A stretch of 64,000 bases of DNA, from assembly GCA_006218025.1 (NCBI GenBank), contig VBWA01000016.1, positions 1 through 64,000 on the forward strand, given 5' to 3'. The position numbers and the translations under genes were made by a program. Positions 1-64,000 of the stretch are shown piece after piece (the first letter of the stretch is position 1; each line of letters starts with the position of its first letter). The DNA comes from Rhodocyclaceae bacterium (GTDB taxonomy: Bacteria > Pseudomonadota > Gammaproteobacteria > Burkholderiales > Rhodocyclaceae). The notes beneath the pieces were generated by a model. It saw only the letters and a list, made by a program, of their open reading frames with translations, was not told the DNA's origin and made no database searches.

Positions 1-292
1 GGGCGGCGGCGACGACTTCCCCGGTTTCCAGCAGTGCCTCGCGTTGGGCCTCGCCGTGATGCGCCGATTGCGAGCAATAGCCGCAATCTTCCGAGCAGCC
101 GCCGGTCTTGATCGACAGCAGGGTCGACCTCTGGACGGCGTTGGCCTCGTGATTCTCCCGATGCACCTGCTGGGCACGAAACAGCAGGTCGTTGAAGGGC
201 AGTTCGAACAGGCCGGCCAGCGCCTCCGTGGTCCAGCGCGGGGCGGCTACGAAGGGGGTCGATGCGGCTTGGGCAGGGACGGCGGCAGTCAT
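1..292 (-). CDS. bioB: Biotin synthase, N-terminal part (gene runs off the window)
   Basis: This is the first 97 residues of biotin synthase, the radical-SAM enzyme that inserts sulfur into dethiobiotin in the last step of biotin synthesis. The cluster-binding motif CSEDCGYC is visible, with cysteines at residues 66, 70 and 73, preceded by the usual helical N-terminus and the stretch [11 protein letters not shown]. The ATG start is 57 bases from the divergent comF start, so both genes probably share one promoter region. The C-terminal barrel lies outside the window. Confidence 0.95.
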
Positions 293-348
293 TGCAGCGG
301 ACTCGCTAGAATGCGGGAAGGCGCGAATCTTGGTGGAAGGAGCCGGGC

Positions 349-1051
349 TTGTCAATTGCAGCGAGTGCAGTCACGAACATGGCAAGCGGTGTGAAAGCCG
401 CGGCAAACAGGTACGTAGCCGCCCTGTTGCCGCAAGACTGCTTCCTGTGCGCCGCGCCCAGCGGCAAGAGCCTGCTATGTGCCGCGTGCACCGCCAGCCT
501 GCCGCGTTTGACCATGGAGCGCTGCCCGGTCTGCGCCCTGCCGACTCCGGACTCGAACATCTGCGGCGCCTGCCTCGGGCACGCGCCGCATTTCGATGCC
601 ACCCAGGCCGTCTTCCGCTACGAGTTTCCGGTCGACAGTCTGATCCAGGCGCTGAAGTATGCTCACCGTCTCGCCAGCGCCGACTTTCTCGGCAGGGAAC
701 TGGCGCAGATGGCCGCCCCACTCCGCCCTGATCTGATCCTGCCCGTTCCCCTTTCCCAGGCACGCCTCGCGCAGCGGGGATTCAACCAGGCGGTGGAGAT
801 CGCCGCTGGCAATCACTCATCTGCACCGCTGCCGCGACACCGCGCCGCAAGCCAGCCTGCCCTGGAAGGAGCGGGCAAAAAACATCCGTCACGCCTTCGA
901 ATGCGAAATCGACCTGACAGGCAAAACCGTGCTGCTGATCGATGACGTGATGACTACGGGTGCCACGCTCGACGAACTGGCCCGAACACTCAAGGCGCAT
1001 GGCGCGATACGCGTGGAGAACCTGGTGCTGGCACGGGCGCTAAAGAGCTGA
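349..1051 (+). pseudogene. comF: ComF family phosphoribosyltransferase-like protein, frameshifted
   Basis: ComF proteins support DNA uptake in competent bacteria. The N-terminal zinc ribbon is intact, with cysteine pairs at residues 31/34, 44/47, 59/62 and 72/75. The frame then reads to GFNQAVEIA near base 805. The family's C-terminal half continues in the next frame from about base 815 (RDTAPQASLPWKERAKNIRHAF, then the PRPP loop LLIDDVMTTGATL) and stops at 1049-1051. About ten residues usually found between the halves are also missing, so a small deletion caused the shift. Read straight through, the first frame ends at 945 after a nonsense tail. The TTG start is chosen because GGAAGGAG lies seven bases upstream; the ATG at 379 has no such site. 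A sequencing error cannot be excluded. Confidence 0.8.
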
Positions 1052-1095
1052 TCGCCGCTGTACAATCCAGTTGCCCAAAGTCCAAATAAATATTC

Positions 1096-1485
1096 ATGGC
1101 GCTTCGCGATCCCATCGACAAGAACCTGCTGCGCATGCAAGGACGGCGTTTCGCCTTGCGCTGCGATGCGCAGGTTTCCTCCATCGAGCGTGCCGACACG
1201 CTGCGCGAGATTTCCCGCCTGGCAAGCTCGATCACGCTGCCCTATTCGATCATCGAGGACGAGACGGCACGGGACGCCCTGCGCCTGGTACAGATGCGCG
1301 CCGAAGACCGGGCGCGCGAGCTTATCGAGGAACAAATTCATAACTTTGCCCGTGCCGAAGAAAACCTGCGCGACAAGCAGAAACGCGCGATGCTCGATGC
1401 ATGGACCAACCTGACCGGGCCGCTGGGCCATTTGCGCACATGGGCGCAAAGCAAGTTGATGGCGGCGGAACAACAAAGCAACTGA
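1096..1485 (+). CDS. Small hypothetical protein, largely helical
   Basis: I do not recognise this 129-residue protein. It is charged, has no signal peptide or membrane segment, and looks mostly alpha-helical, with a probable coiled-coil stretch around residues 65-100 rich in Glu, Arg and Ala. It starts 44 bases after the end of comF on the same strand and ends before the convergent mshN gene. Codon use resembles the neighbouring genes and no better candidate exists on either strand here. Confidence 0.6.
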   Translation: MALRDPIDKNLLRMQGRRFALRCDAQVSSIERADTLREISRLASSITLPYSIIEDETARDALRLVQMRAEDRARELIEEQIHNFARAEENLRDKQKRAMLDAWTNLTGPLGHLRTWAQSKLMAAEQQSN

Positions 1486-1520
1486 GCGGGCAAGCTGCTT
1501 CCCGTGCCGCGGCGAGTTCT

Positions 1521-2570
1521 TCAGCGCAAACGATGCTCCACGTGCTGCGCCAGATCGGCCGGCAAACCCGGCAGGGCACGCGCCTTCTGATAGGCCTCAC
1601 GCGCCTCCGCGCCTTTTCCTGCGGCATCCAGCGCGATGCCCAGTCCCGCCCACCAGCGGCCTTCGTTGGGTGCAAGACGTGTCGCCGCCTGATAGCGCTC
1701 CACCGCTTCAGGGGCGCGCCCGGCACGATTGAGCAGCGCGCCGGCAAACCCCTGATACTCGGCGCTCTGCTCGCCGGACGCCGCGTTCTTCTGCAGCAGT
1801 TCGAGCGCGGCGGGCGCCTGGTGGCGCTCGACCTTCAAACGCGCCCAGGCCAGGGTCGATGCCAGGCGCGCCGAAGCCAGTTCCGTGCCTCGGCGCAGAA
1901 TTTCCTCTGCTTCGTCGAACCGCTTCGCGTCAATCAGCAGCGCCGCCAGCATCTGGCGTGCCGCGGCATGTTCGGGAAACTCTTCGAGCGCAGCCCTGTA
2001 GCTGCCGGCCGCCTCCTCCAGGGCGCCCTGACGCTGCGCCAACACGCCGCGACGGTATTCGATCTCGGCACGTTCAGCCGCCGACGGCAGACGCACTTGT
2101 TTGTCGATACGAGCCTCACCGGAGACCGGCGGCACCTTGGGCAAAGCCACCACCGGTGGTCGGGATGGAGCGGCAGCGGCCGGCCGCTCAGTCGCCTTCG
2201 GCGCGAAAGCCATCGCCTTGCGTGGGGGCTCGGCGGCACGCGCGGGCACCGCAGACAGCTCATTGTCCAGGCGCAAGGAGGGCAAGGCCGCGTTGGCCAC
2301 GACTGCGGGTTCGGCTGCAATGGCGGCAGCAGCTGGAGCCGCCGGTGCTGCGGCCACGGAAGGCGCGGCCGGCGTTACGTTTCTGCCGAACCACACGGCA
2401 GTGCCCAAACCCACAGCAACCAGAATCGCTCCGAACCACATCCAGGACACACCCCGGCGGGACTCCTGACGCGCCGCCAACGGCGTCACGGCCGTCGGAA
2501 AGGCCGCCCGATCGCTGTCGCCGATCCGGCGCGCATCGAGGTCGCGCAGCATCTTGTTGACCAGGCTCAT
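1521..2570 (-). CDS. mshN: MSHA pilus biogenesis protein MshN (TPR protein)
   Basis: The protein begins with the motif SLVNKMLRDLDAR typical of MshN. A single membrane segment follows at about residues 40-62, then an Ala/Pro-rich periplasmic linker and a C-terminal set of tetratricopeptide repeats (roughly residues 160-345). It is thought to link the inner-membrane assembly platform to other pilus components. The ATG was chosen over an upstream in-frame start because GGGAGGG lies eight bases before it and the family begins here. It is the last gene of the leftward msh locus and is separated from mshM by a GC-rich palindromic spacer. Confidence 0.85.
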   Translation of the reverse strand: MSLVNKMLRDLDARRIGDSDRAAFPTAVTPLAARQESRRGVSWMWFGAILVAVGLGTAVWFGRNVTPAAPSVAAAPAAPAAAAIAAEPAVVANAALPSLRLDNELSAVPARAAEPPRKAMAFAPKATERPAAAAPSRPPVVALPKVPPVSGEARIDKQVRLPSAAERAEIEYRRGVLAQRQGALEEAAGSYRAALEEFPEHAAARQMLAALLIDAKRFDEAEEILRRGTELASARLASTLAWARLKVERHQAPAALELLQKNAASGEQSAEYQGFAGALLNRAGRAPEAVERYQAATRLAPNEGRWWAGLGIALDAAGKGAEAREAYQKARALPGLPADLAQHVEHRLR

Positions 2571-2662
2571 CGGACTACCCTCCCCCCGTTCCACGACCGA
2601 CACTGCATTGTCGGCCGGCTACGGCGGCGCGGAGCAGTGCTCCGCGAAACCCCGCCTCCGCC

Positions 2663-2683
2663 CCCCCTGCCCAAGGCAGGGGG
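2663..2683. repeat. GC-rich intergenic palindrome (mshN-mshM spacer)
   Basis: The 184-base spacer between mshM and mshN contains a perfect GC-rich hairpin, CCCCCTGCC / GGCAGGGGG, plus further GC-rich inverted pieces up to about 2750. Similar palindromes lie at 12763-12779 and 57213-57229, each also between genes. Whether it acts as an mRNA stabiliser, an attenuator or a passive REP-like repeat cannot be told from sequence. Confidence 0.55.
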
Positions 2684-2754
2684 TGACGGTGGTTCGCCGC
2701 TGCGCGGCTCCACAAGATGGCTGCACCCCCTTGGAGCGGCCCGGCGGGGGGCGA

Positions 2755-3591
2755 TCACCACCGTTGCCACCAGTGCAGCGCGGGCAAACCTTCGGTATCG
2801 CGGCCCGCCATGGCGACGTGGGCACGGCTCACCCGGGTCTTGCCCTCGCCATAGGCAAGCAACATGGCCTTGTGCGCCAGCACGTTGACCAGGCGCGGAG
2901 TGCCGCTGGACAAGCTGAACAGCAAGCGAGCGCTGGCGGGAGGAAATACGTCGCCATCACGATGACCCGCCACTCGCAGGCGATGGGCGAGGTAATGCGC
3001 TGCCTCCTGCTGTTTCAGGCCCGGCATGCGGTAATGAAACACAATGCGCTGACGCAACTGGCGCACGGCGGGATTGGCCAGCTTCTGGTCGAGTTCGGGT
3101 TGGCCGAACATCACCACTTGCAGCAGCTTGTGCTTTTCCGTTTCCAGATTCGACAGCAAGCGCAGAGCTTCCAGGCTTTCGAGAGGCATGGATTGCGCCT
3201 CGTCGATGCAGATCACCACCTTCTTTCCCTGTGCCGCCATGTCGAGCAGATGCTGATTGAATTGCTTCAGAAGATGGAACTGGTAGTCGAGGCCCTGGAG
3301 CTTGAGACCGAGCTCCTCCGCAATCGCGATGAGCAGGATGCGCGGCTCCAGCATCGGATTCGGCAGGTAGGCGACCACTTGCTCTTCGGTCAGCGTTGCC
3401 AGAAAACGGCGGCACAGCAGCGTCTTGCCGGTACCGACTTCGCCCGTGATCTTGATGAAGCCCTCACCCGTGTTGATGCCGATCAGCAGCGTGTTGAGCG
3501 CTTCCTGGTGCGCGTCGGCCGAATAGATGAAACTGGTGTCCGGCGTGATGCCAAACGGGAATTCCCGGAGGCCGAAGTGATTGAGATACAT
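2755..3591 (-). CDS. mshM: MshM, ExeA-family AAA ATPase
   Basis: MshM-type ATPases (ExeA/GspA family) assist assembly of the outer-membrane secretin. The N-terminus MYLNHFGLREFPF is characteristic. A Walker A motif, GEVGTGKT, sits at residues 50-57, and a Walker B-like ICIDEAQ follows at about 125-131. The 278-residue length matches MshM without a fused peptidoglycan-binding domain. It follows mshL by 12 bases in the same direction, consistent with one transcript. Confidence 0.9.
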   Translation of the reverse strand: MYLNHFGLREFPFGITPDTSFIYSADAHQEALNTLLIGINTGEGFIKITGEVGTGKTLLCRRFLATLTEEQVVAYLPNPMLEPRILLIAIAEELGLKLQGLDYQFHLLKQFNQHLLDMAAQGKKVVICIDEAQSMPLESLEALRLLSNLETEKHKLLQVVMFGQPELDQKLANPAVRQLRQRIVFHYRMPGLKQQEAAHYLAHRLRVAGHRDGDVFPPASARLLFSLSSGTPRLVNVLAHKAMLLAYGEGKTRVSRAHVAMAGRDTEGLPALHWWQRW

Positions 3592-3603
3592 CGCCGCGCA
3601 GAC

Positions 3604-5343
3604 TTACTGTGCGGACCGGCCGGACGGGTAAGCCCGCACGCGCTCCTGAACGTCCTTGATGTCCTGCGCCCAGACCCGGTCATTGTCGATCATGGTGGGC
3701 TTGATCAGAATGACCAGTTCGCGCTTGCGCAACGCCGAAGAGCGCTGACCCAGGGCGTTGGCCACAAAGCCGGTGGCACCCGGCAACTGCGAGCGGTCGG
3801 AGGACTGTTCCTGACGCATCAGGCCGCCGATGGCCACGATATTGCCGTCCTGGACGCGGACAATGCTGTCGGTTTCGTTGATGCTGCTCGCCGCCAGCGG
3901 CAGAATGTAAGTGCCCAGCGCCCCGAGGTTGATGGTCTTTTCCTTTTCCACCACCGTGCTGACCGCTGGATGCACATGCAGAATGATATTGCCATCCTCG
4001 TCGATCTGCGGCGTGACATCAAGCGAAATGCCCGAAAAATAGGGTTGCAGGGTTACGCTCGGCGATGAGACGGAGCCGGTTGTCGTGGTCGTGGTTGACG
4101 ACGTGACATTGGTCACAAACAGCTCGTCGGTACCCACCTTGAGTATCGCCTTCTGATTGTTGAGCGTGGCAATTCGCGGCGAAGACAGCACCGAAACGCT
4201 GCCTTGGGTTTCAAGGAAGTTCAGCAGCGCAGCGAAATTGGAGGTCTGGAAGGCGAGGCCGATGAAGCCTTTTCCCAGCACCGACGCAGCAATCGAGCCG
4301 AACTGTCCCGGCGTCACGGAAAGCGTCGCCGTGCCACCCGTACCAATAGTCTGCGCCCCACCGGTAGCGGCCGTAAGGGTCGCGCCCGGTTGGGCTACAC
4401 CGATCCCGGAACGGCTGTTCGGACCACTATTGAAGGCGCCCCAGTTGACGCCCGCCTGGAAGTCCTCGGACAGGGTCACATCGATGATCTTGGCCTCCAG
4501 CATGACCTGCCGCTCGGCAATCAGCTGGGTTGCCTTGAGGTATTTTTCGACGTTGCGCAGTTCAGTCGGCAGGGCGCGCACCAGCACCACTCCGGACGAA
4601 GGATTCACCACGACGCTGCGCCCTTCGGCGCTACCCACGATGGACCCCAGCGCGCGATTCAGGTCTCCCCAGAAGTCGCTGTCGGTGGTCATGCTGACAC
4701 GACTGGTGTCGCTGCCACGCGCCGCCGTCGGAGTACCGGTGCCGGCCGGAACGGTCTGGCTGGTAGCCGGAGTCGATGTCGACGCAGTCCCCGCCGTGCC
4801 TCCGCTGGTGGTCATCGAACTGCCGGTAACACGCAGATCGCTGCTGCCATGACGCCGGCTGGCAAGGTAATTGATCTGGAACACACGGGTCTTCAGCGTG
4901 TTGGGTTCGATGAAGATGCGCTTGCCCTGGACGCGGTACTCGTAGCCGTAGAGTTCGCGAATGGTATCCAGCGCTTCCATCACGGTCACATCCTTGAGAT
5001 TCACCGTCAGGCTGCCGCTCACGTCGGGCGGCAGCAGCATGCTGTAACGGGTGCCCGAAACCAGGGCCATGAAGACCTGCGTGGCCGGGGCGTTGATCAC
5101 CGAGAGATCGAAGCGCGGTTCTGCCGCGGCCACGTCGACCGCCGCCTGCGGCGCAAGCGGCGGCATCAACGACTTGTCGGTAGGGGCTGCAGCAGGCGCT
5201 TTGCGCTCAGTCGCGGATTTCAGCAGGACATCGTTGATCTGACCCAGCACCTCGTTGCCAGCTCGCGGCGGCACGGCACAGCCGGCAACAGCGCCGACGA
5301 GCAGCAGCAGCAGGCATCGCACATAGGGTGCGCATCTCGTCAT
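3604..5343 (-). CDS. mshL: MshL, outer-membrane secretin of the MSHA pilus
   Basis: This 579-residue protein is the secretin through which the pilus leaves the cell. A lipoprotein signal ends in the lipobox VAGC near residue 22. The secretin N-domain (FDLSVINAPATQVFMALVSG) follows, then a Ser/Thr/Gly-rich loop at about 180-220 and the C-terminal secretin domain, with VLSSPRIATLNNQKAILKVG and a final IPLAASS/GGLMRQEQ region. Its start overlaps the end of mshK by four bases, indicating translational coupling. Confidence 0.94.
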   Translation of the reverse strand: MTRCAPYVRCLLLLLVGAVAGCAVPPRAGNEVLGQINDVLLKSATERKAPAAAPTDKSLMPPLAPQAAVDVAAAEPRFDLSVINAPATQVFMALVSGTRYSMLLPPDVSGSLTVNLKDVTVMEALDTIRELYGYEYRVQGKRIFIEPNTLKTRVFQINYLASRRHGSSDLRVTGSSMTTSGGTAGTASTSTPATSQTVPAGTGTPTAARGSDTSRVSMTTDSDFWGDLNRALGSIVGSAEGRSVVVNPSSGVVLVRALPTELRNVEKYLKATQLIAERQVMLEAKIIDVTLSEDFQAGVNWGAFNSGPNSRSGIGVAQPGATLTAATGGAQTIGTGGTATLSVTPGQFGSIAASVLGKGFIGLAFQTSNFAALLNFLETQGSVSVLSSPRIATLNNQKAILKVGTDELFVTNVTSSTTTTTTGSVSSPSVTLQPYFSGISLDVTPQIDEDGNIILHVHPAVSTVVEKEKTINLGALGTYILPLAASSINETDSIVRVQDGNIVAIGGLMRQEQSSDRSQLPGATGFVANALGQRSSALRKRELVILIKPTMIDNDRVWAQDIKDVQERVRAYPSGRSAQ

Positions 5344-5723
5344 TCCGTGTTTCCCGTCGTGCGCCGCTTGATGGCAGCCGCCTTGTTTGTCGGCATTTTC
5401 TCGATGGCGGGCGTGACCTTGATGACTTCGCGCCCACTCTCCCCCTTCAACACTATTTCGCTTTCGGTAATCTTCAGCACCTTCTTGTCACCAATCCGGC
5501 CACCGACTTCGACATACTGGCCGTTGATCACGGCGGCAGACTTTCCGCCAGGCCGCAAAATCACCGTCTGCACCCCGCTTTCAAGCGGCCCAGCAACACT
5601 CCCCCCGGCCTCCGGCACCACCAGAACCCCGGCCGGACGCGTTGGATCCGGCACCTGAGCAAGAGCGGAACCTGCCCCGAGGAGTATGGCCAACAAGAAC
5701 GGAAGCAAAACGAAGCGCATCAT
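5340..5723 (-). CDS. mshK: MshK, small periplasmic pilus accessory protein
   Basis: This 127-residue protein has an N-terminal signal peptide (MMRFVLLPFLLAILLGAGSALA). Its mature part, beginning near VPDPTRPAG, resembles MshK and the PilP-like partners that couple the inner-membrane complex to the secretin. It overlaps mshJ and mshL by four bases each, so it is part of a tightly coupled string. Sequence similarity in this family is low, so the name relies largely on position between mshJ and mshL. Confidence 0.8.
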   Translation of the reverse strand: MMRFVLLPFLLAILLGAGSALAQVPDPTRPAGVLVVPEAGGSVAGPLESGVQTVILRPGGKSAAVINGQYVEVGGRIGDKKVLKITESEIVLKGESGREVIKVTPAIEKMPTNKAAAIKRRTTGNTE

Positions 5724-6457
5724 ACAACCAACCAGTTTCTGTCAAGGCTCAAGGTGTAGACGCGCAAGACCATGACGTTGCGCGGATGCTTCTCCACCGT
5801 AAGACTGACGCTGTTCCACATCACCCGCTGCGGCATGCGCTCAAGTTCCGCCAGGTAATTCAGCAAGTCATTGTAGCTGCCAGCGAGCCGTATCTCGATA
5901 CCATGCTGGTAGATGCCCTCAGCCTGGACAGGCGCCGCGTCGCCTTGATCCGCCCTTTCCTTGCCCGGATCCTTCGCGCCCTGAAGAGGCGTTCCGGGCG
6001 CGGTTCCCGCACCTGGTACCACCGCGCCCACCCGCGTCGCCGGCAATGTTTTCAGACCGAGCAATTCGATGGTCCGGTTTCTGGCCAGCAGTCCTTCCAG
6101 AAACGCCTGCATCCTTGCCGGCGGGACCATGCCTGCCTCGAAACTCGCCAGACGCTCGCCGACCGCTGCCAGTTCCTGCTTCGCCTGCGCGAGCCGCCGC
6201 CGATTGGCCGCGTCAGGATCGGCGCTTTGCGCCGTGAGCACGGCCACCTGAGTCTGCTGCTGCGCCAGCTCGGCACGCGCTGCAGCTTCCGCGCGGCTTG
6301 CGCTGCGCGCATTGAGCAGGAACGGCTCGATCCCGAAACTGAAAATAAGGAAGCCGCCGCCAAACACCAGCGCAAAGGCAATAATGACGCGTTCGCGGGG
6401 CTTGAGCGCGGCAAACTTCTCGGCCCACTGTGTCCATTGAGCGGATAGCCCTTTCAT
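5720..6457 (-). CDS. mshJ: MshJ, PilO-like inner-membrane assembly protein
   Basis: The architecture is that of PilO/MshJ: a short cytoplasmic N-terminus, one membrane segment (about residues 23-43, VIIAFALVFGGGFLIFSFGI), a periplasmic coiled coil rich in Ala, Arg and Gln, and a C-terminal ferredoxin-like domain. It forms part of the alignment complex between the cytoplasmic ATPase side and the secretin. Both ends overlap neighbouring msh genes by four bases. Confidence 0.87.
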   Translation of the reverse strand: MKGLSAQWTQWAEKFAALKPRERVIIAFALVFGGGFLIFSFGIEPFLLNARSASRAEAAARAELAQQQTQVAVLTAQSADPDAANRRRLAQAKQELAAVGERLASFEAGMVPPARMQAFLEGLLARNRTIELLGLKTLPATRVGAVVPGAGTAPGTPLQGAKDPGKERADQGDAAPVQAEGIYQHGIEIRLAGSYNDLLNYLAELERMPQRVMWNSVSLTVEKHPRNVMVLRVYTLSLDRNWLVV

Positions 6458-7128
6458 TGCAGGCCTTCCTTGGGCTCGACCAACTTCGGCATCAGGACGA
6501 AATCGATGGCACGCGGCGCGAGAGTCGGCGCTGACGCTACGGCGGCGCCCTGCGCGACGCGAGGACCCGCCACAGGCGGATCGACGCGGTTCATCGTCAA
6601 GGCTGCAAAATTGCGTCCCTGAAAGGCCTTCTCGGTGCCAAGGCGGCGAATGTATTCGGGCAGTGCCGCCGCATTCAGCATACTCCCGCGAATTTCCATG
6701 TCATTGCCGCCGGAGCCGATGGTGAAACCCGTCAGCCAGAGGCCCTCCGGCACCTGGCGGGCAAAGCCGCGCAGATAATCGGCAAAGCCACCGGTGCTGC
6801 CGATGGCACCGCCTTCCAGCAGGCGTGCGATATCCCCGCGACGGCGCAGCAGACCCTCCGCGCTATCCAGTTCGGCCGTCAATTGCGGGCTCGGTTTGCG
6901 TATTGCAGCGGCCTTGGTCGCTGCCGCCACTTTCTCCTTCGCTGACTTGAGCTGCGTCTCGACGGTAGCCGCCGCCTCCCTGCGCGTCGTCGCCTCGCGC
7001 CAGGTCCAGGCTCCCACGGCCGCCAGCACCGTGTAGAGCGCCACGGCCGCAAGCGCCACATTGCCTAGCGTGAGGAGGTCGCGCTGCTTGAGAAAGCGCG
7101 GATGGAAGAGATTGATTTGCGCGCTCAT
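6454..7128 (-). CDS. PilN-like MSHA protein (MshI2)
   Basis: The start at the ATG giving MSAQINLFHPRFLKQRD is chosen because INLF at the N-terminus is the hallmark by which PilN-type proteins bind PilM/MshI. A longer in-frame reading upstream would overlap mshI more and lacks family support. One membrane segment lies at about residues 24-46, followed by a coiled coil and a ferredoxin-like periplasmic domain. It overlaps mshI by four bases (ATGA), as PilM-PilN pairs do. Confidence 0.87.
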   Translation of the reverse strand: MSAQINLFHPRFLKQRDLLTLGNVALAAVALYTVLAAVGAWTWREATTRREAAATVETQLKSAKEKVAAATKAAAIRKPSPQLTAELDSAEGLLRRRGDIARLLEGGAIGSTGGFADYLRGFARQVPEGLWLTGFTIGSGGNDMEIRGSMLNAAALPEYIRRLGTEKAFQGRNFAALTMNRVDPPVAGPRVAQGAAVASAPTLAPRAIDFVLMPKLVEPKEGLQ

Positions 7129-8066
7129 GCCGTCGCCGGCTCGTCGCGCAGCGCCGCGCCAATTGCGCGCAGGCATTGAAACTGCCGCAGGGGATCGAGC
7201 AATGCCGGCACCGCGCCGAGATCCAGCACGCCCGACAGATCCAGAGGCACAACGGAGATCGTCAGGTTGGCACGCAAGTAGCTGAGGAAACCGTCTACGC
7301 CCGGAATCGGCGCGACCAGAATATTGGAAAGCGGAATCGCGCTGTAGAGGCGATCAAAGTTGTCCAGCGAGCGCTGCACGTCCAGCGCGATACGCTCGAA
7401 CAGAATGCCGCGGCGGCCGGCATCGGCGGTGATCAACTGGCGCGCGGTAATCTCGACATGGCGCACGACAAGCAATTCGCCGTTCAGAGTGAAGGTCAGG
7501 AGGCCTTCATCATCATCAAAGATCAGGGTTGCCAGTCCACGTCCGTCTTCCTCGAATAAGGCCGCCAGATTGCGTTGCGAGACTTCGCGCAGATCAATTG
7601 CTGCAAGCGGCACCCTGGCCGCCTGAAACGCCTGCACCAGGGGCGCCACGGCCGACTCGGGCGAGAGCGCGGCAAACACCTGGGCCGTTCGCCCATCGGG
7701 CGGAATCGGCAGAAAGTCGATGGCGGCGGTATCCACCGGGAACTCGACCTGATCCTTGAGCTTCCAGCGCATCACGTCGCATGCCTCGTCGTGAGAGCCG
7801 TCGACGGCATCGGTCTGGATCAACTGATACTTGCCGTGACCGAGCAGCGTCGTACAGCGGTATCGGTCGAACCGCATCGGCCTCCTCAGGACGCTCAGGA
7901 TCGCCACATCGTCGGCGCCCTTCTCGACCGAGTCGGCCACCAACACGCAAGGCTTGCGGCCAGACTCGCGGCGCACATGAACAACGTCGACACGCCCCTC
8001 CCGCAGCACGACGGACAGCCATCCTTGTTCAGTCTTTGATTTGAGGAAGTTTGGCACTGGACGCAT
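7125..8066 (-). CDS. mshI: MshI, PilM-like actin-fold protein of the MSHA pilus
   Basis: MshI is the cytoplasmic actin-like protein that anchors the PilN-like subunit. The 313-residue protein has the family's N-terminal pattern (a GWLSVVLREGRVDVVHV strand pair) and ends just after its partner's start. An ATG inside a longer TTG-initiated reading is used as the start. The 169 bases upstream separate it from pglL and are the only sizeable gap in this half of the locus, so a promoter or processing site could lie there, although none is clear. Confidence 0.83.
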   Translation of the reverse strand: MRPVPNFLKSKTEQGWLSVVLREGRVDVVHVRRESGRKPCVLVADSVEKGADDVAILSVLRRPMRFDRYRCTTLLGHGKYQLIQTDAVDGSHDEACDVMRWKLKDQVEFPVDTAAIDFLPIPPDGRTAQVFAALSPESAVAPLVQAFQAARVPLAAIDLREVSQRNLAALFEEDGRGLATLIFDDDEGLLTFTLNGELLVVRHVEITARQLITADAGRRGILFERIALDVQRSLDNFDRLYSAIPLSNILVAPIPGVDGFLSYLRANLTISVVPLDLSGVLDLGAVPALLDPLRQFQCLRAIGAALRDEPATA

Positions 8067-8235
8067 CGATACCCATTTATTCTGCAACTATACTAACCAA
8101 AAGAGATAGGGAAAACATCGATTTCGCGGTAGAAGGGTGTGTAATTGGATCATTCGGGCAAAATATAATGGAAGTCCGGCAGAGCACAGGATTGACTGGC
8201 CGCCGCCCATGCCTTGTAGCGGGCAGCGGGCGCCT

Positions 8236-10023
8236 TTAATATTTGCCCAAACTCAGTTCCCATAGAGGCGCAATCTCCGGAAATTCCCGCGCACCCTTTG
8301 CCAGTTCGTCGACGGTTGCGGAGCGTTGTGCCGGGAACGCTCGTAAAACCGCCAATGTAAGCGCCCGCGCATCCTGGTCACGTCCAGCAAGCGCCTGTTG
8401 CATGGCGCAGCGCGCCACCAATAAACGAGCTGGCGCAAAGTGGATGCCGCGCTCGCATAGATCAGCACGGTCTTGCGCTTGTAGCTTGCTCGGCTCGGCC
8501 AAATTGGTGAACGCCAGCAGCACCCAGGGCGAGAGTAGCGATTCATGGTGCAACTTGACCAGACGATCCATGGAAATCCGCCAGGCGCGCTCTCGATCTG
8601 GATGCGCTGCCAATGGAAAGTTGGATGCCGCTTCGATTTTTATATAGTCGGAGCGAAGGTTGGCCAATATCAAACCGCCCCCCAACGCCGCGAGAACCAG
8701 ATAAACGGTGAGCCGTCGGCCAGCCAGAGTGATTGTTCCTCCTCTGTCTGCAGCGCCCAGCAACAAAGCCGTCGGCCCGAGGAAATAGCTGTACCAGAGC
8801 GGATATTCAAGTAGCGCATGTACCAAGCCAATGCCGAGGACGGCCCCGCACCAGAACTGCTCCAGCCCCCACGGCTTGCCGAGAAAGCACCGGGCCCAAA
8901 TGCCGAGCAGCAGAATGACGGCCCCCGTAGCCGGCGCGCCAAACTCCGTCATGAGATGCAGGATGAAATTGTGTGCATTCTCCGCCACGCCGAATGGCTC
9001 GTCACCGACGTAACTCGAAGCCGCAACAAAACTCGCCCAGGCATAGTTGCCAACGCCCTGCCCCAGCCACGGGTGTTCGAGAAAAGCCGCCCAGGCGGAG
9101 CGAGCGATCTCGAGCCTGGTGCTCGACCCTGAAACCGATTCATAGAGGCGCGAACCAGACACGGCCGCGCCGGAAGCATCCGGTATATGCGACGTAGCCC
9201 AAGCGGCAAAGATACTCAGGGCGATCACAGCAGGTAACAGAAGAACCGCATCGGCCCACAGCCGGACCTCGGGTCCCTGCGGCCGCCGAAATTTCAACCA
9301 TCCGATTGCGGCAAGCAGGACGAGGGGGTAGACAAACACGCTGCGCGAACCGCTGAGGACGCTGCCAAACGCGATCAGCAAGATCAGTATCCAAAGCCAG
9401 GGCCTGGACAGGTAACGACGACTGCAAAGGTAGAACAGGGAGGCGATACCGAGCCATGAGTACTGGGCATGATGGTTGGCCTGGCCGAGATTGGCGTAGA
9501 CCGTGCCGCCCAGCTTGGGGAATATCCAGCCAGCGCCGCGCGCCACGCCCAGCCATTGCGCGAGCGCGATTCCCGCCCCGACCAGTGCTCCGAGAAGCAG
9601 GGCACTCGCAATGACGTCGGCCAGACGAACCAGACCCGTTGTTTCGACCAGGTACCGACCCAGAACCATCAACACCCCGGCCCACAGCAGATAGACCGCG
9701 TAGAGCAGCCCGAGCTGCGGGAAGACCAAACGGCCAAGACCGAACTGAAGCAACAAGGTCAACAGCAATACAGCGGGGACAAGCAACACCAGCGGCAGTA
9801 TCAGGGAGCGGCCACGAACGGCGATCAATCCGGCCATTGCCGCCGCCAAGCCCAGCGCGCCCGCCCACCATTCACTCCAGAAACCGGCAATGGGCATGGT
9901 ATGGAACGGCAATAGAAATGGCCCGCTCACCATCAAGGCGAGCAGGCCAAGGCTGACTGCCGCGGTCTGGCTGGAGCGGACAATCGAGTCCGCCCGCCAG
10001 CTACCTACCAAACAATACCCCAA
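8236..10023 (-). CDS. pglL: PglL-type O-oligosaccharyltransferase (pilin glycosylation, Wzy_C family)
   Basis: This polytopic protein of about 595 residues has some twelve hydrophobic segments and a large periplasmic loop with GQGVGNY and an ENAHN motif, followed by a soluble C-terminal tail. The segment TVYANLGQANHHAQY matches the GQxNHxA motif of PglL enzymes, which move lipid-linked glycans onto Ser/Thr of pilins. It lies directly after two prepilin genes, the nearer of which is very Ser/Thr-rich at its C-terminus, so that pilin is the likely substrate. The start is uncertain: the longest frame begins with TTG and no strong ribosome binding site is visible. Confidence 0.82.
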   Translation of the reverse strand: MGYCLVGSWRADSIVRSSQTAAVSLGLLALMVSGPFLLPFHTMPIAGFWSEWWAGALGLAAAMAGLIAVRGRSLILPLVLLVPAVLLLTLLLQFGLGRLVFPQLGLLYAVYLLWAGVLMVLGRYLVETTGLVRLADVIASALLLGALVGAGIALAQWLGVARGAGWIFPKLGGTVYANLGQANHHAQYSWLGIASLFYLCSRRYLSRPWLWILILLIAFGSVLSGSRSVFVYPLVLLAAIGWLKFRRPQGPEVRLWADAVLLLPAVIALSIFAAWATSHIPDASGAAVSGSRLYESVSGSSTRLEIARSAWAAFLEHPWLGQGVGNYAWASFVAASSYVGDEPFGVAENAHNFILHLMTEFGAPATGAVILLLGIWARCFLGKPWGLEQFWCGAVLGIGLVHALLEYPLWYSYFLGPTALLLGAADRGGTITLAGRRLTVYLVLAALGGGLILANLRSDYIKIEAASNFPLAAHPDRERAWRISMDRLVKLHHESLLSPWVLLAFTNLAEPSKLQAQDRADLCERGIHFAPARLLVARCAMQQALAGRDQDARALTLAVLRAFPAQRSATVDELAKGAREFPEIAPLWELSLGKY

Positions 10024-10066
10024 CGACGCACCACTGGACCCGGATGCGTTGTGCGCAAACGGCGTA

Positions 10067-10393
10067 TCAGGGTAGCGGGACAGCAGTTGAGGCTACGGAA
10101 TCACAGGTGACGACGCATGAGGTGGTGCCGGCTCCGCTACAGCCCGTCGGACTCGTTTGCAGATAGCCAAGATTGCAGGCCGTGCCCGAAGAGTATGTGA
10201 CGCCCGAAGAGACCAGGCTCTGCGCATACCGAATGTTCGCAGAGGAGGCAACCGCCCCGGCAACACCATCGGCCTTTGCCTTTTTTGCGTCACCACTCAA
10301 ATCGACAAATCGCGGCAACGCCGTCGCCGCCAGAATGCCGAGAATCACGATAACCACCACCAACTCGATCAGGGTAAAGCCCTTCTGTTTCAT
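10067..10393 (-). CDS. MSHA-type major pilin (type IV prepilin)
   Basis: The 108-residue prepilin begins [28 protein letters not shown] prepilin peptidase would cut after Gly5, leaving Phe1 and Glu5. The ATG has AGGAG eight bases upstream. The C-terminal half is short, rich in Ser, Thr and Gly, and contains paired cysteines (for example SCVVTC) that can form the usual disulfide loop. It lies just before pglL, so it is a good candidate for the glycosylated major subunit. It is shorter than a typical MshA (about 160-170 residues). Confidence 0.85.
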
Positions 10394-10440
10394 TGCTATC
10401 TCCTTGGACATATTTGACGAAGCGCATTGCGGCCCGAATG

Positions 10441-10956
10441 TCAGCAGCCTGAGGTTACCACTGAAATCATCGGCGCGACAAATACGCCGGGCGTGGGTTG
10501 AGTCGCTTCCGGATACGTAATACGGCAGTTGGGCACGGTGCCGCCGGCCACGTCATATGTCCGTGTCGTACCCGCGCCGCCCGCCGTCAAGCCATCCGCC
10601 GCCGGATTCAGGGCAGCGGCGGCGTCGATGCCGGCCGCCGTTGCCGCCGGGTAGCGATTGACGATATCGATCATCAAGCCATCCATATTCACCTTGGGCG
10701 GCGTCGAGGCGCAATTGACTGCGGTGGGGCTGGGCGCCGTCCCGGCGACATCCAGTTCGCAGCGCGTCCGGGCCAGCGCCGCCGCCGAGCGGATCGAGCC
10801 ATAGATCGCGTTGGTCTTGGCCACCCGCGCATCGCGCTGGGCGTCGATCATGCGCGGCAAGGCCACGGCGGCGAGAATGCCTATGATGGTAATCACGATC
10901 ACCAGTTCGATAAGGGTGAAGCCATGTGCAAACGGCGTGACGCGGCCTGATTTCAT
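10441..10956 (-). CDS. MSHA-type prepilin (MshA/MshB-like)
   Basis: This 171-residue type IV prepilin has a longer leader ([12 protein letters not shown]) before [22 protein letters not shown]. Cleavage would leave a mature protein of about 159 residues. Pairs of cysteines ([20 protein letters not shown] and the final Cys) probably form disulfides. The ATG was preferred over an upstream frame because leader peptides are short. It lies between mshF and the smaller pilin. Which of the two pilins is the major subunit cannot be decided from sequence. Confidence 0.83.
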
Positions 10957-11042
10957 GGTTATGGACGATTTACGTTCATTGACTGGCAAAAAATAGCAGG
11001 GTTGCAACGACCCATTTTAGTGATTATCGACCATAGAAGTGG

Positions 11043-11489
11043 CTAGTTTAGCCCTACCAGGCTCGCGCCGACCGTTCTTCCCGACGAATCGAAACGGGCA
11101 ACATAGCGCCAGCGCAACTCCGTGGCGCCGGGGAAGGCCTCAGGCAATCGCGGAAGATAGCTCAGTTCGCGGCGAACTGGATCGTATGCCCATTGCCCTG
11201 ACACCTCCGCAGTTCGCCCGTCACTGAACCCACGCGGTCGATGCCCGAGAAAGTCGATCGGGCTGGCCTGCGCCACTTCGATGATGCGTTCTTCCTCGCC
11301 GCGCATGATGCGTTCGCCTATCGCCAGCTGTATGCCAACGCGAATGTTGCGCACCGTGAGATTGACCTCGGTACGTTCCGTCTCGGCCTGAATCGCATTG
11401 AGCCGCACCAGCAGAGCCGTGGCGAGAACGCCGAAGATCGCCACCGTTACTGCAAACTCGAACTTGCTGGCGCCGCGCTGAAGCTTCAT
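11043..11489 (-). CDS. mshF: MshF-like pseudopilin with unusual leader
   Basis: The 148-residue protein has the pilin layout but with a divergent N-terminus, MKLQRGASKFEFAVTVAIFGVL. If prepilin peptidase cuts after Gly6, Glu falls at mature position 5 as required, although Phe1 is replaced by Ala. A hydrophobic helix and a polar C-terminal domain follow. It starts one base after the stop codon of mshG and so is coupled to it; that position is where mshF is found in other MSHA loci. Confidence 0.75.
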   Translation of the reverse strand: MKLQRGASKFEFAVTVAIFGVLATALLVRLNAIQAETERTEVNLTVRNIRVGIQLAIGERIMRGEEERIIEVAQASPIDFLGHRPRGFSDGRTAEVSGQWAYDPVRRELSYLPRLPEAFPGATELRWRYVARFDSSGRTVGASLVGLN

Positions 11490-11490
11490 G

Positions 11491-12726
11491 TCACTTCTTC
11501 ATGGTCACTTTGCCCAGGTCCCACAGAGGCAGGAAAATACCGAGCGCGAGGATCAGGACCATGATTCCCAGCGAAATGATGAGAATCGGTTCGATCTGCT
11601 GCGCCAGAGTCTTCAGTTCGTACTCGACCTCGCTCTGATACATGTCGGCGACTTCCTTCATCATGTCGTCCAGCGCGCCTGATTCCTCGCCCACGGCAAT
11701 CATCTGCAGCACAACGGGAGTAAACACTCCCGCGGAAATCGAGGTGCGCAGGATGCTCTCGCCGCGCTCGACGCCGTCACGCATTTTCTCGACCTTGTCC
11801 GCGATATAGGCGTTATTTACAGTCTCCGCGACATTGGTCAGGGCCTGAATGATCGGTACCCCACTGCGTGAGGCGAGCGCGAAACTGGCGGCAAAGCGGG
11901 CCAGAGTGGCTTTGCGCACGATTTTCCCGGCAATCGGGATTTTCAGCTTGATCCGATCCCAGGTATAGCGACCCCTGGGCGTCTTCACCCACGCCTTGAA
12001 TCCGAAAAAACCCGCAACGATGCCGAGCAGCAGCGCAGGCCACCAGGCCAGCATGAAATCCGAAAAACCGATCAAGAGACGCGTCATTAACGGCAGTTCG
12101 GCGCCGAAGCCCTTGAACACCTTGGCGAAGGCCGGAATTACAAAAAGGTTGACGATGACAATGGCGATGCCCATCGCAGCGACGACGAACGACGGGTAGC
12201 GCAGCGCCGACTTCACCTGGTCCTGCATGAACCGCTCAAACGCCAGGTGATCGAACATGCGGAGAAAGACTTCTTCCAGCCGACCGGTCATTTCGCCGAC
12301 ACGTACCATGGATAGATAAAAGGGCGAGAAAACCGTCGGATGACGAGCCAGCGACAGCGACAATTCGCGGCCGGAATCCAGACTTTGACGGACGTCCTGC
12401 AAAACGTCCCTCATCGCCGGATTGGTGCTCGATTCCTGCAAACCGGCCAGCGCCCGCATGATCGGAACGCCGGCGCGCAACAAGGTATGTAGCTGCCGCG
12501 AAAACAGCAGCACGTCCATGTGTTCGACTTTTTGCTTGAACAAGGCGATGCCGACACCGGCGCCCCGGCCGGCCTTGTCGGATGACGCCGTTGTGGGCTT
12601 GATCTCCATCGGCGTCACACCGCTGCCAAACAGCAGATCGGCCACCGCCGCCGCTGTCGCGCCTTCCATGATTCCCCGCACGATCTCCCCGGCGCCGTTG
12701 CGGCCGCGATAGGCGAAGTTAGGCAT
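11491..12726 (-). CDS. mshG: MshG, inner-membrane platform protein (GspF/PilC family)
   Basis: The protein has the two repeated GspF domains typical of pilus platform proteins, each with FSRQLHTLLRAGVPIMRAL-like and FAASFALASRSGVPIIQAL-like segments, and three membrane spans. It organises pilin insertion and binds the MshE ATPase. The start MPNFAYRGRNGAGEIVRG is the canonical one, so the long in-frame extension upstream, which runs into the GC-rich palindrome, is not used. Length is 411 residues. Confidence 0.92.
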   Translation of the reverse strand: MPNFAYRGRNGAGEIVRGIMEGATAAAVADLLFGSGVTPMEIKPTTASSDKAGRGAGVGIALFKQKVEHMDVLLFSRQLHTLLRAGVPIMRALAGLQESSTNPAMRDVLQDVRQSLDSGRELSLSLARHPTVFSPFYLSMVRVGEMTGRLEEVFLRMFDHLAFERFMQDQVKSALRYPSFVVAAMGIAIVIVNLFVIPAFAKVFKGFGAELPLMTRLLIGFSDFMLAWWPALLLGIVAGFFGFKAWVKTPRGRYTWDRIKLKIPIAGKIVRKATLARFAASFALASRSGVPIIQALTNVAETVNNAYIADKVEKMRDGVERGESILRTSISAGVFTPVVLQMIAVGEESGALDDMMKEVADMYQSEVEYELKTLAQQIEPILIISLGIMVLILALGIFLPLWDLGKVTMKK

Positions 12727-12762
12727 GACAGCCGTCCGCCGGGCCGCCCCAAAGGCGACGAC

Positions 12763-12779
12763 GCCCCCCCTGGGGGGGC
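12763..12779. repeat. GC-rich palindrome between mshE and mshG
   Basis: GCCCCCCC and GGGGGGGC flank a single T to make a perfect hairpin in the 88-base gap between mshE and mshG, with no gene there. It resembles the palindromes at 2663-2683 and 57213-57229. It has no U-tract, so it is probably not a simple terminator, and mshG must still be transcribed through it. Confidence 0.55.
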
Positions 12780-12814
12780 AGCGAGTCGATTTTGCGAGCG
12801 CGGGGGGCCATGTG

Positions 12815-14521
12815 TTATTCGTCGAGCTGCGTGCTGATGCGCATGGCTTCCTCAACCGTGGTGCGTCCGCTGACCACCAGCCGCACGGCGTCGCGGCGCA
12901 GGGTATTGCCACCCATTTGTTCGCGACCGATCTGCATGAACTCGTTGGGGTCGCCCCGATTCACGGCCTCGACCAGCGCGTTGTTCATGTCGAGAATCTC
13001 GTAGGCAGCCTGACGCCCCTGATAGCCGGTGTTGGCGCAGTGACTGCACCCTTGGCCATGCTTGTACTGGAAGCTATCCACCCGGTCACCGAGTTCGGTT
13101 TTGAGCCACAGGTGCTCATGCGGCGTCGGCGTATAGGGGGCGGAACAGTTCTCACACGTGACGCGCACCAGCCGCTGCGCCAGCACCATCTGGATCGACA
13201 TGGCGACCATGTAGCGCGGCACGCCCATGTCGAGCAGACGAATCGGCGTCGACAACGCGTCGTTGGTATGCAAGGTCGACAGCACCAAGTGGCCGGTCAT
13301 GGCGGCGCGCATCCCGATCTCGGCTGTTTCCTGATCGCGCATCTCGCCCAACAGGATGATGTCCGGGTCCTGCCGCAACGCGCTGCGCAGCACGCGACTG
13401 AAGGACAGATCGATCTTCTCGTGCACCTGCACCTGATTGAGCCCGGGCAGGCGATATTCGACCGGGTCTTCGACGGTGATGATTTTCTTTTCCGGCGTGT
13501 TCAGTTCATTGAGCGCCGCATACAGCGTAGTGGTCTTGCCCGATCCGGTCGGGCCGGTCACCAGCACGATGCCCGATGGCCGCGCGATGGAATGGCGAAA
13601 ACGCTCCAGTATGCGCGGCGGCATGTACAACCTGTCGAGTTGCAGGAGGCCGGTGTTCTGCGCCAGCAAGCGCATCACGACGGATTCTCCGTGCTGGGTC
13701 GGCATTGACGAGATACGGATATCGATCGCAGTGTTGCGCAACTTGATGTTGAAGCGCCCATCCTGCGGCAAGCGCTTTTCGGAAATATCCAGGCCGGACA
13801 TCAGTTTCAGGCGCAGCACCAGCGCGGTGGAAATCTTCGAATCGGCTTCGGTCTGCACACGCAGCACGCCGTCGATACGAAAGCGGATCAGCAACGACCT
13901 TTCCTGCGGCTCGATGTGAATGTCCGAAGCGCGCATCTTCAGCGCTTCTTCGAACACCGTGTTGAGCAGCTTGACGACTGGCGCATCCTCGGCACCGGCG
14001 GTAAGGCCCAGAATGTTGCCGAACTCGGTCGAGATATCGCCCATGTCGGCCGTGAGTTCTTTGGCCAGACCGCTGATTTCCGCTGCGCGACTGTAGACGC
14101 GGTCAATGGCGCCGAGAAGCTGGCTCTCGGTCACCACCGCCAGATCGATCTCGCGTTTCAAGGCGCGCGCCAGTTCGTCAAACGCACTGAGATCTGTCGG
14201 GTCGGCCATGCCGACGACCAGCATGCCGGCGCGCTCACTGAGCACCAGCGCACGCAGCCGGCGCGCTTGGGCTTCCGGCAGCAGCTTGATCAATTCAGGC
14301 TGTGGCTTGAAGGTCTTGAGGTCGACAAAATCGGCACCGAGCTGACGAGCTAGACCGATCGAAATACCCTCTTCACTGACGTAGCCGCATTCCACCAACA
14401 CCCGGCCGAGCTTGCGGCCCGAGCGCTTTTGTTCTTCAAGCGCGAACTTGAGCTGCTCGCCGGTAACGAGGTTCTGCTGCACCAGCATGTCACCCAGTCG
14501 GATTTTTTCCGGGCGTGCCAT
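12815..14521 (-). CDS. mshE: MshE, pilus extension ATPase with MshEN c-di-GMP-binding domain
   Basis: This 568-residue GspE/PilB-family ATPase powers MSHA pilus extension. The N-terminus (IRLGDMLVQQNLVTGEQLKFAL, then KLGRVLVECGYVSEEGI) shows the duplicated RLGxxL pattern of the MshEN domain, known in Vibrio cholerae to bind cyclic di-GMP. Walker A (GPTGSGKTTT), the Asp/His boxes and a tetracysteine zinc motif (CENC, CSHC) are present. It is the first gene of the leftward locus. The promoter should lie between it and the trmL start, a space of only about 117 bases. Confidence 0.94.
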   Translation of the reverse strand: MARPEKIRLGDMLVQQNLVTGEQLKFALEEQKRSGRKLGRVLVECGYVSEEGISIGLARQLGADFVDLKTFKPQPELIKLLPEAQARRLRALVLSERAGMLVVGMADPTDLSAFDELARALKREIDLAVVTESQLLGAIDRVYSRAAEISGLAKELTADMGDISTEFGNILGLTAGAEDAPVVKLLNTVFEEALKMRASDIHIEPQERSLLIRFRIDGVLRVQTEADSKISTALVLRLKLMSGLDISEKRLPQDGRFNIKLRNTAIDIRISSMPTQHGESVVMRLLAQNTGLLQLDRLYMPPRILERFRHSIARPSGIVLVTGPTGSGKTTTLYAALNELNTPEKKIITVEDPVEYRLPGLNQVQVHEKIDLSFSRVLRSALRQDPDIILLGEMRDQETAEIGMRAAMTGHLVLSTLHTNDALSTPIRLLDMGVPRYMVAMSIQMVLAQRLVRVTCENCSAPYTPTPHEHLWLKTELGDRVDSFQYKHGQGCSHCANTGYQGRQAAYEILDMNNALVEAVNRGDPNEFMQIGREQMGGNTLRRDAVRLVVSGRTTVEEAMRISTQLDE

Positions 14522-14638
14522 CAGGCGATCTCCAAAGCGACCGTAGAATCGTGGTCATTGCAGCTGCGATTTTGCACGAAAGTCATAGTCCAATTGTTTG
14601 ATTTTTCAAAAACTACCGCTTTTCGGAGGGACCCGCAA

Positions 14639-15127
14639 GTGTTCCATGTCGTTCTCGTGGCCCCGGAGATTCCGCCCAACACAGGCAATATTATTCGTCT
14701 TTGCGCAAATACCGGGGCGAAACTGCATCTGGTGGAACCGCTTGGCTTCGACCTTTCCGACGCGCAACTGCGCCGGGCGGGCATGGACTACGCCGAGTTG
14801 GCGAACGTCTTGGTGCATCCGGATTGGACGGCGTGCCGCGCCGTACTTGGCGTTGCGCGGCTGTTTGCGCTGACGACGAAGGGGGGGTGCCGTCACACCG
14901 GCGCCATCCCCGGGGATACCGCTACGCATAACTTCCATCCCGGCGATGCGTTTGTCTTCGGCGGTGAATCGCGAGGGCTGCCGGCCGTGGTTCTGGCCGA
15001 CATCGATGAGAGTCACCGCCTGCGGCTGCCGCTGATGCCGGGCAATCGCAGCCTGAACCTGTCGAACACCGTGGCGGTGATGGTTTACGAGGCGTGGCGG
15101 CAGCAAGGATTCGCCGGCGGCCAGTAG
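14639..15127 (+). CDS. trmL: tRNA (cytidine(34)-2'-O)-methyltransferase
   Basis: TrmL is a SPOUT methyltransferase that modifies the wobble base of certain leucine tRNAs. Family motifs are clear: PEIPPNTGNIIRLCANTG near the N-terminus, FGGESRGLP around residue 105, and SLNLSNTVAVMVYE at the end, which together form the knotted SAM site. GTG is taken as the start because GGAGG lies nine bases upstream and the 162-residue length fits the family. Upstream in-frame ATGs would overlap mshE. It converges on gpsA with four bases between stops. Confidence 0.92.
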   Translation: MFHVVLVAPEIPPNTGNIIRLCANTGAKLHLVEPLGFDLSDAQLRRAGMDYAELANVLVHPDWTACRAVLGVARLFALTTKGGCRHTGAIPGDTATHNFHPGDAFVFGGESRGLPAVVLADIDESHRLRLPLMPGNRSLNLSNTVAVMVYEAWRQQGFAGGQ

Positions 15128-15131
15128 CGCG

Positions 15132-16112
15132 TCATTCGTGTTTGGGGTCGCGCGCCATCAGTTGTTCCACCGCCGCGCGGGGCGTGATGCGGCCGTCCAG
15201 CACGGCGGTCACTGCCCGCGTGATGGGCATGTCGACGCCAAGCTCGGCGGCACGGCGGGCGACCTCGCGCGCTGCGGGGACGCCTTCCGCAACGTGGCCG
15301 AGTTCGCGCGTGATGTCGGACAGCGCCCGCCCCTCCGCGAGCAGCAGGCCGACCCGACGATTGCGCGACAGTTCGCCGGTGCAAGTGAGGATCAGGTCGC
15401 CCATTCCGGCCAGCCCCATGAAGGTTTCGCGGCTTGCGCCGAGCGCCTCGCCCAAGCGGATGATTTCCGCCAGACCGCGCGTGATCAGGGCGGCGCGGGC
15501 GTTGAGGCCGAGGCCAAGGCCGTCGCAAATTCCGGTGGCGATGGCCAGCACGTTTTTTACCGCGCCGCCGACCTCGGCGCCGACCAGGTCTTCGGTAACA
15601 TAGATGCGCAGGTTGCCGCCATGGAGACTTTGGGCAGTCGCCGCGGCAAAGCCGGCATCGGCCGACGCCAGCGTGATGGCAGTGGGCAGGCCGCGCGCCA
15701 CCTCGAGGGCAAAACTCGGCCCGCTCAGCGCCCCGCAGACGGCGTCGCCCATCACTTCGGCCACCACCTGATGCGGCAGCAGACCGCTGCCGGCCTCCAG
15801 GCCCTTGCACACCCAGAGAAAGGGCATGGTTGGCGCAATGGCCTTGAACTGTTCCAGCAGTGGCCGCAGGCCGGCCAGGGGCGCGGCAAGAATCGCCAGA
15901 TCGGCGCCGGCCAGCGCGGCACTCAGATCGGCCGTGACGCGCAAGGCATCCGGAAAATGGCAGACGGGAAGATAACGCGGGTTTTCACGCCGGCTCGACA
16001 TCTCTTCGGCACGCGCGGCATCACGTGCCCACAGGCTGACCTCATGCCGGCCGGCAAATGCAATGGCCAGCGCGGTACCCCAGGCCCCCGCACCCAGCAC
16101 CGCTAGCCGCAT
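15132..16112 (-). CDS. gpsA: Glycerol-3-phosphate dehydrogenase [NAD(P)+]
   Basis: GpsA makes sn-glycerol 3-phosphate from dihydroxyacetone phosphate for phospholipid synthesis. The nucleotide-binding GAGAWG is at residues 7-12, the catalytic lysine region [18 protein letters not shown] is in the middle, and the substrate-binding [20 protein letters not shown] follows. The 326-residue length is normal. It is the last gene of the leftward secB run. Confidence 0.95.
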
Positions 16113-16162
16113 CGCGCGCACTCCATCGGCTTCGGGTTCATGGCGTGCCGGCTGTTGCGCCT

Positions 16163-16612
16163 CTAGAGGCCCCAGACTTGGGAGGCCTTGAGAAACCCGG
16201 TTTGGCCGTCGCGATGCTTGACCTTGATCCAACCGCCGGGAACGGCTTCAAGGAGTTCCAGCACCACGTCGCGTTCGGCTTCGAATACCAGCGCGGCCTT
16301 GTCCTCGGCCGCGGCGCGAATCTGGGCGCGGTCCTGGCGCACGATGACATTGCGCTTTTCGCTGAGATGCTTCTTTTCGATCCAGGTCAGGTCGCCCCGG
16401 CTGTCGCGCACCTTGGACCAGCCTTCGAGACTGACCACGAGCTCCACCGGCGTACCGGCAAGCACGATGAACAGGGGTTTCGACTTGGCCGAAGGCGCGT
16501 CGTACATCGGCGCCGCCTCGGCGACGGTGCGGTAGTCAAGCGCGAAGGCCGACCATGTTGCCGCCAGCGCAGCAATCGGCATCATCGGAGCAAAAAATCG
16601 CCGTAGCGCCAT
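16163..16612 (-). CDS. Secreted SH3-domain protein
   Basis: The 149-residue protein has a signal peptide ([24 protein letters not shown]) followed by two bacterial SH3-like modules (about residues 27-90 and 90-149). In these, short strands end in [10 protein letters not shown] and [15 protein letters not shown]. Such proteins are thought to bind peptidoglycan in the periplasm. It lies six bases after secB and before gpsA, a gene order common in betaproteobacteria. The exact role is unknown. Confidence 0.8.
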
Positions 16613-16618
16613 CGCCGA

Positions 16619-17074
16619 CTATTGCAGCTGGATTTTGCTTTCGGACTGCTGCTGTTCCATCAGGCGCTGCTGGTAGAGCGACTCGAAGTTAACAGGGGCG
16701 AGAATCACGGGCGGGAATCCAGCCCGATTGATCGCATCGGACACGGTCTCGCGCGCATACGGAAAGAGGATGTTCGGGCAGGCCACGGCCAGAATCGGCT
16801 CCAGATCCTGCTCCGGCACATTGCGAATCTGGAAAATGCCGGCCTTCACCACCTCGACCAGGAAGAAGGCCTTTTCGCCTTCCTTCGCAGTGACATTGAC
16901 CGTCAGCGCCACTTCATACATGCCGTCGCCGATCGTGTTCGCCGTGCTTTGAATCTGCACTTCGATGCTCGGGGTCTCGCGCTCCAGAAAGATCTGCGGT
17001 GCGTTGGGCACCTCGATGGAGAGATCCTTGACGTAAATCTTTTCGATGCTGAAAACGGGCTGCTCGTCGCTCAT
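16619..17074 (-). CDS. secB: Protein-export chaperone SecB
   Basis: SecB holds preproteins unfolded and hands them to SecA. The 151-residue protein shows the family core (FSIEKIYVKDLSIEVPNAPQ, then VACPNILFPYARETVSDAINRAGFPPVILAPVNFESLY). It sits between grxC and the SH3 protein on the same strand, the usual grxC-secB-gpsA arrangement of proteobacteria. Confidence 0.97.
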   Translation of the reverse strand: MSDEQPVFSIEKIYVKDLSIEVPNAPQIFLERETPSIEVQIQSTANTIGDGMYEVALTVNVTAKEGEKAFFLVEVVKAGIFQIRNVPEQDLEPILAVACPNILFPYARETVSDAINRAGFPPVILAPVNFESLYQQRLMEQQQSESKIQLQ

Positions 17075-17109
17075 GATGGAGTAGTGGGTTAGGTGAAAAG
17101 GGGATGATT

Positions 17110-17367
17110 CTACGCGGCCAGCAGCGAATCGAGCTTGCCCTGACGCTCCAGTTCATAGAGCTCGTCGCAGCCGCCGACATGCGTTTCGCCGATGTAGATT
17201 TGCGGCACGGTGCGGCGGCCCGTCCTCTGCATCATTTCTTCGCGCCGCTCGGGTTGCAGATCGACGCGCACTTTCTCGATATCCGTGACGCCCTTGCGCG
17301 TCAGCAGCTGCTCGGCGCGCACGCAGTAGGGGCAAACGGCGGTGGAATACATCAGAACCTTGGACAT
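17110..17367 (-). CDS. grxC: Glutaredoxin 3
   Basis: This 85-residue glutaredoxin has the redox motif CPYC at residues 12-15, the TVPQIYIG cis-proline segment, and GGCDELYELERQGKLD at the C-terminus, which forms the glutathione-binding site. It reduces disulfides and mixed glutathione disulfides in the cytoplasm. It follows the rhodanese gene by 14 bases. The ATG begins the canonical MSKVLMYSTAVCPYC. Confidence 0.95.
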   Translation of the reverse strand: MSKVLMYSTAVCPYCVRAEQLLTRKGVTDIEKVRVDLQPERREEMMQRTGRRTVPQIYIGETHVGGCDELYELERQGKLDSLLAA

Positions 17368-17381
17368 TTGGTGCTCCGGCC

Positions 17382-17795
17382 TCAGGATTTGGTGGTAAGG
17401 GGAAGATTGGCCCCCAGCCAGGCCGAGATTCCGCCGCTGAGGTTGAATACCTTCTCGAAGCCCCCCTTCTTCAGTTGCCCGCAGGCAGACGACGAACGGT
17501 TGCCTGAGGCGCAGCAAATGATGATCGGCCGATCCTTGAACTTCTCGATTTCGGACATCCGCTTGTCGAGCTGGCCCAGCGTGATATGACGCGCCCCGGG
17601 TATGTGACCGGAACTCCACTCGCCGCTTTCCCGCACATCCAGCACCAGGGCATCTTCGCGATTCATCAGCAGCGTTGCCTCGGCCGGACTCAGGTTTTGC
17701 GCGCCGCCGCCGGATATCATCGGCCACAGCAGCATGCCGCCGCTGACTGCGGCGAGGGCCACCCAAATCATGTTCTGTTGCACGAATTCCATCAT
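17382..17795 (-). CDS. Membrane-anchored rhodanese-like protein
   Basis: The 137-residue protein has an N-terminal membrane anchor (about residues 9-27) and a single rhodanese domain. The active-site loop CASGNRSS begins at Cys95 and the LDVRESGEWSSGHIPGA segment is present. It probably carries persulfide sulfur at the membrane. It is preceded by an ArsR-type regulator with a likely sulfur-sensing cysteine pair, the same pairing as YgaV-YgaP of E. coli, which suggests a role in handling reactive sulfur. Confidence 0.85.
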   Translation of the reverse strand: MMEFVQQNMIWVALAAVSGGMLLWPMISGGGAQNLSPAEATLLMNREDALVLDVRESGEWSSGHIPGARHITLGQLDKRMSEIEKFKDRPIIICCASGNRSSSACGQLKKGGFEKVFNLSGGISAWLGANLPLTTKS

Positions 17796-17801
17796 TCTTG
17801 T

Positions 17802-18143
17802 CTATTCCCTGTGTGCGGTAACGCCGCAGAACACCTCGCGCATCAGGGCGATGAGCTGAAGGGTGCGCTGGTCGACGATCCGGTAAAAAACCCGATTGGC
17901 GTCCTTGCGGGTTTGCAAGACGCCCTTGTCTCGCAAAATGGCGAGGTGTTGCGAGATATTGCTCTGGGAGGTACCGACGGCTTCGACGATATCCTGCACG
18001 CAGGTTTCCTGGTCGCCCACGACGCACAGAATCTTCAGGCGCAAGGGATGCGAAATCGCCTTCAGCGCGCGCGCTGCGGTTTCTATGTGTTCCTGTTTGC
18101 CGATAAGTTCGCTGATCGCTGTATCCATGATCGCTGTACCCAT
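17802..18143 (-). CDS. ArsR-family regulator, BigR/SqrR/YgaV-like
   Basis: This 113-residue winged-helix repressor has SHPLRLKILC at residues 31-40 and the recognition segment TSQSNISQHLAILRDKGVL. It lacks the CxC metal box of ArsR proper. Cys40 and Cys106 are 66 residues apart, the spacing of the persulfide-sensing pairs in SqrR (41/107) and BigR (42/108), so it may sense sulfane sulfur. A second start at residue 6 is possible. A good -10 (TATAAT on the minus strand, 18194-18199) and two GAAT half-sites lie upstream, and this promoter region is where the prophage has inserted. Confidence 0.85.
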   Translation of the reverse strand: MGTAIMDTAISELIGKQEHIETAARALKAISHPLRLKILCVVGDQETCVQDIVEAVGTSQSNISQHLAILRDKGVLQTRKDANRVFYRIVDQRTLQLIALMREVFCGVTAHRE

Positions 18144-18195
18144 AATTGGTGCTGCCCTGTGATTTGATATCCTGTAACGGCGGCAATTTTGAATA

Positions 18196-18504
18196 TTATA
18201 GAATACTGTTAATCCCGTTCCGCGCAGTTGTCGTCATCACATTTTGCGCAGTCGCCAGGACAAAAGGGAGCAGATACCGCCTTTTTGCTTCGTCCTTTTC
18301 GGTCAGTATTTCCGACGCCGCGACAACATCCCAACGATCCACCCCGATCAAGTCGGCCAGCTTGCCGCAAGAGACTGGTGGTAGTCCACGTCTTCCTGAG
18401 TTGGCGTGGGACAAACTTTCTCTTATAACCCCAATTTCTCGCGCCAGCGCTGAGAGGCTTCCTGCCTTCTCTATGCCTTTGGCTATATAGGTCTTTAGTT
18501 CCAT
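18196..18504 (-). CDS. Phage Xre/Cro-type transcriptional regulator, 3' end formed at the attachment site
   Basis: The 102-residue protein has a helix-turn-helix at about residues 15-50 (SLSALAREIGVIRESLSHANSGRRGLPP) and resembles small Cro/DUF3693-type phage regulators. The ATG is preceded by AAGGAGA. It is transcribed away from the phage gene block, with an operator-like palindrome and a promoter in between, so it is the likely lysogeny repressor. Its last residues (NSIL) are encoded by the attachment core and its stop codon lies in host DNA. In the excised circle the frame would run on through 29966-29883 and add 27 residues ending NALSF. Confidence 0.8.
   Translation of the reverse strand: MELKTYIAKGIEKAGSLSALAREIGVIRESLSHANSGRRGLPPVSCGKLADLIGVDRWDVVAASEILTEKDEAKRRYLLPFVLATAQNVMTTTARNGINSIL
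18199..18208. repeat. Left attachment core (attL), TAGAATACTG
   Basis: This 10-bp sequence recurs at 29967-29976, and similarity continues as 13 of 15 bases. It lies within the last four codons of the Xre gene, whose stop codon (bases 18196-18198) is in host DNA just outside the core. It also supplies part of the -10 element of the leftward arsR promoter. Confidence 0.75.
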
Positions 18505-18515
18505 AAAAATTCTCC

Positions 18516-18545
18516 TTGACTGGGGCAATTTTGATACGGTATAAA
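18516..18545 (+). promoter_or_regulatory. Putative sigma70 promoter of the phage rightward genes
   Basis: TTGACT and TATAAA are separated by 18 bases, a good sigma70 match, just upstream of the first rightward phage genes. The start point would fall near 18552, inside the palindrome at 18553-18568. The -35 overlaps the ribosome binding site of the divergent Xre gene. Confidence 0.6.
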
Positions 18546-18552
18546 TGCGTCC

Positions 18553-18568
18553 GTGTCATTTTTGACAC
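18553..18568. promoter_or_regulatory. Putative repressor operator, GTGTCA-TTTT-TGACAC
   Basis: This perfect inverted repeat with six-base arms sits at the expected transcription start of the rightward phage promoter, in the divergent region between the Xre gene and the phage block. It is the best candidate binding site for the Xre regulator. I saw no second copy. Confidence 0.55.
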
Positions 18569-18632
18569 ATGTAGCCAGGTTGCTACGCCGCGCACTCTGC
18601 CCCGCTTAGGGCAGATCGTCAAGGGGAAGTCA

Positions 18633-18782
18633 ATGCAGCGTCGTTACACCCTCGCACTTTTCCGCCAGTTGAGCATGGCTCCGACCGTGTTTGTGTACGT
18701 CTTCGTCGGTGCGGTAGTGGGGAGCGCTATTACGTTCCCGCTCGGGATTGCGGTGGGGCAGGCGTTTTGTGTGCGGGGTTGA
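18633..18782 (+). CDS. Small hydrophobic phage protein
   Basis: This 49-residue protein is mostly one membrane segment (TVFVYVFVGAVVGSAITFPLGIAVG) after a short basic N-terminus. The ATG has AAGGGGAAG five bases upstream, which is a convincing site. It is the first possible gene downstream of the rightward phage promoter. I do not recognise it. Its end overlaps, tail to tail, the end of the leftward gene at 18730. Confidence 0.5.
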   Translation: MQRRYTLALFRQLSMAPTVFVYVFVGAVVGSAITFPLGIAVGQAFCVRG

Positions 18783-18969
18783 TTGCCTCGATGTTTTGGT
18801 TTGCCATCACCCATAGATACGTCATGAGAAGCGCGATCACGATCAGCAGCGTTGGCCAGATAAGTGCGCCGGATGGCTTTTTTCTCGGGTGCGTCTCGAA
18901 CAAGCTGAAAAACCAGTCACCCGCTGATTTTCTGATTCGTGCGATCAGTGTGGCAATGGAAAAGTTCAC
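18730..18969 (-). CDS. Small single-span membrane protein (possible)
   Basis: The 79-residue protein starts at a GTG with AAGGAAG seven bases upstream. It has an amphipathic basic N-terminus, a strong membrane segment (ALIWPTLLIVIALLMTYLWVM, about residues 37-57) and a polar tail. It lies opposite to most phage genes and overlaps the preceding gene's end by 53 bases. A 95-residue frame on the opposite strand (TTG start) covers the same bases but lacks a good start. Function unknown. Confidence 0.45.
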   Translation of the reverse strand: MNFSIATLIARIRKSAGDWFFSLFETHPRKKPSGALIWPTLLIVIALLMTYLWVMANQNIEAINPAHKTPAPPQSRAGT

Positions 18970-19053
18970 CGGGCGGCTTCCTTGGTGTGTTGATGACGTG
19001 GAAATCACATCATACCAAGGGCATGCCGCTCCACTCTTTGGGAGCTTGCATTG

Positions 19054-19299
19054 ATGTACGGCCTTCCCGGTTCCCTGATCCAGTTCGGCGCGAAACGCGC
19101 TAACTGCAAGCCTGGCCGCAAGTCCGCCCTGGCGCAATTCCTCGAAAAACAGAATGACCTGTTCCCGGTCGATTTGTACACCTCGAAGCTGGTCGCCGCC
19201 AGCAAAAGGGCGTCTCCTGGTCGGGCGGCTGGCGAAGTGGCGGGCGGACCGCAGCGAGGTACGAGCGAGGACCGCACCGCGCACGCACGCTCTAGGTAA
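19054..19299 (+). CDS. Small basic hypothetical protein (possible)
   Basis: The candidate is an 81-residue basic protein (MYGLPGSLIQFGAKRANCKPGRKSALAQFLEKQ...) with an ATG 9 bases after GGGAG. It lies between the divergent small membrane gene and rep, in a stretch of about 380 bases (18970-19348) that holds no other convincing gene. The C-terminal third is Arg/Ala/Gly-rich and could be non-natural. I do not recognise it. Confidence 0.35.
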   Translation: MYGLPGSLIQFGAKRANCKPGRKSALAQFLEKQNDLFPVDLYTSKLVAASKRASPGRAAGEVAGGPQRGTSEDRTAHARSR

Positions 19300-19348
19300 A
19301 GCTATACCAAGTTTGGGGTCAACAGGTGGGGTTGGTGAGTAAGCCCCA

Positions 19349-20563
19349 ATGCGTGACCTTGAGTATGTTCGCTCCCAGCCGGTCGGGGTGCGACATATCG
19401 GGGATGGGCTGGTCGTTGCCGCGCCGTCTGAACAATCGCGCCGCGTCTTACGCCATCTGCTTGTGGCTGGTGCTCAAGACATCTGCTATCCGTACTGGCT
19501 CAAAGAACGCATCGATGAAGAAACCGGCGAGATTCACAAACCGCGCTCCGAATTCCGCCTTGCGATCTGTGGCCGTGAAGTGGTCAAGGATCGTGTGCAG
19601 GTCTACCGGCATGACTCGGCAGTTGGCTACAGCGGCCTCATGCGTTGCGGCAACGTCTGGGGTTGTGTCATCTGTGCTACGAAAGTCCTGCGCCGTCGTG
19701 GTGATCAAATTGCGGCCCTGTTCGATGCAGTGCACGCCGACGGCGGAACAGCGGTAATGGTCACGTTCACCGCATCACATAAAGCCGGTGATGACCTTGG
19801 CGATCTGCTCGGCAGAATAAAGCATGCTCTGCGAGCGTTGAAAGACATGCGGGGTTTCCGTGATCTTGTCGGCGACCGCTCCGGCCAAGTCACTGCGACT
19901 GAAGTCACCTACAGCGAGCGTGCTGGCTGGCACCCGCACAGCCACCAAGCATGGTTCTGGCCGAAAGGTCAGATGCCCGATTCTGAAGACCTGGCCTCCC
20001 GTCTTTTCCCGTACTGGCAAAAAGCCTGTGAAAAAGTCGGCCTCAACACCTTGGAACACTTCAAAGGTCGCCGCGTCGGTGTCGACGTCCGCCGTGCGTG
20101 GGATGCTTCCGAATACCTCACGAAGTGGGGCCGTGAACGTGACTGGTCGCTATCCGCCGAAGTCACATCCGGGCGAATGAAGCTTGCGCATGGTGGTTCC
20201 GTCACACCGTGGGGCCTGCTCGAAGACGCAATTATTCGCGGCAATCAAAGCCCTGCCGCTGATCTGTGGATTAAGTACCTGCGCGGCACAAAGGGCTTTC
20301 AATGCGTGAGCCTTCGCGGCGCTCGCAAGTTGCTTATTCATTACGGATTGCCAACTAGTTATGACGACTGGAAAGACGCCAACGACGCCGGCGAGGGTGA
20401 AGTCGTTGGCTCGGTCGGAGTTGAAACGTTTTCGAAGGTAGTAAAGGCCGGTGGTCTCGGTCGGTTGTTGGAAGGGGCACGGGCGGGTGGTCTGGCTGGT
20501 CTCGATGCCGAATTGCAATCATTCATTTCTCATAGAGAGGATTTACATCATGGGCTTACTTGA
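19349..20563 (+). CDS. rep: Rolling-circle replication initiator (HUH, Rep_1-like)
   Basis: This 404-residue protein should nick the replicative form at the phage origin and start rolling-circle synthesis. It has motif 1 (VMVTFTASH, about 137-144), the metal-binding HUH motif HPHSH at 195-199, and a catalytic Tyr256 followed by Lys259 (EYLTKWG). A zinc-type cluster (RCGNVWGCVIC) lies at 99-109. Only one catalytic tyrosine is evident, as in single-Tyr Rep_1 proteins. The position before the ssDNA-binding-like gene matches filamentous phages. Confidence 0.87.
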   Translation: MRDLEYVRSQPVGVRHIGDGLVVAAPSEQSRRVLRHLLVAGAQDICYPYWLKERIDEETGEIHKPRSEFRLAICGREVVKDRVQVYRHDSAVGYSGLMRCGNVWGCVICATKVLRRRGDQIAALFDAVHADGGTAVMVTFTASHKAGDDLGDLLGRIKHALRALKDMRGFRDLVGDRSGQVTATEVTYSERAGWHPHSHQAWFWPKGQMPDSEDLASRLFPYWQKACEKVGLNTLEHFKGRRVGVDVRRAWDASEYLTKWGRERDWSLSAEVTSGRMKLAHGGSVTPWGLLEDAIIRGNQSPAADLWIKYLRGTKGFQCVSLRGARKLLIHYGLPTSYDDWKDANDAGEGEVVGSVGVETFSKVVKAGGLGRLLEGARAGGLAGLDAELQSFISHREDLHHGLT

Positions 20564-20930
20564 TCGTCATGTGTCGGTACTGAAAAGCGAAGAATTTGTT
20601 TTGGGCATGTCGGCCGGCTGGAAGGGTGAAGACAAACAGGCGGGCATGGAGTCGACAAAGATTTGCATTGTCGCCACTCCGTCCGCAAAAAACTGGACCG
20701 GCTTCACGTCCGTTGACCAGAAGATTGCTGACGCTAGTGTCGGTGCCTCGATGGTCGGCAAGGTGTTCCCGGCTCGCTGTCTGGTGTCTTACAAGCGCGT
20801 CACGTCGACGGTGAAGTCCACGTTTGATGGCCGCGAGTCAAGCAAGGACATCGAGCAATTGCTGGTTGTCGGTATCGAGTACATCGCGCCGGTCGATCTG
20901 GTGGACATCAAGGTCGCGAAAGCCGCCTAA
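20550..20930 (+). CDS. Probable phage ssDNA-binding protein (pV-like)
   Basis: The 126-residue protein starts at an ATG preceded by AGAGAGG and overlaps the end of rep by 14 bases. It has no signal or membrane segment and looks beta-rich. Between rep and the coat genes is where filamentous phages keep the ssDNA-binding protein (gene V), which coats the viral strand before packaging. I see no decisive motif, so the call rests on position, size and predicted fold. Confidence 0.5.
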   Translation: MGLLDRHVSVLKSEEFVLGMSAGWKGEDKQAGMESTKICIVATPSAKNWTGFTSVDQKIADASVGASMVGKVFPARCLVSYKRVTSTVKSTFDGRESSKDIEQLLVVGIEYIAPVDLVDIKVAKAA

Positions 20931-21281
20931 ATGCCCTTCGCCTACGCCGGCCACTGTTACGCCACGACCGAGGAAGCCTTGGAGCAATTCCAGTCTTCTT
21001 TCCCGGTGTGGGGTGACATCAACGTGACCGCGCACGCGTCATCCAGCATCAATGCGACCGGCCTGATTACCTATTCGGTGCTGACGCGACCGATTGCCAG
21101 CAATACGGTGTCAAGCCGTACCGGATCGCTTCAGCTTGCAGCCTGCGGCACGGTTGATGCACCTGTTTTTGATCCGGTCGCGGCCGGTGGCGTCTTCGCG
21201 TTTTTCTTCGTCGGCGTCGCTGGCACTTGGTACTTGTCGCAAAACCTCGGCTTGATTCTCGAAGCCGTCAAGAAGTGGTAA
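20931..21281 (+). CDS. Phage protein with C-terminal membrane segment
   Basis: The ATG follows directly after the stop of the preceding gene, so the two are coupled. The 116-residue protein has a polar N-terminal part containing two cysteines (Cys9, Cys72) and a C-terminal membrane span (about residues 86-108) ending in a basic tail KKW. This resembles the small minor-coat or accessory proteins just before the major coat gene in several inoviruses. I cannot name it. Confidence 0.7.
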   Translation: MPFAYAGHCYATTEEALEQFQSSFPVWGDINVTAHASSSINATGLITYSVLTRPIASNTVSSRTGSLQLAACGTVDAPVFDPVAAGGVFAFFFVGVAGTWYLSQNLGLILEAVKKW

Positions 21282-21345
21282 CGATTTCCGCCAGTTTTGG
21301 CGAAACCGGCGCGGCGGTACCCGCGTGCTCGTATGGAGATTCATC

Positions 21346-21570
21346 ATGCTCAACAAAACCAAGCTGTTTTTGGCGTCGATTCTTGCGCTTTGCTTTACCT
21401 CGTTTGGTGCGCCGGTGTTGGCTGCCGGTCCCGATCTGTCGACCGTCACTGCGGCGGTCGACTTCGGCACGGTGATCACGGCAATCCTTGGCGTGGCCGC
21501 CGCGCTTATCGTGGTCTACATCGCCTGGAAGGGCGCCAAGATGGTCATTTCCGCTGTTCGTGGCGGCTAA
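21346..21570 (+). CDS. Major coat protein precursor (pVIII-like)
   Basis: The 74-residue precursor has a signal peptide (MLNKTKLFLASILALCFTSFGAPVLA) cut before AGPDLS, leaving a mature protein of about 48 residues. That protein has a short acidic start, a membrane helix (about VITAILGVAAALIVVYIAW) and a basic C-terminus (KGAKMVISAVRGG) facing the DNA, the classic layout of the filamentous major coat protein. The ATG with GGAG upstream was preferred to an earlier frame. Confidence 0.88.
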   Translation: MLNKTKLFLASILALCFTSFGAPVLAAGPDLSTVTAAVDFGTVITAILGVAAALIVVYIAWKGAKMVISAVRGG

Positions 21571-21610
21571 GACCTGACGGGACAGCGGGGGGGTGTGCAC
21601 GCCTTCCCGC

Positions 21611-21626
21611 GTTTCGCATGCGAAAA
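21611..21626. promoter_or_regulatory. parS-like palindrome, copy 1 (GTTTCGCATGCGAAAA)
   Basis: This site matches the perfect 16-mer GTTTCGCATGCGAAAC at 15 of 16 positions. It sits between the two coat genes, 17 bases before the start of the second. It could be a partition site for the prophage ParB-like protein or an operator for the second coat gene. Confidence 0.6.
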
Positions 21627-21642
21627 ACTCAAGGGGTAAATC

Positions 21643-21915
21643 ATGGCGGGTCCTGATCTTTCAATAGTTACGGCTGCGGTCGACTTCGGCACGGTGACCA
21701 CGGCAATTCTTGGCGTGGTCACCGCGATTATCGTGGTCTATATCGCCTGGAAGGGCGCGAAGATGGTTCTTTTGGCTGTTGGTGGTAGTGGTGAAAACGG
21801 GCAGCAGCGTTTCGAGCGTGTCCGCGATGCAATGGAGAACGGCACGGTGTCCGACGATGATTGGAATTGGATTTGGTCTGACGCCGCGCAACCCTATCGA
21901 GACGGTACGGTGTGA
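21643..21915 (+). CDS. Second coat-like protein without signal peptide and with C-terminal extension
   Basis: The 90-residue protein starts MAGPDLS, exactly at the mature N-terminus of the preceding coat protein, and repeats its sequence closely through the membrane helix and WKGAKMV. It has no leader peptide. Beyond the coat part it has about 38 extra residues, acidic and Trp-rich (GENGQQRFERVRDAMENG, DDDWNWIW). AAGGGG lies six bases before the ATG. It looks like a duplicated coat gene that has taken a new role, perhaps as an end-cap protein inserted without a signal, like pVII/pIX. Confidence 0.8.
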   Translation: MAGPDLSIVTAAVDFGTVTTAILGVVTAIIVVYIAWKGAKMVLLAVGGSGENGQQRFERVRDAMENGTVSDDDWNWIWSDAAQPYRDGTV

Positions 21916-22001
21916 ACTCCGTCGACGCTTGGTATCTCGTCTTTGCCCTCTACGGCCTCATGACCGCCTGGGCGATGATTAAAGGCCTGTCGAGTGATTA
22001 A
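21912..22001 (+). CDS. 29-residue membrane protein, pVII/pIX-like candidate
   Basis: A GTG overlapping the previous stop by four bases (GTGTGA context) opens a 29-codon frame, VNSVDAWYLVFALYGLMTAW followed by AMIKGLSSD. It is essentially one membrane helix with no signal peptide, the size and layout of the pVII and pIX end proteins of filamentous phages. Its stop overlaps the GTG start of the pIII-like gene by eight bases, so all three are translationally coupled. Confidence 0.6.
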   Translation: MNSVDAWYLVFALYGLMTAWAMIKGLSSD

Positions 22002-23250
22002 GCAGTGCTACGCCTTTTGCATTGTGCTGATGGCGTGCTCGAGTGCCTGGGCGGGGTGGAAATACAGCACCAATGGGGTCTGTACCACGGCGGCCAATGT
22101 TGCGCAAACGTATGCATCTCAGCATACCGGCTCAAGTGGCGGATTTGACTATTTCTTTTCGGTCAGTACGTCGAACGAAACCAATGGCTCGTTCGGCGGG
22201 ACCTATTACTCCTGTACTAGTGGTACGTCGTCGTGTGGTTCGCCTGTGGCTTGGACGGGGCAAGCGCTGACCTGTACGCCGACGTGTTCCTCAGCGGGCA
22301 CGCCCTACGGTACGGCGGCATATTTCGACTACGGCACGTCGGCCTCGAACACCGAAGCGCTAAAAATGAGTTGCACGTCTGGAAGTTGCGCGGTGATCTT
22401 CGTCGGATCGTCGCCGGCGGGCCGCTCGATGGTCAATGGCGTGTTTCATTATTTCGCGCAAGGTTCGTATGAATACATCGGCGCGGATGCCACGTGTACG
22501 CCGAGTGGAACCAATGCCGTGCTGGGGTCGGCCTCTTCAATCCCTGCCAACACCTGCGCCGCGACCGAAACGCCGCAAACCTTCAATGGGGTTGTGCGCT
22601 GCGTGGTTAAGTCGACAGGTGCGGTGTCTGAAAACAGTCCGCCAGTACCGAAGGTAGGTACACAGTCCACCGAGCAAGTGCTAAGTGATGGAAAGGTGCA
22701 AAAGGTTGATACCACGACCTACGGCGACGGCTCGCAGTCGACCAGGACGCGAACGTTTCCGTCAGCCGGCGCGACGGAACCGACCAGTTCTGAAACTACT
22801 ATAAATGGCGGTCCGGGTAGCTATGCCGACAAAGCAAACCCTGGAATTATCAGCGGGGCGGGTGGCGGCACGGGCGGAACCGCTACGGTGCAGTTTCCGA
22901 GCGACTACGCGCGGGCCGGTGAAGCCAGCGCGGCGGCACAGTCGATCAATGACGCCCTTGGGCCAAAGCTAGACAAGATCGTTGAAACCGGCACGGACCC
23001 GACGGACCCGACCCTGCCGCAAGGGTCCGAATTCGATCAAGCGTTTTTCCAGGGCACGTTCACCAACCTTCTCGGTTGGCAAATGCCGGCGCATTTAAGC
23101 CAATGTCCGACCAGCTCGTTTAACTACAACTCGCAGACCTACACGGTCGATGCACATTGCCAGCTCGTAACCAATCACTTTAGCGTCCTCGCGTCCGTCA
23201 TGTCGGTGGTATGGACCGTGCTGGCGTTGTTCATTCTTCTGGGGGCTTGA
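21994..23250 (+). CDS. pIII-like adsorption protein
   Basis: The 418-residue protein has a signal peptide (MIKQCYAFCIVLMACSSAWAG), a Cys-, Ser-, Thr- and Gly-rich N-terminal region that could be the receptor-binding domains, a Gly/Thr-rich low-complexity linker (about 235-300), and a C-terminal membrane anchor (SVLASVMSVVWTVLALFILLGA). That is the plan of the pIII attachment and release protein. It is the largest structural gene and directly precedes the pVI-like gene, as in other filamentous phages. Confidence 0.83.
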   Translation: MIKQCYAFCIVLMACSSAWAGWKYSTNGVCTTAANVAQTYASQHTGSSGGFDYFFSVSTSNETNGSFGGTYYSCTSGTSSCGSPVAWTGQALTCTPTCSSAGTPYGTAAYFDYGTSASNTEALKMSCTSGSCAVIFVGSSPAGRSMVNGVFHYFAQGSYEYIGADATCTPSGTNAVLGSASSIPANTCAATETPQTFNGVVRCVVKSTGAVSENSPPVPKVGTQSTEQVLSDGKVQKVDTTTYGDGSQSTRTRTFPSAGATEPTSSETTINGGPGSYADKANPGIISGAGGGTGGTATVQFPSDYARAGEASAAAQSINDALGPKLDKIVETGTDPTDPTLPQGSEFDQAFFQGTFTNLLGWQMPAHLSQCPTSSFNYNSQTYTVDAHCQLVTNHFSVLASVMSVVWTVLALFILLGA

Positions 23251-23251
23251 C

Positions 23252-23542
23252 ATGGCAATGCCGTTACTTCTCGCGCCGGTGCTGACGTGGGTATTCCGGG
23301 ACATCGTTATCAAGTTCGTCGTCTTCGCGGCGGTGTTCGCGCTGGTTGCTTTCCTCGTTCCGAAGGCGATCGTCTATCTCGGCAGCTTCATAAACCCGGG
23401 TGGTCTGAGTAGCGCATTCGGCGCGGTCGGTCCCGGTGTCTGGTTTTTCCTCGACTTCTTCCAGCTTGGCTACGGCTTGCCGTTGCTTATATCCGCCTGG
23501 GTGTCCAGGTTCTTAATCCGGCGTTTGCCGATAATAGGGTGA
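23252..23542 (+). CDS. pVI-like minor coat protein (DUF2523 type)
   Basis: The 96-residue protein is very hydrophobic with about three membrane helices and a basic end (SRFLIRRLPIIG). It starts one base after the stop of the pIII-like gene. Position and hydropathy match pVI, the partner of pIII at the terminal end of the virion, commonly annotated DUF2523. Confidence 0.75.
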   Translation: MAMPLLLAPVLTWVFRDIVIKFVVFAAVFALVAFLVPKAIVYLGSFINPGGLSSAFGAVGPGVWFFLDFFQLGYGLPLLISAWVSRFLIRRLPIIG

Positions 23543-23546
23543 TGCT

Positions 23547-23810
23547 ATGAAAATTCAGAGCGATGATGACGTGCGCGATTATTACTTGAGCGATGGCGCG
23601 GGCGGTGTGATCGTCAAACGTGCGCGTGACATGGCGGCGAAGTTTGGCGAGGCGTTCGTGGTGTTTGTGGGTAGCGTGGCCGTTCCGCGTACTGCGGTCG
23701 GCGCCTATTCGAATCGCCAGGATGCGATCGAGGCGGCGAGGACCGAGGCGGGTTATCACAAAGGGTTCAAGAGCGCGCCTAAAGTGCATTTGAAGCGCAT
23801 CAAGGTCTAG
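23547..23810 (+). CDS. Small soluble phage protein, unknown function
   Basis: The 87-residue protein is soluble, has no signal, and ends in a basic stretch (APKVHLKRIKV). It lies between the pVI-like gene and zot with three or four bases on each side, so it is certainly co-transcribed with the morphogenesis genes. I do not recognise any domain. The segment DAIEAARTEAGYHKG suggests a compact alpha-beta fold. Confidence 0.65.
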   Translation: MKIQSDDDVRDYYLSDGAGGVIVKRARDMAAKFGEAFVVFVGSVAVPRTAVGAYSNRQDAIEAARTEAGYHKGFKSAPKVHLKRIKV

Positions 23811-23812
23811 CC

Positions 23813-24880
23813 ATGTCCATAAAAGCTTATGTCGGCCGCATGGGCTCCGGCAAGACTTACGAAGTCGTCGCGTCCGTCATTGTTCCGGCGCTCGCTCGAG
23901 GTCGCCGTGTGGTGTCCAACATCGCCGGCCTCGATGCTGATGAAATTCGCGGCCTGCTGGTAGAGCAAGGCGTCGCCCTGGATCAAATCGGCGAGCTCGT
24001 TCAGATCACGCACGATGATGTAATCAAGCCGGAATTCTGGCGTACCGACAAGGATCAGGCGGAAGGCGTCGATTCGTTCATTCAGCCGGGGGACTTGGTG
24101 GCCTTGGATGAAATCTGGCGATTCTGGGAAGGCTTCGCCGGTCGCAAGATGCCGGAACGCGTTATGAACTTCTACAGGATGCACCGGCATTTTACGCATC
24201 CGGAAACGGGCGTCGCCTGCGACGTGGCGATCATCACCCAGGACGTTCTCGATATTGCGCGCAAGGTGCGCGCCGTGATTGAAGAGACCTACGGCATGGA
24301 AAAGCTGACGGCGATTGGCAGCACCAAGCGTTATCGCGTCGATGTCTTTCAGGGTACGCGCACCAGTCGTCGGCCTCTGCGCCAGCTGCAGCGTACTTAT
24401 GATCCGCGCTTCTTTCCGCTTTACAGCAGTCACAGTCAGAAAAAGGAAGGTGACGCTGATGCAGTAGAAGAAAACATCGACAAGCGCGGCAATATCCTCA
24501 AGGGCGCGCTGTTCAAGCTTGTCTTGCCGGTCGGCCTGGTCGTGGCGATCTTTGCGGTGTACACCGTCTATTCCTTCTTCAACCCCAAGCCGAAAGACAA
24601 GCCGGCAGCGGTCGCAAAAGCTAGCGAGTCTAAGCCTGGTGATGTTTCGCATGCGAAACCTTCGGTCGACGTTTCCGACGAGTGGCGCGCGGCCGGGTAC
24701 TTCGTCACGCCGGCCGGTGTCGGCGTCTATCTGATCCAGGAGGGGCGCGCGCGCATGCTGCACAACCCGCCAAGTTATCGCCTGGTCGGCTCGGAGGTCG
24801 AAACCTTCCTGCCGAGTGGTCAGGCGGTGGCGTCCTGGTCGGGTAGTCGGCCGGCTGGCCTCGTGCCTGGCACAAAATGA
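23813..24880 (+). CDS. zot: Zot-domain morphogenesis ATPase (pI-like)
   Basis: The 355-residue protein has a Walker A motif GRMGSGKT at residues 8-15 and a Walker B-like LVALDEIW around 95-102. A single membrane span (KLVLPVGLVVAIFAVYTVYSFF) lies near 230-252, followed by a periplasmic domain. Proteins of this type (gene I/Zot) drive virion assembly and extrusion at the inner membrane and contact the secretin. It overlaps the secretin start by four bases. A parS-like palindrome is embedded in the codons for VSHAK. Confidence 0.92.
   Translation: MSIKAYVGRMGSGKTYEVVASVIVPALARGRRVVSNIAGLDADEIRGLLVEQGVALDQIGELVQITHDDVIKPEFWRTDKDQAEGVDSFIQPGDLVALDEIWRFWEGFAGRKMPERVMNFYRMHRHFTHPETGVACDVAIITQDVLDIARKVRAVIEETYGMEKLTAIGSTKRYRVDVFQGTRTSRRPLRQLQRTYDPRFFPLYSSHSQKKEGDADAVEENIDKRGNILKGALFKLVLPVGLVVAIFAVYTVYSFFNPKPKDKPAAVAKASESKPGDVSHAKPSVDVSDEWRAAGYFVTPAGVGVYLIQEGRARMLHNPPSYRLVGSEVETFLPSGQAVASWSGSRPAGLVPGTK
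24644..24659. promoter_or_regulatory. parS-like palindrome, copy 2 (GTTTCGCATGCGAAAC)
   Basis: This is the perfect 16-bp palindrome of the three related sites in the prophage. It lies within the periplasmic part of zot, so it must serve as a DNA site inside coding sequence. It has the same GTTTC-GAAAC arms as the chromosomal parS consensus (GTTTCACGTGAAAC), with a different centre. Confidence 0.65.
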
Positions 24881-26115
24881 AGCGCCTGGCGTTCCTGCTG
24901 TGCTGGATCGCATCGGCGGCGCTGGCCGATGATCGCGTGTCGCTCGTCCTGTCGGACGTTCGTCTGGTCGATCTGGTGCGCGTCACGTTTGGCGAGCTGT
25001 CCAAAGAGCCCTATATCCTTTCCCATGAGGTTCTGGAGTCGCAGGATCTGTTCACCGTCGATCTTCGCTACGTCTCCGCCGATCGCGTCGTGTCCTCGAT
25101 CGCGGATCTCGTTCAGTCGGCCGGCTTCGAGGTCAGGAAGCGTGGCGGCGTCGTCTGGATTGGCAAAGCCCAGGAGCAAGCCGACGAATTGATTGTGTAC
25201 CGTCCGAGGCACCGCTCGGCTCGTTACCTGGCTGACGTGGTGCAAAGCGTCACTGCGGCCAAGTCCGTACTATCGCGCAGCATCAAGCCGATGGAACAAA
25301 TCGGGCAAGGTGTGCAGCCGGTGCCGGTACAGCAGGCTCAGGCAATGAAGCAATCCAGTCCGACCAGCGTCGAGGGCCAGATAGACCGCAGTGAAGTCGA
25401 CCAGATCGCCTTTAACGTGGCCCCAAAATACGCCGCCAAGGTCCGCAAGCTCCTGGCCGATCTGGACACCCCGAGTGGCGAAGTGGTCCTCAAAGCGGCG
25501 GTGTATGAGGTCGGACTGACCAAATCCGAAGGTTCGGCCGTACAGCTCGCCATAAAGGTCGCGGGCGTCTCCGCGTCCCTGTCCGGCAATGTCCTCTCGG
25601 GAGGGTCGATCAAGTTCGCCCAGGGCGGCATTGAGGCCGTTCTGAGTGCCCTTGACGCCGATGTAAGGTTCAAGTCGGTCAGTAGGCCTCAAGTGAGGGT
25701 GAGAAACGGCGCACAAGCCCGTTTTAGCGTCGGCCAGGACGTGCCTGTCCTCGGCAGCAGTCAGATGGATAAGAATGGCAACCCGGTGCAGTCCGTCGAC
25801 TACAAGCAAAGCGGTGTGATCCTCACCGCGACGCCGGAAATTCGTTCCGACGTCATCGAGCTGGCCTTGCAGCAGGAGCTGTCAAACTTCGTCGTCACCA
25901 AAACGGGCGTGAACGGATCGCCGACCCTCATTAAGCGCGCCGTCAATACAAAACTTGGCCTGGTCCCTGGTGAAGTCGTTATGCTGGCGGGCCTCCAGGA
26001 CGATCAGGAGGATGAAACACAGAATCGCTTTCCGTTCTTCGGCTGGCTCATGAGCCAGGAGCGCCAGAACAGGCGTTCTGAAATACTCGTGTTTATCGAA
26101 GTCGTGAGGATCTGA
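24877..26115 (+). CDS. Phage secretin (pIV-like)
   Basis: The 412-residue protein has a signal peptide (MKRLAFLLCWIASAALA), N-domains resembling those of type II/III secretins (VSLVLSDVRLVDLVRVTFGEL, residues 21-120) and a C-terminal secretin domain (VRNGAQARFSVGQDVPVLGS, then LGLVPGEVVMLAGLQDDQ). It should form the outer-membrane channel for virion release. Carrying its own secretin makes this phage independent of a host channel, unlike CTXphi. Confidence 0.9.
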   Translation: MKRLAFLLCWIASAALADDRVSLVLSDVRLVDLVRVTFGELSKEPYILSHEVLESQDLFTVDLRYVSADRVVSSIADLVQSAGFEVRKRGGVVWIGKAQEQADELIVYRPRHRSARYLADVVQSVTAAKSVLSRSIKPMEQIGQGVQPVPVQQAQAMKQSSPTSVEGQIDRSEVDQIAFNVAPKYAAKVRKLLADLDTPSGEVVLKAAVYEVGLTKSEGSAVQLAIKVAGVSASLSGNVLSGGSIKFAQGGIEAVLSALDADVRFKSVSRPQVRVRNGAQARFSVGQDVPVLGSSQMDKNGNPVQSVDYKQSGVILTATPEIRSDVIELALQQELSNFVVTKTGVNGSPTLIKRAVNTKLGLVPGEVVMLAGLQDDQEDETQNRFPFFGWLMSQERQNRRSEILVFIEVVRI

Positions 26116-26116
26116 A

Positions 26117-26527
26117 ATGCGCGCGTGGTGGATCTTGTTGGCATTGTGCTCGAACCTGGCGATTGCCGCGTCGCTCGAGGTCGCTGCCGGGCGCACCGGC
26201 TTGTTCTTCGTTGATGGCTTCGTCGGCGCTGCGCCGCTTCGTTTGTTGATTGATACCGGCGCTGATGGTGTGACCATTCCGCGCACGGTGGCCAATCAAG
26301 CGGGCGAGTATGGCGGTTGCAAATGGGTTCGCAAGATGACCGCGAACGGCCCGATTGACCTGTGTCAACGTCGCGTTGCCTCGCTGCGCTTCGGTCCCTT
26401 TACCTTCAAGGATTGGCCCGTCACGATCACGACCGATGAAAGCGTTCCGTCGGGTCTGATCGGCACGGACATCTTGCGGCTGATGACGATCGAGATGGCC
26501 AAAGACAAGATGCGTCTGTCGATGTAG
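26117..26527 (+). CDS. Secreted retropepsin-like aspartic protease (clan AA)
   Basis: The 136-residue protein has a signal peptide (MRAWWILLALCSNLAIAA) and one copy of the aspartic protease signature LLIDTGADGVTIP, with the catalytic Asp at residue 46. The second conserved element of the fold, GLIGTDIL, is near residue 113. Like retropepsins it would need to dimerise. The ATG is one base after the secretin stop, so it is co-translated with phage assembly genes and probably acts in the periplasm on phage or envelope proteins. Two cysteines (Cys73, Cys85) may form a disulfide. It is the last gene before the terminator. Confidence 0.82.
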   Translation: MRAWWILLALCSNLAIAASLEVAAGRTGLFFVDGFVGAAPLRLLIDTGADGVTIPRTVANQAGEYGGCKWVRKMTANGPIDLCQRRVASLRFGPFTFKDWPVTITTDESVPSGLIGTDILRLMTIEMAKDKMRLSM

Positions 26528-26571
26528 ATCAGTTTTTGACCGGCGTCGGCCGGCTCTTGATCCACCAAATA

Positions 26572-26595
26572 AAAAGCCCTCTCACGAGGGCTTTT
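26572..26595. terminator. Bidirectional intrinsic terminator
   Basis: AAAAGCCCTC and GAGGGCTTTT pair around a TCAC loop, giving a T-tract on each strand. It ends the rightward phage operon after the protease gene and can also stop the leftward parB operon, whose last gene ends at 26618. Confidence 0.88.
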
Positions 26596-26617
26596 GTCCA
26601 CAGAATCGGTGGATAAC

Positions 26618-26857
26618 TCAACTCAACTCGAGCCGCTTTTCTACACGGTCAAGTCGCTTCGCCAGGGTATCGACCCGCAGCCCCACTGCGACGGCGGATT
26701 CCTCGGCACTGACAATTTCGCGCTTGACACCAAGGATGGCGCCCTCGAGCTGACCGACGCGCATAACAAGTTCGTCCAGCTTGGTTTCGATGCGGTCCTG
26801 TCCTGCCTGGAAGCGTTTCAGGTGCTCGAGGATCAGATTTTCTGTGTTGTCGGTCAT
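26618..26857 (-). CDS. Small coiled-coil protein
   Basis: The 79-residue protein is one long predicted coiled coil (LILEHLKRFQAGQDRIETKLDELVMRVGQLEGAILGVKREI, continuing to the end). AAAGGAG precedes the ATG. Similar short coiled-coil proteins are frequent on mobile elements, sometimes beside toxin-type genes, but no partner toxin is visible here. It is the last gene of the leftward parB group. Function unknown. Confidence 0.65.
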   Translation of the reverse strand: MTDNTENLILEHLKRFQAGQDRIETKLDELVMRVGQLEGAILGVKREIVSAEESAVAVGLRVDTLAKRLDRVEKRLELS

Positions 26858-26896
26858 AGTGCGGGTTCTCCTTTGCGTAAAGTGTAGCTCAAAAGC

Positions 26897-27133
26897 TCAA
26901 GGCTCATGCCGATTCGCAAAATGCGCCAGGCTCCCGGCCGCTCGTTCTGCTGCAAGCAGGTTGGCGCCAATGCGAACGATGTCTCGAATCTCCCGCTTGG
27001 CGCCTTCGCGTTCGTCCTTGTTGGCGCTGGTCAGTAAGGCCAGCAACAGCGCTAGACTGTCCACGGTGTGCTTGCTGTTTCGCCGCAGCGCGATATTGAT
27101 CGCTGCCGCCTTCGCCTCGGTCGCCGGCGTCAC
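26897..27133 (-). CDS. Small helical protein coupled to parB
   Basis: A GTG that overlaps the parB stop (GTGA) opens a 78-residue, helical, Ala-rich protein with no recognisable domain. The tight overlap means it is translated with parB. It could be a partner of the ParB-like protein, since no ParA is present, but nothing in the sequence proves this. Confidence 0.6.
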   Translation of the reverse strand: MTPATEAKAAAINIALRRNSKHTVDSLALLLALLTSANKDEREGAKREIRDIVRIGANLLAAERAAGSLAHFANRHEP

Positions 27134-28374
27134 GCTCTCACCTCGCCGCCGTGAGCGCGCCAGGCCAGGTCAATGAAGCTGTAGCAATCGTCGATCGCTG
27201 ATCCCTGCATTGCCAGCGCGGCGGCCAGCTGTTCAAGATAGGTGCTGTGTTCGTCGACCTCATACGAAAGCCGTCGAGCCCAGTCCATCGCCGTCCAAGC
27301 CGGTGCGCCGGCCTGGATTGCCCGGAAATGCGCCAGCAGGGCATGGCGCTGATCGTCTCGCAGCGTGTTCAGGTGCTGCTGCGGATCGACATCCGCGTAG
27401 CAGACTGCTTCCTCCAGCACGTTAATTATCCAATCCAGAAACGCCTCGCCAGTGCCTTCCTGCCGCTCCTTCGTCAGTGTTGCGCGCTGCTCCTGAGCTT
27501 CTTCCCAGCTCTGCCGTTGCTTCTCTTCGCGTTCCACTTGGGCCGGGTCGAGCTTGGGCGGCTTCTTGATGTCTTTCAGCATCTGGCGGGCAGTTTCGCG
27601 GGTGGCAGTGCCGGCGAGCAGCTGCTTTTCCAGCTCGTTCGCCTTGGAATAGTTCAGGCTATCGATGTGGCTAAGGACGTTGAGGATTTCGACATCCTCG
27701 GTAACGCCTCGCTCCATCAGGTTCCTGGCCTTATGACTAAAGTCCGGGTGTGACAGCGCCAGGCGCTTCGATACCCAGGCCGATGACTTCTTCACCGTCT
27801 CGGCGACCGCCTGCACGGACTTGAGGTTGTCGTGCAGCAGCCGGATCGCGTTGACCTCGTCCTGCAGCTCCAGGTTTTCGCGCTGCACGTTCTCCGCCAG
27901 CTGCATCAAGAGCGCATCCGCTTCTGACGCCTTGGTGATCAATGCGGGAATATCGGATAGCCCCGCCAAGTTGCAAGCTCGAACCCGGCGTTCACCCGCA
28001 ATCAGGGTGAAACGATCGCCGCGAGGATTCAACAATACCGGCTGCAGTAATCCACGCGCCTGGATGTCCTCGGCCAGTTCGTGAATTGAGTTTTCGTCAA
28101 ACACCGTTCGTACTTGCGGCCGGATGTCGATCAGATTTAGCGGCACCAGCTTGACGCTGGAAATGTTCGGCAGTTCGCGGGCTGGGGTCGCCTTTGTTTT
28201 CGCATGCGAAACCTTCGCCGGGGTTTTCGGGGTCGCGGCCTTCGCCGTCGCGGGGGTGGTCGTTGTCATGGTCTCGCTCCTGGTTGGTTGTGTCGTTGAC
28301 TTGCCCACATCTGGACTGATTGCATCCCGGCTCGTGCTCTTGCTTTTGGGTTTTGATTCGATCGATTCGCGCAT
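27130..28374 (-). CDS. parB: ParB/KorB-like DNA-binding protein
   Basis: The protein has a basic, Thr/Lys-rich N-terminus (about 70 residues), then a ParB N-terminal nucleotide-binding domain with the motifs GLLQPV, AGERRVRA (the CTP-binding box) and ENVQRENL. A helix-turn-helix follows (VQAVAETVKKSSAWVSKRLAL, about 195-215), then a long C-terminal region. Two starts are well supported: the first ATG with AAGGAGG six bases upstream and a second ATG at 28269 with AGGAG. No ParA is encoded in the prophage, so it may act in copy control, repression (as KorB does) or virion-form segregation. A parS-like site lies in its own 5' coding region. Confidence 0.87.
   Translation of the reverse strand: MRESIESKPKSKSTSRDAISPDVGKSTTQPTRSETMTTTTPATAKAATPKTPAKVSHAKTKATPARELPNISSVKLVPLNLIDIRPQVRTVFDENSIHELAEDIQARGLLQPVLLNPRGDRFTLIAGERRVRACNLAGLSDIPALITKASEADALLMQLAENVQRENLELQDEVNAIRLLHDNLKSVQAVAETVKKSSAWVSKRLALSHPDFSHKARNLMERGVTEDVEILNVLSHIDSLNYSKANELEKQLLAGTATRETARQMLKDIKKPPKLDPAQVEREEKQRQSWEEAQEQRATLTKERQEGTGEAFLDWIINVLEEAVCYADVDPQQHLNTLRDDQRHALLAHFRAIQAGAPAWTAMDWARRLSYEVDEHSTYLEQLAAALAMQGSAIDDCYSFIDLAWRAHGGEVRA
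28197..28212. promoter_or_regulatory. parS-like palindrome, copy 3 (TTTTCGCATGCGAAAC)
   Basis: The site matches the perfect palindrome at 15 of 16 positions and lies within the parB gene, about 57 bases after its second start, again in codons for VSHAK. This placement would suit autoregulation or loading of the ParB-like protein near its own gene. Confidence 0.6.
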
Positions 28375-28380
28375 GCCTTC

Positions 28381-28671
28381 CCTCCTTTGGTTGGTTATCC
28401 GTCCTGATTTGCAGTACCCGTGCCGTCATGGAACACAGGGCAGGTCTGCCGGAATCAAGGGGGAGGGCGTCTGTAACGCTGCCCTAGCGCCGCCAGGCGC
28501 TTTCAAGACTTTCAACACCAATTGCGCAGCAGCGCCGTAAGGCGCATTCCTTACGTTGTTGCCTGACTGGCAGGGTTATGGATACCCCCTTGATTCAGGC
28601 TCGCCCTGTGTTACAGGTCGGCGCATACGGGTGCTGCAAATCGTCCAGGACGGATAACCAACCAAAGGCGG
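28381..28671. repeat. Long imperfect inverted repeat in the parB-int intergenic region
   Basis: The gene-poor stretch 28375-29014 contains two divergent arms, about 28381-28487 and 28561-28671. Matching blocks include CCTTTGGTTGGTTATCCGTCC / GGACGGATAACCAACCAAAGG, GATTTGCAG / CTGCAAATC, AACACAGGG / CCCTGTGTT and GGAATCAAGGGGG / CCCCCTTGATTCAGG. A smaller hairpin-rich centre (28488-28560) includes GCGCC / GGCGC. One arm holds the parB ribosome binding site; the other points toward int and has AAAGGCGG at the same place. It may be an origin, a packaging signal or a duplicated leader. Confidence 0.7.
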
Positions 28672-28690
28672 GCGCGAGTCGAGCGGGCTT

Positions 28691-28957
28691 TCAAAACCCA
28701 ATAGCGCGAAGCGCGTCTAACTCCGGCCGCAGGCCGCAGCCTCCATCACGCCGTGGCCGTTGCCTCGCTTTTTCGTTCAACTCGAAATTGCCTTGGCCAT
28801 TGCCTTGGCCCTTGCCTTTGCGATGGAGCGCCCCGAGTGGGCAGGTTCTGCCCGCCTCCTGGGCAGGTTCTGAATGCTCGGGGTGGTTCTTCGCGCTGCG
28901 GCCCTGGGCGATCTGGAACAGTTCGCTGCTGTTGAGCAAGGGATGCGGCAGGCTCAA
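28691..28957 (-). CDS. Possible small ORF in the parB-int gap
   Basis: An 88-residue frame with a TTG start and weak ribosome binding site begins naturally (SLPHPLLNSSELFQIAQGRSAKN) and then becomes Gly/Gln/Asn-rich because of a short TTGCCTTGGCC-type repeat in the DNA. It is the only frame of any length between the inverted repeat and int. I doubt it is expressed. The DNA here also contains the direct repeat GGGCAGGTTCTG at 28840 and 28862. Confidence 0.2.
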   Translation of the reverse strand: MSLPHPLLNSSELFQIAQGRSAKNHPEHSEPAQEAGRTCPLGALHRKGKGQGNGQGNFELNEKARQRPRRDGGCGLRPELDALRAIGF

Positions 28958-29014
28958 CGAGTCCCGCAGGGATGAGCGATCAGCGAAACCTAGAGCAAGC
29001 CCGGTTCCGTAGGA

Positions 29015-29959
29015 ATGCTCTCGGTATTAAATGACATTGTGCGTTCTATTCTTGCCGGTTCTATGCTCGATCTCGACCTCGAACGGCAGGCGTGCACTCG
29101 ACTTTCTGAGTTTGTCGAACGGTACGTCGACACGCGTCGGGGCGAACTCAAAAGCCATCGAGCGATGGAACTGACGCTTAACCGCATGATGACCATGCTT
29201 CCGGATGTACCGCTGCCGGAGCTGCGCCGAAACGACATAGCGCAATACGTTGTCGGTCGCCGTAAAGCTGGCGCCGCGAACGGGACCATAAATTGCGAGC
29301 TGCTGACGCTCTCGGCCGCCATCAATTACGCGCGCAACCGTTGGGACTGGCAGATTACAAACCCGGTGCCAGGGCAGTACGTCAAATGGTCGCCCGGCCG
29401 CTTGCGCTACCTCGAACGCCCGGAAAAACAACAACTGATCAACGCGGCCGGCGACGTAAGCAAACGAGGCGCGCACGTCCTGCCCGACTTCCTGTATGTC
29501 GCCATCAATACCGGTATGCGCAAGAATGAAATGATGCACTTGACTTGGGATCGCGTTCGCCTCGAAGCCGGCAGCATCGTCTTGACAGCCGACGACACCA
29601 AGAATTCACGCCCGCGAGTCGTGCCGCTGAACAAGGAAGCCAAGGCTGCCATTGAATCAAGACGGCGCTATCGAAACAGGTATTGCCGGGGATCGCGATG
29701 GGTGTTCGCCGACAGATCGGGCGAACGCGTGAAGTCAATTCACGCAGCGTTTGTTGAAGCGCGGGAGAGAGCGAAAATCGAGGATTTCAGAATCCACGAC
29801 CTGCGCCATACGTTTGCAAGCTGGCTTGTCATGGAAGGCGTGAGCCTGTATGTCGTCCGGGACTTGCTCGGACACAGCTCCATCAAAATGACAGAGCGTT
29901 ACGCCCACCTGGCGCAAACCGCCCTGGTGCAAGCAGTTGCAATGCTGGACGGAAAATAA
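29015..29959 (+). CDS. int: Phage tyrosine integrase
   Basis: The 314-residue recombinase has the complete catalytic set: Arg169 (TGMRKNEM), Lys196, His261 and Arg264 (HDLRH), His287 (LGHSS) and the nucleophile Tyr296 (TERYAH). An SAM-like core-binding domain occupies about residues 25-115. It ends eight bases before the right attachment core, the usual place for a phage integrase, and would catalyse integration between arsR and gpmA. A later start at Met17 is possible. Many filamentous phages rely on host XerCD or transposases, so an own integrase is notable. Confidence 0.92.
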   Translation: MLSVLNDIVRSILAGSMLDLDLERQACTRLSEFVERYVDTRRGELKSHRAMELTLNRMMTMLPDVPLPELRRNDIAQYVVGRRKAGAANGTINCELLTLSAAINYARNRWDWQITNPVPGQYVKWSPGRLRYLERPEKQQLINAAGDVSKRGAHVLPDFLYVAINTGMRKNEMMHLTWDRVRLEAGSIVLTADDTKNSRPRVVPLNKEAKAAIESRRRYRNRYCRGSRWVFADRSGERVKSIHAAFVEARERAKIEDFRIHDLRHTFASWLVMEGVSLYVVRDLLGHSSIKMTERYAHLAQTALVQAVAMLDGK

Positions 29960-29966
29960 AATGTTT

Positions 29967-29976
29967 TAGAATACTG
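29967..29976. repeat. Right attachment core (attR), TAGAATACTG
   Basis: Identical to the left core. It lies between the int stop and gpmA. Its TAGAAT could serve as the -10 of the gpmA promoter, in which case the upstream part of that promoter now comes from phage DNA. Confidence 0.75.
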
Positions 29977-30003
29977 CTATTGCTCTGAGTTGAGGCTTTG
30001 ATC

Positions 30004-30753
30004 ATGTACAAGATTGTTTTGCTTCGCCACGGCGAATCAACCTGGAACCAGGAAAACCGTTTCACCGGCTGGACCGATGTCGGCCTCACTGAAAAAGGCA
30101 TGGCCGAGGCAGTCGCCGCCGGTCAGTTGCTGAAAACGGAGGGCTTCGCCTTCGACATAGCCTATACCTCGGTGCTGCGCCGTGCGATCAAGACGCTGTG
30201 GACGGTTCTGGAAGAAATGGACCGCATGTGGATTCCGGTGCAGCATTCGTGGCGGCTGAATGAACGCCACTACGGCGCGCTGCAGGGCCTCAACAAGGCC
30301 GAAACCGCGGCCAAGTTCGGCGACCAGCAGGTGCTGATCTGGCGCCGCGCCTACGACACGCCGCCCCCGCCGCTGGCTGAAGACGATCCGCGCCTGGAAA
30401 CCGGCAACCCGCGCTATGCGGACCTTCCCGCCGCCCAATTTCCGCGCACGGAATGCCTCAAGGACACCGTGGAACGCTTCCTGCCCTATTGGCACGAGAC
30501 CATCGCGCCAATGGTCAAATCCGGCAAGAAGGTCATCATCGCAGCCCACGGCAACAGCCTGCGAGCGCTGATCAAGTACCTCGACAAGGTATCGGACGCC
30601 GACATCGTGGGCCTCAACATCCCCACCGCACAGCCGCTGGTTTATGAACTGGATGCCGACCTGAAGCCCATCCGCAACTACTACCTCGGGGATCAGGAAG
30701 CCATCAAGGCGGCCATGCAGGCCGTGGCGAATCAGGGCAAAGCCAAGACGTGA
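30004..30753 (+). CDS. gpmA: 2,3-bisphosphoglycerate-dependent phosphoglycerate mutase
   Basis: This glycolytic enzyme interconverts 3- and 2-phosphoglycerate. The phosphohistidine motif LLRHGES starts at residue 6, followed by [15 protein letters not shown] and [13 protein letters not shown], with the second active-site His in [10 protein letters not shown]. Length 249 is normal. The ATG at 30004 begins the conserved [12 protein letters not shown]; an in-frame TTG six bases earlier is less likely. The prophage ends 27 bases upstream. Confidence 0.96.
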
Positions 30754-31973
30754 TTCCCGGACGCAGGATTTGCGTCAAAGCCGTTTGCCTTGCCTTTCTT
30801 CTTGTTTCGACCGCATTCGCGGCAACGGTCGACGCGAAGAAGGGGGAACTGCAGGATCTGAAAGGCCGCATCGAAGCCTTGCGCCGCGACATGGCCGCGG
30901 CCGAGGAATCGAAGACCTACGCGGTCGATCAGTTGCGCGAGACCGAATCGGCGATTTCCAACACGAACCGACGCCTGCATGAACTGGGCGCCGAACGCGC
31001 CGAACTGACCAGCCAGCTGGCCGATCTCGATGCGCAGCGCCAGCGCCTGGACCGCCAGACCGGCTCGCAGCAAATCCAGCTGGGGCACCTGCTGAACCGC
31101 CAGTTTGTCGGCGGCGATTCGGATGCGCTGAAGCTCATTCTGTCCGGCCACGACCCCAACCAGGCGGCGCGCGACAAAGTCTTCCTGACCCAACTCTCGC
31201 GTGCCAAGGCGGATCTGATCCAGCAGTTGCGCGCCGTCGCTGCCGAGAAAAGCCGCCTCGCCGATGCCGTGCGCGAGCGGCAGACGCAGCTGGCCGAGAT
31301 CGAACGGCGGCAACAGGAAAGCCGCGCCCAATTGCTCGAGCGCAAGAAGCAGCGGCTGACGAAACTGGCCGCCATTGCCGACCGCCTCAAGTCACAGCGC
31401 CGTGAAATCGATACGCTGAAGCGGGACGAACAGCGACTGGCCAAACTGATCGAAGGCCTGGCCCGCATCGCCGCGACCCGGAAAGCGGCGCCACGGGTCA
31501 TTCCCAGGGTCGGCGCTGGCGGCACGGCGACCACGCCCAGAACAAGAAACTACGATCCCGGCAATGTCGGCGGCGCCTTTGCGGCCTTGCGCGGCCAACT
31601 CCGCCTACCGGTCAAGGGAACGATTGCCGGCCGCTTTGGCAGCCCTCGCGCGGAAGGAGGCGGAAGCTGGAAAGGAATTTTCATCCGCGCCGCGGAAGGC
31701 AGCGAGGTCAAGGCAGTGGCAACCGGCGCCGTGGTCTTCTCGGACTGGCTGCGCGGTTTTGGCAACCTGCTGATCATCGATCACGGCAATGATTTCCTCT
31801 CCGTCTACGGCAACAACGAATCCCTGCTGGCTGCCGTGGGCGCCAACGTGAAAAGCGGCGAATCCGTCGCCACCGTGGGAAACAGCGGCGGCAACCCTGA
31901 GTCGGGTTTATACTTTGAACTCAGGCATCGAGGCCAGCCGTTCGATCCCCTGAAATGGGCCAGCAATCGCTAA
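30750..31973 (+). CDS. EnvC-like murein hydrolase activator (degenerate M23 domain)
   Basis: The 407-residue protein has a signal peptide, a long periplasmic coiled coil (about residues 28-240) and a C-terminal LytM/M23 domain (about 285-400). The zinc ligands of active M23 peptidases are missing: the first His position reads GSWKGIF and the HxH position reads VYGNN. This is the EnvC situation, in which the inactive domain activates amidases at the division site. Its GTG start overlaps the gpmA stop. Confidence 0.88.
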
Positions 31974-32020
31974 GGGGTCCCAATCGCGGCCAGCCCCGCC
32001 GTCATCCGTTCGGAGTTCCT

Positions 32021-33427
32021 ATGAGCAGCAAGCTTCAACAAGTGGGTCTGGTGGTATCCGGTCTGATCGCCGGCATTTTCGTCAGTCTGAATTTTTCCGC
32101 CAGCGCCGCCAAGGATGAGGCCCTGTCGGCCTTGCCGATCGAGGAGCTGCGCAGCTTCGCCGATGTCTACAACGCGATCAAGCAGGGCTATGTCGAGCCG
32201 GTCGACGACAAGAAACTGATCACCCATGCGATCAGCGGCATGCTGGCCAATCTCGATCCGCACTCGGCCTATCTTGATGCGGACTCGTTCAAGGAGCTGC
32301 AAGTCAGCACCCAGGGCGAGTTCGGCGGCCTCGGCATCGAAGTCGGTATGGAAGACGGCTTCGTCAAGGTGGTATCCCCGATCGAGGACACGCCGGCGTT
32401 CAAGGCCGGACTGAAGCCCGGCGACCTGATCATCAAGCTTGACGACACTCCCGTCAAAGGGCTCACGCTCAACGACGCCGTGAAGAAGATGCGCGGCAAG
32501 CCGAAGACCCAGATCCGGCTCACCATCGTGCGCAAGGGCGAAGCCAAGCCGTTCGAAGTCACGCTGACACGCGAGAAGATCAAGGTGCAGAGCGTCAAAT
32601 CCAAGCTGCTCGAAGGCGGCTATGGCTACCTGCGGGTAACCCAGTTCCAGGAGGAAACCGCGCCTGACGTGGTGAAGCACCTTGAAAGGCTGGCGAAGGA
32701 GGACAAGGACGCCAAGGGTACCGGCATCAAGGGCCTGGTGCTCGATCTGCGCAACGACCCGGGTGGCCTGCTCAACGGCGCCGTCGGCGTTTCCGCCGCC
32801 TTCCTCGAGCCCAAGACGCTTGTCACCTCGACCGACGGCCGCACCGAGGACGCCAAGCGTCGCTATATGGCAAGCCCCGAGGACTACCAGCGCGGCCACA
32901 AGGATGATTTCATGAAGAATCTTCCCGCCTTCGCCAAAACCACGCCGATGGTGGTGCTGGTCAACGCCGGCTCGGCCTCCGCTTCCGAAATCGTCGCCGG
33001 CGCCCTGCAGGACCACAAGCGTGCCGTGGTGATGGGCACCCAGACCTTCGGCAAGGGTTCGGTGCAAACCGTTTTGCCGCTGTCCAACAATGCCGCGATC
33101 AAGCTCACCACCGCGCGCTACTTCACACCCTCGGGCCGTTCCATCCAGGCCAAGGGCATTACGCCGGACATCATCGTCGAGGAAACCGCGAACGGCGGCT
33201 CGCGCGAGCGTGTGCGCGAAGCCGATCTCGAGCGTCACCTCGGCGGCGACAAGGAGAAGGCCGCAGAGCCGGCGGCGCCCAAGCCGCAGACCAAGAGCGA
33301 CAAGAAGGGCAAGAGCGAAGAGGCGGACGAGTCGCCGCACGTGCCGCTCGAGTTCGCCTCGAAGAAGGACTACCAGCTCAGCCAGGCGGTGAACCTGCTA
33401 AAGGCCTGGCAGATCATCAAGCGCTGA
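32021..33427 (+). CDS. ctpA: S41-family C-terminal processing peptidase
   Basis: The 468-residue periplasmic protease has a signal-anchor (about residues 7-29), a PDZ domain (about 95-175, GLGIEVGMEDGFVKVVSPIEDTPA) and the S41 core. The catalytic Ser lies in GSASASEIVAGAL and the Lys in FGKGSVQT. It cleaves protein C-termini, including murein hydrolases. The ATG with CGGAG upstream is preferred to a frame overlapping the envC-like gene. The C-terminal tail is Lys/Glu-rich. Confidence 0.93.
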   Translation: MSSKLQQVGLVVSGLIAGIFVSLNFSASAAKDEALSALPIEELRSFADVYNAIKQGYVEPVDDKKLITHAISGMLANLDPHSAYLDADSFKELQVSTQGEFGGLGIEVGMEDGFVKVVSPIEDTPAFKAGLKPGDLIIKLDDTPVKGLTLNDAVKKMRGKPKTQIRLTIVRKGEAKPFEVTLTREKIKVQSVKSKLLEGGYGYLRVTQFQEETAPDVVKHLERLAKEDKDAKGTGIKGLVLDLRNDPGGLLNGAVGVSAAFLEPKTLVTSTDGRTEDAKRRYMASPEDYQRGHKDDFMKNLPAFAKTTPMVVLVNAGSASASEIVAGALQDHKRAVVMGTQTFGKGSVQTVLPLSNNAAIKLTTARYFTPSGRSIQAKGITPDIIVEETANGGSRERVREADLERHLGGDKEKAAEPAAPKPQTKSDKKGKSEEADESPHVPLEFASKKDYQLSQAVNLLKAWQIIKR

Positions 33428-33444
33428 GAGCCGGGACGCGGACG

Positions 33445-33927
33445 ATGAGCCGAATGAACCCTGAAAAGGCGCGCGAGCTGCGGGATGAGCTGCGCGACGG
33501 CAGGCGGCGCAAGCGTCCTGCAGCCTTCGTTCCGCAACCGGGCACGCGCAAGCACCGCGAGCTGCGCTTCGACCATCGGCACCCGGAACATGTCGAGGAG
33601 GCCCGCAGGCTCCTGTCAGGGCTCGAAGGCATGGATATCGATACCGGACTGGCGCCCTACAGTCTTTCGATCTGGTACGAAATCAGCAGCTATTCGCTGG
33701 AAGGACTCGAAGCCGCGCTGGTGCGGCAGGGCTTTCATCTCGACAACAGCCTCTACAGCAAAGTGGTGCGGACCGTGGTGTATTTCTGCGAGGAAACGCA
33801 GATGCGCAACATGCGCGTCCCTGAGCGCCTGATCAAGAAATCGCACGAGATCTATTCCAAAGCGTGGGAACACCACCCGCACGGCGATCACGACGACACC
33901 CCGCCGGAACTGAGGCAGGACAGGTGA
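33445..33927 (+). CDS. Conserved hypothetical protein
   Basis: I do not recognise this 160-residue protein. The N-terminus is very basic (about 35 residues, many Arg), the middle looks like an alpha-beta domain (LSIWYEISSYSLEGLEAALVRQGFHLDNSLYSKVVRTVVYFCEE), and the C-terminus is His/Asp-rich. The middle segment resembles a small NIL/ACT-like regulatory fold, but that is only an impression. It lies between ctpA and moeB; its stop overlaps the moeB GTG. Confidence 0.7.
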   Translation: MSRMNPEKARELRDELRDGRRRKRPAAFVPQPGTRKHRELRFDHRHPEHVEEARRLLSGLEGMDIDTGLAPYSLSIWYEISSYSLEGLEAALVRQGFHLDNSLYSKVVRTVVYFCEETQMRNMRVPERLIKKSHEIYSKAWEHHPHGDHDDTPPELRQDR

Positions 33928-34679
33928 CCGACGACCAGCTGCTGCGCTACAGCCGCCACATCCTGCTGCCGCAGATCGGCATCGAAGGGCAGGAGAACAT
34001 CGTCAATGCTCGCGCTCTGGTCATCGGCGCCGGCGGCCTGGGTTCCCCGGCCGCCTACTACCTTGCCTCGGCCGGCGTCGGCACGCTGGTGCTGGCCGAT
34101 GGCGACACGGTCGACCTGACCAATCTGCAACGCCAGATCCTGCATCGCACCGACGCCGTCGGCATGGCCAAGAGCGAATCCGGCAAGCGTACGCTGAACG
34201 AGATCAATCCGGAATGCCGCGTCATCGCGCTCAGCGAGCGTCTTTCCGGCCCGCGGCTGGATCAGGAAGTGGCGCTGGCCGACATCGTGCTCGACTGCTG
34301 CGACAACTTCGCCACGCGCCATGCCGTCAATCGCGCCTGCGTCAAATTCGCCAAACCCCTGGTGTCCGGTGCGGCGATCCGTTTCGACGGTCAGGTGGCG
34401 GTATTCGATTCGCGCCTGCCGAACGCACCGTGCTACCACTGCCTGTTTCCTGAAGGGCAGGATGTCGAGGAAGTGCGCTGCGCGGTAATGGGCGTTTTCG
34501 CGCCGCTGACCGGCATCATCGGTACCGTGCAGGCGGCCGAAGCCCTCAAGCTGCTGATCGGTTGCGGCACCAGCCTCGCCGGACGCCTGCTGCTGCTCGA
34601 CGGTCTCGGCATGGAATGGCGCGAGATCCGCGTACCGCGCGATCCGGACTGCGCGGTGTGCCGGACAGCGACCGCCTGA
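33924..34679 (+). CDS. moeB: MoeB/ThiF-family adenylyltransferase
   Basis: The 251-residue E1-like enzyme adenylates the C-terminal Gly-Gly of a sulfur carrier such as MoaD or ThiS. The ATP-binding GAGGLGSPAAYYLASAGVGTL, the substrate Asp in LADGDTVDLTNLQRQILH, and zinc cysteine pairs (CYHC and the final CAVC) are present. The GTG start fits the family beginning (TDDQLLRYSRHILLPQIG) and overlaps the preceding stop. MoeB is preferred over ThiF because no thiamine genes are nearby, but either is possible. Confidence 0.88.
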   Translation: MTDDQLLRYSRHILLPQIGIEGQENIVNARALVIGAGGLGSPAAYYLASAGVGTLVLADGDTVDLTNLQRQILHRTDAVGMAKSESGKRTLNEINPECRVIALSERLSGPRLDQEVALADIVLDCCDNFATRHAVNRACVKFAKPLVSGAAIRFDGQVAVFDSRLPNAPCYHCLFPEGQDVEEVRCAVMGVFAPLTGIIGTVQAAEALKLLIGCGTSLAGRLLLLDGLGMEWREIRVPRDPDCAVCRTATA

Positions 34680-34700
34680 CTCGGCGGCAGACCGAAGAAT

Positions 34701-35099
34701 TCAGAACAGCTGCCGGTGCCGCAAGCGGCCCGGCGCGTGGCTGAGCGCGACCGAGAACGCCAGCACGAACCAGAACAGCGGCAGGCGCCCCGCCTCCCAG
34801 ACCACCAGCAGCACTACCAGCGCAAGCTTCAGCAGCGTGCCGAGGCCCTTGGCCTGGCGAAAGTAGAGAGGGTTTGCCCAGGCATCGAGGGCAACGATGC
34901 CGAGGCCCGAGACCAGCATCAGCGCGCCCCAGTTAGCGCCGCCGCTCATGCCGGCCAGCACCACGGCCGAAATCCCTGCCAGACCGGCAATGTGAAACAC
35001 GCGCAGGACGTTGATCAGCAGCCCGCGGCCCGGAAAGTCGCGATGGCCATCGTCCTCACGCAAGGCGGGCTCGGATACGAAAGTCGGCGCCGACGACAC
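34701..35099 (-). CDS. Small membrane protein
   Basis: The 132-residue protein has about four membrane segments (starting LLINVLRVFHIAGLAGISAVV) and a basic tail. I do not recognise a family with certainty; the pattern resembles small conserved betaproteobacterial membrane proteins. Its GTG start lies 44 bases inside the end of ribD, so it is probably co-transcribed with it. Confidence 0.65.
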   Translation of the reverse strand: MSSAPTFVSEPALREDDGHRDFPGRGLLINVLRVFHIAGLAGISAVVLAGMSGGANWGALMLVSGLGIVALDAWANPLYFRQAKGLGTLLKLALVVLLVVWEAGRLPLFWFVLAFSVALSHAPGRLRHRQLF

Positions 35100-36153
35100 G
35101 GCGCTCGATGATGTTCAGGCGCCTTGCACCCGCCAGATCGGTAAGTTCCGCCAGGCCGAACATGCCGCGCGCGGCATCGCCGATCAACATCGGCGCCTGA
35201 TAGATCAGCAGCTCATCGACGCAGCCTTCGCGCAGCAGCGAACCATTGAGCCGCGTGCCGGCTTCGGCCAGCACTTCATTGATGCCGCGCCGGCCAAGCT
35301 CCTGCATGAGATCCGCAAGCTCCACCTTGCCCTGTGCGTTGGGCAGCAGCACGATCTCGGCGCCACGCGCGCGCAGGGCTGCGCTGCGTGCTGCATCGTC
35401 CTGCGCCGCCGCGATCAGCACATTGCCGCCTTCGAGCACCGCCGCATCGGGCGGCGTTTCGAGCCGGCTGTCGATCACCACCCTGAGCGGCTGGCGTGTG
35501 GTCTGCACGTCGCGCACGGTGAGCCGCGGGTTGTCGTCCTTCACCGTACCGATGCCGGTCAGCACGGCGCAGGATCGCGCGCGCCAGTGGTGGGCATCGC
35601 GTCGCGCTTCGGCGCCGGTGATCCATTGCGAAACGCCGTTGTTGAGGGCCGTCTTGCCATCCAGGCTGGCCGCCACTTTCAGCCGCAGCCAGGGCCGGCC
35701 GCGCGTCATGCGCGACACGAAACCGATGTTGAGTTCCCGCGCCTCGGTTTCAAGCAAGCCGCTGGCCACATCGATGCCGGTCTTGGCAATCCGCGCCATC
35801 CCCTGCCCGGCCACCAATGGATTCGGATCCTGCATCGCAACCACCACGCGGGCGACGCCGGCAGCGATCAGCGCATCGGCACACGGCGGCGTGCGTCCAA
35901 AATGGCTGCAGGGTTCCAGCGTGACGTAGGCCGTGGCGCCTTTTGCCGTACCACCAGCGCCGACTATTGCAAGGAGGGCCGCCGCTTCGGCATGCGGCAG
36001 GCCGGCTTTCTCGTGCCAGCCCTCGCCGATAAGCTTGCCATCCCTGACCACGACGCAGCCGACGCGGGGATTGGGTGTCGTGCCGTACAGGCCGCGCTGA
36101 GCCAGTTGCAGGGCGCGCGCCATGAACGCATGATCGGCCGCCGAGAAGCTCAT
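35056..36153 (-). CDS. ribD: Bifunctional riboflavin deaminase/reductase
   Basis: RibD carries out the second and third steps of riboflavin synthesis. The N-terminal deaminase has the zinc motif HAEAAA and PCSHFGRTPPC (residues about 50-90). The C-terminal reductase (about 150-360) has RPWLRLKVAASLDGKTAL and LAEAGTRLNGSLL. Length 365 is typical. It follows nrdR by 25 bases, a common association. Confidence 0.95.
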   Translation of the reverse strand: MSFSAADHAFMARALQLAQRGLYGTTPNPRVGCVVVRDGKLIGEGWHEKAGLPHAEAAALLAIVGAGGTAKGATAYVTLEPCSHFGRTPPCADALIAAGVARVVVAMQDPNPLVAGQGMARIAKTGIDVASGLLETEARELNIGFVSRMTRGRPWLRLKVAASLDGKTALNNGVSQWITGAEARRDAHHWRARSCAVLTGIGTVKDDNPRLTVRDVQTTRQPLRVVIDSRLETPPDAAVLEGGNVLIAAAQDDAARSAALRARGAEIVLLPNAQGKVELADLMQELGRRGINEVLAEAGTRLNGSLLREGCVDELLIYQAPMLIGDAARGMFGLAELTDLAGARRLNIIERRVVGADFRIRARLA

Positions 36154-36178
36154 GCGCCGCTCATGTGCCGCATGACGG

Positions 36179-36652
36179 TCACGATTTGGCCCGGGGCTGC
36201 CGCGGCTTCTTGATTTCGCGGATGGCGTCGGAAAATTCGTCGACGTCCTCGAAGTTGCGGTACACCGAGGCGAAGCGGATATAGGCCACCTTGTCGAGCT
36301 TCTTCAGCTCGCGCATCACCAGTTCGCCGATGCGATCGGATGCCACTTCGCGCAATGCGAGCTGCACCAGCTTTTCCTCGATGCGATCGAGCGCAAGATC
36401 AATGCTCTCGGTGGTGACCGGCCGCTTTCTCATCGCCAGCATCATGCTGGCCTTCAGCTTGTCGCGGTCATACTCGGTGCGGCTGCCGTTCTTCTTCACG
36501 ACCTGCGGCAGCTGCAACTCCACCCGCTCGTAGGTAGTGAAGCGCTTGTCGCAGGCGAGGCAACGACGGCGACGGCGCACGGTGTCGCCGTCCTCGTTCT
36601 CCCGGGTGTCAACGACCTGGGTGTTCTCGTCGCCGCAGTAGGGGCATTTCAT
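36179..36652 (-). CDS. nrdR: Ribonucleotide reductase repressor NrdR
   Basis: This 157-residue repressor has the zinc ribbon [17 protein letters not shown] with C3/C6 and C31/C34 ([19 protein letters not shown]) and the ATP-cone domain (about 49-139). The ATG at the zinc ribbon is the canonical start. It is coupled to glyA, five bases upstream, and precedes ribD. Confidence 0.96.
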
Positions 36653-36657
36653 GGCGT

Positions 36658-37902
36658 TCAGCCATACACCGGAAACTTCTTGCACAAGGCCGCCACTTCG
36701 CCGCGCACCCGCGCCAGCACCGCCTCGTCGTGCGGCGCATCGAGCACGTCGGCGATCAGCTCGGCGACCTGTTCGGCTTCGATTTCGGTGAAACCGCGCG
36801 TGGTCATGGCCGGCGTGCCGAGGCGGATGCCGGAGGTGACGAAGGGCTTCTGCGGATCATTCGGGATGGCGTTCTTGTTCACCGTGATGTGGGCGCGGCC
36901 CAGTGCGGCTTCGGCGTCCTTGCCGGTGATGTTCTTGGCCTGCAGATCGACCAGAAACACATGCGACTCGGTGCGTCCGGAAACGATGCGCAGGCCGCGG
37001 CTCTTCAAGACCTTGGCCATTACCTGGGCGTTCTCGATCACCTGTTCCTGATAGTCGCGAAACTCGGACGTCATCGCCTCCTTGAAGGCCACGGCCTTGG
37101 CCGCGATGACATGTTCCAGCGGACCACCCTGCAAGCCGGGGAAGATCGCCGAGTTGATCGCTTTTTCGTGCTCGGCACGCATCAGGATCAAACCGCCGCG
37201 CGGTCCGCGCAGGGTCTTGTGCGTGGTCGAGGTGACGACGTCGGCGTGCGGCACCGGATTCGGATAGAAGCCGGCGGCGACGAGGCCGGCGTAGTGCGCC
37301 ATGTCCACCATGAAAATGGCGCCGACCGCCTTCGCCACCTTGGCGAAGCGCTCGAAGTCGATCTTCAGCGCGTAGGCCGAAGCGCCGGCGATGATCAGCT
37401 TGGGCTTGTGCTCGTGGGCCAGTCGTTCCATTTCCGCATAGTCGATTTCCTCGTTCTCGTCGAGGCCGTAGGGCACGATATTGAACCACTTGCCGGACAT
37501 GTTCAGCGCCATGCCGTGGGTCAGGTGGCCGCCGGCGGCCAGGTTCATGCCGAGGACGGTGTCACCGGGCTTGAGGAAGGCCATGAACACGGCCTGATTG
37601 GCCTGCGAGCCGGAGTTGGGCTGGACATTGGCGGCGTCGGCGCCGAACAGTTTCTTGGCGCGATCGATGGCCAGTTGCTCTGCGACATCGACATACTCGC
37701 AGCCGCCGTAGTAACGCTTGCCCGGATAGCCCTCGGCATACTTGTTGGTCAGCTGCGAACCCTGCGCTTCCATCACGGGCCAGGAGACGTAGTTCTCGGA
37801 GGCGATCAGCTCGATGTGATCTTCCTGACGGCGGTTTTCGTTCTGAATCGCGGCCCAGAGATCCGGGTCGCTCTTGGCGAGGGTGTTCTGCTTGGAAAAC
37901 AT
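36658..37902 (-). CDS. glyA: Serine hydroxymethyltransferase
   Basis: GlyA converts serine and tetrahydrofolate into glycine and 5,10-methylene-THF. The 414-residue protein has [36 protein letters not shown] near the start and the PLP-lysine motif [15 protein letters not shown]. It heads the leftward glyA-nrdR-ribD run. The 190 bases upstream hold a curious direct repeat rather than a recognisable riboswitch. Confidence 0.97.
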
Positions 37903-37921
37903 TTTTTGGCTTTCAAATAAA

Positions 37922-38026
37922 TGTTTCAGTGAAGGCTAACGCGCAGCGTTATGTCGAAACTAAAACATGAAGACAAGTGCTTCAGTGAAGACACAAAGCG
38001 CAGCGTTATGCCGAAACTAAAACATG
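37922..38026. repeat. Tandem direct repeat upstream of glyA
   Basis: Two copies of a roughly 47-base unit, about 37922-37968 and 37978-38026, share TTCAGTGAAG, CGCAGCGTTATG and CGAAACTAAAACATG, with differences between. They lie in the 189-base gap between glyA and the phosphatase gene, where the glyA promoter should be. The unit has no clear palindrome. It may be a duplicated regulatory site or a simple segmental duplication. Confidence 0.65.
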
Positions 38027-38091
38027 GCGGAATCCGTAGATGGATGGAAGCCGCGGATTTTAGCATCCGGCCCCGGGAGTCCAACCGGCCG

Positions 38092-38724
38092 CTATTCAAG
38101 CATTTCGTCCAGCGCGCGTTGCAGATGCGCGCAGTCGGCCCAGGAGATCAGCCGCCAGCCCGCATCGCCGTGCTCCACCCAGTTGAAGGCCGCATTCGGC
38201 AGCGAAAAATCGCGCGGCACATCGAGCGCCCGACCGGTCGCGGCGCGATGGACGATATCGAGTACGCCGCCGTGGGTGAAGACCAACACGCTCTGTCCGG
38301 CGTGGCGCGCCGCCAGAGTACCAAGCTCGCCCATGATGCGCGCCGCAAAGACAATCAGGGATTCGCCGGTCTCGCAGTCGTAATCCGGCGTCCGCGCCTG
38401 ATGATGATGGAGCACGTCCGGCCGCTGCACTCTGGCTTCCTGTGCGGTGACGCCCTGCAGCACGCCGAAATGGCGTTCGCGCAAAGTCGGCGCTGGCGAC
38501 ACGGCGAGACCGAGCCCGGCCGTCGCAATTTGCGCCGTGCGCCATGCGCGCAGCAGGTCGCTACTATAAACCGCCGCAAAGGAATGTTCCGCCAGACCGG
38601 CTCTCACCGCGCGCGCCTGCGCTTCGCCGATCGCGTTGAGATCGATGTCGATCTGTCCCTGAATGCGCTTCTCGCCATTCCAGTCGGTTTCGCCGTGGCG
38701 GACAAGACAGAAGCAGGTCGTCAT
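38092..38724 (-). CDS. Histidine phosphatase family protein
   Basis: The 210-residue protein belongs to the phosphoglycerate-mutase-like phosphatases. The catalytic LVRHGETDWN begins near residue 7, YSSDLLRAWRTAQ lies near 53, ERHFGVLQG near 83, and the second His is in VFTHGGVLDIVH. It lacks the length and the gpmA-specific motifs, so it is a phosphatase rather than a mutase; the substrate is not evident. It ends the leftward pair after lldR. Confidence 0.85.
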   Translation of the reverse strand: MTTCFCLVRHGETDWNGEKRIQGQIDIDLNAIGEAQARAVRAGLAEHSFAAVYSSDLLRAWRTAQIATAGLGLAVSPAPTLRERHFGVLQGVTAQEARVQRPDVLHHHQARTPDYDCETGESLIVFAARIMGELGTLAARHAGQSVLVFTHGGVLDIVHRAATGRALDVPRDFSLPNAAFNWVEHGDAGWRLISWADCAHLQRALDEMLE

Positions 38725-38741
38725 GGGTCGGCGCCGGAAAG

Positions 38742-39500
38742 TTACTTGCCGACTTCGAGACGGCGCTGCGCGCTCTCGCGACGGGACTCGCGCTTCAGGC
38801 TTTCGGCCAGGGTGTCGCGAACGTAATCGACATGCTTCGCCGCCTGCCGGCCGGCGGCCGCCTGATCGCCCTGCATGATCGACTCAAAGATCGACTGATG
38901 CTGCCGCCGCAGGAGTTCGCGCGCTTGCGGCGCCTGCATCAGCTCCGCCAGATTGAGCTGCAGGCTGTCCTGCAACAGGCGCAACAGGCTGGCGGTCAAG
39001 TGGCCAATGATGGCGTTGTGCGCGGCCTCGGCAACCGCCTGATGAAACGCCAGGTCGGCCGCCGCAACGACCTCCAGCGCGCCGTCGCGATAGGCCTGGT
39101 CGAGCGTGTCGAAACACCGTTGCAGGCGCGCCTTGTCCTCCGCCGTGGCGCGCTCGGCAGCGCAGGCGGCCGCCTTGGCCTCGAGCAACTCGCGAAACTC
39201 CAGCAGGTCCTCGCGCACCGAGGCGTGCTTCCGCAGCAAGCCCTCCCAAGGCTCCAGAAATCCTGCGTCGAGCCGGTCGGTGACGTAGGTGCCGCCTCCT
39301 TGCCGGCTGCTCAGCAGCCCCCGCGACACCAGCTTCTGCAGGCCCTCGCGCAAGGAAGCCCGCGACACCCCGAGTTGCGTCGACAGCTCGCGCTCCGCCG
39401 GCAGGCGATCGCCGGCCTTCCAGGAACCTTCCAGAATGCGCTGTTCGAGCTCGGCGGCAATCGAATCGGAGAGCTTCCGGGCGTTGAGTCGATGTTCCAT
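38742..39500 (-). CDS. lldR: FadR/GntR-family regulator, LldR-like
   Basis: The 252-residue protein has an N-terminal winged helix (about 8-75, ILEGSWKAGDRLPAERELSTQLGVSRASLREGLQKLVSRGLL) and a C-terminal all-helical FCD ligand domain with histidines for metal binding (LAFHQAVAEAAHN, RRQHQSI). It lies divergent from the lactate-utilisation operon, and two palindromes TGGTCTGACCA sit between them, which are the kind of sites bound by LldR/PdhR. It probably represses the operon until lactate binds. Confidence 0.88.
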   Translation of the reverse strand: MEHRLNARKLSDSIAAELEQRILEGSWKAGDRLPAERELSTQLGVSRASLREGLQKLVSRGLLSSRQGGGTYVTDRLDAGFLEPWEGLLRKHASVREDLLEFRELLEAKAAACAAERATAEDKARLQRCFDTLDQAYRDGALEVVAAADLAFHQAVAEAAHNAIIGHLTASLLRLLQDSLQLNLAELMQAPQARELLRRQHQSIFESIMQGDQAAAGRQAAKHVDYVRDTLAESLKRESRRESAQRRLEVGK

Positions 39501-39526
39501 GGGCTTAGCGCTGCGTCGTCATCTTA

Positions 39527-39537
39527 TGGTCTGACCA
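39527..39537. promoter_or_regulatory. LldR/PdhR-type operator 1
   Basis: TGGTCTGACCA fits the TGGTnnnACCA consensus of FadR-family regulators of the LldR/PdhR type. It lies 27 bases before the lldR start, placing it in the lldR promoter or leader, which suggests autoregulation. Confidence 0.8.
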
Positions 39538-39581
39538 GTATCCATGATAGCAGTCAATTTTTTACCAACGGCAACATATTC

Positions 39582-39611
39582 TTGACAGGCTTGGCAAAAG
39601 AAAATATATTG
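39582..39611 (+). promoter_or_regulatory. Promoter of the lactate operon
   Basis: TTGACA and TATATT are separated by 18 bases, a strong sigma70 match. The expected start is near 39618, a few bases before operator 2. Confidence 0.75.
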
Positions 39612-39622
39612 CCGCCTCGATT

Positions 39623-39633
39623 GGTCTGACCAT
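39623..39633. promoter_or_regulatory. LldR/PdhR-type operator 2
   Basis: A second copy of TGGTCTGACCA, within ATTGGTCTGACCATT, sits just downstream of the predicted start of the lactate operon, a position suited to repression. The two operators are 96 bases apart, so looping by a regulator dimer pair is possible. Confidence 0.82.
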
Positions 39634-39677
39634 TGAACCAACAAAGTGGATTGACCACGCCGTCGAGGAGATTCGTA

Positions 39678-40469
39678 GTGTCCGCTGCGCTCAACGAAGC
39701 ACCCAACTGTCCACGCCGCTACCCGGCCAAGCCGACCGATGTCTATCTGTTCGGCACCTGCGTGCTCGATTTGTTCGATCCCGAGGCCGGCGTCTCTGTC
39801 GTGTCCTTGCTCGAACGCGAGGGGATTCGCGTGCATTACCCGCAGGATCAGACCTGCTGCGGCCAACCCGCCTACACCTCCGGCTTTCCCGACCAGGCGC
39901 GCGCCGTCGCCGCGCGCCAGTTGCCGCTGTTTGCCGGCGACTGGCCCATCGTGGTGCCGTCCGGTTCCTGCGGCGGCATGATGCGCCACCATTGGCCGCG
40001 CCTCTTCGCCGACGATCCGGCGCTGCTTCCGCTGGCGACGTCGATCGCCGAGCGGGTCTTGGAACTCAGCGAATTCCTGCTGCATGTCGTCAAGCCAAGG
40101 TGGCCTCGGGCCGGCGCCGCCGAACGCGTGGTGCTGCATACCTCCTGTTCCGCCCGGCGTGAAATGAACACCCATCTCAGCGCACGCGCCCTGCTCGCCC
40201 AGTTGCCGAACTTGGAAGTGGTCTTGCAGGATCACGAAGCCGAATGCTGCGGCTTCGGCGGCGCCTTTTCCGTGAAACACCCGGAACTCTCCGCGGCGAT
40301 CGCGTCGGACAAGGTCGATGCGCTGGAGGCAACGGCCGCGACGCGCATGGTCTCGGCCGACGGCGGGTGCCTGCTCAACCTCAACGGCACGCTGCAAAAG
40401 CGCGGTTCCGCGCTGCGCGGCGAGCACCTCGCCAGTTTTCTTTGGCAACGCACGCAAGCGCCGGCATGA
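39678..40469 (+). CDS. lutA: Lactate utilisation protein A (LldE/LutA)
   Basis: The 263-residue protein has the two CCG domains that bind an iron-sulfur cluster: QTCCGQPAYTSG near residue 58 and EAECCGFGGAFSVK near 190. With LutB and LutC it forms the complex that oxidises L-lactate to pyruvate. The GTG start is used because GAGGAG lies seven bases upstream; an earlier TTG overlaps operator 2. Confidence 0.92.
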   Translation: MSAALNEAPNCPRRYPAKPTDVYLFGTCVLDLFDPEAGVSVVSLLEREGIRVHYPQDQTCCGQPAYTSGFPDQARAVAARQLPLFAGDWPIVVPSGSCGGMMRHHWPRLFADDPALLPLATSIAERVLELSEFLLHVVKPRWPRAGAAERVVLHTSCSARREMNTHLSARALLAQLPNLEVVLQDHEAECCGFGGAFSVKHPELSAAIASDKVDALEATAATRMVSADGGCLLNLNGTLQKRGSALRGEHLASFLWQRTQAPA

Positions 40470-41113
40470 GCGCCCCGCTCGCTCGCCAGCGCATTCTTGC
40501 CCGCCTGCGCGCCGCCCCGCCGCAAGACATCCCGGCGCCGACGCTGCCGCTCGCGCCGATGCCGGCTTCCGATGAAATTCGGCTTGACCAGTTTCGCCGG
40601 GGCATCGAAGCCTTTCACGCCGAAGTCATCGACGCCCGTCAGCGCACCTGGCAAACTGTGCTGGCCGAGGTCTGCGCGGCGAAGCGGATCGGGACGCTGA
40701 TGCTGCCGCCCGCCGACCTGGCCGACTTGAATCCCTGGCCCGGCGGGCCGCGACTGTCGCGCTTTGATCGGCCGATCGAGATGCACAAGGCCGAGTTGTT
40801 CGATGCTATCGATGCCGGCCTGACCATCGCCGACGGTGCGATCGCCGATACCGGCACGCTGATCCAGGCCGATCCCCGCCGCATGCCGCGCACGCTCTCG
40901 CTGGTGCCGCCGATCCACATCTGCCTGCTCGATCCGCGCTGCATTTATCCCAGCCTGCAGGGGGCACTCGCGGCCACGCCCTGGAAGCAGGCGATGCCCT
41001 CGAATCTGATCTTCATCAGCGGACCGTCGAAGACCGCCGACATCCAGCAAACCATGGCCTATGGCGCGCATGGCCCGCGCGAACTCATCGTGCTGCTGAC
41101 GGCGGGCACATGA
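40466..41113 (+). CDS. lutC: Lactate utilisation protein C (LldG/LutC)
   Basis: The 215-residue protein is the DUF162/LUD-domain subunit, with GLTIADGAIADTGTLI and FISGPSKTADIQQTMAYGAHGP near the C-terminus. It overlaps lutA (ATGA) and lutB by four bases. The order lutA-lutC-lutB differs from lutABC of Bacillus. Confidence 0.92.
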   Translation: MSAPLARQRILARLRAAPPQDIPAPTLPLAPMPASDEIRLDQFRRGIEAFHAEVIDARQRTWQTVLAEVCAAKRIGTLMLPPADLADLNPWPGGPRLSRFDRPIEMHKAELFDAIDAGLTIADGAIADTGTLIQADPRRMPRTLSLVPPIHICLLDPRCIYPSLQGALAATPWKQAMPSNLIFISGPSKTADIQQTMAYGAHGPRELIVLLTAGT

Positions 41114-42537
41114 ACGCGCCGACGCCGATTCGGTTTCACGCCAACGTCCGCGGCGTACTGGCCAACCCGGTGCTGCGCGCCAGTTTTCGCGGCGCGATGG
41201 ACTTCCTGATGGCCAGGCGCGCGGCGCAGTTCCCGGCGGCCGACGCTTTTGAAGCCCTGCGCGCGCAAGGCGAGCAAATCCGCCAGCACAGCCTGGCTCG
41301 CCTGCCCGAACTGCTGGAAACGCTGGAGGCCAATCTCCAGCGCAACGGCATACAGGTGCATTGGGCGGAAACACCGCTGCAAGCCTGCCGCCTGATCATC
41401 GACCTCGCCACCCGTGCCGGCGGCGATCTGGTGGTCAAGGGCAAGTCGATGGTCAGCGAGGAAATCGAACTGAATCACGCGCTCGAGGCCGCCGGCATCG
41501 GCGCACTGGAATCCGACATGGGCGAATATATCGTCCAGCTCGCCGGCGAAAAGCCCTCCCACATCATCATGCCGGCAATCCACAAGACCAAGGAAGACAT
41601 CGCACGCCTGTTTGCCGACAAGGTGCCGGGCGTCGATTACACCGATTCGGTGGATGAACTGATCCAGATCGGCCGCCGCGTGCTGCGCGACAAGTTCCGC
41701 GACACCCGGGTCGGGCTCTCCGGCGTCAATATCGCGGTGGCCGAAACCGGCACGCTGTGCCTGGTCGAGAACGAAGGCAACGGCCGCATGTGCACCACGG
41801 TGCCCGATGTGCATATCGCCATCACCGGCATCGAAAAGGTCGTCGCGAGGCTCGAGCACGTGCCTCCGCTGTTGACCCTGTTGACGCGCTCGGCGACCGG
41901 CCAGGCCGCCACCACCTACTTCAACTGGATTTCCGGTCCGCGCCGCGCGGGCGAACTCGACGGCCCGCGCGAAGTGCATCTGGTGCTGCTCGACAACGGC
42001 CGCAGCGGCGCCTATGCGGATATCCGCCTGCGTGCCACCTTGCAATGCATTCGCTGCGGCGCCTGCATGAACCATTGCCCCGTGTATGCCCGCATCGGCG
42101 GCCACGCCTACGGCACAACCTATCCCGGCCCGATCGGCCAGATCGTCTCGCCGCACATGCTCGGACTGGAAGCCACCCAGGACCTGGTGACGGCCTCCAG
42201 CCTGTGCGGAGCCTGCGGCGAAGTCTGTCCGGTGAAAATCCCCATCCCCGACCTGCTGCTCCAGTTGCGCCAGCAAAGCCAGGGCAACGCCGCCGCGCCC
42301 CTGCTGCCGGGCGCCGGGCGCGGTCGCAAGGCGCTGCAATCGATCTCGTATCAACTGTTTGCCTGGCTCTATGCGCGGCCCGCGCTGTATCGCCTGTTCA
42401 GCTTCGTCGCCACGCGCCTGCGCGCATTCACGCCGGCGCGACAGGGCGTCTGGACGGGTTCCCGTGCGCCCTTGCGTCCCGCCGCGCGCAGCCTGCATGA
42501 GCGAATGAAATCGCGCGCCGGGGAATCATGCGCATGA
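41110..42537 (+). CDS. lutB: Lactate utilisation protein B (LldF/LutB)
   Basis: The 475-residue protein combines an N-terminal LUD domain (about 70-295, LVVKGKSMVSEEIELN, ISGPRRAGELDGP) with two [4Fe-4S] motifs, CIRCGACMNHCP near 312 and CGACGEVCPVKIP near 364, and a basic C-terminal domain. It passes electrons from lactate oxidation to the respiratory chain. It is the last lut gene; 137 bases follow before the TRAP transporter genes. Confidence 0.94.
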   Translation: MNAPTPIRFHANVRGVLANPVLRASFRGAMDFLMARRAAQFPAADAFEALRAQGEQIRQHSLARLPELLETLEANLQRNGIQVHWAETPLQACRLIIDLATRAGGDLVVKGKSMVSEEIELNHALEAAGIGALESDMGEYIVQLAGEKPSHIIMPAIHKTKEDIARLFADKVPGVDYTDSVDELIQIGRRVLRDKFRDTRVGLSGVNIAVAETGTLCLVENEGNGRMCTTVPDVHIAITGIEKVVARLEHVPPLLTLLTRSATGQAATTYFNWISGPRRAGELDGPREVHLVLLDNGRSGAYADIRLRATLQCIRCGACMNHCPVYARIGGHAYGTTYPGPIGQIVSPHMLGLEATQDLVTASSLCGACGEVCPVKIPIPDLLLQLRQQSQGNAAAPLLPGAGRGRKALQSISYQLFAWLYARPALYRLFSFVATRLRAFTPARQGVWTGSRAPLRPAARSLHERMKSRAGESCA

Positions 42538-42674
42538 AGCCGTTTGTCGACAAGGCGGCCGCCCGGGGCCGTGCAGAAGCACATTTAACGTTTAAACTAA
42601 ACGCCGATCGCCAGTGCGTTGGCGTTTCACAAAGACAATAATCGGCACGGATTGGCCGTTAGGAGAGCATGCCC

Positions 42675-43340
42675 ATGCAAGGTTTATTGAAGTTATCCGG
42701 TCTGATCGACGGCCTCAACGAACGTATCGCTCGCGGCCTGATCTGGTTCGTGCTCGCCGCGGTGTTCATCTCGGCCCTCAACGCCGTCGTGCGCAAGGCC
42801 TTCGACCAGAGTTCCAATGCCTTCCTCGAAATCCAGTGGTATCTGTTCGCCGCTGTGGTCCTGCTCGGCTCTGCCTATACGATGCTGCGCCAGGGCCATG
42901 TCAAGATCGACGTGATCATCGGTCGCTTCTCCAAACGCACGCAGATCACCGTCGAATGCCTGGGCATCGCCTTCTTTCTCTTCCCCTTCGTATTCAAGGT
43001 CATCGAGCTGGTCTGGCCGCTGGTAATCCAAGCCTATAACAGCGGCGAGATGTCGCAAAACGCCGGCGGCCTGATCCGTTGGCCGGTTTACGCCTTGGTG
43101 CCGGCGGGCTTTGCGCTGTTGGGACTGCAGGGCCTGTCGGAGCTGATCAAGCGGATTGCATTCCTTATGGGTGTCGCCGATGACCCCACCAAAGTTGCAC
43201 AAACCAAGACGGCAGAGGAAGAACTGGCCGAGGAAATTCTGAAACATCAGGTCGCCCCCGAAGTGATCGAGCGTGTCGAGGACTCGATGGACATGGTGGC
43301 CGATCGGAGCAGAAATGACAGCAAGGGAAGCACGAAATGA
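42675..43340 (+). CDS. dctQ: TRAP transporter small subunit (DctQ/TakQ)
   Basis: This 221-residue protein has four membrane segments and the family motif EIQWYLFAAVVLLGSAYTMLRQGHVKID. An in-frame ATG six bases earlier is also possible, but AGGAGAG is better placed for this start. The C-terminal 50 residues are an unusual charged cytoplasmic tail (AEEELAEEILKHQVAPEVIERVED). It works with the large subunit and a periplasmic binding protein. Confidence 0.9.
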   Translation: MQGLLKLSGLIDGLNERIARGLIWFVLAAVFISALNAVVRKAFDQSSNAFLEIQWYLFAAVVLLGSAYTMLRQGHVKIDVIIGRFSKRTQITVECLGIAFFLFPFVFKVIELVWPLVIQAYNSGEMSQNAGGLIRWPVYALVPAGFALLGLQGLSELIKRIAFLMGVADDPTKVAQTKTAEEELAEEILKHQVAPEVIERVEDSMDMVADRSRNDSKGSTK

Positions 43341-45082
43341 TCGAATTCCTCCAAGCCAACATGGCGCCGGTGATGTTCGCCGGCCTGATCGTCTTCCTGC
43401 TGATGGGCTATTCGGTGGCCTTCTCGCTGGCCGCCTGCGGCCTGTTCTTCGGCTGGCTCGGCGTCGAGCTCGGCCTGCTGCCCCACTCGCTCTTGCAGGC
43501 GCTGCCGCTGCGCATCTTCGGCATCATGCAGAACGACACGCTGCTGGCGATTCCGTTCTTCACCTTCATGGGCCTGATTCTCGAGCGTAGCGGCATGGCC
43601 GAGGATCTGCTCGACACCATCGGCCAGCTCTTCGGCCCGATCCGCGGCGGCCTGGCCTATGCGGTGATCTTCGTCGGCGCCATGCTGGCCGCGACCACCG
43701 GTGTGGTGGCCGCCTCGGTGATCTCGATGGGCCTGATCTCGCTGCCGATCATGCTGCGCTACGGTTACGACCGGCGCATCGCCTCGGGCGTAATCGCCGC
43801 CTCGGGGACACTGGCGCAGATCATCCCGCCCTCGCTGGTATTGATCGTGATCGCCGACCAGCTCGGTCGCAGCGTCGGCGACCTGTATGCCGGCGCCTTC
43901 ATTCCCGGTTTCGTGCTGACCGGCCTTTACGTCGGCTTCATTTTCCTGGTCAGCCTGTTCAAGCCGGCCTACGTCCCTGCTCTGCCGCTCGAAGCCCGCA
44001 CCATTCGCGAGGACAACGGCAGCGCCGGCCTCCCTTCGATTGCGGTGCTGGTCGTCGTCTCCACGGCCGCCGCGATCGTCTTTGCCAAGACGCGGCCCGC
44101 AGACATGGCCTTCGACGAAACGATCGTGGTCTCGATGTGCGTCGGCGTCGGCATCGCCTTCGCACTGGCCGTGATCAACCGCGTGACCAAGCTCGGCCTG
44201 CTCTCGCGCATGGCCGAACGCGTCACCTTCGTCCTGATCCCGCCGCTGGCGCTGATCTTCCTCGTCCTCGGCACCATCTTCCTCGGCATCGCGACGCCGA
44301 CCGAGGGTGGCGCGATGGGCGCGATGGGGGCGCTGATCATGGCCGTTTCCCGCCGGCGCCTGAGCATCAAGCTGATGAAGCAGGCGATGGAAGCGACCCT
44401 GAAGCTCTCCTGTTTCGTCGTCTTCATCCTGCTCGGCGCCACCGTGTTCAGCCTGACCTTCCAGGCCGTGGATGGCTCGGTCTGGGTCGAGCACCTGCTG
44501 ACCGGCCTGCCCGGCGGTCAGATCGGCTTCCTGATCGTGGTGAACCTGCTGGTCTTCTTCCTCGCCTTCTTCCTCGACTTCTTCGAACTGGCCTTCATCA
44601 TCATTCCCCTGCTGGGCCCGGTGGCGGACAAGCTGGGCATTGATCTGGTCTGGTTCGGCGTTCTAATGGCGGTAAACATGCAGACCTCCTTCATGCATCC
44701 GCCCTTCGGCTTCGCGCTGTTCTACCTGCGCAGCGTGGCGCCCCACTCGGAATACATCGACCGCCTGACCAAGAAAGCCATAGCGCCGGTAACCACGATG
44801 CAGATCTACTGGGGTGCGGTGCCCTTCGTCATCATCCAGATCATCATGGTCGGACTGATCATCGCCTTCCCCAATCTGGTCACCGGCAGCGTCGACAAGG
44901 CGCCGACGGATGTGCAGAACATCCAGCTCGAAGCCCCGCCCGCGGTCGATCAGGACGCACCGGCCGCCGGCAAGGAAGAGACCGAAAAGGAACAGGCGGA
45001 TCGAGAAAAGGCAGAGCAGGAAAGGGAAGAGGAAGACGATCCCGCCAAGGCCTTGCAGCAGTCGATCAACAAGGGCAAGTAG
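43337..45082 (+). CDS. dctM: TRAP transporter large subunit (DctM/TakM)
   Basis: This is the 12-13-span transport subunit, with motifs IPFFTFMGLILERSGMAEDLLD, AASGTLAQIIPPSLVL and GIATPTEGGAMGAMGALI. It overlaps dctQ by four bases. It is longer (581) than the usual 430 or so because of expanded loops in the middle and a charged tail of about 60 residues at the end (EETEKEQADREKAEQEREEE), features of the TakM/large DctM subclass. Lactate or another 2-oxo/hydroxy acid is the likely substrate given the lut genes. Confidence 0.92.
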   Translation: MIEFLQANMAPVMFAGLIVFLLMGYSVAFSLAACGLFFGWLGVELGLLPHSLLQALPLRIFGIMQNDTLLAIPFFTFMGLILERSGMAEDLLDTIGQLFGPIRGGLAYAVIFVGAMLAATTGVVAASVISMGLISLPIMLRYGYDRRIASGVIAASGTLAQIIPPSLVLIVIADQLGRSVGDLYAGAFIPGFVLTGLYVGFIFLVSLFKPAYVPALPLEARTIREDNGSAGLPSIAVLVVVSTAAAIVFAKTRPADMAFDETIVVSMCVGVGIAFALAVINRVTKLGLLSRMAERVTFVLIPPLALIFLVLGTIFLGIATPTEGGAMGAMGALIMAVSRRRLSIKLMKQAMEATLKLSCFVVFILLGATVFSLTFQAVDGSVWVEHLLTGLPGGQIGFLIVVNLLVFFLAFFLDFFELAFIIIPLLGPVADKLGIDLVWFGVLMAVNMQTSFMHPPFGFALFYLRSVAPHSEYIDRLTKKAIAPVTTMQIYWGAVPFVIIQIIMVGLIIAFPNLVTGSVDKAPTDVQNIQLEAPPAVDQDAPAAGKEETEKEQADREKAEQEREEEDDPAKALQQSINKGK

Positions 45083-45171
45083 CAGCAAAAGTTGTGGTGT
45101 AGTATCCGGCGACAGGCCAGTCCGGCGTCGCCGTTTTGGTTGAACAACAAATCGATCGAGGAGATCCATAC

Positions 45172-46290
45172 ATGGAACGTCGCAAGTTTCTGCAAAACGC
45201 CGGCATTGCCGGCATCCTGGCCGCCGGCGTCGCGCCGGCCGTACATGCCCAAGCCGCTCCCGCCATCCGCTGGCGTCTGGCATCGAGCTTCCCCAAGGCG
45301 CTCGACACCATCTTCGGCGCTGCGGAAGTGTTCTCGAAGACGGTCTCTGAGGCCACCGGCGGCAAGTTCACCATTTCCATTCATGCCGGCGGCGAACTGA
45401 TGCCTGCCTTCGGCGTGGTGGATGGCGTGCAGCAGGGTACCGTCGAGTGCGCCCACACCGCTCCGTATTACTTCTTCGGCAAGGATGACACCTTCGCCAT
45501 CGACTGCGCGATTCCCTTCGGCCTCAACAGCCGCCAGATGACCGCATGGATGTACGAAGGCAACGGCCTGAAGCTGCTGCGCGAGTTCTACAAGCCGTAC
45601 AACATCGTCAACTTCCCGATGGGCAACACCGGCGCGCAGATGGGCGGCTGGTACCGCAAGGAGATCAAGACGCTGGCCGACATCAAGGGCCTCAAGATGC
45701 GCATCGGCGGCTTCGGCGGCAAGGTGCTGTCGGCCATCGGCGGCGTACCGCAGAACATTCCCGGCGGCGAAATCTATCAGGCGCTGGAAAAAGGCACCAT
45801 CGACGCCACCGAATGGGTCGGCCCCTACGACGACGAGAAGCTGGGCTTCGTCAAGGTCGCCAAGCACTACTACTACCCCGGCTGGTGGGAAGGCGGTCCG
45901 CAGCTCTCCCTCTACGTCAACCAGAAGGCCTACGACTCACTGCCGGCCGACTACAAGGCGATCCTCGCTGCTGCTGCATCGCATGCCCACGTCGACATGC
46001 AGGCCAAGTACGACGCCAAGAACCCGGCAGCCCTGAAGCGCCTGGTATCTGCAGGCGCCAAGCTGCACGTGTTCGACAAGAGCATCCTCATGGCTGCCCA
46101 CGACGCCGCGATGGCGCTGTACTCCGACCTGTCGGCCAAGAACCCGGCCTGGAAAAAAGTCTACGAGGACTACGCCGCATTCCGCGACGAGCAGCACCTC
46201 TGGTTCCGTTTCGCCGAGGCCGGTTTCGACAACTTCATGCAGAGCGGTCGCTTCGCTTCCAAGGCCAAGGCAATGCCGAAGAAGAAATAA
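45172..46290 (+). CDS. dctP: TRAP substrate-binding protein (TakP/lactate-binding type)
   Basis: The 372-residue periplasmic receptor has a Tat-type signal (MERRKFLQNAGIAGILAAG). It shows the TakP-like pattern, with WRLASSFPKALDTIFGAAE, GGWYRKEIKTLADIKGLKMRIGGFGGKVL, and ATEWVGPYDDEKLGF with metal and substrate residues. TakP binds 2-oxoacids, and a Thermus homologue binds calcium lactate, so uptake of lactate for the neighbouring LutABC is the best guess. GAGGAG precedes the ATG. Confidence 0.92.
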   Translation: MERRKFLQNAGIAGILAAGVAPAVHAQAAPAIRWRLASSFPKALDTIFGAAEVFSKTVSEATGGKFTISIHAGGELMPAFGVVDGVQQGTVECAHTAPYYFFGKDDTFAIDCAIPFGLNSRQMTAWMYEGNGLKLLREFYKPYNIVNFPMGNTGAQMGGWYRKEIKTLADIKGLKMRIGGFGGKVLSAIGGVPQNIPGGEIYQALEKGTIDATEWVGPYDDEKLGFVKVAKHYYYPGWWEGGPQLSLYVNQKAYDSLPADYKAILAAAASHAHVDMQAKYDAKNPAALKRLVSAGAKLHVFDKSILMAAHDAAMALYSDLSAKNPAWKKVYEDYAAFRDEQHLWFRFAEAGFDNFMQSGRFASKAKAMPKKK

Positions 46291-46320
46291 GGCAGTTCAG
46301 TCCGGCCAGCAATGGCCGGC

Positions 46321-46360
46321 GCAAAAGACAAACCCCGCCCAGGCGGGGTTTGTCTTTTGC
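46321..46360. terminator. Strong bidirectional terminator
   Basis: A perfect 19-base inverted repeat (GCAAAAGACAAACCCCGCC and its complement) with a very short loop forms a long hairpin with A/T ends. It separates the rightward dctP from the leftward GGDEF-EAL gene, and so ends both transcripts. Confidence 0.92.
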
Positions 46361-46392
46361 GGCACCGCTGGCGAGTCCTCGCAGCGGGCACT

Positions 46393-49300
46393 TCAAACCC
46401 TCCTCGCAAACTCCTCGAAGCCTTCGACCGGCAACGGACGACTGAAAAAATAGCCCTGGTAGGCATGGCATCCCGAACTGGACAGGAAGGCCCGCTGGGT
46501 TTCAGTCTCCACGCCCTCGGCGATCACCCCCAGCCCGAGGCTCTGGGCCAGCGCCACGATGGTTTTGGCAATTGCCGCATCGTTGGGATCCACCAGGATG
46601 TCGCGCACGAACGACTGGTCGATCTTCAACTGGTCGAGCGGCAGACGTTTCAGATAGGACAGCGAGGAGTAGCCGGTGCCGAAATCGTCCAGCGAAAAAC
46701 CCACTCCTTCGGCCTTCAGGGCAAACATCTTTTCAATGACGTCCTCCACACTATCCACCAGAAGGCTCTCGGTCAGTTCCAGCTTGAGTCGGTGCGGATT
46801 GGCGCCGGTTTGTCTGATTATTGCAAGGACCTGGTCGACAAAGTCGGATTCGTGGAGCTGCTGGGCGCTGACATTCACCGCGACCGTGAGATGGCTCATT
46901 GCGGGCCGGGCAGACCAGCGCGCCAGCTGGGTGCAGGCGGTTTCCAGTACCCAGTTGCCCAGGGGCAGGATCAGACCCGTTTCTTCAGCGAGGGGAATGA
47001 ACTCGGCCGGAGACACCATGCCGCGCAGGGGATGCCGCCAGCGCACCAGCACCTCGGCACCCGTGACGCGGCCCCCATCGACCACCTGCGCATGGTAATG
47101 CAGCACGAACTGCTTCTGCTGAAGCGCTTCACGCAGACCAGCCTCGAGGGAAGCCCGCTCCATCACGGCAGTCTCCATGTCGGGATCGAAGAAATGCAGG
47201 GCATTGCGTCCCCTCGCCTTGGACTTGTACATGGCGAGATCGGCCTGTTTCATCAGGTCATCGATGCTGGCCTCGTTGCCCCCGAACAGGGTGGCGCCGA
47301 TACTTGCAGTGCTGCGATATTCGATCCCATTGAGCTGATACATGCCGTTAAGTGCAGCGAGAATCTTTCCGCCGACGGCCTCGGTCTGAGTCGCGGCCTC
47401 TTCGATACTCACACTCAGGCTGCCCAGCGCCACCACGAACTCGTCGCCGCCCAGCCGCGCCACCGTGTCACCCTCGCGTACGCTGTCGACCAGGCGCTGC
47501 GCGACTTGCTGCAGCAGCAGGTCACCCATGTCATGGCCGAGGGTGTCGTTGAGCGTCTTGAAATTGTCGAGGTCGATGAACAGCAGTGCACCATGACTGC
47601 CGTTGCGGGAGCTGGCGGTCATGGCCTGTCGCAGGCGATCCAGCAGGAGTGTGCGATTGGGCAGATGAGTCAGGGAATCGAAAAAGGCCAGCTCCTTGAT
47701 TCTTTCCTCGGCCATCTTGCGTTCGGTAATGTCCTGATGCATGCCGACATAGTGGGTGACGACGCCGTCATCTCCCTTTACCGACGATATGCTGAGCCAC
47801 TTCGGATATACCTCGCCGTTCTTGCGCCGGTCCCAGATTTCTCCCTGCCATGCTCCCATGCTCTTGAGACTCTGCCACATCGCGGCATAAAACCCAGGCT
47901 CGTGGCGCCCTGACCTCAGCAGGCGCGGAGTCTGACCGATGACCTCCGCGGCCGAGTAACCGGTGCTCACCGTAAAGGCCCGATTGACGCGCAGAATCAC
48001 GCCGTCCGGATCGGTGACCACCATGCCTTCCTGGGATTCAAAGGCCGTCGCGGCAATGCGAAGTTCAGCCTCAGCCTCCTTGCGGAAGCTGATATCGCCG
48101 ACGCTGCCGACGAACAGCTTCCTGTCATTGAGCAAGGTTTCGGTAACCCCCAGCTCGATTTGAAATATTGAGCCATCCTTGCGCTGTGCCACGACATCGG
48201 TTCTGCGGCCGATGACCTTTCTGATGCCGCTGCGCCGGTAGTTGTCGAGGTAGCCGTCATGCCCGGTTTTGTATGGCGCCGGCATCAGCATCTTGACATT
48301 GTTGCCGACCACTTCGGCCGCGCTGTAGCCAAACAACCGTTCAGCGGACCGGTTGAATGATTCGACGATTCCCTGTTCGGTGATGGTGATGACGCCAGTG
48401 TGGACGCCATCCAGCACCGCGCGCAGTCTAGTTTCGCTGGCCATCAAGGCCTGCTCGGTCCGCTTGCGCGCCGTTATATCAATCACATAGGCAAGGATGC
48501 AGGGCTTTCCGTCCAGTTCGATTATTTCAGCGGAAAAGCTGACATTCCGGCGTTCGCCATTCTTGTGCATCCAGATGGACTCGTAGTCGACCAGCCGGCC
48601 GTCACGGCGGAGTGCCGCGACCCATGGCTTGCGCGCAGCCGCATCCGGCCAGATTCCCACGTCCACTGAAGTCCTGCCGATCAGGTCGGCCCTCGTCCAG
48701 CCGAAATCCCGCTCGTAGTTCGCGTTGGCTTCGATGAAGCGGCCATCCTCGGCCGTCGCAATCGACGCCGCGACAGGGCATGAACTGAAGGCCGTGGAAA
48801 ACTTCTGTTCGGACTGGCGCATCGCCAACTCGGCCAGCTTGCGCTGGGTAACATCCTGTACCGTTCCCTGCGAACGCAGCGGCTTGCCAGCCGAGTCGAA
48901 GTTCGACAGGCACTGCTCGTGCACCCATTTGGCGCGGCCGTCGCGCATGCGCAGTCGATGCGTGATCTCGTAGGGAACACGGGTCGCAAGAGAGTTCGCA
49001 TAGGCCTGATTCACCGCGTCGCGGTCATCCGGATGAATGACATCAAGAAAGGCCTCGTAAGTGGCGCCAAACTGCTGCGGGTCGATCTCGAACAAACGGA
49101 AAACTTCATCGGACCAGATCAGTTCGCCGCTGACCAGATCCAGCGTCCAGCTGCCTACTTGGGCGATGCGCTGGGCTTCATTCAAGTTGTCCGCGCTGGC
49201 GCGCAATTCAGCCTCGGCCTGCTTGCGCTGAGTCTCACTGGATTGCAGCTTGATCTGCATCGCGGACAGGCCAGCGAGTACGCTGTCCTCCATACCGGGA

Positions 49301-50172
49301 GCGACATCGATGACAGACGCGAAATCTCCCCGTCCGATTCTGAGAATGTGCTGGTGAACCTCCTCTGCCGACCCGCCCAAAGTTGCCCGCAAGGCGCCAT
49401 ACGCGCGCCAGAGCAGGAACAAGGCCCCAAGCACACACGCGATGAACACGCTCCTGGCAATTCCGGCATTGCGGTCGGCAGTGCCGATCTGGTCGGCCGT
49501 GCGCTGGTCCATCAGCGCATAGGCCTCGTTGATCGGGCGCATGATCGCCCCCTTGGCGCGATGATAGCCGGCGTCATGCATCATCTGCAGCGCCCGGGCC
49601 CGTTTGGTGGCGCCATCGGAAGCAGCGGTCTCGACCAGTTTCATGGCCTCGAATTCGATGGCCGTCAAACCGTCGGAATTCGCCTTGGCTTCAGCCAGTT
49701 TGCGCAGCTCATCTTCAGGAGATCCTGCCTCGCGGATCAACTCCAGCAGGGGGGCTGCCTGTCCGCCACCAGCCGGCTGCGCTTCGGCATCCGAGAGGAC
49801 CAAGTCCCAGTAAATATAAGAGTAGCCGGGAGGGCGTGGCTTCCGGCCGTCGCGAATATCCAGTATGTCCTGATAATAGGTTTTGTAGCGGGGATCACCG
49901 GTCGCCACATAGGTTCTGGCCATCCGCGTCAGATCGTCCGACGACTGCCGCAGTTGATCCGCCAGCAAGATGGAGGTCTGCCGCCTCTGGTTGGCGCGAT
50001 CGATCTGCTTTTCGGAGTAGACGTAGGCTCCAAAAGCAGCAACCAGTGCAAGAAACGTGACCACTGTCGGCCAGAACCTGCGCGCGAACAACCGAATTCT
50101 GTCTTGGAGATTCATGGTCTCTTGCTTCGCTTGAACTCGGATTGATTCTAACCGTTCCTGCTCGCGGCCCAT
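46393..50172 (-). CDS. Membrane-bound multi-PAS GGDEF-EAL cyclic-di-GMP protein
   Basis: This protein of about 1259 residues has two membrane segments (about 35-55 and 240-260) around a periplasmic sensor of about 185 residues. A HAMP-like region follows, then four PAS domains (about 330-830), GGDEF (about 835-1000) and EAL (about 1010-1255). The diguanylate cyclase motif reads RLGGDEF. The phosphodiesterase part keeps its key residues (GAEVLVRW, NVSAQQL, ELTES, DDFGTGYSS, LKIDQSF, EGVET), so both activities are possible. A start 57 bases later (MNLQDRIRLF) is equally plausible. It could feed the c-di-GMP-binding MshE, though nothing links them directly. Confidence 0.92.
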   Translation of the reverse strand: MGREQERLESIRVQAKQETMNLQDRIRLFARRFWPTVVTFLALVAAFGAYVYSEKQIDRANQRRQTSILLADQLRQSSDDLTRMARTYVATGDPRYKTYYQDILDIRDGRKPRPPGYSYIYWDLVLSDAEAQPAGGGQAAPLLELIREAGSPEDELRKLAEAKANSDGLTAIEFEAMKLVETAASDGATKRARALQMMHDAGYHRAKGAIMRPINEAYALMDQRTADQIGTADRNAGIARSVFIACVLGALFLLWRAYGALRATLGGSAEEVHQHILRIGRGDFASVIDVAPGMEDSVLAGLSAMQIKLQSSETQRKQAEAELRASADNLNEAQRIAQVGSWTLDLVSGELIWSDEVFRLFEIDPQQFGATYEAFLDVIHPDDRDAVNQAYANSLATRVPYEITHRLRMRDGRAKWVHEQCLSNFDSAGKPLRSQGTVQDVTQRKLAELAMRQSEQKFSTAFSSCPVAASIATAEDGRFIEANANYERDFGWTRADLIGRTSVDVGIWPDAAARKPWVAALRRDGRLVDYESIWMHKNGERRNVSFSAEIIELDGKPCILAYVIDITARKRTEQALMASETRLRAVLDGVHTGVITITEQGIVESFNRSAERLFGYSAAEVVGNNVKMLMPAPYKTGHDGYLDNYRRSGIRKVIGRRTDVVAQRKDGSIFQIELGVTETLLNDRKLFVGSVGDISFRKEAEAELRIAATAFESQEGMVVTDPDGVILRVNRAFTVSTGYSAAEVIGQTPRLLRSGRHEPGFYAAMWQSLKSMGAWQGEIWDRRKNGEVYPKWLSISSVKGDDGVVTHYVGMHQDITERKMAEERIKELAFFDSLTHLPNRTLLLDRLRQAMTASSRNGSHGALLFIDLDNFKTLNDTLGHDMGDLLLQQVAQRLVDSVREGDTVARLGGDEFVVALGSLSVSIEEAATQTEAVGGKILAALNGMYQLNGIEYRSTASIGATLFGGNEASIDDLMKQADLAMYKSKARGRNALHFFDPDMETAVMERASLEAGLREALQQKQFVLHYHAQVVDGGRVTGAEVLVRWRHPLRGMVSPAEFIPLAEETGLILPLGNWVLETACTQLARWSARPAMSHLTVAVNVSAQQLHESDFVDQVLAIIRQTGANPHRLKLELTESLLVDSVEDVIEKMFALKAEGVGFSLDDFGTGYSSLSYLKRLPLDQLKIDQSFVRDILVDPNDAAIAKTIVALAQSLGLGVIAEGVETETQRAFLSSSGCHAYQGYFFSRPLPVEGFEEFARRV

Positions 50173-50181
50173 GCCGGCGCC

Positions 50182-51327
50182 TCAACGCAGCGCCAGACGC
50201 CAGAGCGAAGTCAGTTCCGCGGCGCGTGCGGCATGCAAGGGGTCGGAGTTGTCCGCTGCTCGCGGATGAGTCGGCTTTGCATCCACCCGCCCCACAAGCT
50301 TGAGGCCCGCCCCGTCAAACGCAGCCAGCAGTTCGGCACGCGAACGCAAACCCAGATGCTCAGCGAGATCGGAGAGCACCAGCCAGCCCTCTCCGTCCGG
50401 CTGCAGATGCAAGGCGAGGCCCCTGATAAATCCCATGAGCATGCGACTGTCGGGGTCGTATACGGCGCGCTCGAGCGGAGTGTTGGCACGGGCCGGAACC
50501 CATGGCGGGTTGCACACGACCAGCGAGGCGCGACCAGGCGGAAACAGATCCGCCGCCACCAGCTCCACCCGCGCGGTCAGCCCGAGTCGTTCGATGTTGT
50601 CTCGTGCGCAGGCCAGCGCACGAGGATCCTGATCGGTTGCGACGATGTGTGCAATGCCCCGCTTCGCCAGCACAGCGGCCAGCACGCCGGTGCCGGTGCC
50701 GATGTCGAAAGCCAACGCACAGTTGGCCGGCAGGGGTGCCACTGCTACCAGCCCGACATACTCGCCGCGAATCGGCGCGAAGACGCCGTAATGAGGATGA
50801 ATGCGCTCGCCCAGCGCCGGGATCTCGACGCCCTTCTTGCGCCACTCGTGCGCGCCGATCAGGCCCAGCAGCTCACGCAGGGAGGCCACAAAGGGACCAT
50901 GCGCCGGGCCATAGGCCTCGCTGCAGGGCTCTCGGACGTCGGGCGCCCGCCGCAGCGGCAGGCGGTAGTCGTCTTCGAACGGCAGCAGCAGCATGCCCAG
51001 CGTGCGGGCACGCTGCGACTGCGCCTGGCGATACAAATGGAAAGCCTCCGTGGGGGTCGGTGTTTCCACCGCCTTGCGCGGCTTGCGGTCGAGGCGGCGG
51101 GCCATTGCCTGCAGCAGCTGGCGGGCATTCTGGAAATCACCCCGCCACAGCAGCGCGGTGCCCTCGCATGCAAGCCGATAAGCGGCATCCGCCGTGGTGC
51201 GATCATCGGCGATGACCACGCGCATCGGCGGCGCCGTACCGCTCTCAGAGTGCCAGGCGGCGGAGCGCGTCTCGCCGCCTTCGGTCCACTCGATGACCGG
51301 GGCGCTCTTCACGACAAGGCCCACCAC
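50182..51327 (-). CDS. SAM-dependent methyltransferase with NPPW motif
   Basis: The 381-residue protein has a class I methyltransferase core: motif I AFDIGTGTGVLAAVLAKRG near residue 208 and the catalytic NPPWVPA near 268, the signature of N-methyltransferases acting on Gln, Asn or bases, such as PrmC/RlmG. About 150 residues precede the core. The substrate is unclear. The start is one of several GTG codons. Its stop is 10 bases from the downstream GGDEF gene on the same strand. Confidence 0.75.
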   Translation of the reverse strand: MVGLVVKSAPVIEWTEGGETRSAAWHSESGTAPPMRVVIADDRTTADAAYRLACEGTALLWRGDFQNARQLLQAMARRLDRKPRKAVETPTPTEAFHLYRQAQSQRARTLGMLLLPFEDDYRLPLRRAPDVREPCSEAYGPAHGPFVASLRELLGLIGAHEWRKKGVEIPALGERIHPHYGVFAPIRGEYVGLVAVAPLPANCALAFDIGTGTGVLAAVLAKRGIAHIVATDQDPRALACARDNIERLGLTARVELVAADLFPPGRASLVVCNPPWVPARANTPLERAVYDPDSRMLMGFIRGLALHLQPDGEGWLVLSDLAEHLGLRSRAELLAAFDGAGLKLVGRVDAKPTHPRAADNSDPLHAARAAELTSLWRLALR

Positions 51328-51340
51328 TGCCCGATGCTTT

Positions 51341-51374
51341 GCATGCCTGGGATTCCGCTTTGCGGGCAGGCAAC
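51341..51374. repeat. Dispersed repeat A, copy 1
   Basis: This 34-base sequence, beginning GCATGCCTGGGATTCCGCTT, recurs with two changes at 57170-57203. It has TGCCTG/CAGGCA ends able to pair and an inner CCGC/GCGG hairpin. It lies upstream of the methyltransferase and of the divergent gene at 51547. Size and layout resemble REP-type elements. Confidence 0.7.
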
Positions 51375-51546
51375 TTGAAACGACACCATAGGTACCTCGA
51401 TGCGCGGAGATTCAAACACATGGTACGTCGCTACTGCGAGCCTGTAAATTTTTCCCGCGCCGGCACGCAATGAGTCCCTCCTCGCCGTCCCGCCAACGCC
51501 GACTCTTTGCGTTAAAGTCGCGATCCCCGCTACCTGTCCAGTTGCG

Positions 51547-52887
51547 ATGCCGCCACGCCTGCTATTCACCATCGTTTTCATCGAGGGCTATTGCTCCCTT
51601 GGCGCCGAGATCATCGCCTTGCGGCGCCTGATTCCCCATGTCGGCAGTTCGATCGTGGTCACCGCCCCGACCATCGGCCTGTTCCTGCTCGCCCTTGCGC
51701 TCGGCTACCACTCCGGCAGTCGCGTGGCGGCGAATTATCGCGCGGTGGTGGCGCGCAATTTCCTGATTTCAGCGGTGCTGATGGGCGCCGGTCTGGCGGG
51801 AAGCAGCGTCAATGCCATCTTCGCGGGAACCCAGGCGGGGCTGGCCTACCTGATTTTCATCGGCGCGATTCTTTGCCCGCTGGCCTGGCTGCTGGGGCAG
51901 ACAGTGCCGATCCTGACCAACCTGATGCTGGCACAGCGCAGCGGCGAGGCGGCGGGACGCGCGCTGTACTGGTCGACGCTCGGGTCCTTCCTCGGTTCGG
52001 TCACGCTCTCGCTGGTCGTGATGCAGGTTTTCGGCGTTTGGGCCGCGGTGCTGCTCGGTGCCCTGATGCTGGTGGCCGGCGCCGCCCTGGTGCAACGGCC
52101 GCGACCCGTCACGGCGATGCTGCTGGCGAGCATAGCCGTGGTGAGTGTGGCGGCCAATCTCGGCGACCGGCAACGGGCAGACACGGCCTATGCCGACTAC
52201 GAGGTGGAAGCCGTGGTGCGCGATGGCATGCAATCACCACGCACCTTCCGCGTGAACAATCAGGTCGCATCCCTGATCGACAGCAGCGAGCCGCCGCAGT
52301 ATGCCCGCTACGTGCAGCACCTGCGTCGCATCCTGCTCGACGATCTGGGATTCACGGAGCGCGAGATCCTGGTGCTGGGCGCCGGCGGCTTCACCCTGTC
52401 GCATCGCGAGCCGCACAACCGCTATACGTTCGTCGACATCGACCCGGCGATCCGCGCCATCGCCGAGCGCGACTTCCTGCGCGAGCCGGCGCGCGGTGAA
52501 TTCGTGGCCGCCGACGCGCGCCGCTTCGTGGCCGAGACCGCGCGCCGCTATGACGCTGTGGTGGTCGACGTCTATAGCGCCCGCACTTCGATTCCCGGCC
52601 ATCTGGTGACGCGCGAGTTCTGGCGCGATACGCGCCATGCCTTGAAGCCCGGCGGCGTGATGCTGGCCAACCTGATCCTCGACGGCAAGCTCGCCGGCAG
52701 CTATGCGCGCAACCTGCTGGCCACCATCGAAAGCGCCTACGATCGCTGCGCGGTCGAGGTGCTGTCCAAGGCGGCCCTGCGCAGCAATGTCATCGTCACC
52801 TGCTTCGCCGGCGGAAGCGGCGAAGCGGTCCGGATCTATGTCGATGAGCGCAATCTGGCGGACGTCGACAGCGCATTCTCGCCCTAG
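51547..52887 (+). CDS. Membrane protein fused to spermidine-synthase-like domain
   Basis: The 446-residue protein has about seven membrane segments in its first half (starting FIEGYCSLGAEIIALRRLIP). Its second half (about 215-440) is a spermidine-synthase-like methyltransferase fold with LVLGAGGFTLSHREP, the FVDIDPAIRAIAE acidic loop and YDAVVVDVYSA. Proteins with this fusion are common, but it is not known whether they make polyamines. No speD or speE lies nearby. Confidence 0.8.
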   Translation: MPPRLLFTIVFIEGYCSLGAEIIALRRLIPHVGSSIVVTAPTIGLFLLALALGYHSGSRVAANYRAVVARNFLISAVLMGAGLAGSSVNAIFAGTQAGLAYLIFIGAILCPLAWLLGQTVPILTNLMLAQRSGEAAGRALYWSTLGSFLGSVTLSLVVMQVFGVWAAVLLGALMLVAGAALVQRPRPVTAMLLASIAVVSVAANLGDRQRADTAYADYEVEAVVRDGMQSPRTFRVNNQVASLIDSSEPPQYARYVQHLRRILLDDLGFTEREILVLGAGGFTLSHREPHNRYTFVDIDPAIRAIAERDFLREPARGEFVAADARRFVAETARRYDAVVVDVYSARTSIPGHLVTREFWRDTRHALKPGGVMLANLILDGKLAGSYARNLLATIESAYDRCAVEVLSKAALRSNVIVTCFAGGSGEAVRIYVDERNLADVDSAFSP

Positions 52888-52955
52888 CCTACCCGCCGAG
52901 TCGTGCCGCCACCGTGTCGCCAGCGCCGACTTTCATGACGATACGGCCGCCAGCG

Positions 52956-54293
52956 TCAGTTGCCGGCTATGGTCATGCGGTCGACCAGAACGGAGCCGAC
53001 CTGTTTCGAACCCCTGACCTCGATGTCATTGCCGATGTCGACAATGCCGCGCAGCATCTCGCGCAAATTGCCGGCGATGGTGATCTCTTCCACCGGGTAG
53101 GCGATCTCGCCCTTTTCCACCCAGTAACCCGCCGCACCGCGCGAGTAGTCGCCGGTCACGTAGTTCACGCCCTGGCCGAGCAGTTCGGTGACCAGCAGGC
53201 CCGTCCCCATTTCGCGCAGCAACCCCTTCAGATCGTGCCGCCCCGGTTGCACCAGCAGATTGTGCGCGCCGCCCGCATTGCCGGTGGTCTGCATGCCCAG
53301 CTTGCGCGCCGAGTAAGTGGAGAGGAAATAGCCTTGCAGCACGCCGTTCTTCACCACTTCGCGATCATGCGTGGCAACGCCATCGTCATCGAAGGGCGAC
53401 GAGGCGAATGCGCCCCGGATATGCGGCCGTTCGCTGATCTGGACAAAATCGGGGAACAGCTGCTGACCGAGGCTGTCGAGCAGGAAGGATGTCTTGCGAT
53501 ATAGCGAACCGCCGGATATCGCGTGCACGAAACTGCCGATCAAGCCAGCCGCCAGCGGCGCTTCGAATATCACCGGGCACTTGCGCGTCTTCAACTTGCG
53601 TCCGCCGAGACGCGACAGCGCGCGCCGCGCCGCATAGTCGCCAATCCGCGCGGAATCGGGAAAATCGGCCGCATTGCGGCGCGTGGCATACCAGTCGTCG
53701 CGCTGCATGTCGTCGCCCTCGCCGGCGATCACCGAACACGAGATGTAGTGCCGCGAAGTGGCGAAGCCGCCCATGAAGCCGAGACTGTTGGCCGAAACAA
53801 ACTGCGCAGTCTGCGCAGAAACGCTGGCGCCTTCGGAATTCTTGACCATGGGGCTGACGTCGAAGGCGGCCTGCTCGCAACGGCGCGCAACGTCGATGGC
53901 GGCCTCCACGGAAATATCCCATGGATGGAACAGGTCCAGATCCATGGTCTTCGTCGCCAGCAGCTTGGCGTCGGGCAGCCCGGCGCAATCGTCTTCGGCG
54001 GTGAAGCGCGCGATGGACAGCGCGGCGTCGACTGAGGCCCTCAGCGCCGCCGGCGAGAAATCCGAGCTGCTGGCATGGCCGCGCCGCTGCCCGATGTAAA
54101 CCGTGACGCCGAGGCCCTTGTCGCGGTTGTATTCAATGGTTTCCACTTCCTGCCGGCGCACGCTGACCGACTGGCCCAGGCCCTCCGACACATCGACCTC
54201 GCACGCCGTGGCGCCATTGCTTGCTGCGTGATCGAGGACAGCCTGCGCCAATGCGCGCAACGACTCGTGAGAATGAGCGAAACCTTGGGACAT
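52956..54293 (-). CDS. pmbA: TldE/PmbA family metalloprotease subunit
   Basis: The 445-residue protein is the PmbA (TldE) partner of TldD, a heterodimeric protease that matures modified peptides and degrades small proteins. Conserved segments are EYNRDKGLGVTVYIGQRRGHASSSDFS, ISGGSLYRKTSFLLDSLGQQLFP and GGAHNLLVQPG. The ATG giving MSQGFAHSHESLRALA is the family start. It is divergent from darP; a small repeat lies between them. Confidence 0.92.
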   Translation of the reverse strand: MSQGFAHSHESLRALAQAVLDHAASNGATACEVDVSEGLGQSVSVRRQEVETIEYNRDKGLGVTVYIGQRRGHASSSDFSPAALRASVDAALSIARFTAEDDCAGLPDAKLLATKTMDLDLFHPWDISVEAAIDVARRCEQAAFDVSPMVKNSEGASVSAQTAQFVSANSLGFMGGFATSRHYISCSVIAGEGDDMQRDDWYATRRNAADFPDSARIGDYAARRALSRLGGRKLKTRKCPVIFEAPLAAGLIGSFVHAISGGSLYRKTSFLLDSLGQQLFPDFVQISERPHIRGAFASSPFDDDGVATHDREVVKNGVLQGYFLSTYSARKLGMQTTGNAGGAHNLLVQPGRHDLKGLLREMGTGLLVTELLGQGVNYVTGDYSRGAAGYWVEKGEIAYPVEEITIAGNLREMLRGIVDIGNDIEVRGSKQVGSVLVDRMTIAGN

Positions 54294-54351
54294 GCGGAAA
54301 CCCTTTGAGAGTGAGACTCTGATCGCGAAGCTATAATCATATCCCACCAGG

Positions 54352-54387
54352 GGATACCGTCCCCTTCGCAAGCTCCGGGGACATAAC
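54352..54387. repeat. Dispersed repeat B, copy 1
   Basis: GGATACCGTCCCC, a 12-base centre and GGGGACATAAC form an imperfect palindrome in the pmbA-darP divergent region. The same two ends are found, inverted, inside cysN (62280-62316). The GGGG of this copy lies just where the darP ribosome binding site would be. Confidence 0.75.
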
Positions 54388-54388
54388 C

Positions 54389-54931
54389 GTGGATGATATC
54401 GATAACGAACCGGACGAATATTCCGGCCCCAGCAAATCGCAGCTGAAGCGCGAGATGACGGCATTGCAGGATCTCGGCGCGGAACTGGTGGCGCTCTCGA
54501 AGGAGCGCCTGGCGAAGATCGACATGCCGGAACGGTTGCGCGATGCGCTGCTCGACGCCCAGCGCTTCACCAAGCACGAAGCCAAGCGGCGCCAGATGCA
54601 GTACATCGGCAAGATCATGCGCGACATCGATGCCGCGCCCTTGCAGGCAGCGATGGACGAGATCAAGGGCAACTCGGAGGCGGCCACCATCCGCCAGCAC
54701 CGTCTCGAAAACCTGCGCACGCGCCTGATGGAAGACGAGACGAAGTTCAGCGAACTGGCCCGCGACTACCCCGCGGCCGATATCCAGCACCTGCGCCAGC
54801 TGCGCCGCAATGCGCTGAAGGAAGCAGAGCAGGGCAAGCCGCCCCGCGCCTACCGCGAGTTTTTCAGGGAACTGCGTGCCCTCGAAGGCAAGGCCGAGGC
54901 AGACGACGCGGCCGATGACGCAGCCGACTAA
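54389..54931 (+). CDS. darP: Ribosome biogenesis factor DarP (YjgA, DUF615)
   Basis: The 180-residue protein matches YjgA/DarP, which binds late 50S ribosomal subunit precursors. Conserved stretches are SKSQLKREMTALQDLGAELVALS, DALLDAQRFTKHEAKRRQMQYIGKIMR and YPAADIQHLRQLRRNALKE. GTG is the only sensible start. Its acidic C-terminus (ADDAADDAAD) is normal for the family. The gene pair pmbA/darP in divergent orientation is widespread in proteobacteria. Confidence 0.93.
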   Translation: MDDIDNEPDEYSGPSKSQLKREMTALQDLGAELVALSKERLAKIDMPERLRDALLDAQRFTKHEAKRRQMQYIGKIMRDIDAAPLQAAMDEIKGNSEAATIRQHRLENLRTRLMEDETKFSELARDYPAADIQHLRQLRRNALKEAEQGKPPRAYREFFRELRALEGKAEADDAADDAAD

Positions 54932-54937
54932 GGGCGG

Positions 54938-55210
54938 CTAGGCAAAGTCCTTCTGCGTCGTTGCTGCGGTAGTCGCGTTCGAAGTCAGGATGGTCAGCAC
55001 CGCTTGCGCGTGTTCCGCGGCGTCCCGCCCCAAGCCGGTCAAATAGCCGCCGTCGACCAGTGTCAGCAAGCCCTTCTCGTGCAAGCGGCGAACGGCTGCA
55101 ATCACCTCCGGGTCGGCGGTCTTATGCACCTTGATTCCTTGCTGGCTGGTCTCGAGGTTGAAGCGGACCAGGGTATTCAGTTCATGGACAAGTTCAGGTG
55201 TATAGGGCAT
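54938..55210 (-). CDS. TIGR02647-type small protein
   Basis: The 90-residue protein begins MPYTPELVHELNTLVRFNLETSQQGIKVHKTADPEVIAAVRRLHEKGLLTLVDGGYLTGLG, the pattern of the TIGR02647 family of small proteins, sometimes labelled DNA-binding for their winged-helix-like look. It starts at an ATG within a longer frame because the family begins here. It lies tail to tail with darP, six bases apart. Confidence 0.8.
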   Translation of the reverse strand: MPYTPELVHELNTLVRFNLETSQQGIKVHKTADPEVIAAVRRLHEKGLLTLVDGGYLTGLGRDAAEHAQAVLTILTSNATTAATTQKDFA

Positions 55211-55319
55211 GGTCAAACCTCGCTCTTTGAATGCTGCAATTCGGGACTGACTCCATTCTAGCTTCCGCACGAGCGATCGCCGCCCCCGGCGGAAATGAAA
55301 TCTCGGGCGAACCCATGAT

Positions 55320-56261
55320 TTACAAACCCGGGTCGGCGCCTTCGCCCTTCTGCGTAGCCTCGACCATGCGGCGCGTCAGCTGCGGCGCCAGCAACTCCAT
55401 GAAGTCGTACTCGTAACCGCGCAGCCAGATATCACGGCGGAACGCGAGGCGCGTGGTGTTGCCCTCGAACAAATGGGTCGCAGGCATGGCCGCCAGCGCC
55501 TCATCGCGCAAGGGATCGAAGGCCATTTCGGCAATGATGCCGACGCCCAGCCCCAGTTCGACATAGGTCTTGATCACATCCGAATCGATGGCGGTCAGCA
55601 TCACGTTGGGCTGCAGGCTTTGCCGTTCGAATGCCCGGTCGATGCGCGAACGGCCGGTAAAAGTCGCGTCGTAGGTGATCAGCGGATAGTCGGCCAGCGC
55701 CGCCAGTGTCAGCGGTTGGCGCGCCAGCAGGGGGTGCCCCTTCGGCGCCACCACCAGATGCGCCCACTGAAAACAAGGCAGGGTCAGCAGTTCGGCATGC
55801 CGGTCCAGCGCCTCGGTGGCAATGCCAAGATCCGCACTGCCGTGGAGGACCCATGCTGCCACCTGCACCGGGCTGCCCTGCTGAATGTGCAGGCGGATTT
55901 CCGGGTGGCGCTGGACGAAGCGCTGGATCACCGGCGGCAGTGTGTAGCGCGCCTGAGTGTGGGTCGTGGCAATGGACAGCAATCCGCTCGTTTCGGCCGC
56001 GTAATCCTCTCCTACCCGCTTCATGTTCTGCGCTTCGCTCAGCATGCGCCGGGCCATGGCCAGCACGATCCGGCCGGGGGCGGTAACCGCGGTGAGCCGC
56101 TTGCCGCTGCGCTCGAAAATCGTTACGCCCAATTCTTCCTCCAACAGACCGATCTGCTTGGAGACTCCCGGCTGTGAGGTGAACAGGGCGTCCGCCGCTG
56201 CGGATACGCTCAAGCTGCGACGCTCGACTTCCACCAGGTAACGCAGCTGCTGCAGTTTCAT
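55320..56261 (-). CDS. cysB: LysR-family regulator CysB
   Basis: The 313-residue regulator matches CysB: an N-terminal winged helix MKLQQLRYLVEVERRSLSVSAAADALFTSQPGVSKQIGLLEEELG and an effector domain with ATTHTQARYTLPPVI and LITYDATFTGRSRIDRAFE. CysB activates sulfate assimilation when O- or N-acetylserine is present. It is divergent from tauE and lies just upstream of the cysI-cysN operon, its expected target. Confidence 0.92.
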   Translation of the reverse strand: MKLQQLRYLVEVERRSLSVSAAADALFTSQPGVSKQIGLLEEELGVTIFERSGKRLTAVTAPGRIVLAMARRMLSEAQNMKRVGEDYAAETSGLLSIATTHTQARYTLPPVIQRFVQRHPEIRLHIQQGSPVQVAAWVLHGSADLGIATEALDRHAELLTLPCFQWAHLVVAPKGHPLLARQPLTLAALADYPLITYDATFTGRSRIDRAFERQSLQPNVMLTAIDSDVIKTYVELGLGVGIIAEMAFDPLRDEALAAMPATHLFEGNTTRLAFRRDIWLRGYEYDFMELLAPQLTRRMVEATQKGEGADPGL

Positions 56262-56335
56262 GGTTTGATTATATCTCTTTCAGTTCTATCTAAATAGATA
56301 CTAAGTATTTTCCAGAACTATATGAACTCGCTACG

Positions 56336-57139
56336 ATGCGTCGCATCATGGACATTGCATTCAACCCCGCGCTTCCCCTATCCGGCTTTGTCGTCGGCCT
56401 GCTGGTCGGTCTGACCGGCGTCGGCGGCGGCTCGCTGATGACCCCATTGCTGGTCCTGCTCTTCGGCTTCAAGCCGGCAACCGCAGTGGGCACTGACTTG
56501 CTCTATGCCGCGATCACCAAGAGTGGCGGTTCCTGGGTGCATCAACGTCACGGCAACATCGACTGGGCGATCACGAGGCGCCTTGCCTTGGGCAGCGTGC
56601 CAGCCGCCGGCCTGACCCTGCTGCTGCTGGCACAGCTGAGCGTACAGGGCCACGGCACCACGGGTTTGATCTCGGTGGTGCTGGGTGTCGCCCTGCTGCT
56701 GACCGCCATCTCGCTGTTCTTCCGCCAGCGCCTGCTGAACCTGGCCAAGCGCCGTAGTACCAGCGCCGACTTCCCCCGCCGTCACGTTGGCGGGCTCACC
56801 GTGCTGATCGGCGCCATCGTCGGCGCACTAGTGACGGTTTCCTCGGTCGGCGCCGGCGCCCTCGGCGTCACCGCCCTGACCTTCCTCTACCCGAATCTCG
56901 CCACGCGCCGCATCGTCGGCTCCGACGTCGCCCACGCCGTGCCGCTGACCCTTGTCGCCGGACTCGGCCACTGGTGGCTGGGCACGGTCGATGTGCTGCT
57001 GCTGGTCTCGCTCCTGATCGGCTCCCTGCCCGGTATCGCGCTCGGTGCCCATTTCGCCGCGAGGGTTCCCGAGCGGGCGCTGCGCGGCCTGCTTGCCTCC
57101 GTTCTGCTGCTGATCGGCGGCAAGCTGATTCTTGCCTGA
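56336..57139 (+). CDS. TauE/SafE family sulfite or organosulfonate exporter
   Basis: The 267-residue membrane protein has about seven to eight spans and the repeated TauE motifs (GLTGVGGGSLMTPLLVLLFGFKPATAVGTDLLYAAITK and VSSVGAGALGVTALTFLYPNLATRRIVGSDVAHAVPL). It may export sulfite or import sulfate-related anions. It is probably transcribed with or beside the cys operon and sits between cysB and cysI. An ATG 12 bases later is an equal start. Confidence 0.85.
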   Translation: MRRIMDIAFNPALPLSGFVVGLLVGLTGVGGGSLMTPLLVLLFGFKPATAVGTDLLYAAITKSGGSWVHQRHGNIDWAITRRLALGSVPAAGLTLLLLAQLSVQGHGTTGLISVVLGVALLLTAISLFFRQRLLNLAKRRSTSADFPRRHVGGLTVLIGAIVGALVTVSSVGAGALGVTALTFLYPNLATRRIVGSDVAHAVPLTLVAGLGHWWLGTVDVLLLVSLLIGSLPGIALGAHFAARVPERALRGLLASVLLLIGGKLILA

Positions 57140-57169
57140 GGAAAAAATTATGAGCCCCGACGCTGCTCT

Positions 57170-57229
57170 GCATGCCTGGTATTCCGCTTCGCGGGCAGGC
57201 AACATTCGTTCGCTGCCCCCCAAGGGGGC
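57170..57229. repeat. Dispersed repeat A, copy 2, followed by GC-rich palindrome
   Basis: Bases 57170-57203 match repeat A copy 1 at 32 of 34 positions. At 57213-57229, GCCCCC and GGGGGC make a hairpin. A further CCTCCC...GGGGCG piece runs to 57248. This fills the gap between tauE and cysI, ending just before the cysI ribosome binding site (AGGAGG). Confidence 0.7.
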
Positions 57230-57267
57230 GCATGCCTCCCTTGGGGCGACCCTGCAGGAGGCATAGC

Positions 57268-58956
57268 ATGTACCGCTACGACGACTACGACCACGCCATC
57301 GTCCAGGCCCGCGTTGCCCAGTTTCGCGGCCAGACCGAGCGCTACCTGGCCGGACAACTGACCGACGACGAGTTCCGCCCGCTGCGCCTGCAGAACGGCC
57401 TCTACATCCAGCGCCACGGGCCGATGCTGCGCCTCGCGGTGCCCTACGGCCTGATCTCGGCCGCGCAACTGCGTCGCTTTGCCGACGTCGCGCGCCGCTA
57501 CGACCGCGGCTTCGGCCACTTCACCACGCGCCACAACCTGCAATTGAACTGGGTCAAGCTGGCCGAGGTGCCGCAGATCCTCGCCGACCTGGCGCAGGAC
57601 GAACTGCATGCGATCCAGACCTCGGGCAACTGCATCCGCAATGTGACCACCGATCACTTCGCCGGCGTCGCCGCCGACGAGATCTCCGATCCCCGCCCCT
57701 GGGCCGAAATCCTGCGTCAGTGGTCGAGCTTCCATCCCGAGTTCGCCTACCTGCCGCGCAAGTTCAAGGTTGCGATTTCCGGCGCCACCGAAGACCGCGC
57801 GGCGATTCAGGTGCATGACCTCGGCTTGCAGGTGGTGCGGGACCCGAACAATTCCGCCGAAATAGGCTTCAAGGTCTATGCCGGCGGCGGCCTCGGCCGT
57901 ACCCCGCTGCTGGGCCAGGTAGTGCGCGAGTTCCTGCCCTGGCAGCATCTGCTGACTTACACCGAGGCCTTGGTGCGCGTGTTCAACCGTTACGGCCGCC
58001 GCGACAACGCCTACAAGGCGCGCATCAAGATCCTGGTCAAGGCGCTGGGACGCGAGGAGTTTGCGCAGCAGGTCGAGGCGGAGTGGGCCCACCTCAAGGA
58101 CGGTCCGGCGACCCTGACGACGGCGGAAGTCGAGCGCGTGACGGCGCAGTTTGCGGCGCCCGCCTACGAGACGCTGGCCGAGGACGACCTCTGCCACCTC
58201 GCCCATCTGCGCGAAGACAAGGCTTTCTCGCGCTGGGTCGAGCGCAACGTGCAGGCGCACAAGGTGGCGGGCTACGCCGCCGTTACGCTGTCGCTGAAGA
58301 AGCCCGGCGCCGCTCCCGGCGACGCCAGCAGCGAACAGATGGAAGCCGCCGCCGACCTGGCCGAGCGCTACAGCTTCGGCGAGATCCGCGTTTCCCACGA
58401 ACAGAACCTGATCCTCGCGGACGTGCCGCAGCGCGAGCTCTATACCGTCTGGCACCGTGCCAAGGCCGCGGGTCTGGCGGCGCCGACCGTGGGCCTGATC
58501 CAGGACCTGATCGCCTGCCCGGGCGGCGATTTCTGCTCCCTGGCCAACGCCCGCTCGCTGCCGATAGCGGCCGCGATCCAGGAGCGCTTCGAGGACCTCG
58601 ACTACCAGCACGATATCGGCGATCTGGAACTCAACATCTCCGGCTGCATGAATTCCTGCGGCCACCATCACCTCGGCGCGATCGGCATCCTCGGCGTCGA
58701 CAAGAACGGCGAGGAGTGGTACCAGGTCACGCTCGGCGGCCGCCAGGGCAATGACGCGCGCATCGGCGAGGTGATCGGTCGCTCCTTCGCCGCCGCCGAA
58801 GTGCCGGATGCCATCGAGCGCCTGATCACAACCTATCTTGCGCACCGGCATGCCGACGAGCGCTTCATCGATACCTTCGACCGCATCGGCGAAGAGCCTT
58901 TTCGCAATGCTGCATACCCGCACCCCCATCAATCAAGGAGAGTCGCAAATGGCTAA
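57268..58956 (+). CDS. cysI: Assimilatory sulfite reductase hemoprotein (CysI/NirA-type)
   Basis: The 562-residue siroheme protein reduces sulfite to sulfide. It has the duplicated ferredoxin-like and siroheme domains and the four cysteines that bind the [4Fe-4S]-siroheme centre, in ACPGGDFC (about residues 417-423) and CMNSC (about 461-465). TTRHNLQLNWV and SGNCIRNVTTDHFAG are conserved. AGGAGG precedes the ATG. No cysJ flavoprotein is nearby, so electrons may come from ferredoxin. It begins the cysI-DUF934-cysH-cysD-cysN operon. Confidence 0.93.
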   Translation: MYRYDDYDHAIVQARVAQFRGQTERYLAGQLTDDEFRPLRLQNGLYIQRHGPMLRLAVPYGLISAAQLRRFADVARRYDRGFGHFTTRHNLQLNWVKLAEVPQILADLAQDELHAIQTSGNCIRNVTTDHFAGVAADEISDPRPWAEILRQWSSFHPEFAYLPRKFKVAISGATEDRAAIQVHDLGLQVVRDPNNSAEIGFKVYAGGGLGRTPLLGQVVREFLPWQHLLTYTEALVRVFNRYGRRDNAYKARIKILVKALGREEFAQQVEAEWAHLKDGPATLTTAEVERVTAQFAAPAYETLAEDDLCHLAHLREDKAFSRWVERNVQAHKVAGYAAVTLSLKKPGAAPGDASSEQMEAAADLAERYSFGEIRVSHEQNLILADVPQRELYTVWHRAKAAGLAAPTVGLIQDLIACPGGDFCSLANARSLPIAAAIQERFEDLDYQHDIGDLELNISGCMNSCGHHHLGAIGILGVDKNGEEWYQVTLGGRQGNDARIGEVIGRSFAAAEVPDAIERLITTYLAHRHADERFIDTFDRIGEEPFRNAAYPHPHQSRRVANG

Positions 58957-59476
58957 CAAACAGATCATCAAGGAGCGTCGCCTGCAGGACGACGCATGGA
59001 AAGTCGTAACCCTGGTCGACGGCGAAGCGCCGTTCGACGTCTGCCTGCCGGTCGGCCCGCTGCTGGTGCCGGTGTCGGTCTGGAAGGCGAAAAAGGCCTG
59101 CCTGATCCATCGCGAATACGAGCACGGCACGCCGCTGGGCATCTGGCTCGCGCCCGAGGACGACCTTGCCGGGATCGCCGCCGACATCGACGACTTCACC
59201 GTGATCGCCGTGCATTTCCCGAAGTTCGCCGACGGCCGCGGTTACTCGACCGCGCGCCTGCTGCGCGAACGCCATGGCTATGACGGCGAGCTGCGCGCAT
59301 TCGGCGACATCGGCCGCGACCAGATCTTTTTCCTGAATCGCGTCGGCTTCGATGCCTTCGTGATCGGCGAGGGCAAGAGTGCCGAAGATGCGCTGGCCGC
59401 CTTTGACGATTTCCCCGAGAGCTACCAGGGCGACGCGGTGCAGCCGCTGCCCCTGTTCCGCCGACGGGTGGCCTGA
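58949..59476 (+). CDS. DUF934 protein of the sulfur assimilation operon
   Basis: The 175-residue DUF934 protein begins MANKQIIKERRLQDDAWKVV and overlaps the end of cysI by eight bases, with AAGGAGAG upstream. It has no signal or membrane part. DUF934 genes are almost always found between cysI and cysH in proteobacteria, and the product is thought to assist sulfite reductase, but the mechanism is not established. Confidence 0.9.
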   Translation: MANKQIIKERRLQDDAWKVVTLVDGEAPFDVCLPVGPLLVPVSVWKAKKACLIHREYEHGTPLGIWLAPEDDLAGIAADIDDFTVIAVHFPKFADGRGYSTARLLRERHGYDGELRAFGDIGRDQIFFLNRVGFDAFVIGEGKSAEDALAAFDDFPESYQGDAVQPLPLFRRRVA

Positions 59477-59504
59477 ACCCCGCTTGAAACTGAAGGAGCC
59501 TGCC

Positions 59505-60401
59505 ATGCTGCGCGAAAACCTGCCCGCTATTGCGGATCTGGCCGACCTCGAACTGGTCGCCGCCGTTGCCGAGAAAGCCGTCGGCGTCAAGCAACTGCTG
59601 CGCGACGTGGCGCGCGACTACGCGCCCGTCGTGTTTGCCAACAGCCTGGGCGCCGAGGATATGGTGCTGACCGACATGATCTGGGGCGAGGGCGCGGAGA
59701 TCGGCATCTTTTCGCTCGACACCGGACGCCTGCCGGCCGAGACCTATGAGCTGATGGCACGCGCCGAGAGCCACTACGGCCGCCGACTGGAGGTTTTTGC
59801 ACCGCGCCACGAGGCAGTGCAATCCTTCGTCGCCGGCTTCGGCATCAACGGCTTCTACGACTCGGTCGAGGCGCGCAAGACCTGCTGCCACGCGCGCAAG
59901 GTCGAGCCCCTGCAGCGCGCCCTGGCCGGCAAGCAGGCCTGGATTACCGGTCTGCGTGCGGCGCAGTCGCAGACCCGCGAAAAGCTCAAGACCGTGAGCT
60001 TCGACAACGTCAACAACATGGTCAAGATCAGCCCGCTGGCGGACTGGAGCGAACGCGAGATATGGGTTTACCTGCGCGCCAACCATGTGCCCTATAACGC
60101 GCTGCACGACCGCAACTATCCGAGCATCGGCTGCGCGCCCTGCACCCGCGCCATCCAGCCCGGCGAAGACGTGCGCGCCGGCCGCTGGTGGTGGGAAAGC
60201 GCGGACACCAAGGAGTGCGGCCTCCACAGGAGGCCGGACGGCACTCTTGTCCGCGCTTCGGCGAAGGCTAACGTCGGCGAAGCCGAGGTTAAGGCACCGT
60301 CAGGTGCCGGCCGAAGCCAAATCGAAGAGGCCAAGGAATGCGGCCTCCATCTGGTCGATGGCCGCCTGCAACGGATTGCGAAACAGGGAGTGGAAGCATG
60401 A
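59505..60401 (+). CDS. cysH: Adenylyl-sulfate (APS) reductase with duplicated C-terminal motif
   Basis: The 298-residue enzyme has the four cluster cysteines C127/C128 and C210/C213 that mark APS reductases (EC 1.8.4.10), reducing APS to sulfite. The catalytic ECGLH motif normally ends the protein. Here it occurs twice, at residues 237-241 and 278-282, separated by a 36-residue Ala/Gly-rich insert, with a further 16 residues after the second. The DNA shows AAGGAGTGCGGCCTCCAC and AAGGAATGCGGCCTCCAT, a duplication. GAAGGAG precedes the ATG. Confidence 0.93.
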   Translation: MLRENLPAIADLADLELVAAVAEKAVGVKQLLRDVARDYAPVVFANSLGAEDMVLTDMIWGEGAEIGIFSLDTGRLPAETYELMARAESHYGRRLEVFAPRHEAVQSFVAGFGINGFYDSVEARKTCCHARKVEPLQRALAGKQAWITGLRAAQSQTREKLKTVSFDNVNNMVKISPLADWSEREIWVYLRANHVPYNALHDRNYPSIGCAPCTRAIQPGEDVRAGRWWWESADTKECGLHRRPDGTLVRASAKANVGEAEVKAPSGAGRSQIEEAKECGLHLVDGRLQRIAKQGVEA

Positions 60402-61321
60402 GTGCTTTGGCATTGCAGCAACACGCCACGCTGTCGCACCTGGACTGGCTGGAATCCGAATCCATCCATATCCTGCGCGAAGTCGCCGGCCAATGCGCCA
60501 ATCCGGCCTTGCTGTTTTCGGGCGGCAAGGACTCGCTGGTGCTCTTGCGCCTGGCCGAAAAGGCCCTTCGCCCGGGACGCTTTCCCTTTCCCCTGCTCAA
60601 CATCGACACCGGCCACAACTACACGGAGGTCATCGACTTTCGCGACTTGCGCGCCTGCCAGTTGAACGAACGCCTGATCGTGCGCTCGGTCGAGAAATCG
60701 ATGCGGCGTGGCACCGTGGTGCTGAAATCGCCCGGCGAATCGCGCAACAAGCATCAATCGGTGACCCTGCTCGAAGCCATCGAGGAGTTCGGCTTCGACT
60801 GCTGCATCGGCGGCGCGCGGCGCGACGAGGAAAAGGCGCGGGCCAAGGAACGCATTTTTTCCTTCCGCGACGAGTTCGGCCAGTGGGATCCGAAGAACCA
60901 GCGCCCCGAGTTGTGGGACTTGTTCAACGCGCGGGTACACAAGGGCGAGAACATCCGCGCCTTTCCGATCTCGAACTGGACCGAACTCGACGTCTGGCAG
61001 TACATCGAACGCGAAGAGCTGCAATTGCCGTCGATCTACTTCGCCCACAAGCGCGAGGTGATCCGCAGGAACGGACTGCTGCAACCCGTCACCGATCTGA
61101 CGCCGGCGCGCGCCGGCGACGTGGTCGAAGAGCTCACCGTTCGCTTTCGCACCGTCGGCGACATCACCTGCACCGCACCGGTCGAGTCCGACGCCGACAC
61201 CGTCGCCCGCATCATCGAGGAAACCGCAGCGACGACGATTACGGAACGGGGCGAAACCCGCCTCGACGACCAAACCTCGGAAGCATCCATGGAACAACGC
61301 AAAAAGGAAGGCTATTTTTGA
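60398..61321 (+). CDS. cysD: Sulfate adenylyltransferase subunit 2
   Basis: CysD makes APS from sulfate and ATP together with the GTPase CysN. The 307-residue protein has the PP-loop SGGKDSLVLLRLAEKA near residue 48, NIDTGHNYTEVIDFRD, GGARRDEEKARAKERIFSFRDEFGQWDPKNQRPELW and a C-terminal MEQRKKEGYF. The ATG overlaps the cysH stop. No CysC kinase is present, consistent with the APS-type CysH. Confidence 0.96.
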   Translation: MSALALQQHATLSHLDWLESESIHILREVAGQCANPALLFSGGKDSLVLLRLAEKALRPGRFPFPLLNIDTGHNYTEVIDFRDLRACQLNERLIVRSVEKSMRRGTVVLKSPGESRNKHQSVTLLEAIEEFGFDCCIGGARRDEEKARAKERIFSFRDEFGQWDPKNQRPELWDLFNARVHKGENIRAFPISNWTELDVWQYIEREELQLPSIYFAHKREVIRRNGLLQPVTDLTPARAGDVVEELTVRFRTVGDITCTAPVESDADTVARIIEETAATTITERGETRLDDQTSEASMEQRKKEGYF

Positions 61322-62643
61322 TGAGCGCAATTGAACGTCTGCCGGAAATCGACAACGGCCTGCTGCGCTTCCTCACCTGCGGCAGCGTCGACGACGGCAA
61401 GAGCACGCTGATCGGGCGCCTGCTCTACGACACCAAGGCCATCCTCGCCGACACGCTGCACGCCATCACGCGCAGTTCCGAACGACGCGGGCTGGAAGCG
61501 GTCGATCTGTCGCTGCTGACCGACGGCCTGCTGGCAGAACGCGAGCAAGGCATCACGATCGATGTGGCCTACCGCTACTTCAGCACCGGACGGCGCAAAT
61601 ACATCATTGCCGATGCGCCCGGCCACGAGCAGTACACGCGCAACATGGTCACCGCCGCGTCGACCGCAAATCTGGCGATCATCCTGGTCGATGCCCGCAA
61701 GGGCGTGCTGACCCAGACCCGTCGCCATTCGTATCTGGCGCATCTGCTCGGCATCCCGCACATCGTGGTGGCGATCAACAAGATGGATCTGGTGGACTAT
61801 GACCAGGCCACCTTCGAGCGCATCCGCGGCGACTACCTTGAATTTGCGGCGACGCTCGGTATTAGCGATGTTCGGTTCATTCCCCTGTCGGCGCTGAACG
61901 GCGACATGATAGTGGAACGCGGCGAGCGACTCGATTGGTATCAAGGTCCGGCGTTGCTCGACATCCTGGAAAATGCGCCCAGCGCCCACAGCGAACGCGA
62001 CGAAGCCTTCCGCTTCCCGGTGCAGTTCGTCTGCCGACCGCAGAAATGCGCGGACCCGCGCCTCCACGATTATCGTGGATTCATGGGGCGCGTCGAGTCA
62101 GGCGAGATAGCGGTCGGCGACGAAGTGCTGGTATTGCCGTCGGAGAAACGCAGCCGCGTCAAGGCCATCGAATTCTACGGCCGCTCATTGCCACGCGCGA
62201 TTGCCGAGCAATCCGTCACGCTGTTGCTCGAAGACGAAGTCGACGTTTCCCGCGGCGACATGATCGTTCGCGCCGAAAAGTTATGTCCCCGTGCGCCTGC
62301 GCCGGGGACGGTATCCACCCGGTCGGCGCTGGTGACACGGCGAATCGAGGCCATGCTCTGCTGGCTGGGCGATGCCGTCCTCGACCCCCAGCGCAAATAC
62401 CTGATCCGGCAAACCACACGCGAAAGCAAGGCAGCGATCGAGTCGATCGACTACCGGCTCGACATCAACACGCTGCAACGGATGCCTGCCGAAGGCCTGG
62501 GCATGAACGACATCGCCCGCGTATCCTTCAGGCTGGCCCGACCTCTTTGCGTCGATGGCTATGCCGAGAATCGCGCGACGGGGGCGTTCATAGTGATCGA
62601 CGAGGCGACCAACAATACCGTGGGCGCCGGAATGATTCTCTGA
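61321..62643 (+). CDS. cysN: Sulfate adenylyltransferase subunit 1 (GTPase)
   Basis: The 440-residue GTPase has GSVDDGKSTLIGRLL (P-loop), DAPGHEQYTRNM (switch II) and NKMDLVD. It overlaps cysD by one base (TGATG). Around residues 320-338 the usual short link before RRIEAMLCWLGD is expanded by LCPRAPAPGTVSTRSALVT, which is encoded by a copy of dispersed repeat B inserted in frame. The insertion sits at a surface loop between beta-barrel domains and the rest of the protein is intact, so it probably remains active. Confidence 0.95.
   Translation: MSAIERLPEIDNGLLRFLTCGSVDDGKSTLIGRLLYDTKAILADTLHAITRSSERRGLEAVDLSLLTDGLLAEREQGITIDVAYRYFSTGRRKYIIADAPGHEQYTRNMVTAASTANLAIILVDARKGVLTQTRRHSYLAHLLGIPHIVVAINKMDLVDYDQATFERIRGDYLEFAATLGISDVRFIPLSALNGDMIVERGERLDWYQGPALLDILENAPSAHSERDEAFRFPVQFVCRPQKCADPRLHDYRGFMGRVESGEIAVGDEVLVLPSEKRSRVKAIEFYGRSLPRAIAEQSVTLLLEDEVDVSRGDMIVRAEKLCPRAPAPGTVSTRSALVTRRIEAMLCWLGDAVLDPQRKYLIRQTTRESKAAIESIDYRLDINTLQRMPAEGLGMNDIARVSFRLARPLCVDGYAENRATGAFIVIDEATNNTVGAGMIL
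62280..62316. repeat. Dispersed repeat B, copy 2, in frame inside cysN
   Basis: GTTATGTCCCC, a 13-base centre and GGGGACGGTATCC are the reverse complement of the ends of copy 1 near darP (54352-54387). The palindromic ends could form a hairpin in the cysN mRNA. The length is compatible with reading through, with no stop in the cysN frame. Confidence 0.75.
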
Positions 62644-62662
62644 TCCCCGGAATCCGGAATGC

Positions 62663-62689
62663 AAAAAGCCAGGCGATGCCTGGCTTTTT
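62663..62689. terminator. Bidirectional terminator between cysN and rplQ
   Basis: AAAAAGCCAGGC, a GAT loop and GCCTGGCTTTTT form an ideal intrinsic terminator with T-tracts on both strands, placed between the convergent cys operon and the ribosomal-protein operon. Confidence 0.93.
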
Positions 62690-62708
62690 TGTTTTCGCTA
62701 CGGACTCC

Positions 62709-63101
62709 TTACTCGACTACGGGAGCCTCGGTGGCCTCTTCAGCCGGACGATCCAGCAGCTCAACATAGGCCATCGGTGCATTGTCGCCGACGCGGAAAC
62801 CCATCTTGAGGATGCGCAGATAGCCGCCGTTGCGGGCGGCATAGCGCGGGCCGAGCTCGTCGAACAGCTTGCCGACGATTTCACGATCCCGCGTGCGGTC
62901 GAAGGCCAGGCGGCGATTGGCCAGGCTGGGCTTCTTGCCCAACGTGATCAGGGGCTCGACCACGCGGCGCAATTCCTTGGCCTTGGGCAGGGTGGTCTTG
63001 ATGGCCTCATGGCGCAACAGCGAGACAGCCATGTTGCGCAGCATCGCCTGGCGATGCGAAGAGGTTCGATTGAGCTTGCGAAGTCCGTTACCGTGACGCA
63101 T
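62709..63101 (-). CDS. rplQ: 50S ribosomal protein L17
   Basis: The 130-residue protein is L17: [56 protein letters not shown] at the start is highly conserved. It is the last gene of the alpha operon. The ATG at MRHGNG is used; upstream codons are non-family. The C-terminal 15 residues are acidic ([10 protein letters not shown]), a lineage variation. Confidence 0.97.
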
Positions 63102-63302
63102 TTTGATTTCCTCGTTTTTTGCGGCCATCGCGCAATGCAAATGGCCGGTTAATGGTTATCGAGAGTTTTGGAATCAGTGCAGCAAATAAGACAAATGATA
63201 CAAATAAGGCAGGTGAGGCAACCGGGCCCAACCCCGGTCTTGATCTATCAGGCCAGCTTTTTTTACGACTAACCTAAAGGTAAGTCTCCACTGAAAGCCC
63301 TC

Positions 63303-64000
63303 TTACGCGAGCTTTTCCAGACCGGCCGGCGGCCAGCTTTCGAGCTTCATGCCCAAGGTCAGGCCGCGCGAAGCCAGCACTTCCTTGATTTCGTTGAGCG
63401 ACTTGCGACCCAGGTTCGGCGTCTTCAGCAGTTCCGTTTCAGTACGCTGAATCAGGTCGCCGATGTAATAGATATTCTCGGCCTTCAGACAGTTGGCGGA
63501 ACGAACCGTCAGTTCGAGGTCATCCACCGGACGCACCAGAACCGGATCCACCGAGGTCTGCTTCGGCGCTTCGGCGGACATCGGCGTACCTTCGAGATCG
63601 GCGAACACCGAAAGCTGCTCCATGAGGATGCGGGCAGCTGTGCGGACAGCCTCTTCGGCATTGTCGATGGCGCCGTTGGTCTCGATGTCGAGAATGAGCT
63701 TGTCGAGGTCGGTACGCTGTTCGACGCGTGCGGACTCGACCGAATAGCTGACGCGGCGCACCGGGCTGAACGATGCATCGAGCATGATCTGGCCAATGGC
63801 GCGGTTCTCGCGGGCGATTTCGCGCTGGTTGGCCGGTACGTAGCCGCGGCCGGATTCGACGCGGATCTGCATGTTGAGCTTACCGCCGGGGGCAATGTGG
63901 GCAATGACATGATCCGGATTCACGATTTCGACGTCATGCGTGGTTTCGATATCGCGCGCGGTAACGACTCCCTCGCCATTGCGGGAGAGCGTGAGGGTGG
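63303..64000 (-). CDS. rpoA: RNA polymerase alpha subunit, C-terminal part
   Basis: The frame covers the latter part of the N-terminal domain ([42 protein letters not shown]) and the C-terminal DNA-binding domain ([51 protein letters not shown]). The 5' end lies beyond the window. It precedes rplQ by 201 bases, longer than the short gap usual in this operon; this gap contains no gene and only a GC-rich inverted piece (ACCGGG..CCCGGT, 63219-63237). Confidence 0.97.

What the first reader, a model, noticed from the sequence alone, without database searches (positions are those of the whole stretch)
18196..18208. Attachment site inside the 3' end of the prophage repressor gene: possible integration-dependent switch
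Seen: the core TAGAATACTG (18199-18208) encodes part of the last codons of the Xre-type gene, and the stop codon at 18196-18198 is host DNA. Joining the right phage end (up to 29966) to the core keeps the reading frame and adds 27 codons, running antisense to the int 3' end down to a stop at 29883-29885. The lysogen would therefore make a 102-residue regulator, while the excised or infecting phage would make a 129-residue form. Known: in mycobacteriophages such as BPs, attP lies inside the repressor gene, and integration trims a destabilising tail to switch on immunity. Inference: this filamentous phage has evolved the same logic. The tail ends NALSF, not the classic ssrA-like LAA, so a different degron or loss of function would be needed.
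Basis: partly seen in the sequence, partly recalled or inferred. Interest (0 to 1): 0.85.

Follow-up and report, generated by a model that had tools for sequence, protein, structure and literature searches.

The report
Phage repressor shortened by chromosomal integration
A filamentous phage carries its attachment site inside the end of its own repressor-like gene, so inserting into the bacterial chromosome swaps a longer protein tail for an early stop; related phages that use different insertion sites show the same arrangement, which suggests, without yet proving, that the protein reports whether the phage is integrated.

Summary
In detail: the core TAGAATACTG (18199-18208) encodes the last codons of a phage HTH gene, host DNA supplies the stop, and the attP join gives 129 instead of 102 residues. 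Empty sites in relatives fix the crossover. It is not a one-off: in 23 of 23 related inoviral elements (window included) with both ends located, the inferred free-phage protein is longer, across seven kinds of attachment site. Host-side in-frame stops come far sooner than in other frames (first 15 elements, p=2e-5); inferred tails are net basic in 19 of 19 tested, though the window's own tail is not exceptional. Five circular contigs carry the long ORF directly. The confident fold (to about residue 88) is untouched. A selected, integration-dependent rewriting of the repressor is therefore probable; the BPs degron is not supported and no activity was measured. The idea is in print for one dif-integrating filamentous phage, phiRSS0 (PMC3816273). 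New here: tyrosine-integrase, tRNA and promoter-site versions, the breadth, the host-stop/phage-open pattern, the basic tails.

The parts
18196..18504 (-). xre-type (YdaS/Cro-like HTH) repressor-like gene, prophage form, 102 aa
   Evidence: phrog_638 'transcriptional regulator' E=1.6e-6; PF15943 21.5 bits, below its cut-off of 30; AlphaFold2 mean pLDDT 85.7, residues 89-102 below 50
18199..18208 (.). attL core TAGAATACTG, codes the last codons of xre
18196..18198 (-). stop codon of the prophage form, in host DNA
   Evidence: the same bases stand in 18 of the 22 relatives aligned at this site
29967..29976 (.). attR core
29883..29966 (-). phage-side tail: 27 codons plus stop that would extend xre in the circular phage; mostly antisense to the int 3' end
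   Evidence: inferred join, the junction of this phage itself has not been seen
29015..29959 (+). tyrosine integrase, convergent with xre across attP
   Evidence: PF00589 E=1.2e-31; phrog_1 integrase E=2.5e-59
18553..18568 (.). palindrome GTGTCATTTTTGACAC upstream of xre, candidate operator
   Evidence: read by eye (arms of 6, below the limits of both palindrome scans); palindromes lie at comparable places upstream of xre in several relatives
19349..20563 (+). replication initiator-like gene
   Evidence: Rep_1 E=6.9e-6, below its cut-off; phrog_11698, unknown function
23813..24880 (+). Zot/pI-type assembly ATPase of filamentous phages
   Evidence: PF05707 E=1.7e-25; phrog_197
24877..26115 (+). 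pIV-type secretin
   Evidence: PF00263; phrog_1012 E=1.8e-81
27130..28374 (-). ParB-like gene of the prophage
   Evidence: PF02195 E=4e-19
17802..18143 (-). host ArsR-family gene left of attL
   Evidence: PF01022 E=5e-14
30004..30753 (+). host histidine-phosphatase-superfamily gene right of attR, called gpmA here (name recalled); attB is its upstream region
   Evidence: PF00300

Best explanation
An inovirus with its attP inside the 3' coding end of its repressor-like gene. Shown in sequence: integration replaces the C-terminal tail beyond the HTH domain with host-encoded residues, usually an early stop, and relatives keep this relation although they use different attB sites and different recombination systems. 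Inferred: in the unintegrated circle the repressor is made with a longer, usually basic tail that weakens, destabilises or redirects it, so the phage genome stays expressed; after integration the tail is lost and the short form represses through operators upstream of xre and gives immunity. Only the change of tail is shown. Which form is active, and how the tail acts, is inference.
For: Both ends located in 23 elements, window included: the inferred phage form is longer in 23 of 23 (9, 6, 4, 4). In 18 of these (window and the last four set aside) the core was sought from about codon 60 to 300-700 nt past the stop, and in 18 of 18 it lies inside the ORF. The 23 fall into 7 kinds of attB, all in the same direction. 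For the first 15: in-frame codons to the stop, host median 0 against 21 off-frame (p=2e-5), phage median 35 against 18.5 (p=0.008); off-frame phage>host only 11 of 28. Tails net basic in 19 of 19, mean +5.0 against +2.8 off-frame (p=0.0016), Wilcoxon against shuffle means p=1e-4. Empty host dif arms differ within one genus (TTATGT|TAAAT in G115, TTATGT|AAACT in G164); 10 of 16 dif-type elements read through the host arm in the frame that stops at once, while their own arm is open in that frame. Circular contigs L165/L215, L321, L336, L345 and L347 carry the ORF at least 22 codons past the core. L336 reads AIAAGQRFALC|KIVRRLRDRLQQALRAIQARAEPAPA; in contigs L338 and L339 the gene ends AIAAGQRF[VA]LC* at the core; the L336 tail resembles those inferred from prophages L318, L327 and L326. 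The crossover (codon 99) lies beyond the confident fold.
Against: No expression, repression or stability data exist. The phage forms of all 23 both-end elements, the window's included, are inferred by joining ends; only the five circular contigs show a long form directly. In 7 of 23 the prophage tail is not short (codons after the core: L298 33, L131 30, L343 24, L327 21, L326 14, L153 14, L300 8): the tail is exchanged rather than removed. The 7 non-dif elements alone show no significantly longer phage tail (p=0.18). Tail charge: single-element shuffle P is below 0.05 in 7 of 19, and in 5 of 19 (L128, L141, G282, G404, L180) an off-frame reading is more basic; the window's tail is not exceptional (P=0.16). 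No shared degron: prophage ends (VLC, CIM, SIL) are as hydrophobic as phage ends. In the window the tail is antisense to int, so its sequence may be set by int. Tail pN<pS in 6 of 6 pairs, but on 22 codons and not clearly better than the +1 frame. The statistics ignore relatedness. phiRSM phages are reported to keep their repressor unchanged on integration (PMC3816273). L338 and L339 resemble L336 mainly in the segment before the core and are not verified as integrated copies.
Confidence: 0.6

Rival explanations
1. Passive overlap: in compact genomes the gene next to attP simply runs through the core and stops wherever chance puts a stop; both proteins work alike.
For: 8 of 27 fetched xre ORFs run antisense into an intact host tRNA gene, so overlap with a core is easily made. 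Tails of the tyrosine-integrase phages are diverse and not significantly long.
Against: Direction is the same in 23 of 23; off-frames show no such direction (11 of 28); frame-matched host stops in 10 of 16 dif-type elements with phage arms open in that frame; basic tails; an L336-type tail in four phages.
Confidence: 0.22
2. Opposite polarity: the long phage form is the active one (it limits episomal copy number or acts on host genes), and truncation relaxes or retargets it in the lysogen.
For: Basic tails could add DNA affinity. Yamada 2013 Hypothesis 1: full-length ORF13 regulates host genes, the truncated form stabilises the prophage (PMC3816273).
Against: In BPs the short form is the stable, active repressor (PMC4557955, abstract and passages); the prophage here carries only the short form and must stay quiet (inference).
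Confidence: 0.2
3. DNA-level cause: the xre 3' end carries accessory sites for recombination, so gene and attP travel as one block and the coding effect is secondary.
For: In dif-type phages a palindrome TGTCACAAAnTTTGTGAC[AG] precedes the dif-like TTATGT at nearly fixed spacing: gap 53-56 in the 20 contigs read, although 35-62 was allowed in the search (inside xre in the loci).
Against: The palindrome was seen in dif-type elements only; the window and the tRNA elements keep the geometry without it. It does not explain frame-matched stops.
Confidence: 0.12

Closest known systems
phiRSS0 ORF13 of Ralstonia (Yamada 2013, PMC3816273; passages read)
   Same: Filamentous phage; reversed HTH regulator gene; attP inside its 3' end; integration shortens it (156 to 130 aa); functional difference proposed there.
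   Different: Uses host XerCD at dif; the window phage has its own tyrosine integrase and an attB upstream of gpmA. Sequence homology not tested: the two accessions tried (JQ408219, NC_019548) are not held.
Integration-dependent immunity of mycobacteriophages BPs and kin (PMC4557955; abstract and passages)
   Same: attP within the repressor ORF; prophage form shorter by a similar amount (136 to 103 there, 129 to 102 here).
   Different: Repressor and int transcribed the same way there, convergent here; the long form has an ssrA-like tag there, not seen here; active form shown there, unknown here.
Pf/CTX-type inovirus repressors (Pf4r and RstR, recalled)
   Same: Small repressor of a zot-encoding filamentous phage.
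   Different: attP inside the gene is not, to my recollection, described for them; not tested here.

Membership tests
BPs-type integration-dependent immunity | attP inside the repressor open reading frame | tested here: met
   relatives
BPs-type integration-dependent immunity | prophage form shorter than phage form | tested here: met
   102 against 129 aa (inferred join); 23 of 23 elements
BPs-type integration-dependent immunity | ssrA-like C-terminal tag on the long form | tested here: not met
   judged by eye: window tail ends NALSF; no common LAA-like end among the 19 tails, although circular L321 ends GAAAA
BPs-type integration-dependent immunity | repressor and integrase genes transcribed in the same direction | tested here: not met
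   xre on -, int on +, convergent
BPs-type integration-dependent immunity | short form confers immunity, long form is inactive | not testable with these tools
   needs experiment
phiRSS0 ORF13-type | C-terminal truncation of a reversed HTH gene on integration | tested here: met
phiRSS0 ORF13-type | dif attB and XerCD recombination | tested here: not met
   attB is upstream of gpmA; phage tyrosine integrase. Sixteen of the 23 elements have dif-like cores
phiRSS0 ORF13-type | homology to ORF13 | not testable with these tools
   accessions not held
Inoviridae / filamentous phage | Zot/pI ATPase with morphogenesis genes | tested here: met
   Zot, pIV-like secretin, minor head protein phrog_974
XRE / YdaS HTH regulator | lambda-repressor-like HTH fold | tested here: met
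   PF15943 below cut-off; PDB profile match 3bd1 Cro E=2e-4; Foldseek matches to HTH proteins with probability up to 1.00, but none with E of 0.001 or less

The most novel reading that the evidence does not exclude
A widespread inoviral integration sensor: the repressor gene is completed by whichever DNA lies beyond the att core, the host supplying an early stop and the phage supplying a basic tail, and the rule is rebuilt each time the phage lineage changes attB or recombination system. The integration state is thus written directly into the C-terminus of one protein.
Probability: 0.55. Interest if true: 0.82.

Novelty: new variant of a known kind. Interest (0 to 1): 0.72.

Why it matters
How filamentous phages choose between episomal virion production and quiet lysogeny is poorly understood (recalled). 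A repressor whose C-terminus reports integration would give these small genomes a one-gene switch, would extend the mycobacteriophage logic to an unrelated kind of virus, and would turn a 2013 suggestion into a comparative rule that a two-construct reporter assay can test. It also warns annotators that the repressor sequence read from a prophage may not be the one the free phage encodes.

Tried and rejected
P0001 alone found no relative in viral contigs, phages or plasmids; whole-genome searches did (35 of 395 genomes at E<=0.001, the window's own included). Within the genus only the window's own genome matched (1 of 31), so the window's own tail cannot be tested for selection.

Degron idea: no common end motif seen by eye, dropped. 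Codon selection on the L336/L318/L326/L327 tails: only suggestive. Phage WC36-1 first looked like a free form; its records OR402836 and OL791267 carry xre at the same coordinates while the latter is 16 kb long, so it is not used as proof. Trimmed IMG/VR contigs L161, L239, L243 and L275 give no attP.

Rows dropped: of the 27 fetched loci with xre, 12 were resolved and 15 not. Twelve of the 15 run out of contig within about 11 kb on the phage side (one of them, L159, shows long direct repeats around the xre end that I did not interpret). For G199a, G199b and G080 about 25 kb were searched on that side without a second core; G199a and G080 gave no match to the phage proteins, G199b only a 42-residue pIV fragment, so they are probably remnants. 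Six circular contigs with an xre hit or ORF were seen; five are used, and L233 was not examined for an att core. L164 repeats L153 and is not counted. For G216, G404, L162, L180 and L145 the core is a 12-bp repeat taken because it is dif-like and lies at the same place; for G216 and G404 other repeats of equal or greater length were passed over. L162 and L318 end two bases after the core, so their host arm cannot be checked. In one search (numbers typed over) two off-frame values at a contig end were dropped and two censored ones set to the length available.

Immediate host stop: 10 of 16 dif-type elements (9 of 12 before the last set); with one frame in three expected, binomial about 0.016 and 0.004, worked by hand; the phages are related, so these are guides only. 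The tree was meant to show independence: seven site types need at least six changes on any tree, dif-type elements do not form one group (5 changes, at least 2 forced by well-supported branches), but 10 of 20 inner branches are weak.

Literature searches. Besides phiRSS0, no title or abstract opening in the rows listed spoke of a filamentous phage with attP in its repressor; some lists were cut (15 of 1,246, 10 of 19), and only open-licence papers are held. PMC6813254, PMC7412436, PMC4471427, PMC5608472: passages only.

Full report
What is there. The window holds an inoviral prophage of about 11.8 kb between a host ArsR-family gene and a gene I call gpmA: Zot/pI ATPase, pIV-type secretin, a minor head protein, a Rep-like gene, a ParB-like gene and a tyrosine integrase. 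Its leftmost gene, on the minus strand, is a small HTH regulator of 102 aa. The host belongs to the family of G158, whose prophage contig is titled Rhodocyclaceae bacterium (L147 and L168); this is inference.

Observation. The 10-bp core is present at 18199-18208 and 29967-29976. At attL it codes the last codons of the regulator and the next three bases, host DNA, are its stop. Joining the phage ends keeps the frame and adds 27 codons. The site is real: relatives of the host carry it unoccupied, with left and right flanks overlapping by exactly these 10 bases, in a conserved element upstream of gpmA.

Relatives. A search of 395 genomes of the family gave a match in 35, the window's own included, and in no other genome of the genus (1 of 31). 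Of 36 loci fetched, 27 held an xre ORF. Many C-termini looked like antisense readings of tRNA 3' ends; ARAGORN places an intact tRNA under the end of 8 of the 27. Repeats between the xre end and the other end of the element mark att cores inside the xre ORF, the other copy lying beside an integrase gene, in L127, L128, L130, L131 and L147, and dif-like cores in L141, L153 and L157. Further fetches and searches added elements, to 23 in all with the window.

Result. Prophage/phage lengths (aa): window 102/129; L127 118/129; L128 117/134; L130 96/112; L131 154/161; L147 131/180; L141 135/170; L153 139/161; L157 119/141; G282 137/184; G216 125/160; G404 122/162; L162 126/167; L180 121/154; L145 126/167; L295 97/130; L300 144/162; L299 131/158; L298 168/171; and, as codons after the core, L318 0/26, L326 14/24, L327 21/24, L343 24/35. 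The inferred phage form is longer in 23 of 23. For the first 15 elements the two wrong frames show no such direction (11 of 28), host in-frame stops are much nearer than off-frame ones (p=2e-5), and phage tails are longer than off-frame tails (p=0.008), though not in the 7 non-dif elements taken alone (p=0.18). These tests ignore relatedness. The 23 use seven kinds of site, and dif-type elements do not group as one in a weakly resolved tree of the HTH domain.

dif elements. The arm of the empty host site beyond the core varies even within one genus: TTATGT|TAAAT in G115 and TTATGT|AAACT in G164, both followed by the same host segment. Elements whose host arm is of the first kind (G404, G216, L295) read LC|TAA; elements with the second kind (L145, L157, L141, L180) read IM|TAA; L162 and L318 do too, but their contigs end there. 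Their own arms are open in exactly that frame. Ten of 16 dif-type elements stop at once; L153, L298, L300, L326, L327 and L343 do not.

Tails. Inferred phage tails are net basic in 19 of 19, mean +5.0, against +2.8 off-frame (p=0.0016) and about +2 in shuffles; single-element tests pass 0.05 in 7 of 19 and the window's does not (P=0.16). Direct evidence comes from five circular contigs with terminal repeats (L165/L215 141 bp, L321 55, L336 29, L345 127, L347 123), in which the ORF continues at least 22 codons beyond the core. L336 ends LQQALRAIQARAEPAPA; the tails inferred from prophages L318, L327 and L326 are similar, and contigs L338 and L339 have a related gene with the same residues before the core that stops there.

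Protein. AlphaFold2 gives a confident helical domain to about residue 88 and a low-confidence end from 89; Foldseek and a profile search place it among Cro/HigA-like HTH proteins, Foldseek without an E-value of 0.001 or less. The crossover therefore changes only the tail. Palindromes 30-75 bp upstream of xre in several relatives look like operators; the window has one at 18553-18568, read by eye.

Mechanism. Shown: position of att, change of C-terminus, conservation. Inferred: the gene is a phage repressor, the short form acts in the lysogen, and the tail restrains or redirects the long form. I give 0.6 to a selected integration-dependent change with the short form as working repressor, 0.22 to passive overlap, 0.2 to opposite polarity and 0.12 to a DNA-level cause; these overlap and do not sum to one.

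Known. The BPs system (PMC4557955, abstract and passages) has the same geometry and a degron shown by experiment; the window lacks such an end and has a convergent integrase, so it is not filed there. Yamada 2013 (PMC3816273, passages) states for phiRSS0 that attP lies within ORF13 and that integration shortens it from 156 to 130 aa, with a hypothesis of two functions. The window is a new variant: own tyrosine integrase, attB in a promoter region. I did not see the comparative rule in the rows listed by nine literature searches.

Noticed in passing
L145, L153, L154, L155, L161, L162, L176, L213 and contigs L317-L334, L275: A palindrome TGTCACAAAnTTTGTGAC[AG] about 55 bp before the dif-like TTATGT, at nearly fixed spacing (gap 53-56 in 20 contigs read) across different hosts, inside the xre coding region in the loci; looks like an accessory recombination or binding site.
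   Followed up: partly
L145, L153, L155, L161, L162, L165, L213 (xre residues about 83-115): Repressors of dif-type phages carry a hydrophobic stretch followed by SPAEAA-like residues after the HTH domain, as if membrane-anchored or signal-peptide-like; the window protein lacks a clear one (by eye).
   Followed up: no
18140-18208 and 29960-30006: attB lies between divergent arsR-family and gpmA genes, in a conserved gpmA upstream element GAATATTATAGAATACTG (perhaps its -10 region); the integrase end regenerates TTTTAGAATACTG, so gpmA may now use phage DNA as part of its promoter.
   Followed up: partly
G199 C1:1270031-1270282 and C1:1156203-1156451 (L137, L138): Two xre genes running into tRNA-Ser genes without a second core nearby, one 77% identical to the window protein, the other with only a 42-residue pIV fragment close by; possible prophage remnants or kept repressors.
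   Followed up: partly
L155, L152, L176 upstream of xre: Two similar palindromes about 30 bp apart, different in each phage: candidate operators with phage-specific immunity.
   Followed up: no
L159 (xre end and left end of the contig): Long direct repeats around the xre 3' end and 7.9 kb to the left; might be two elements in tandem, whose inner junction would show the phage form.
   Followed up: no
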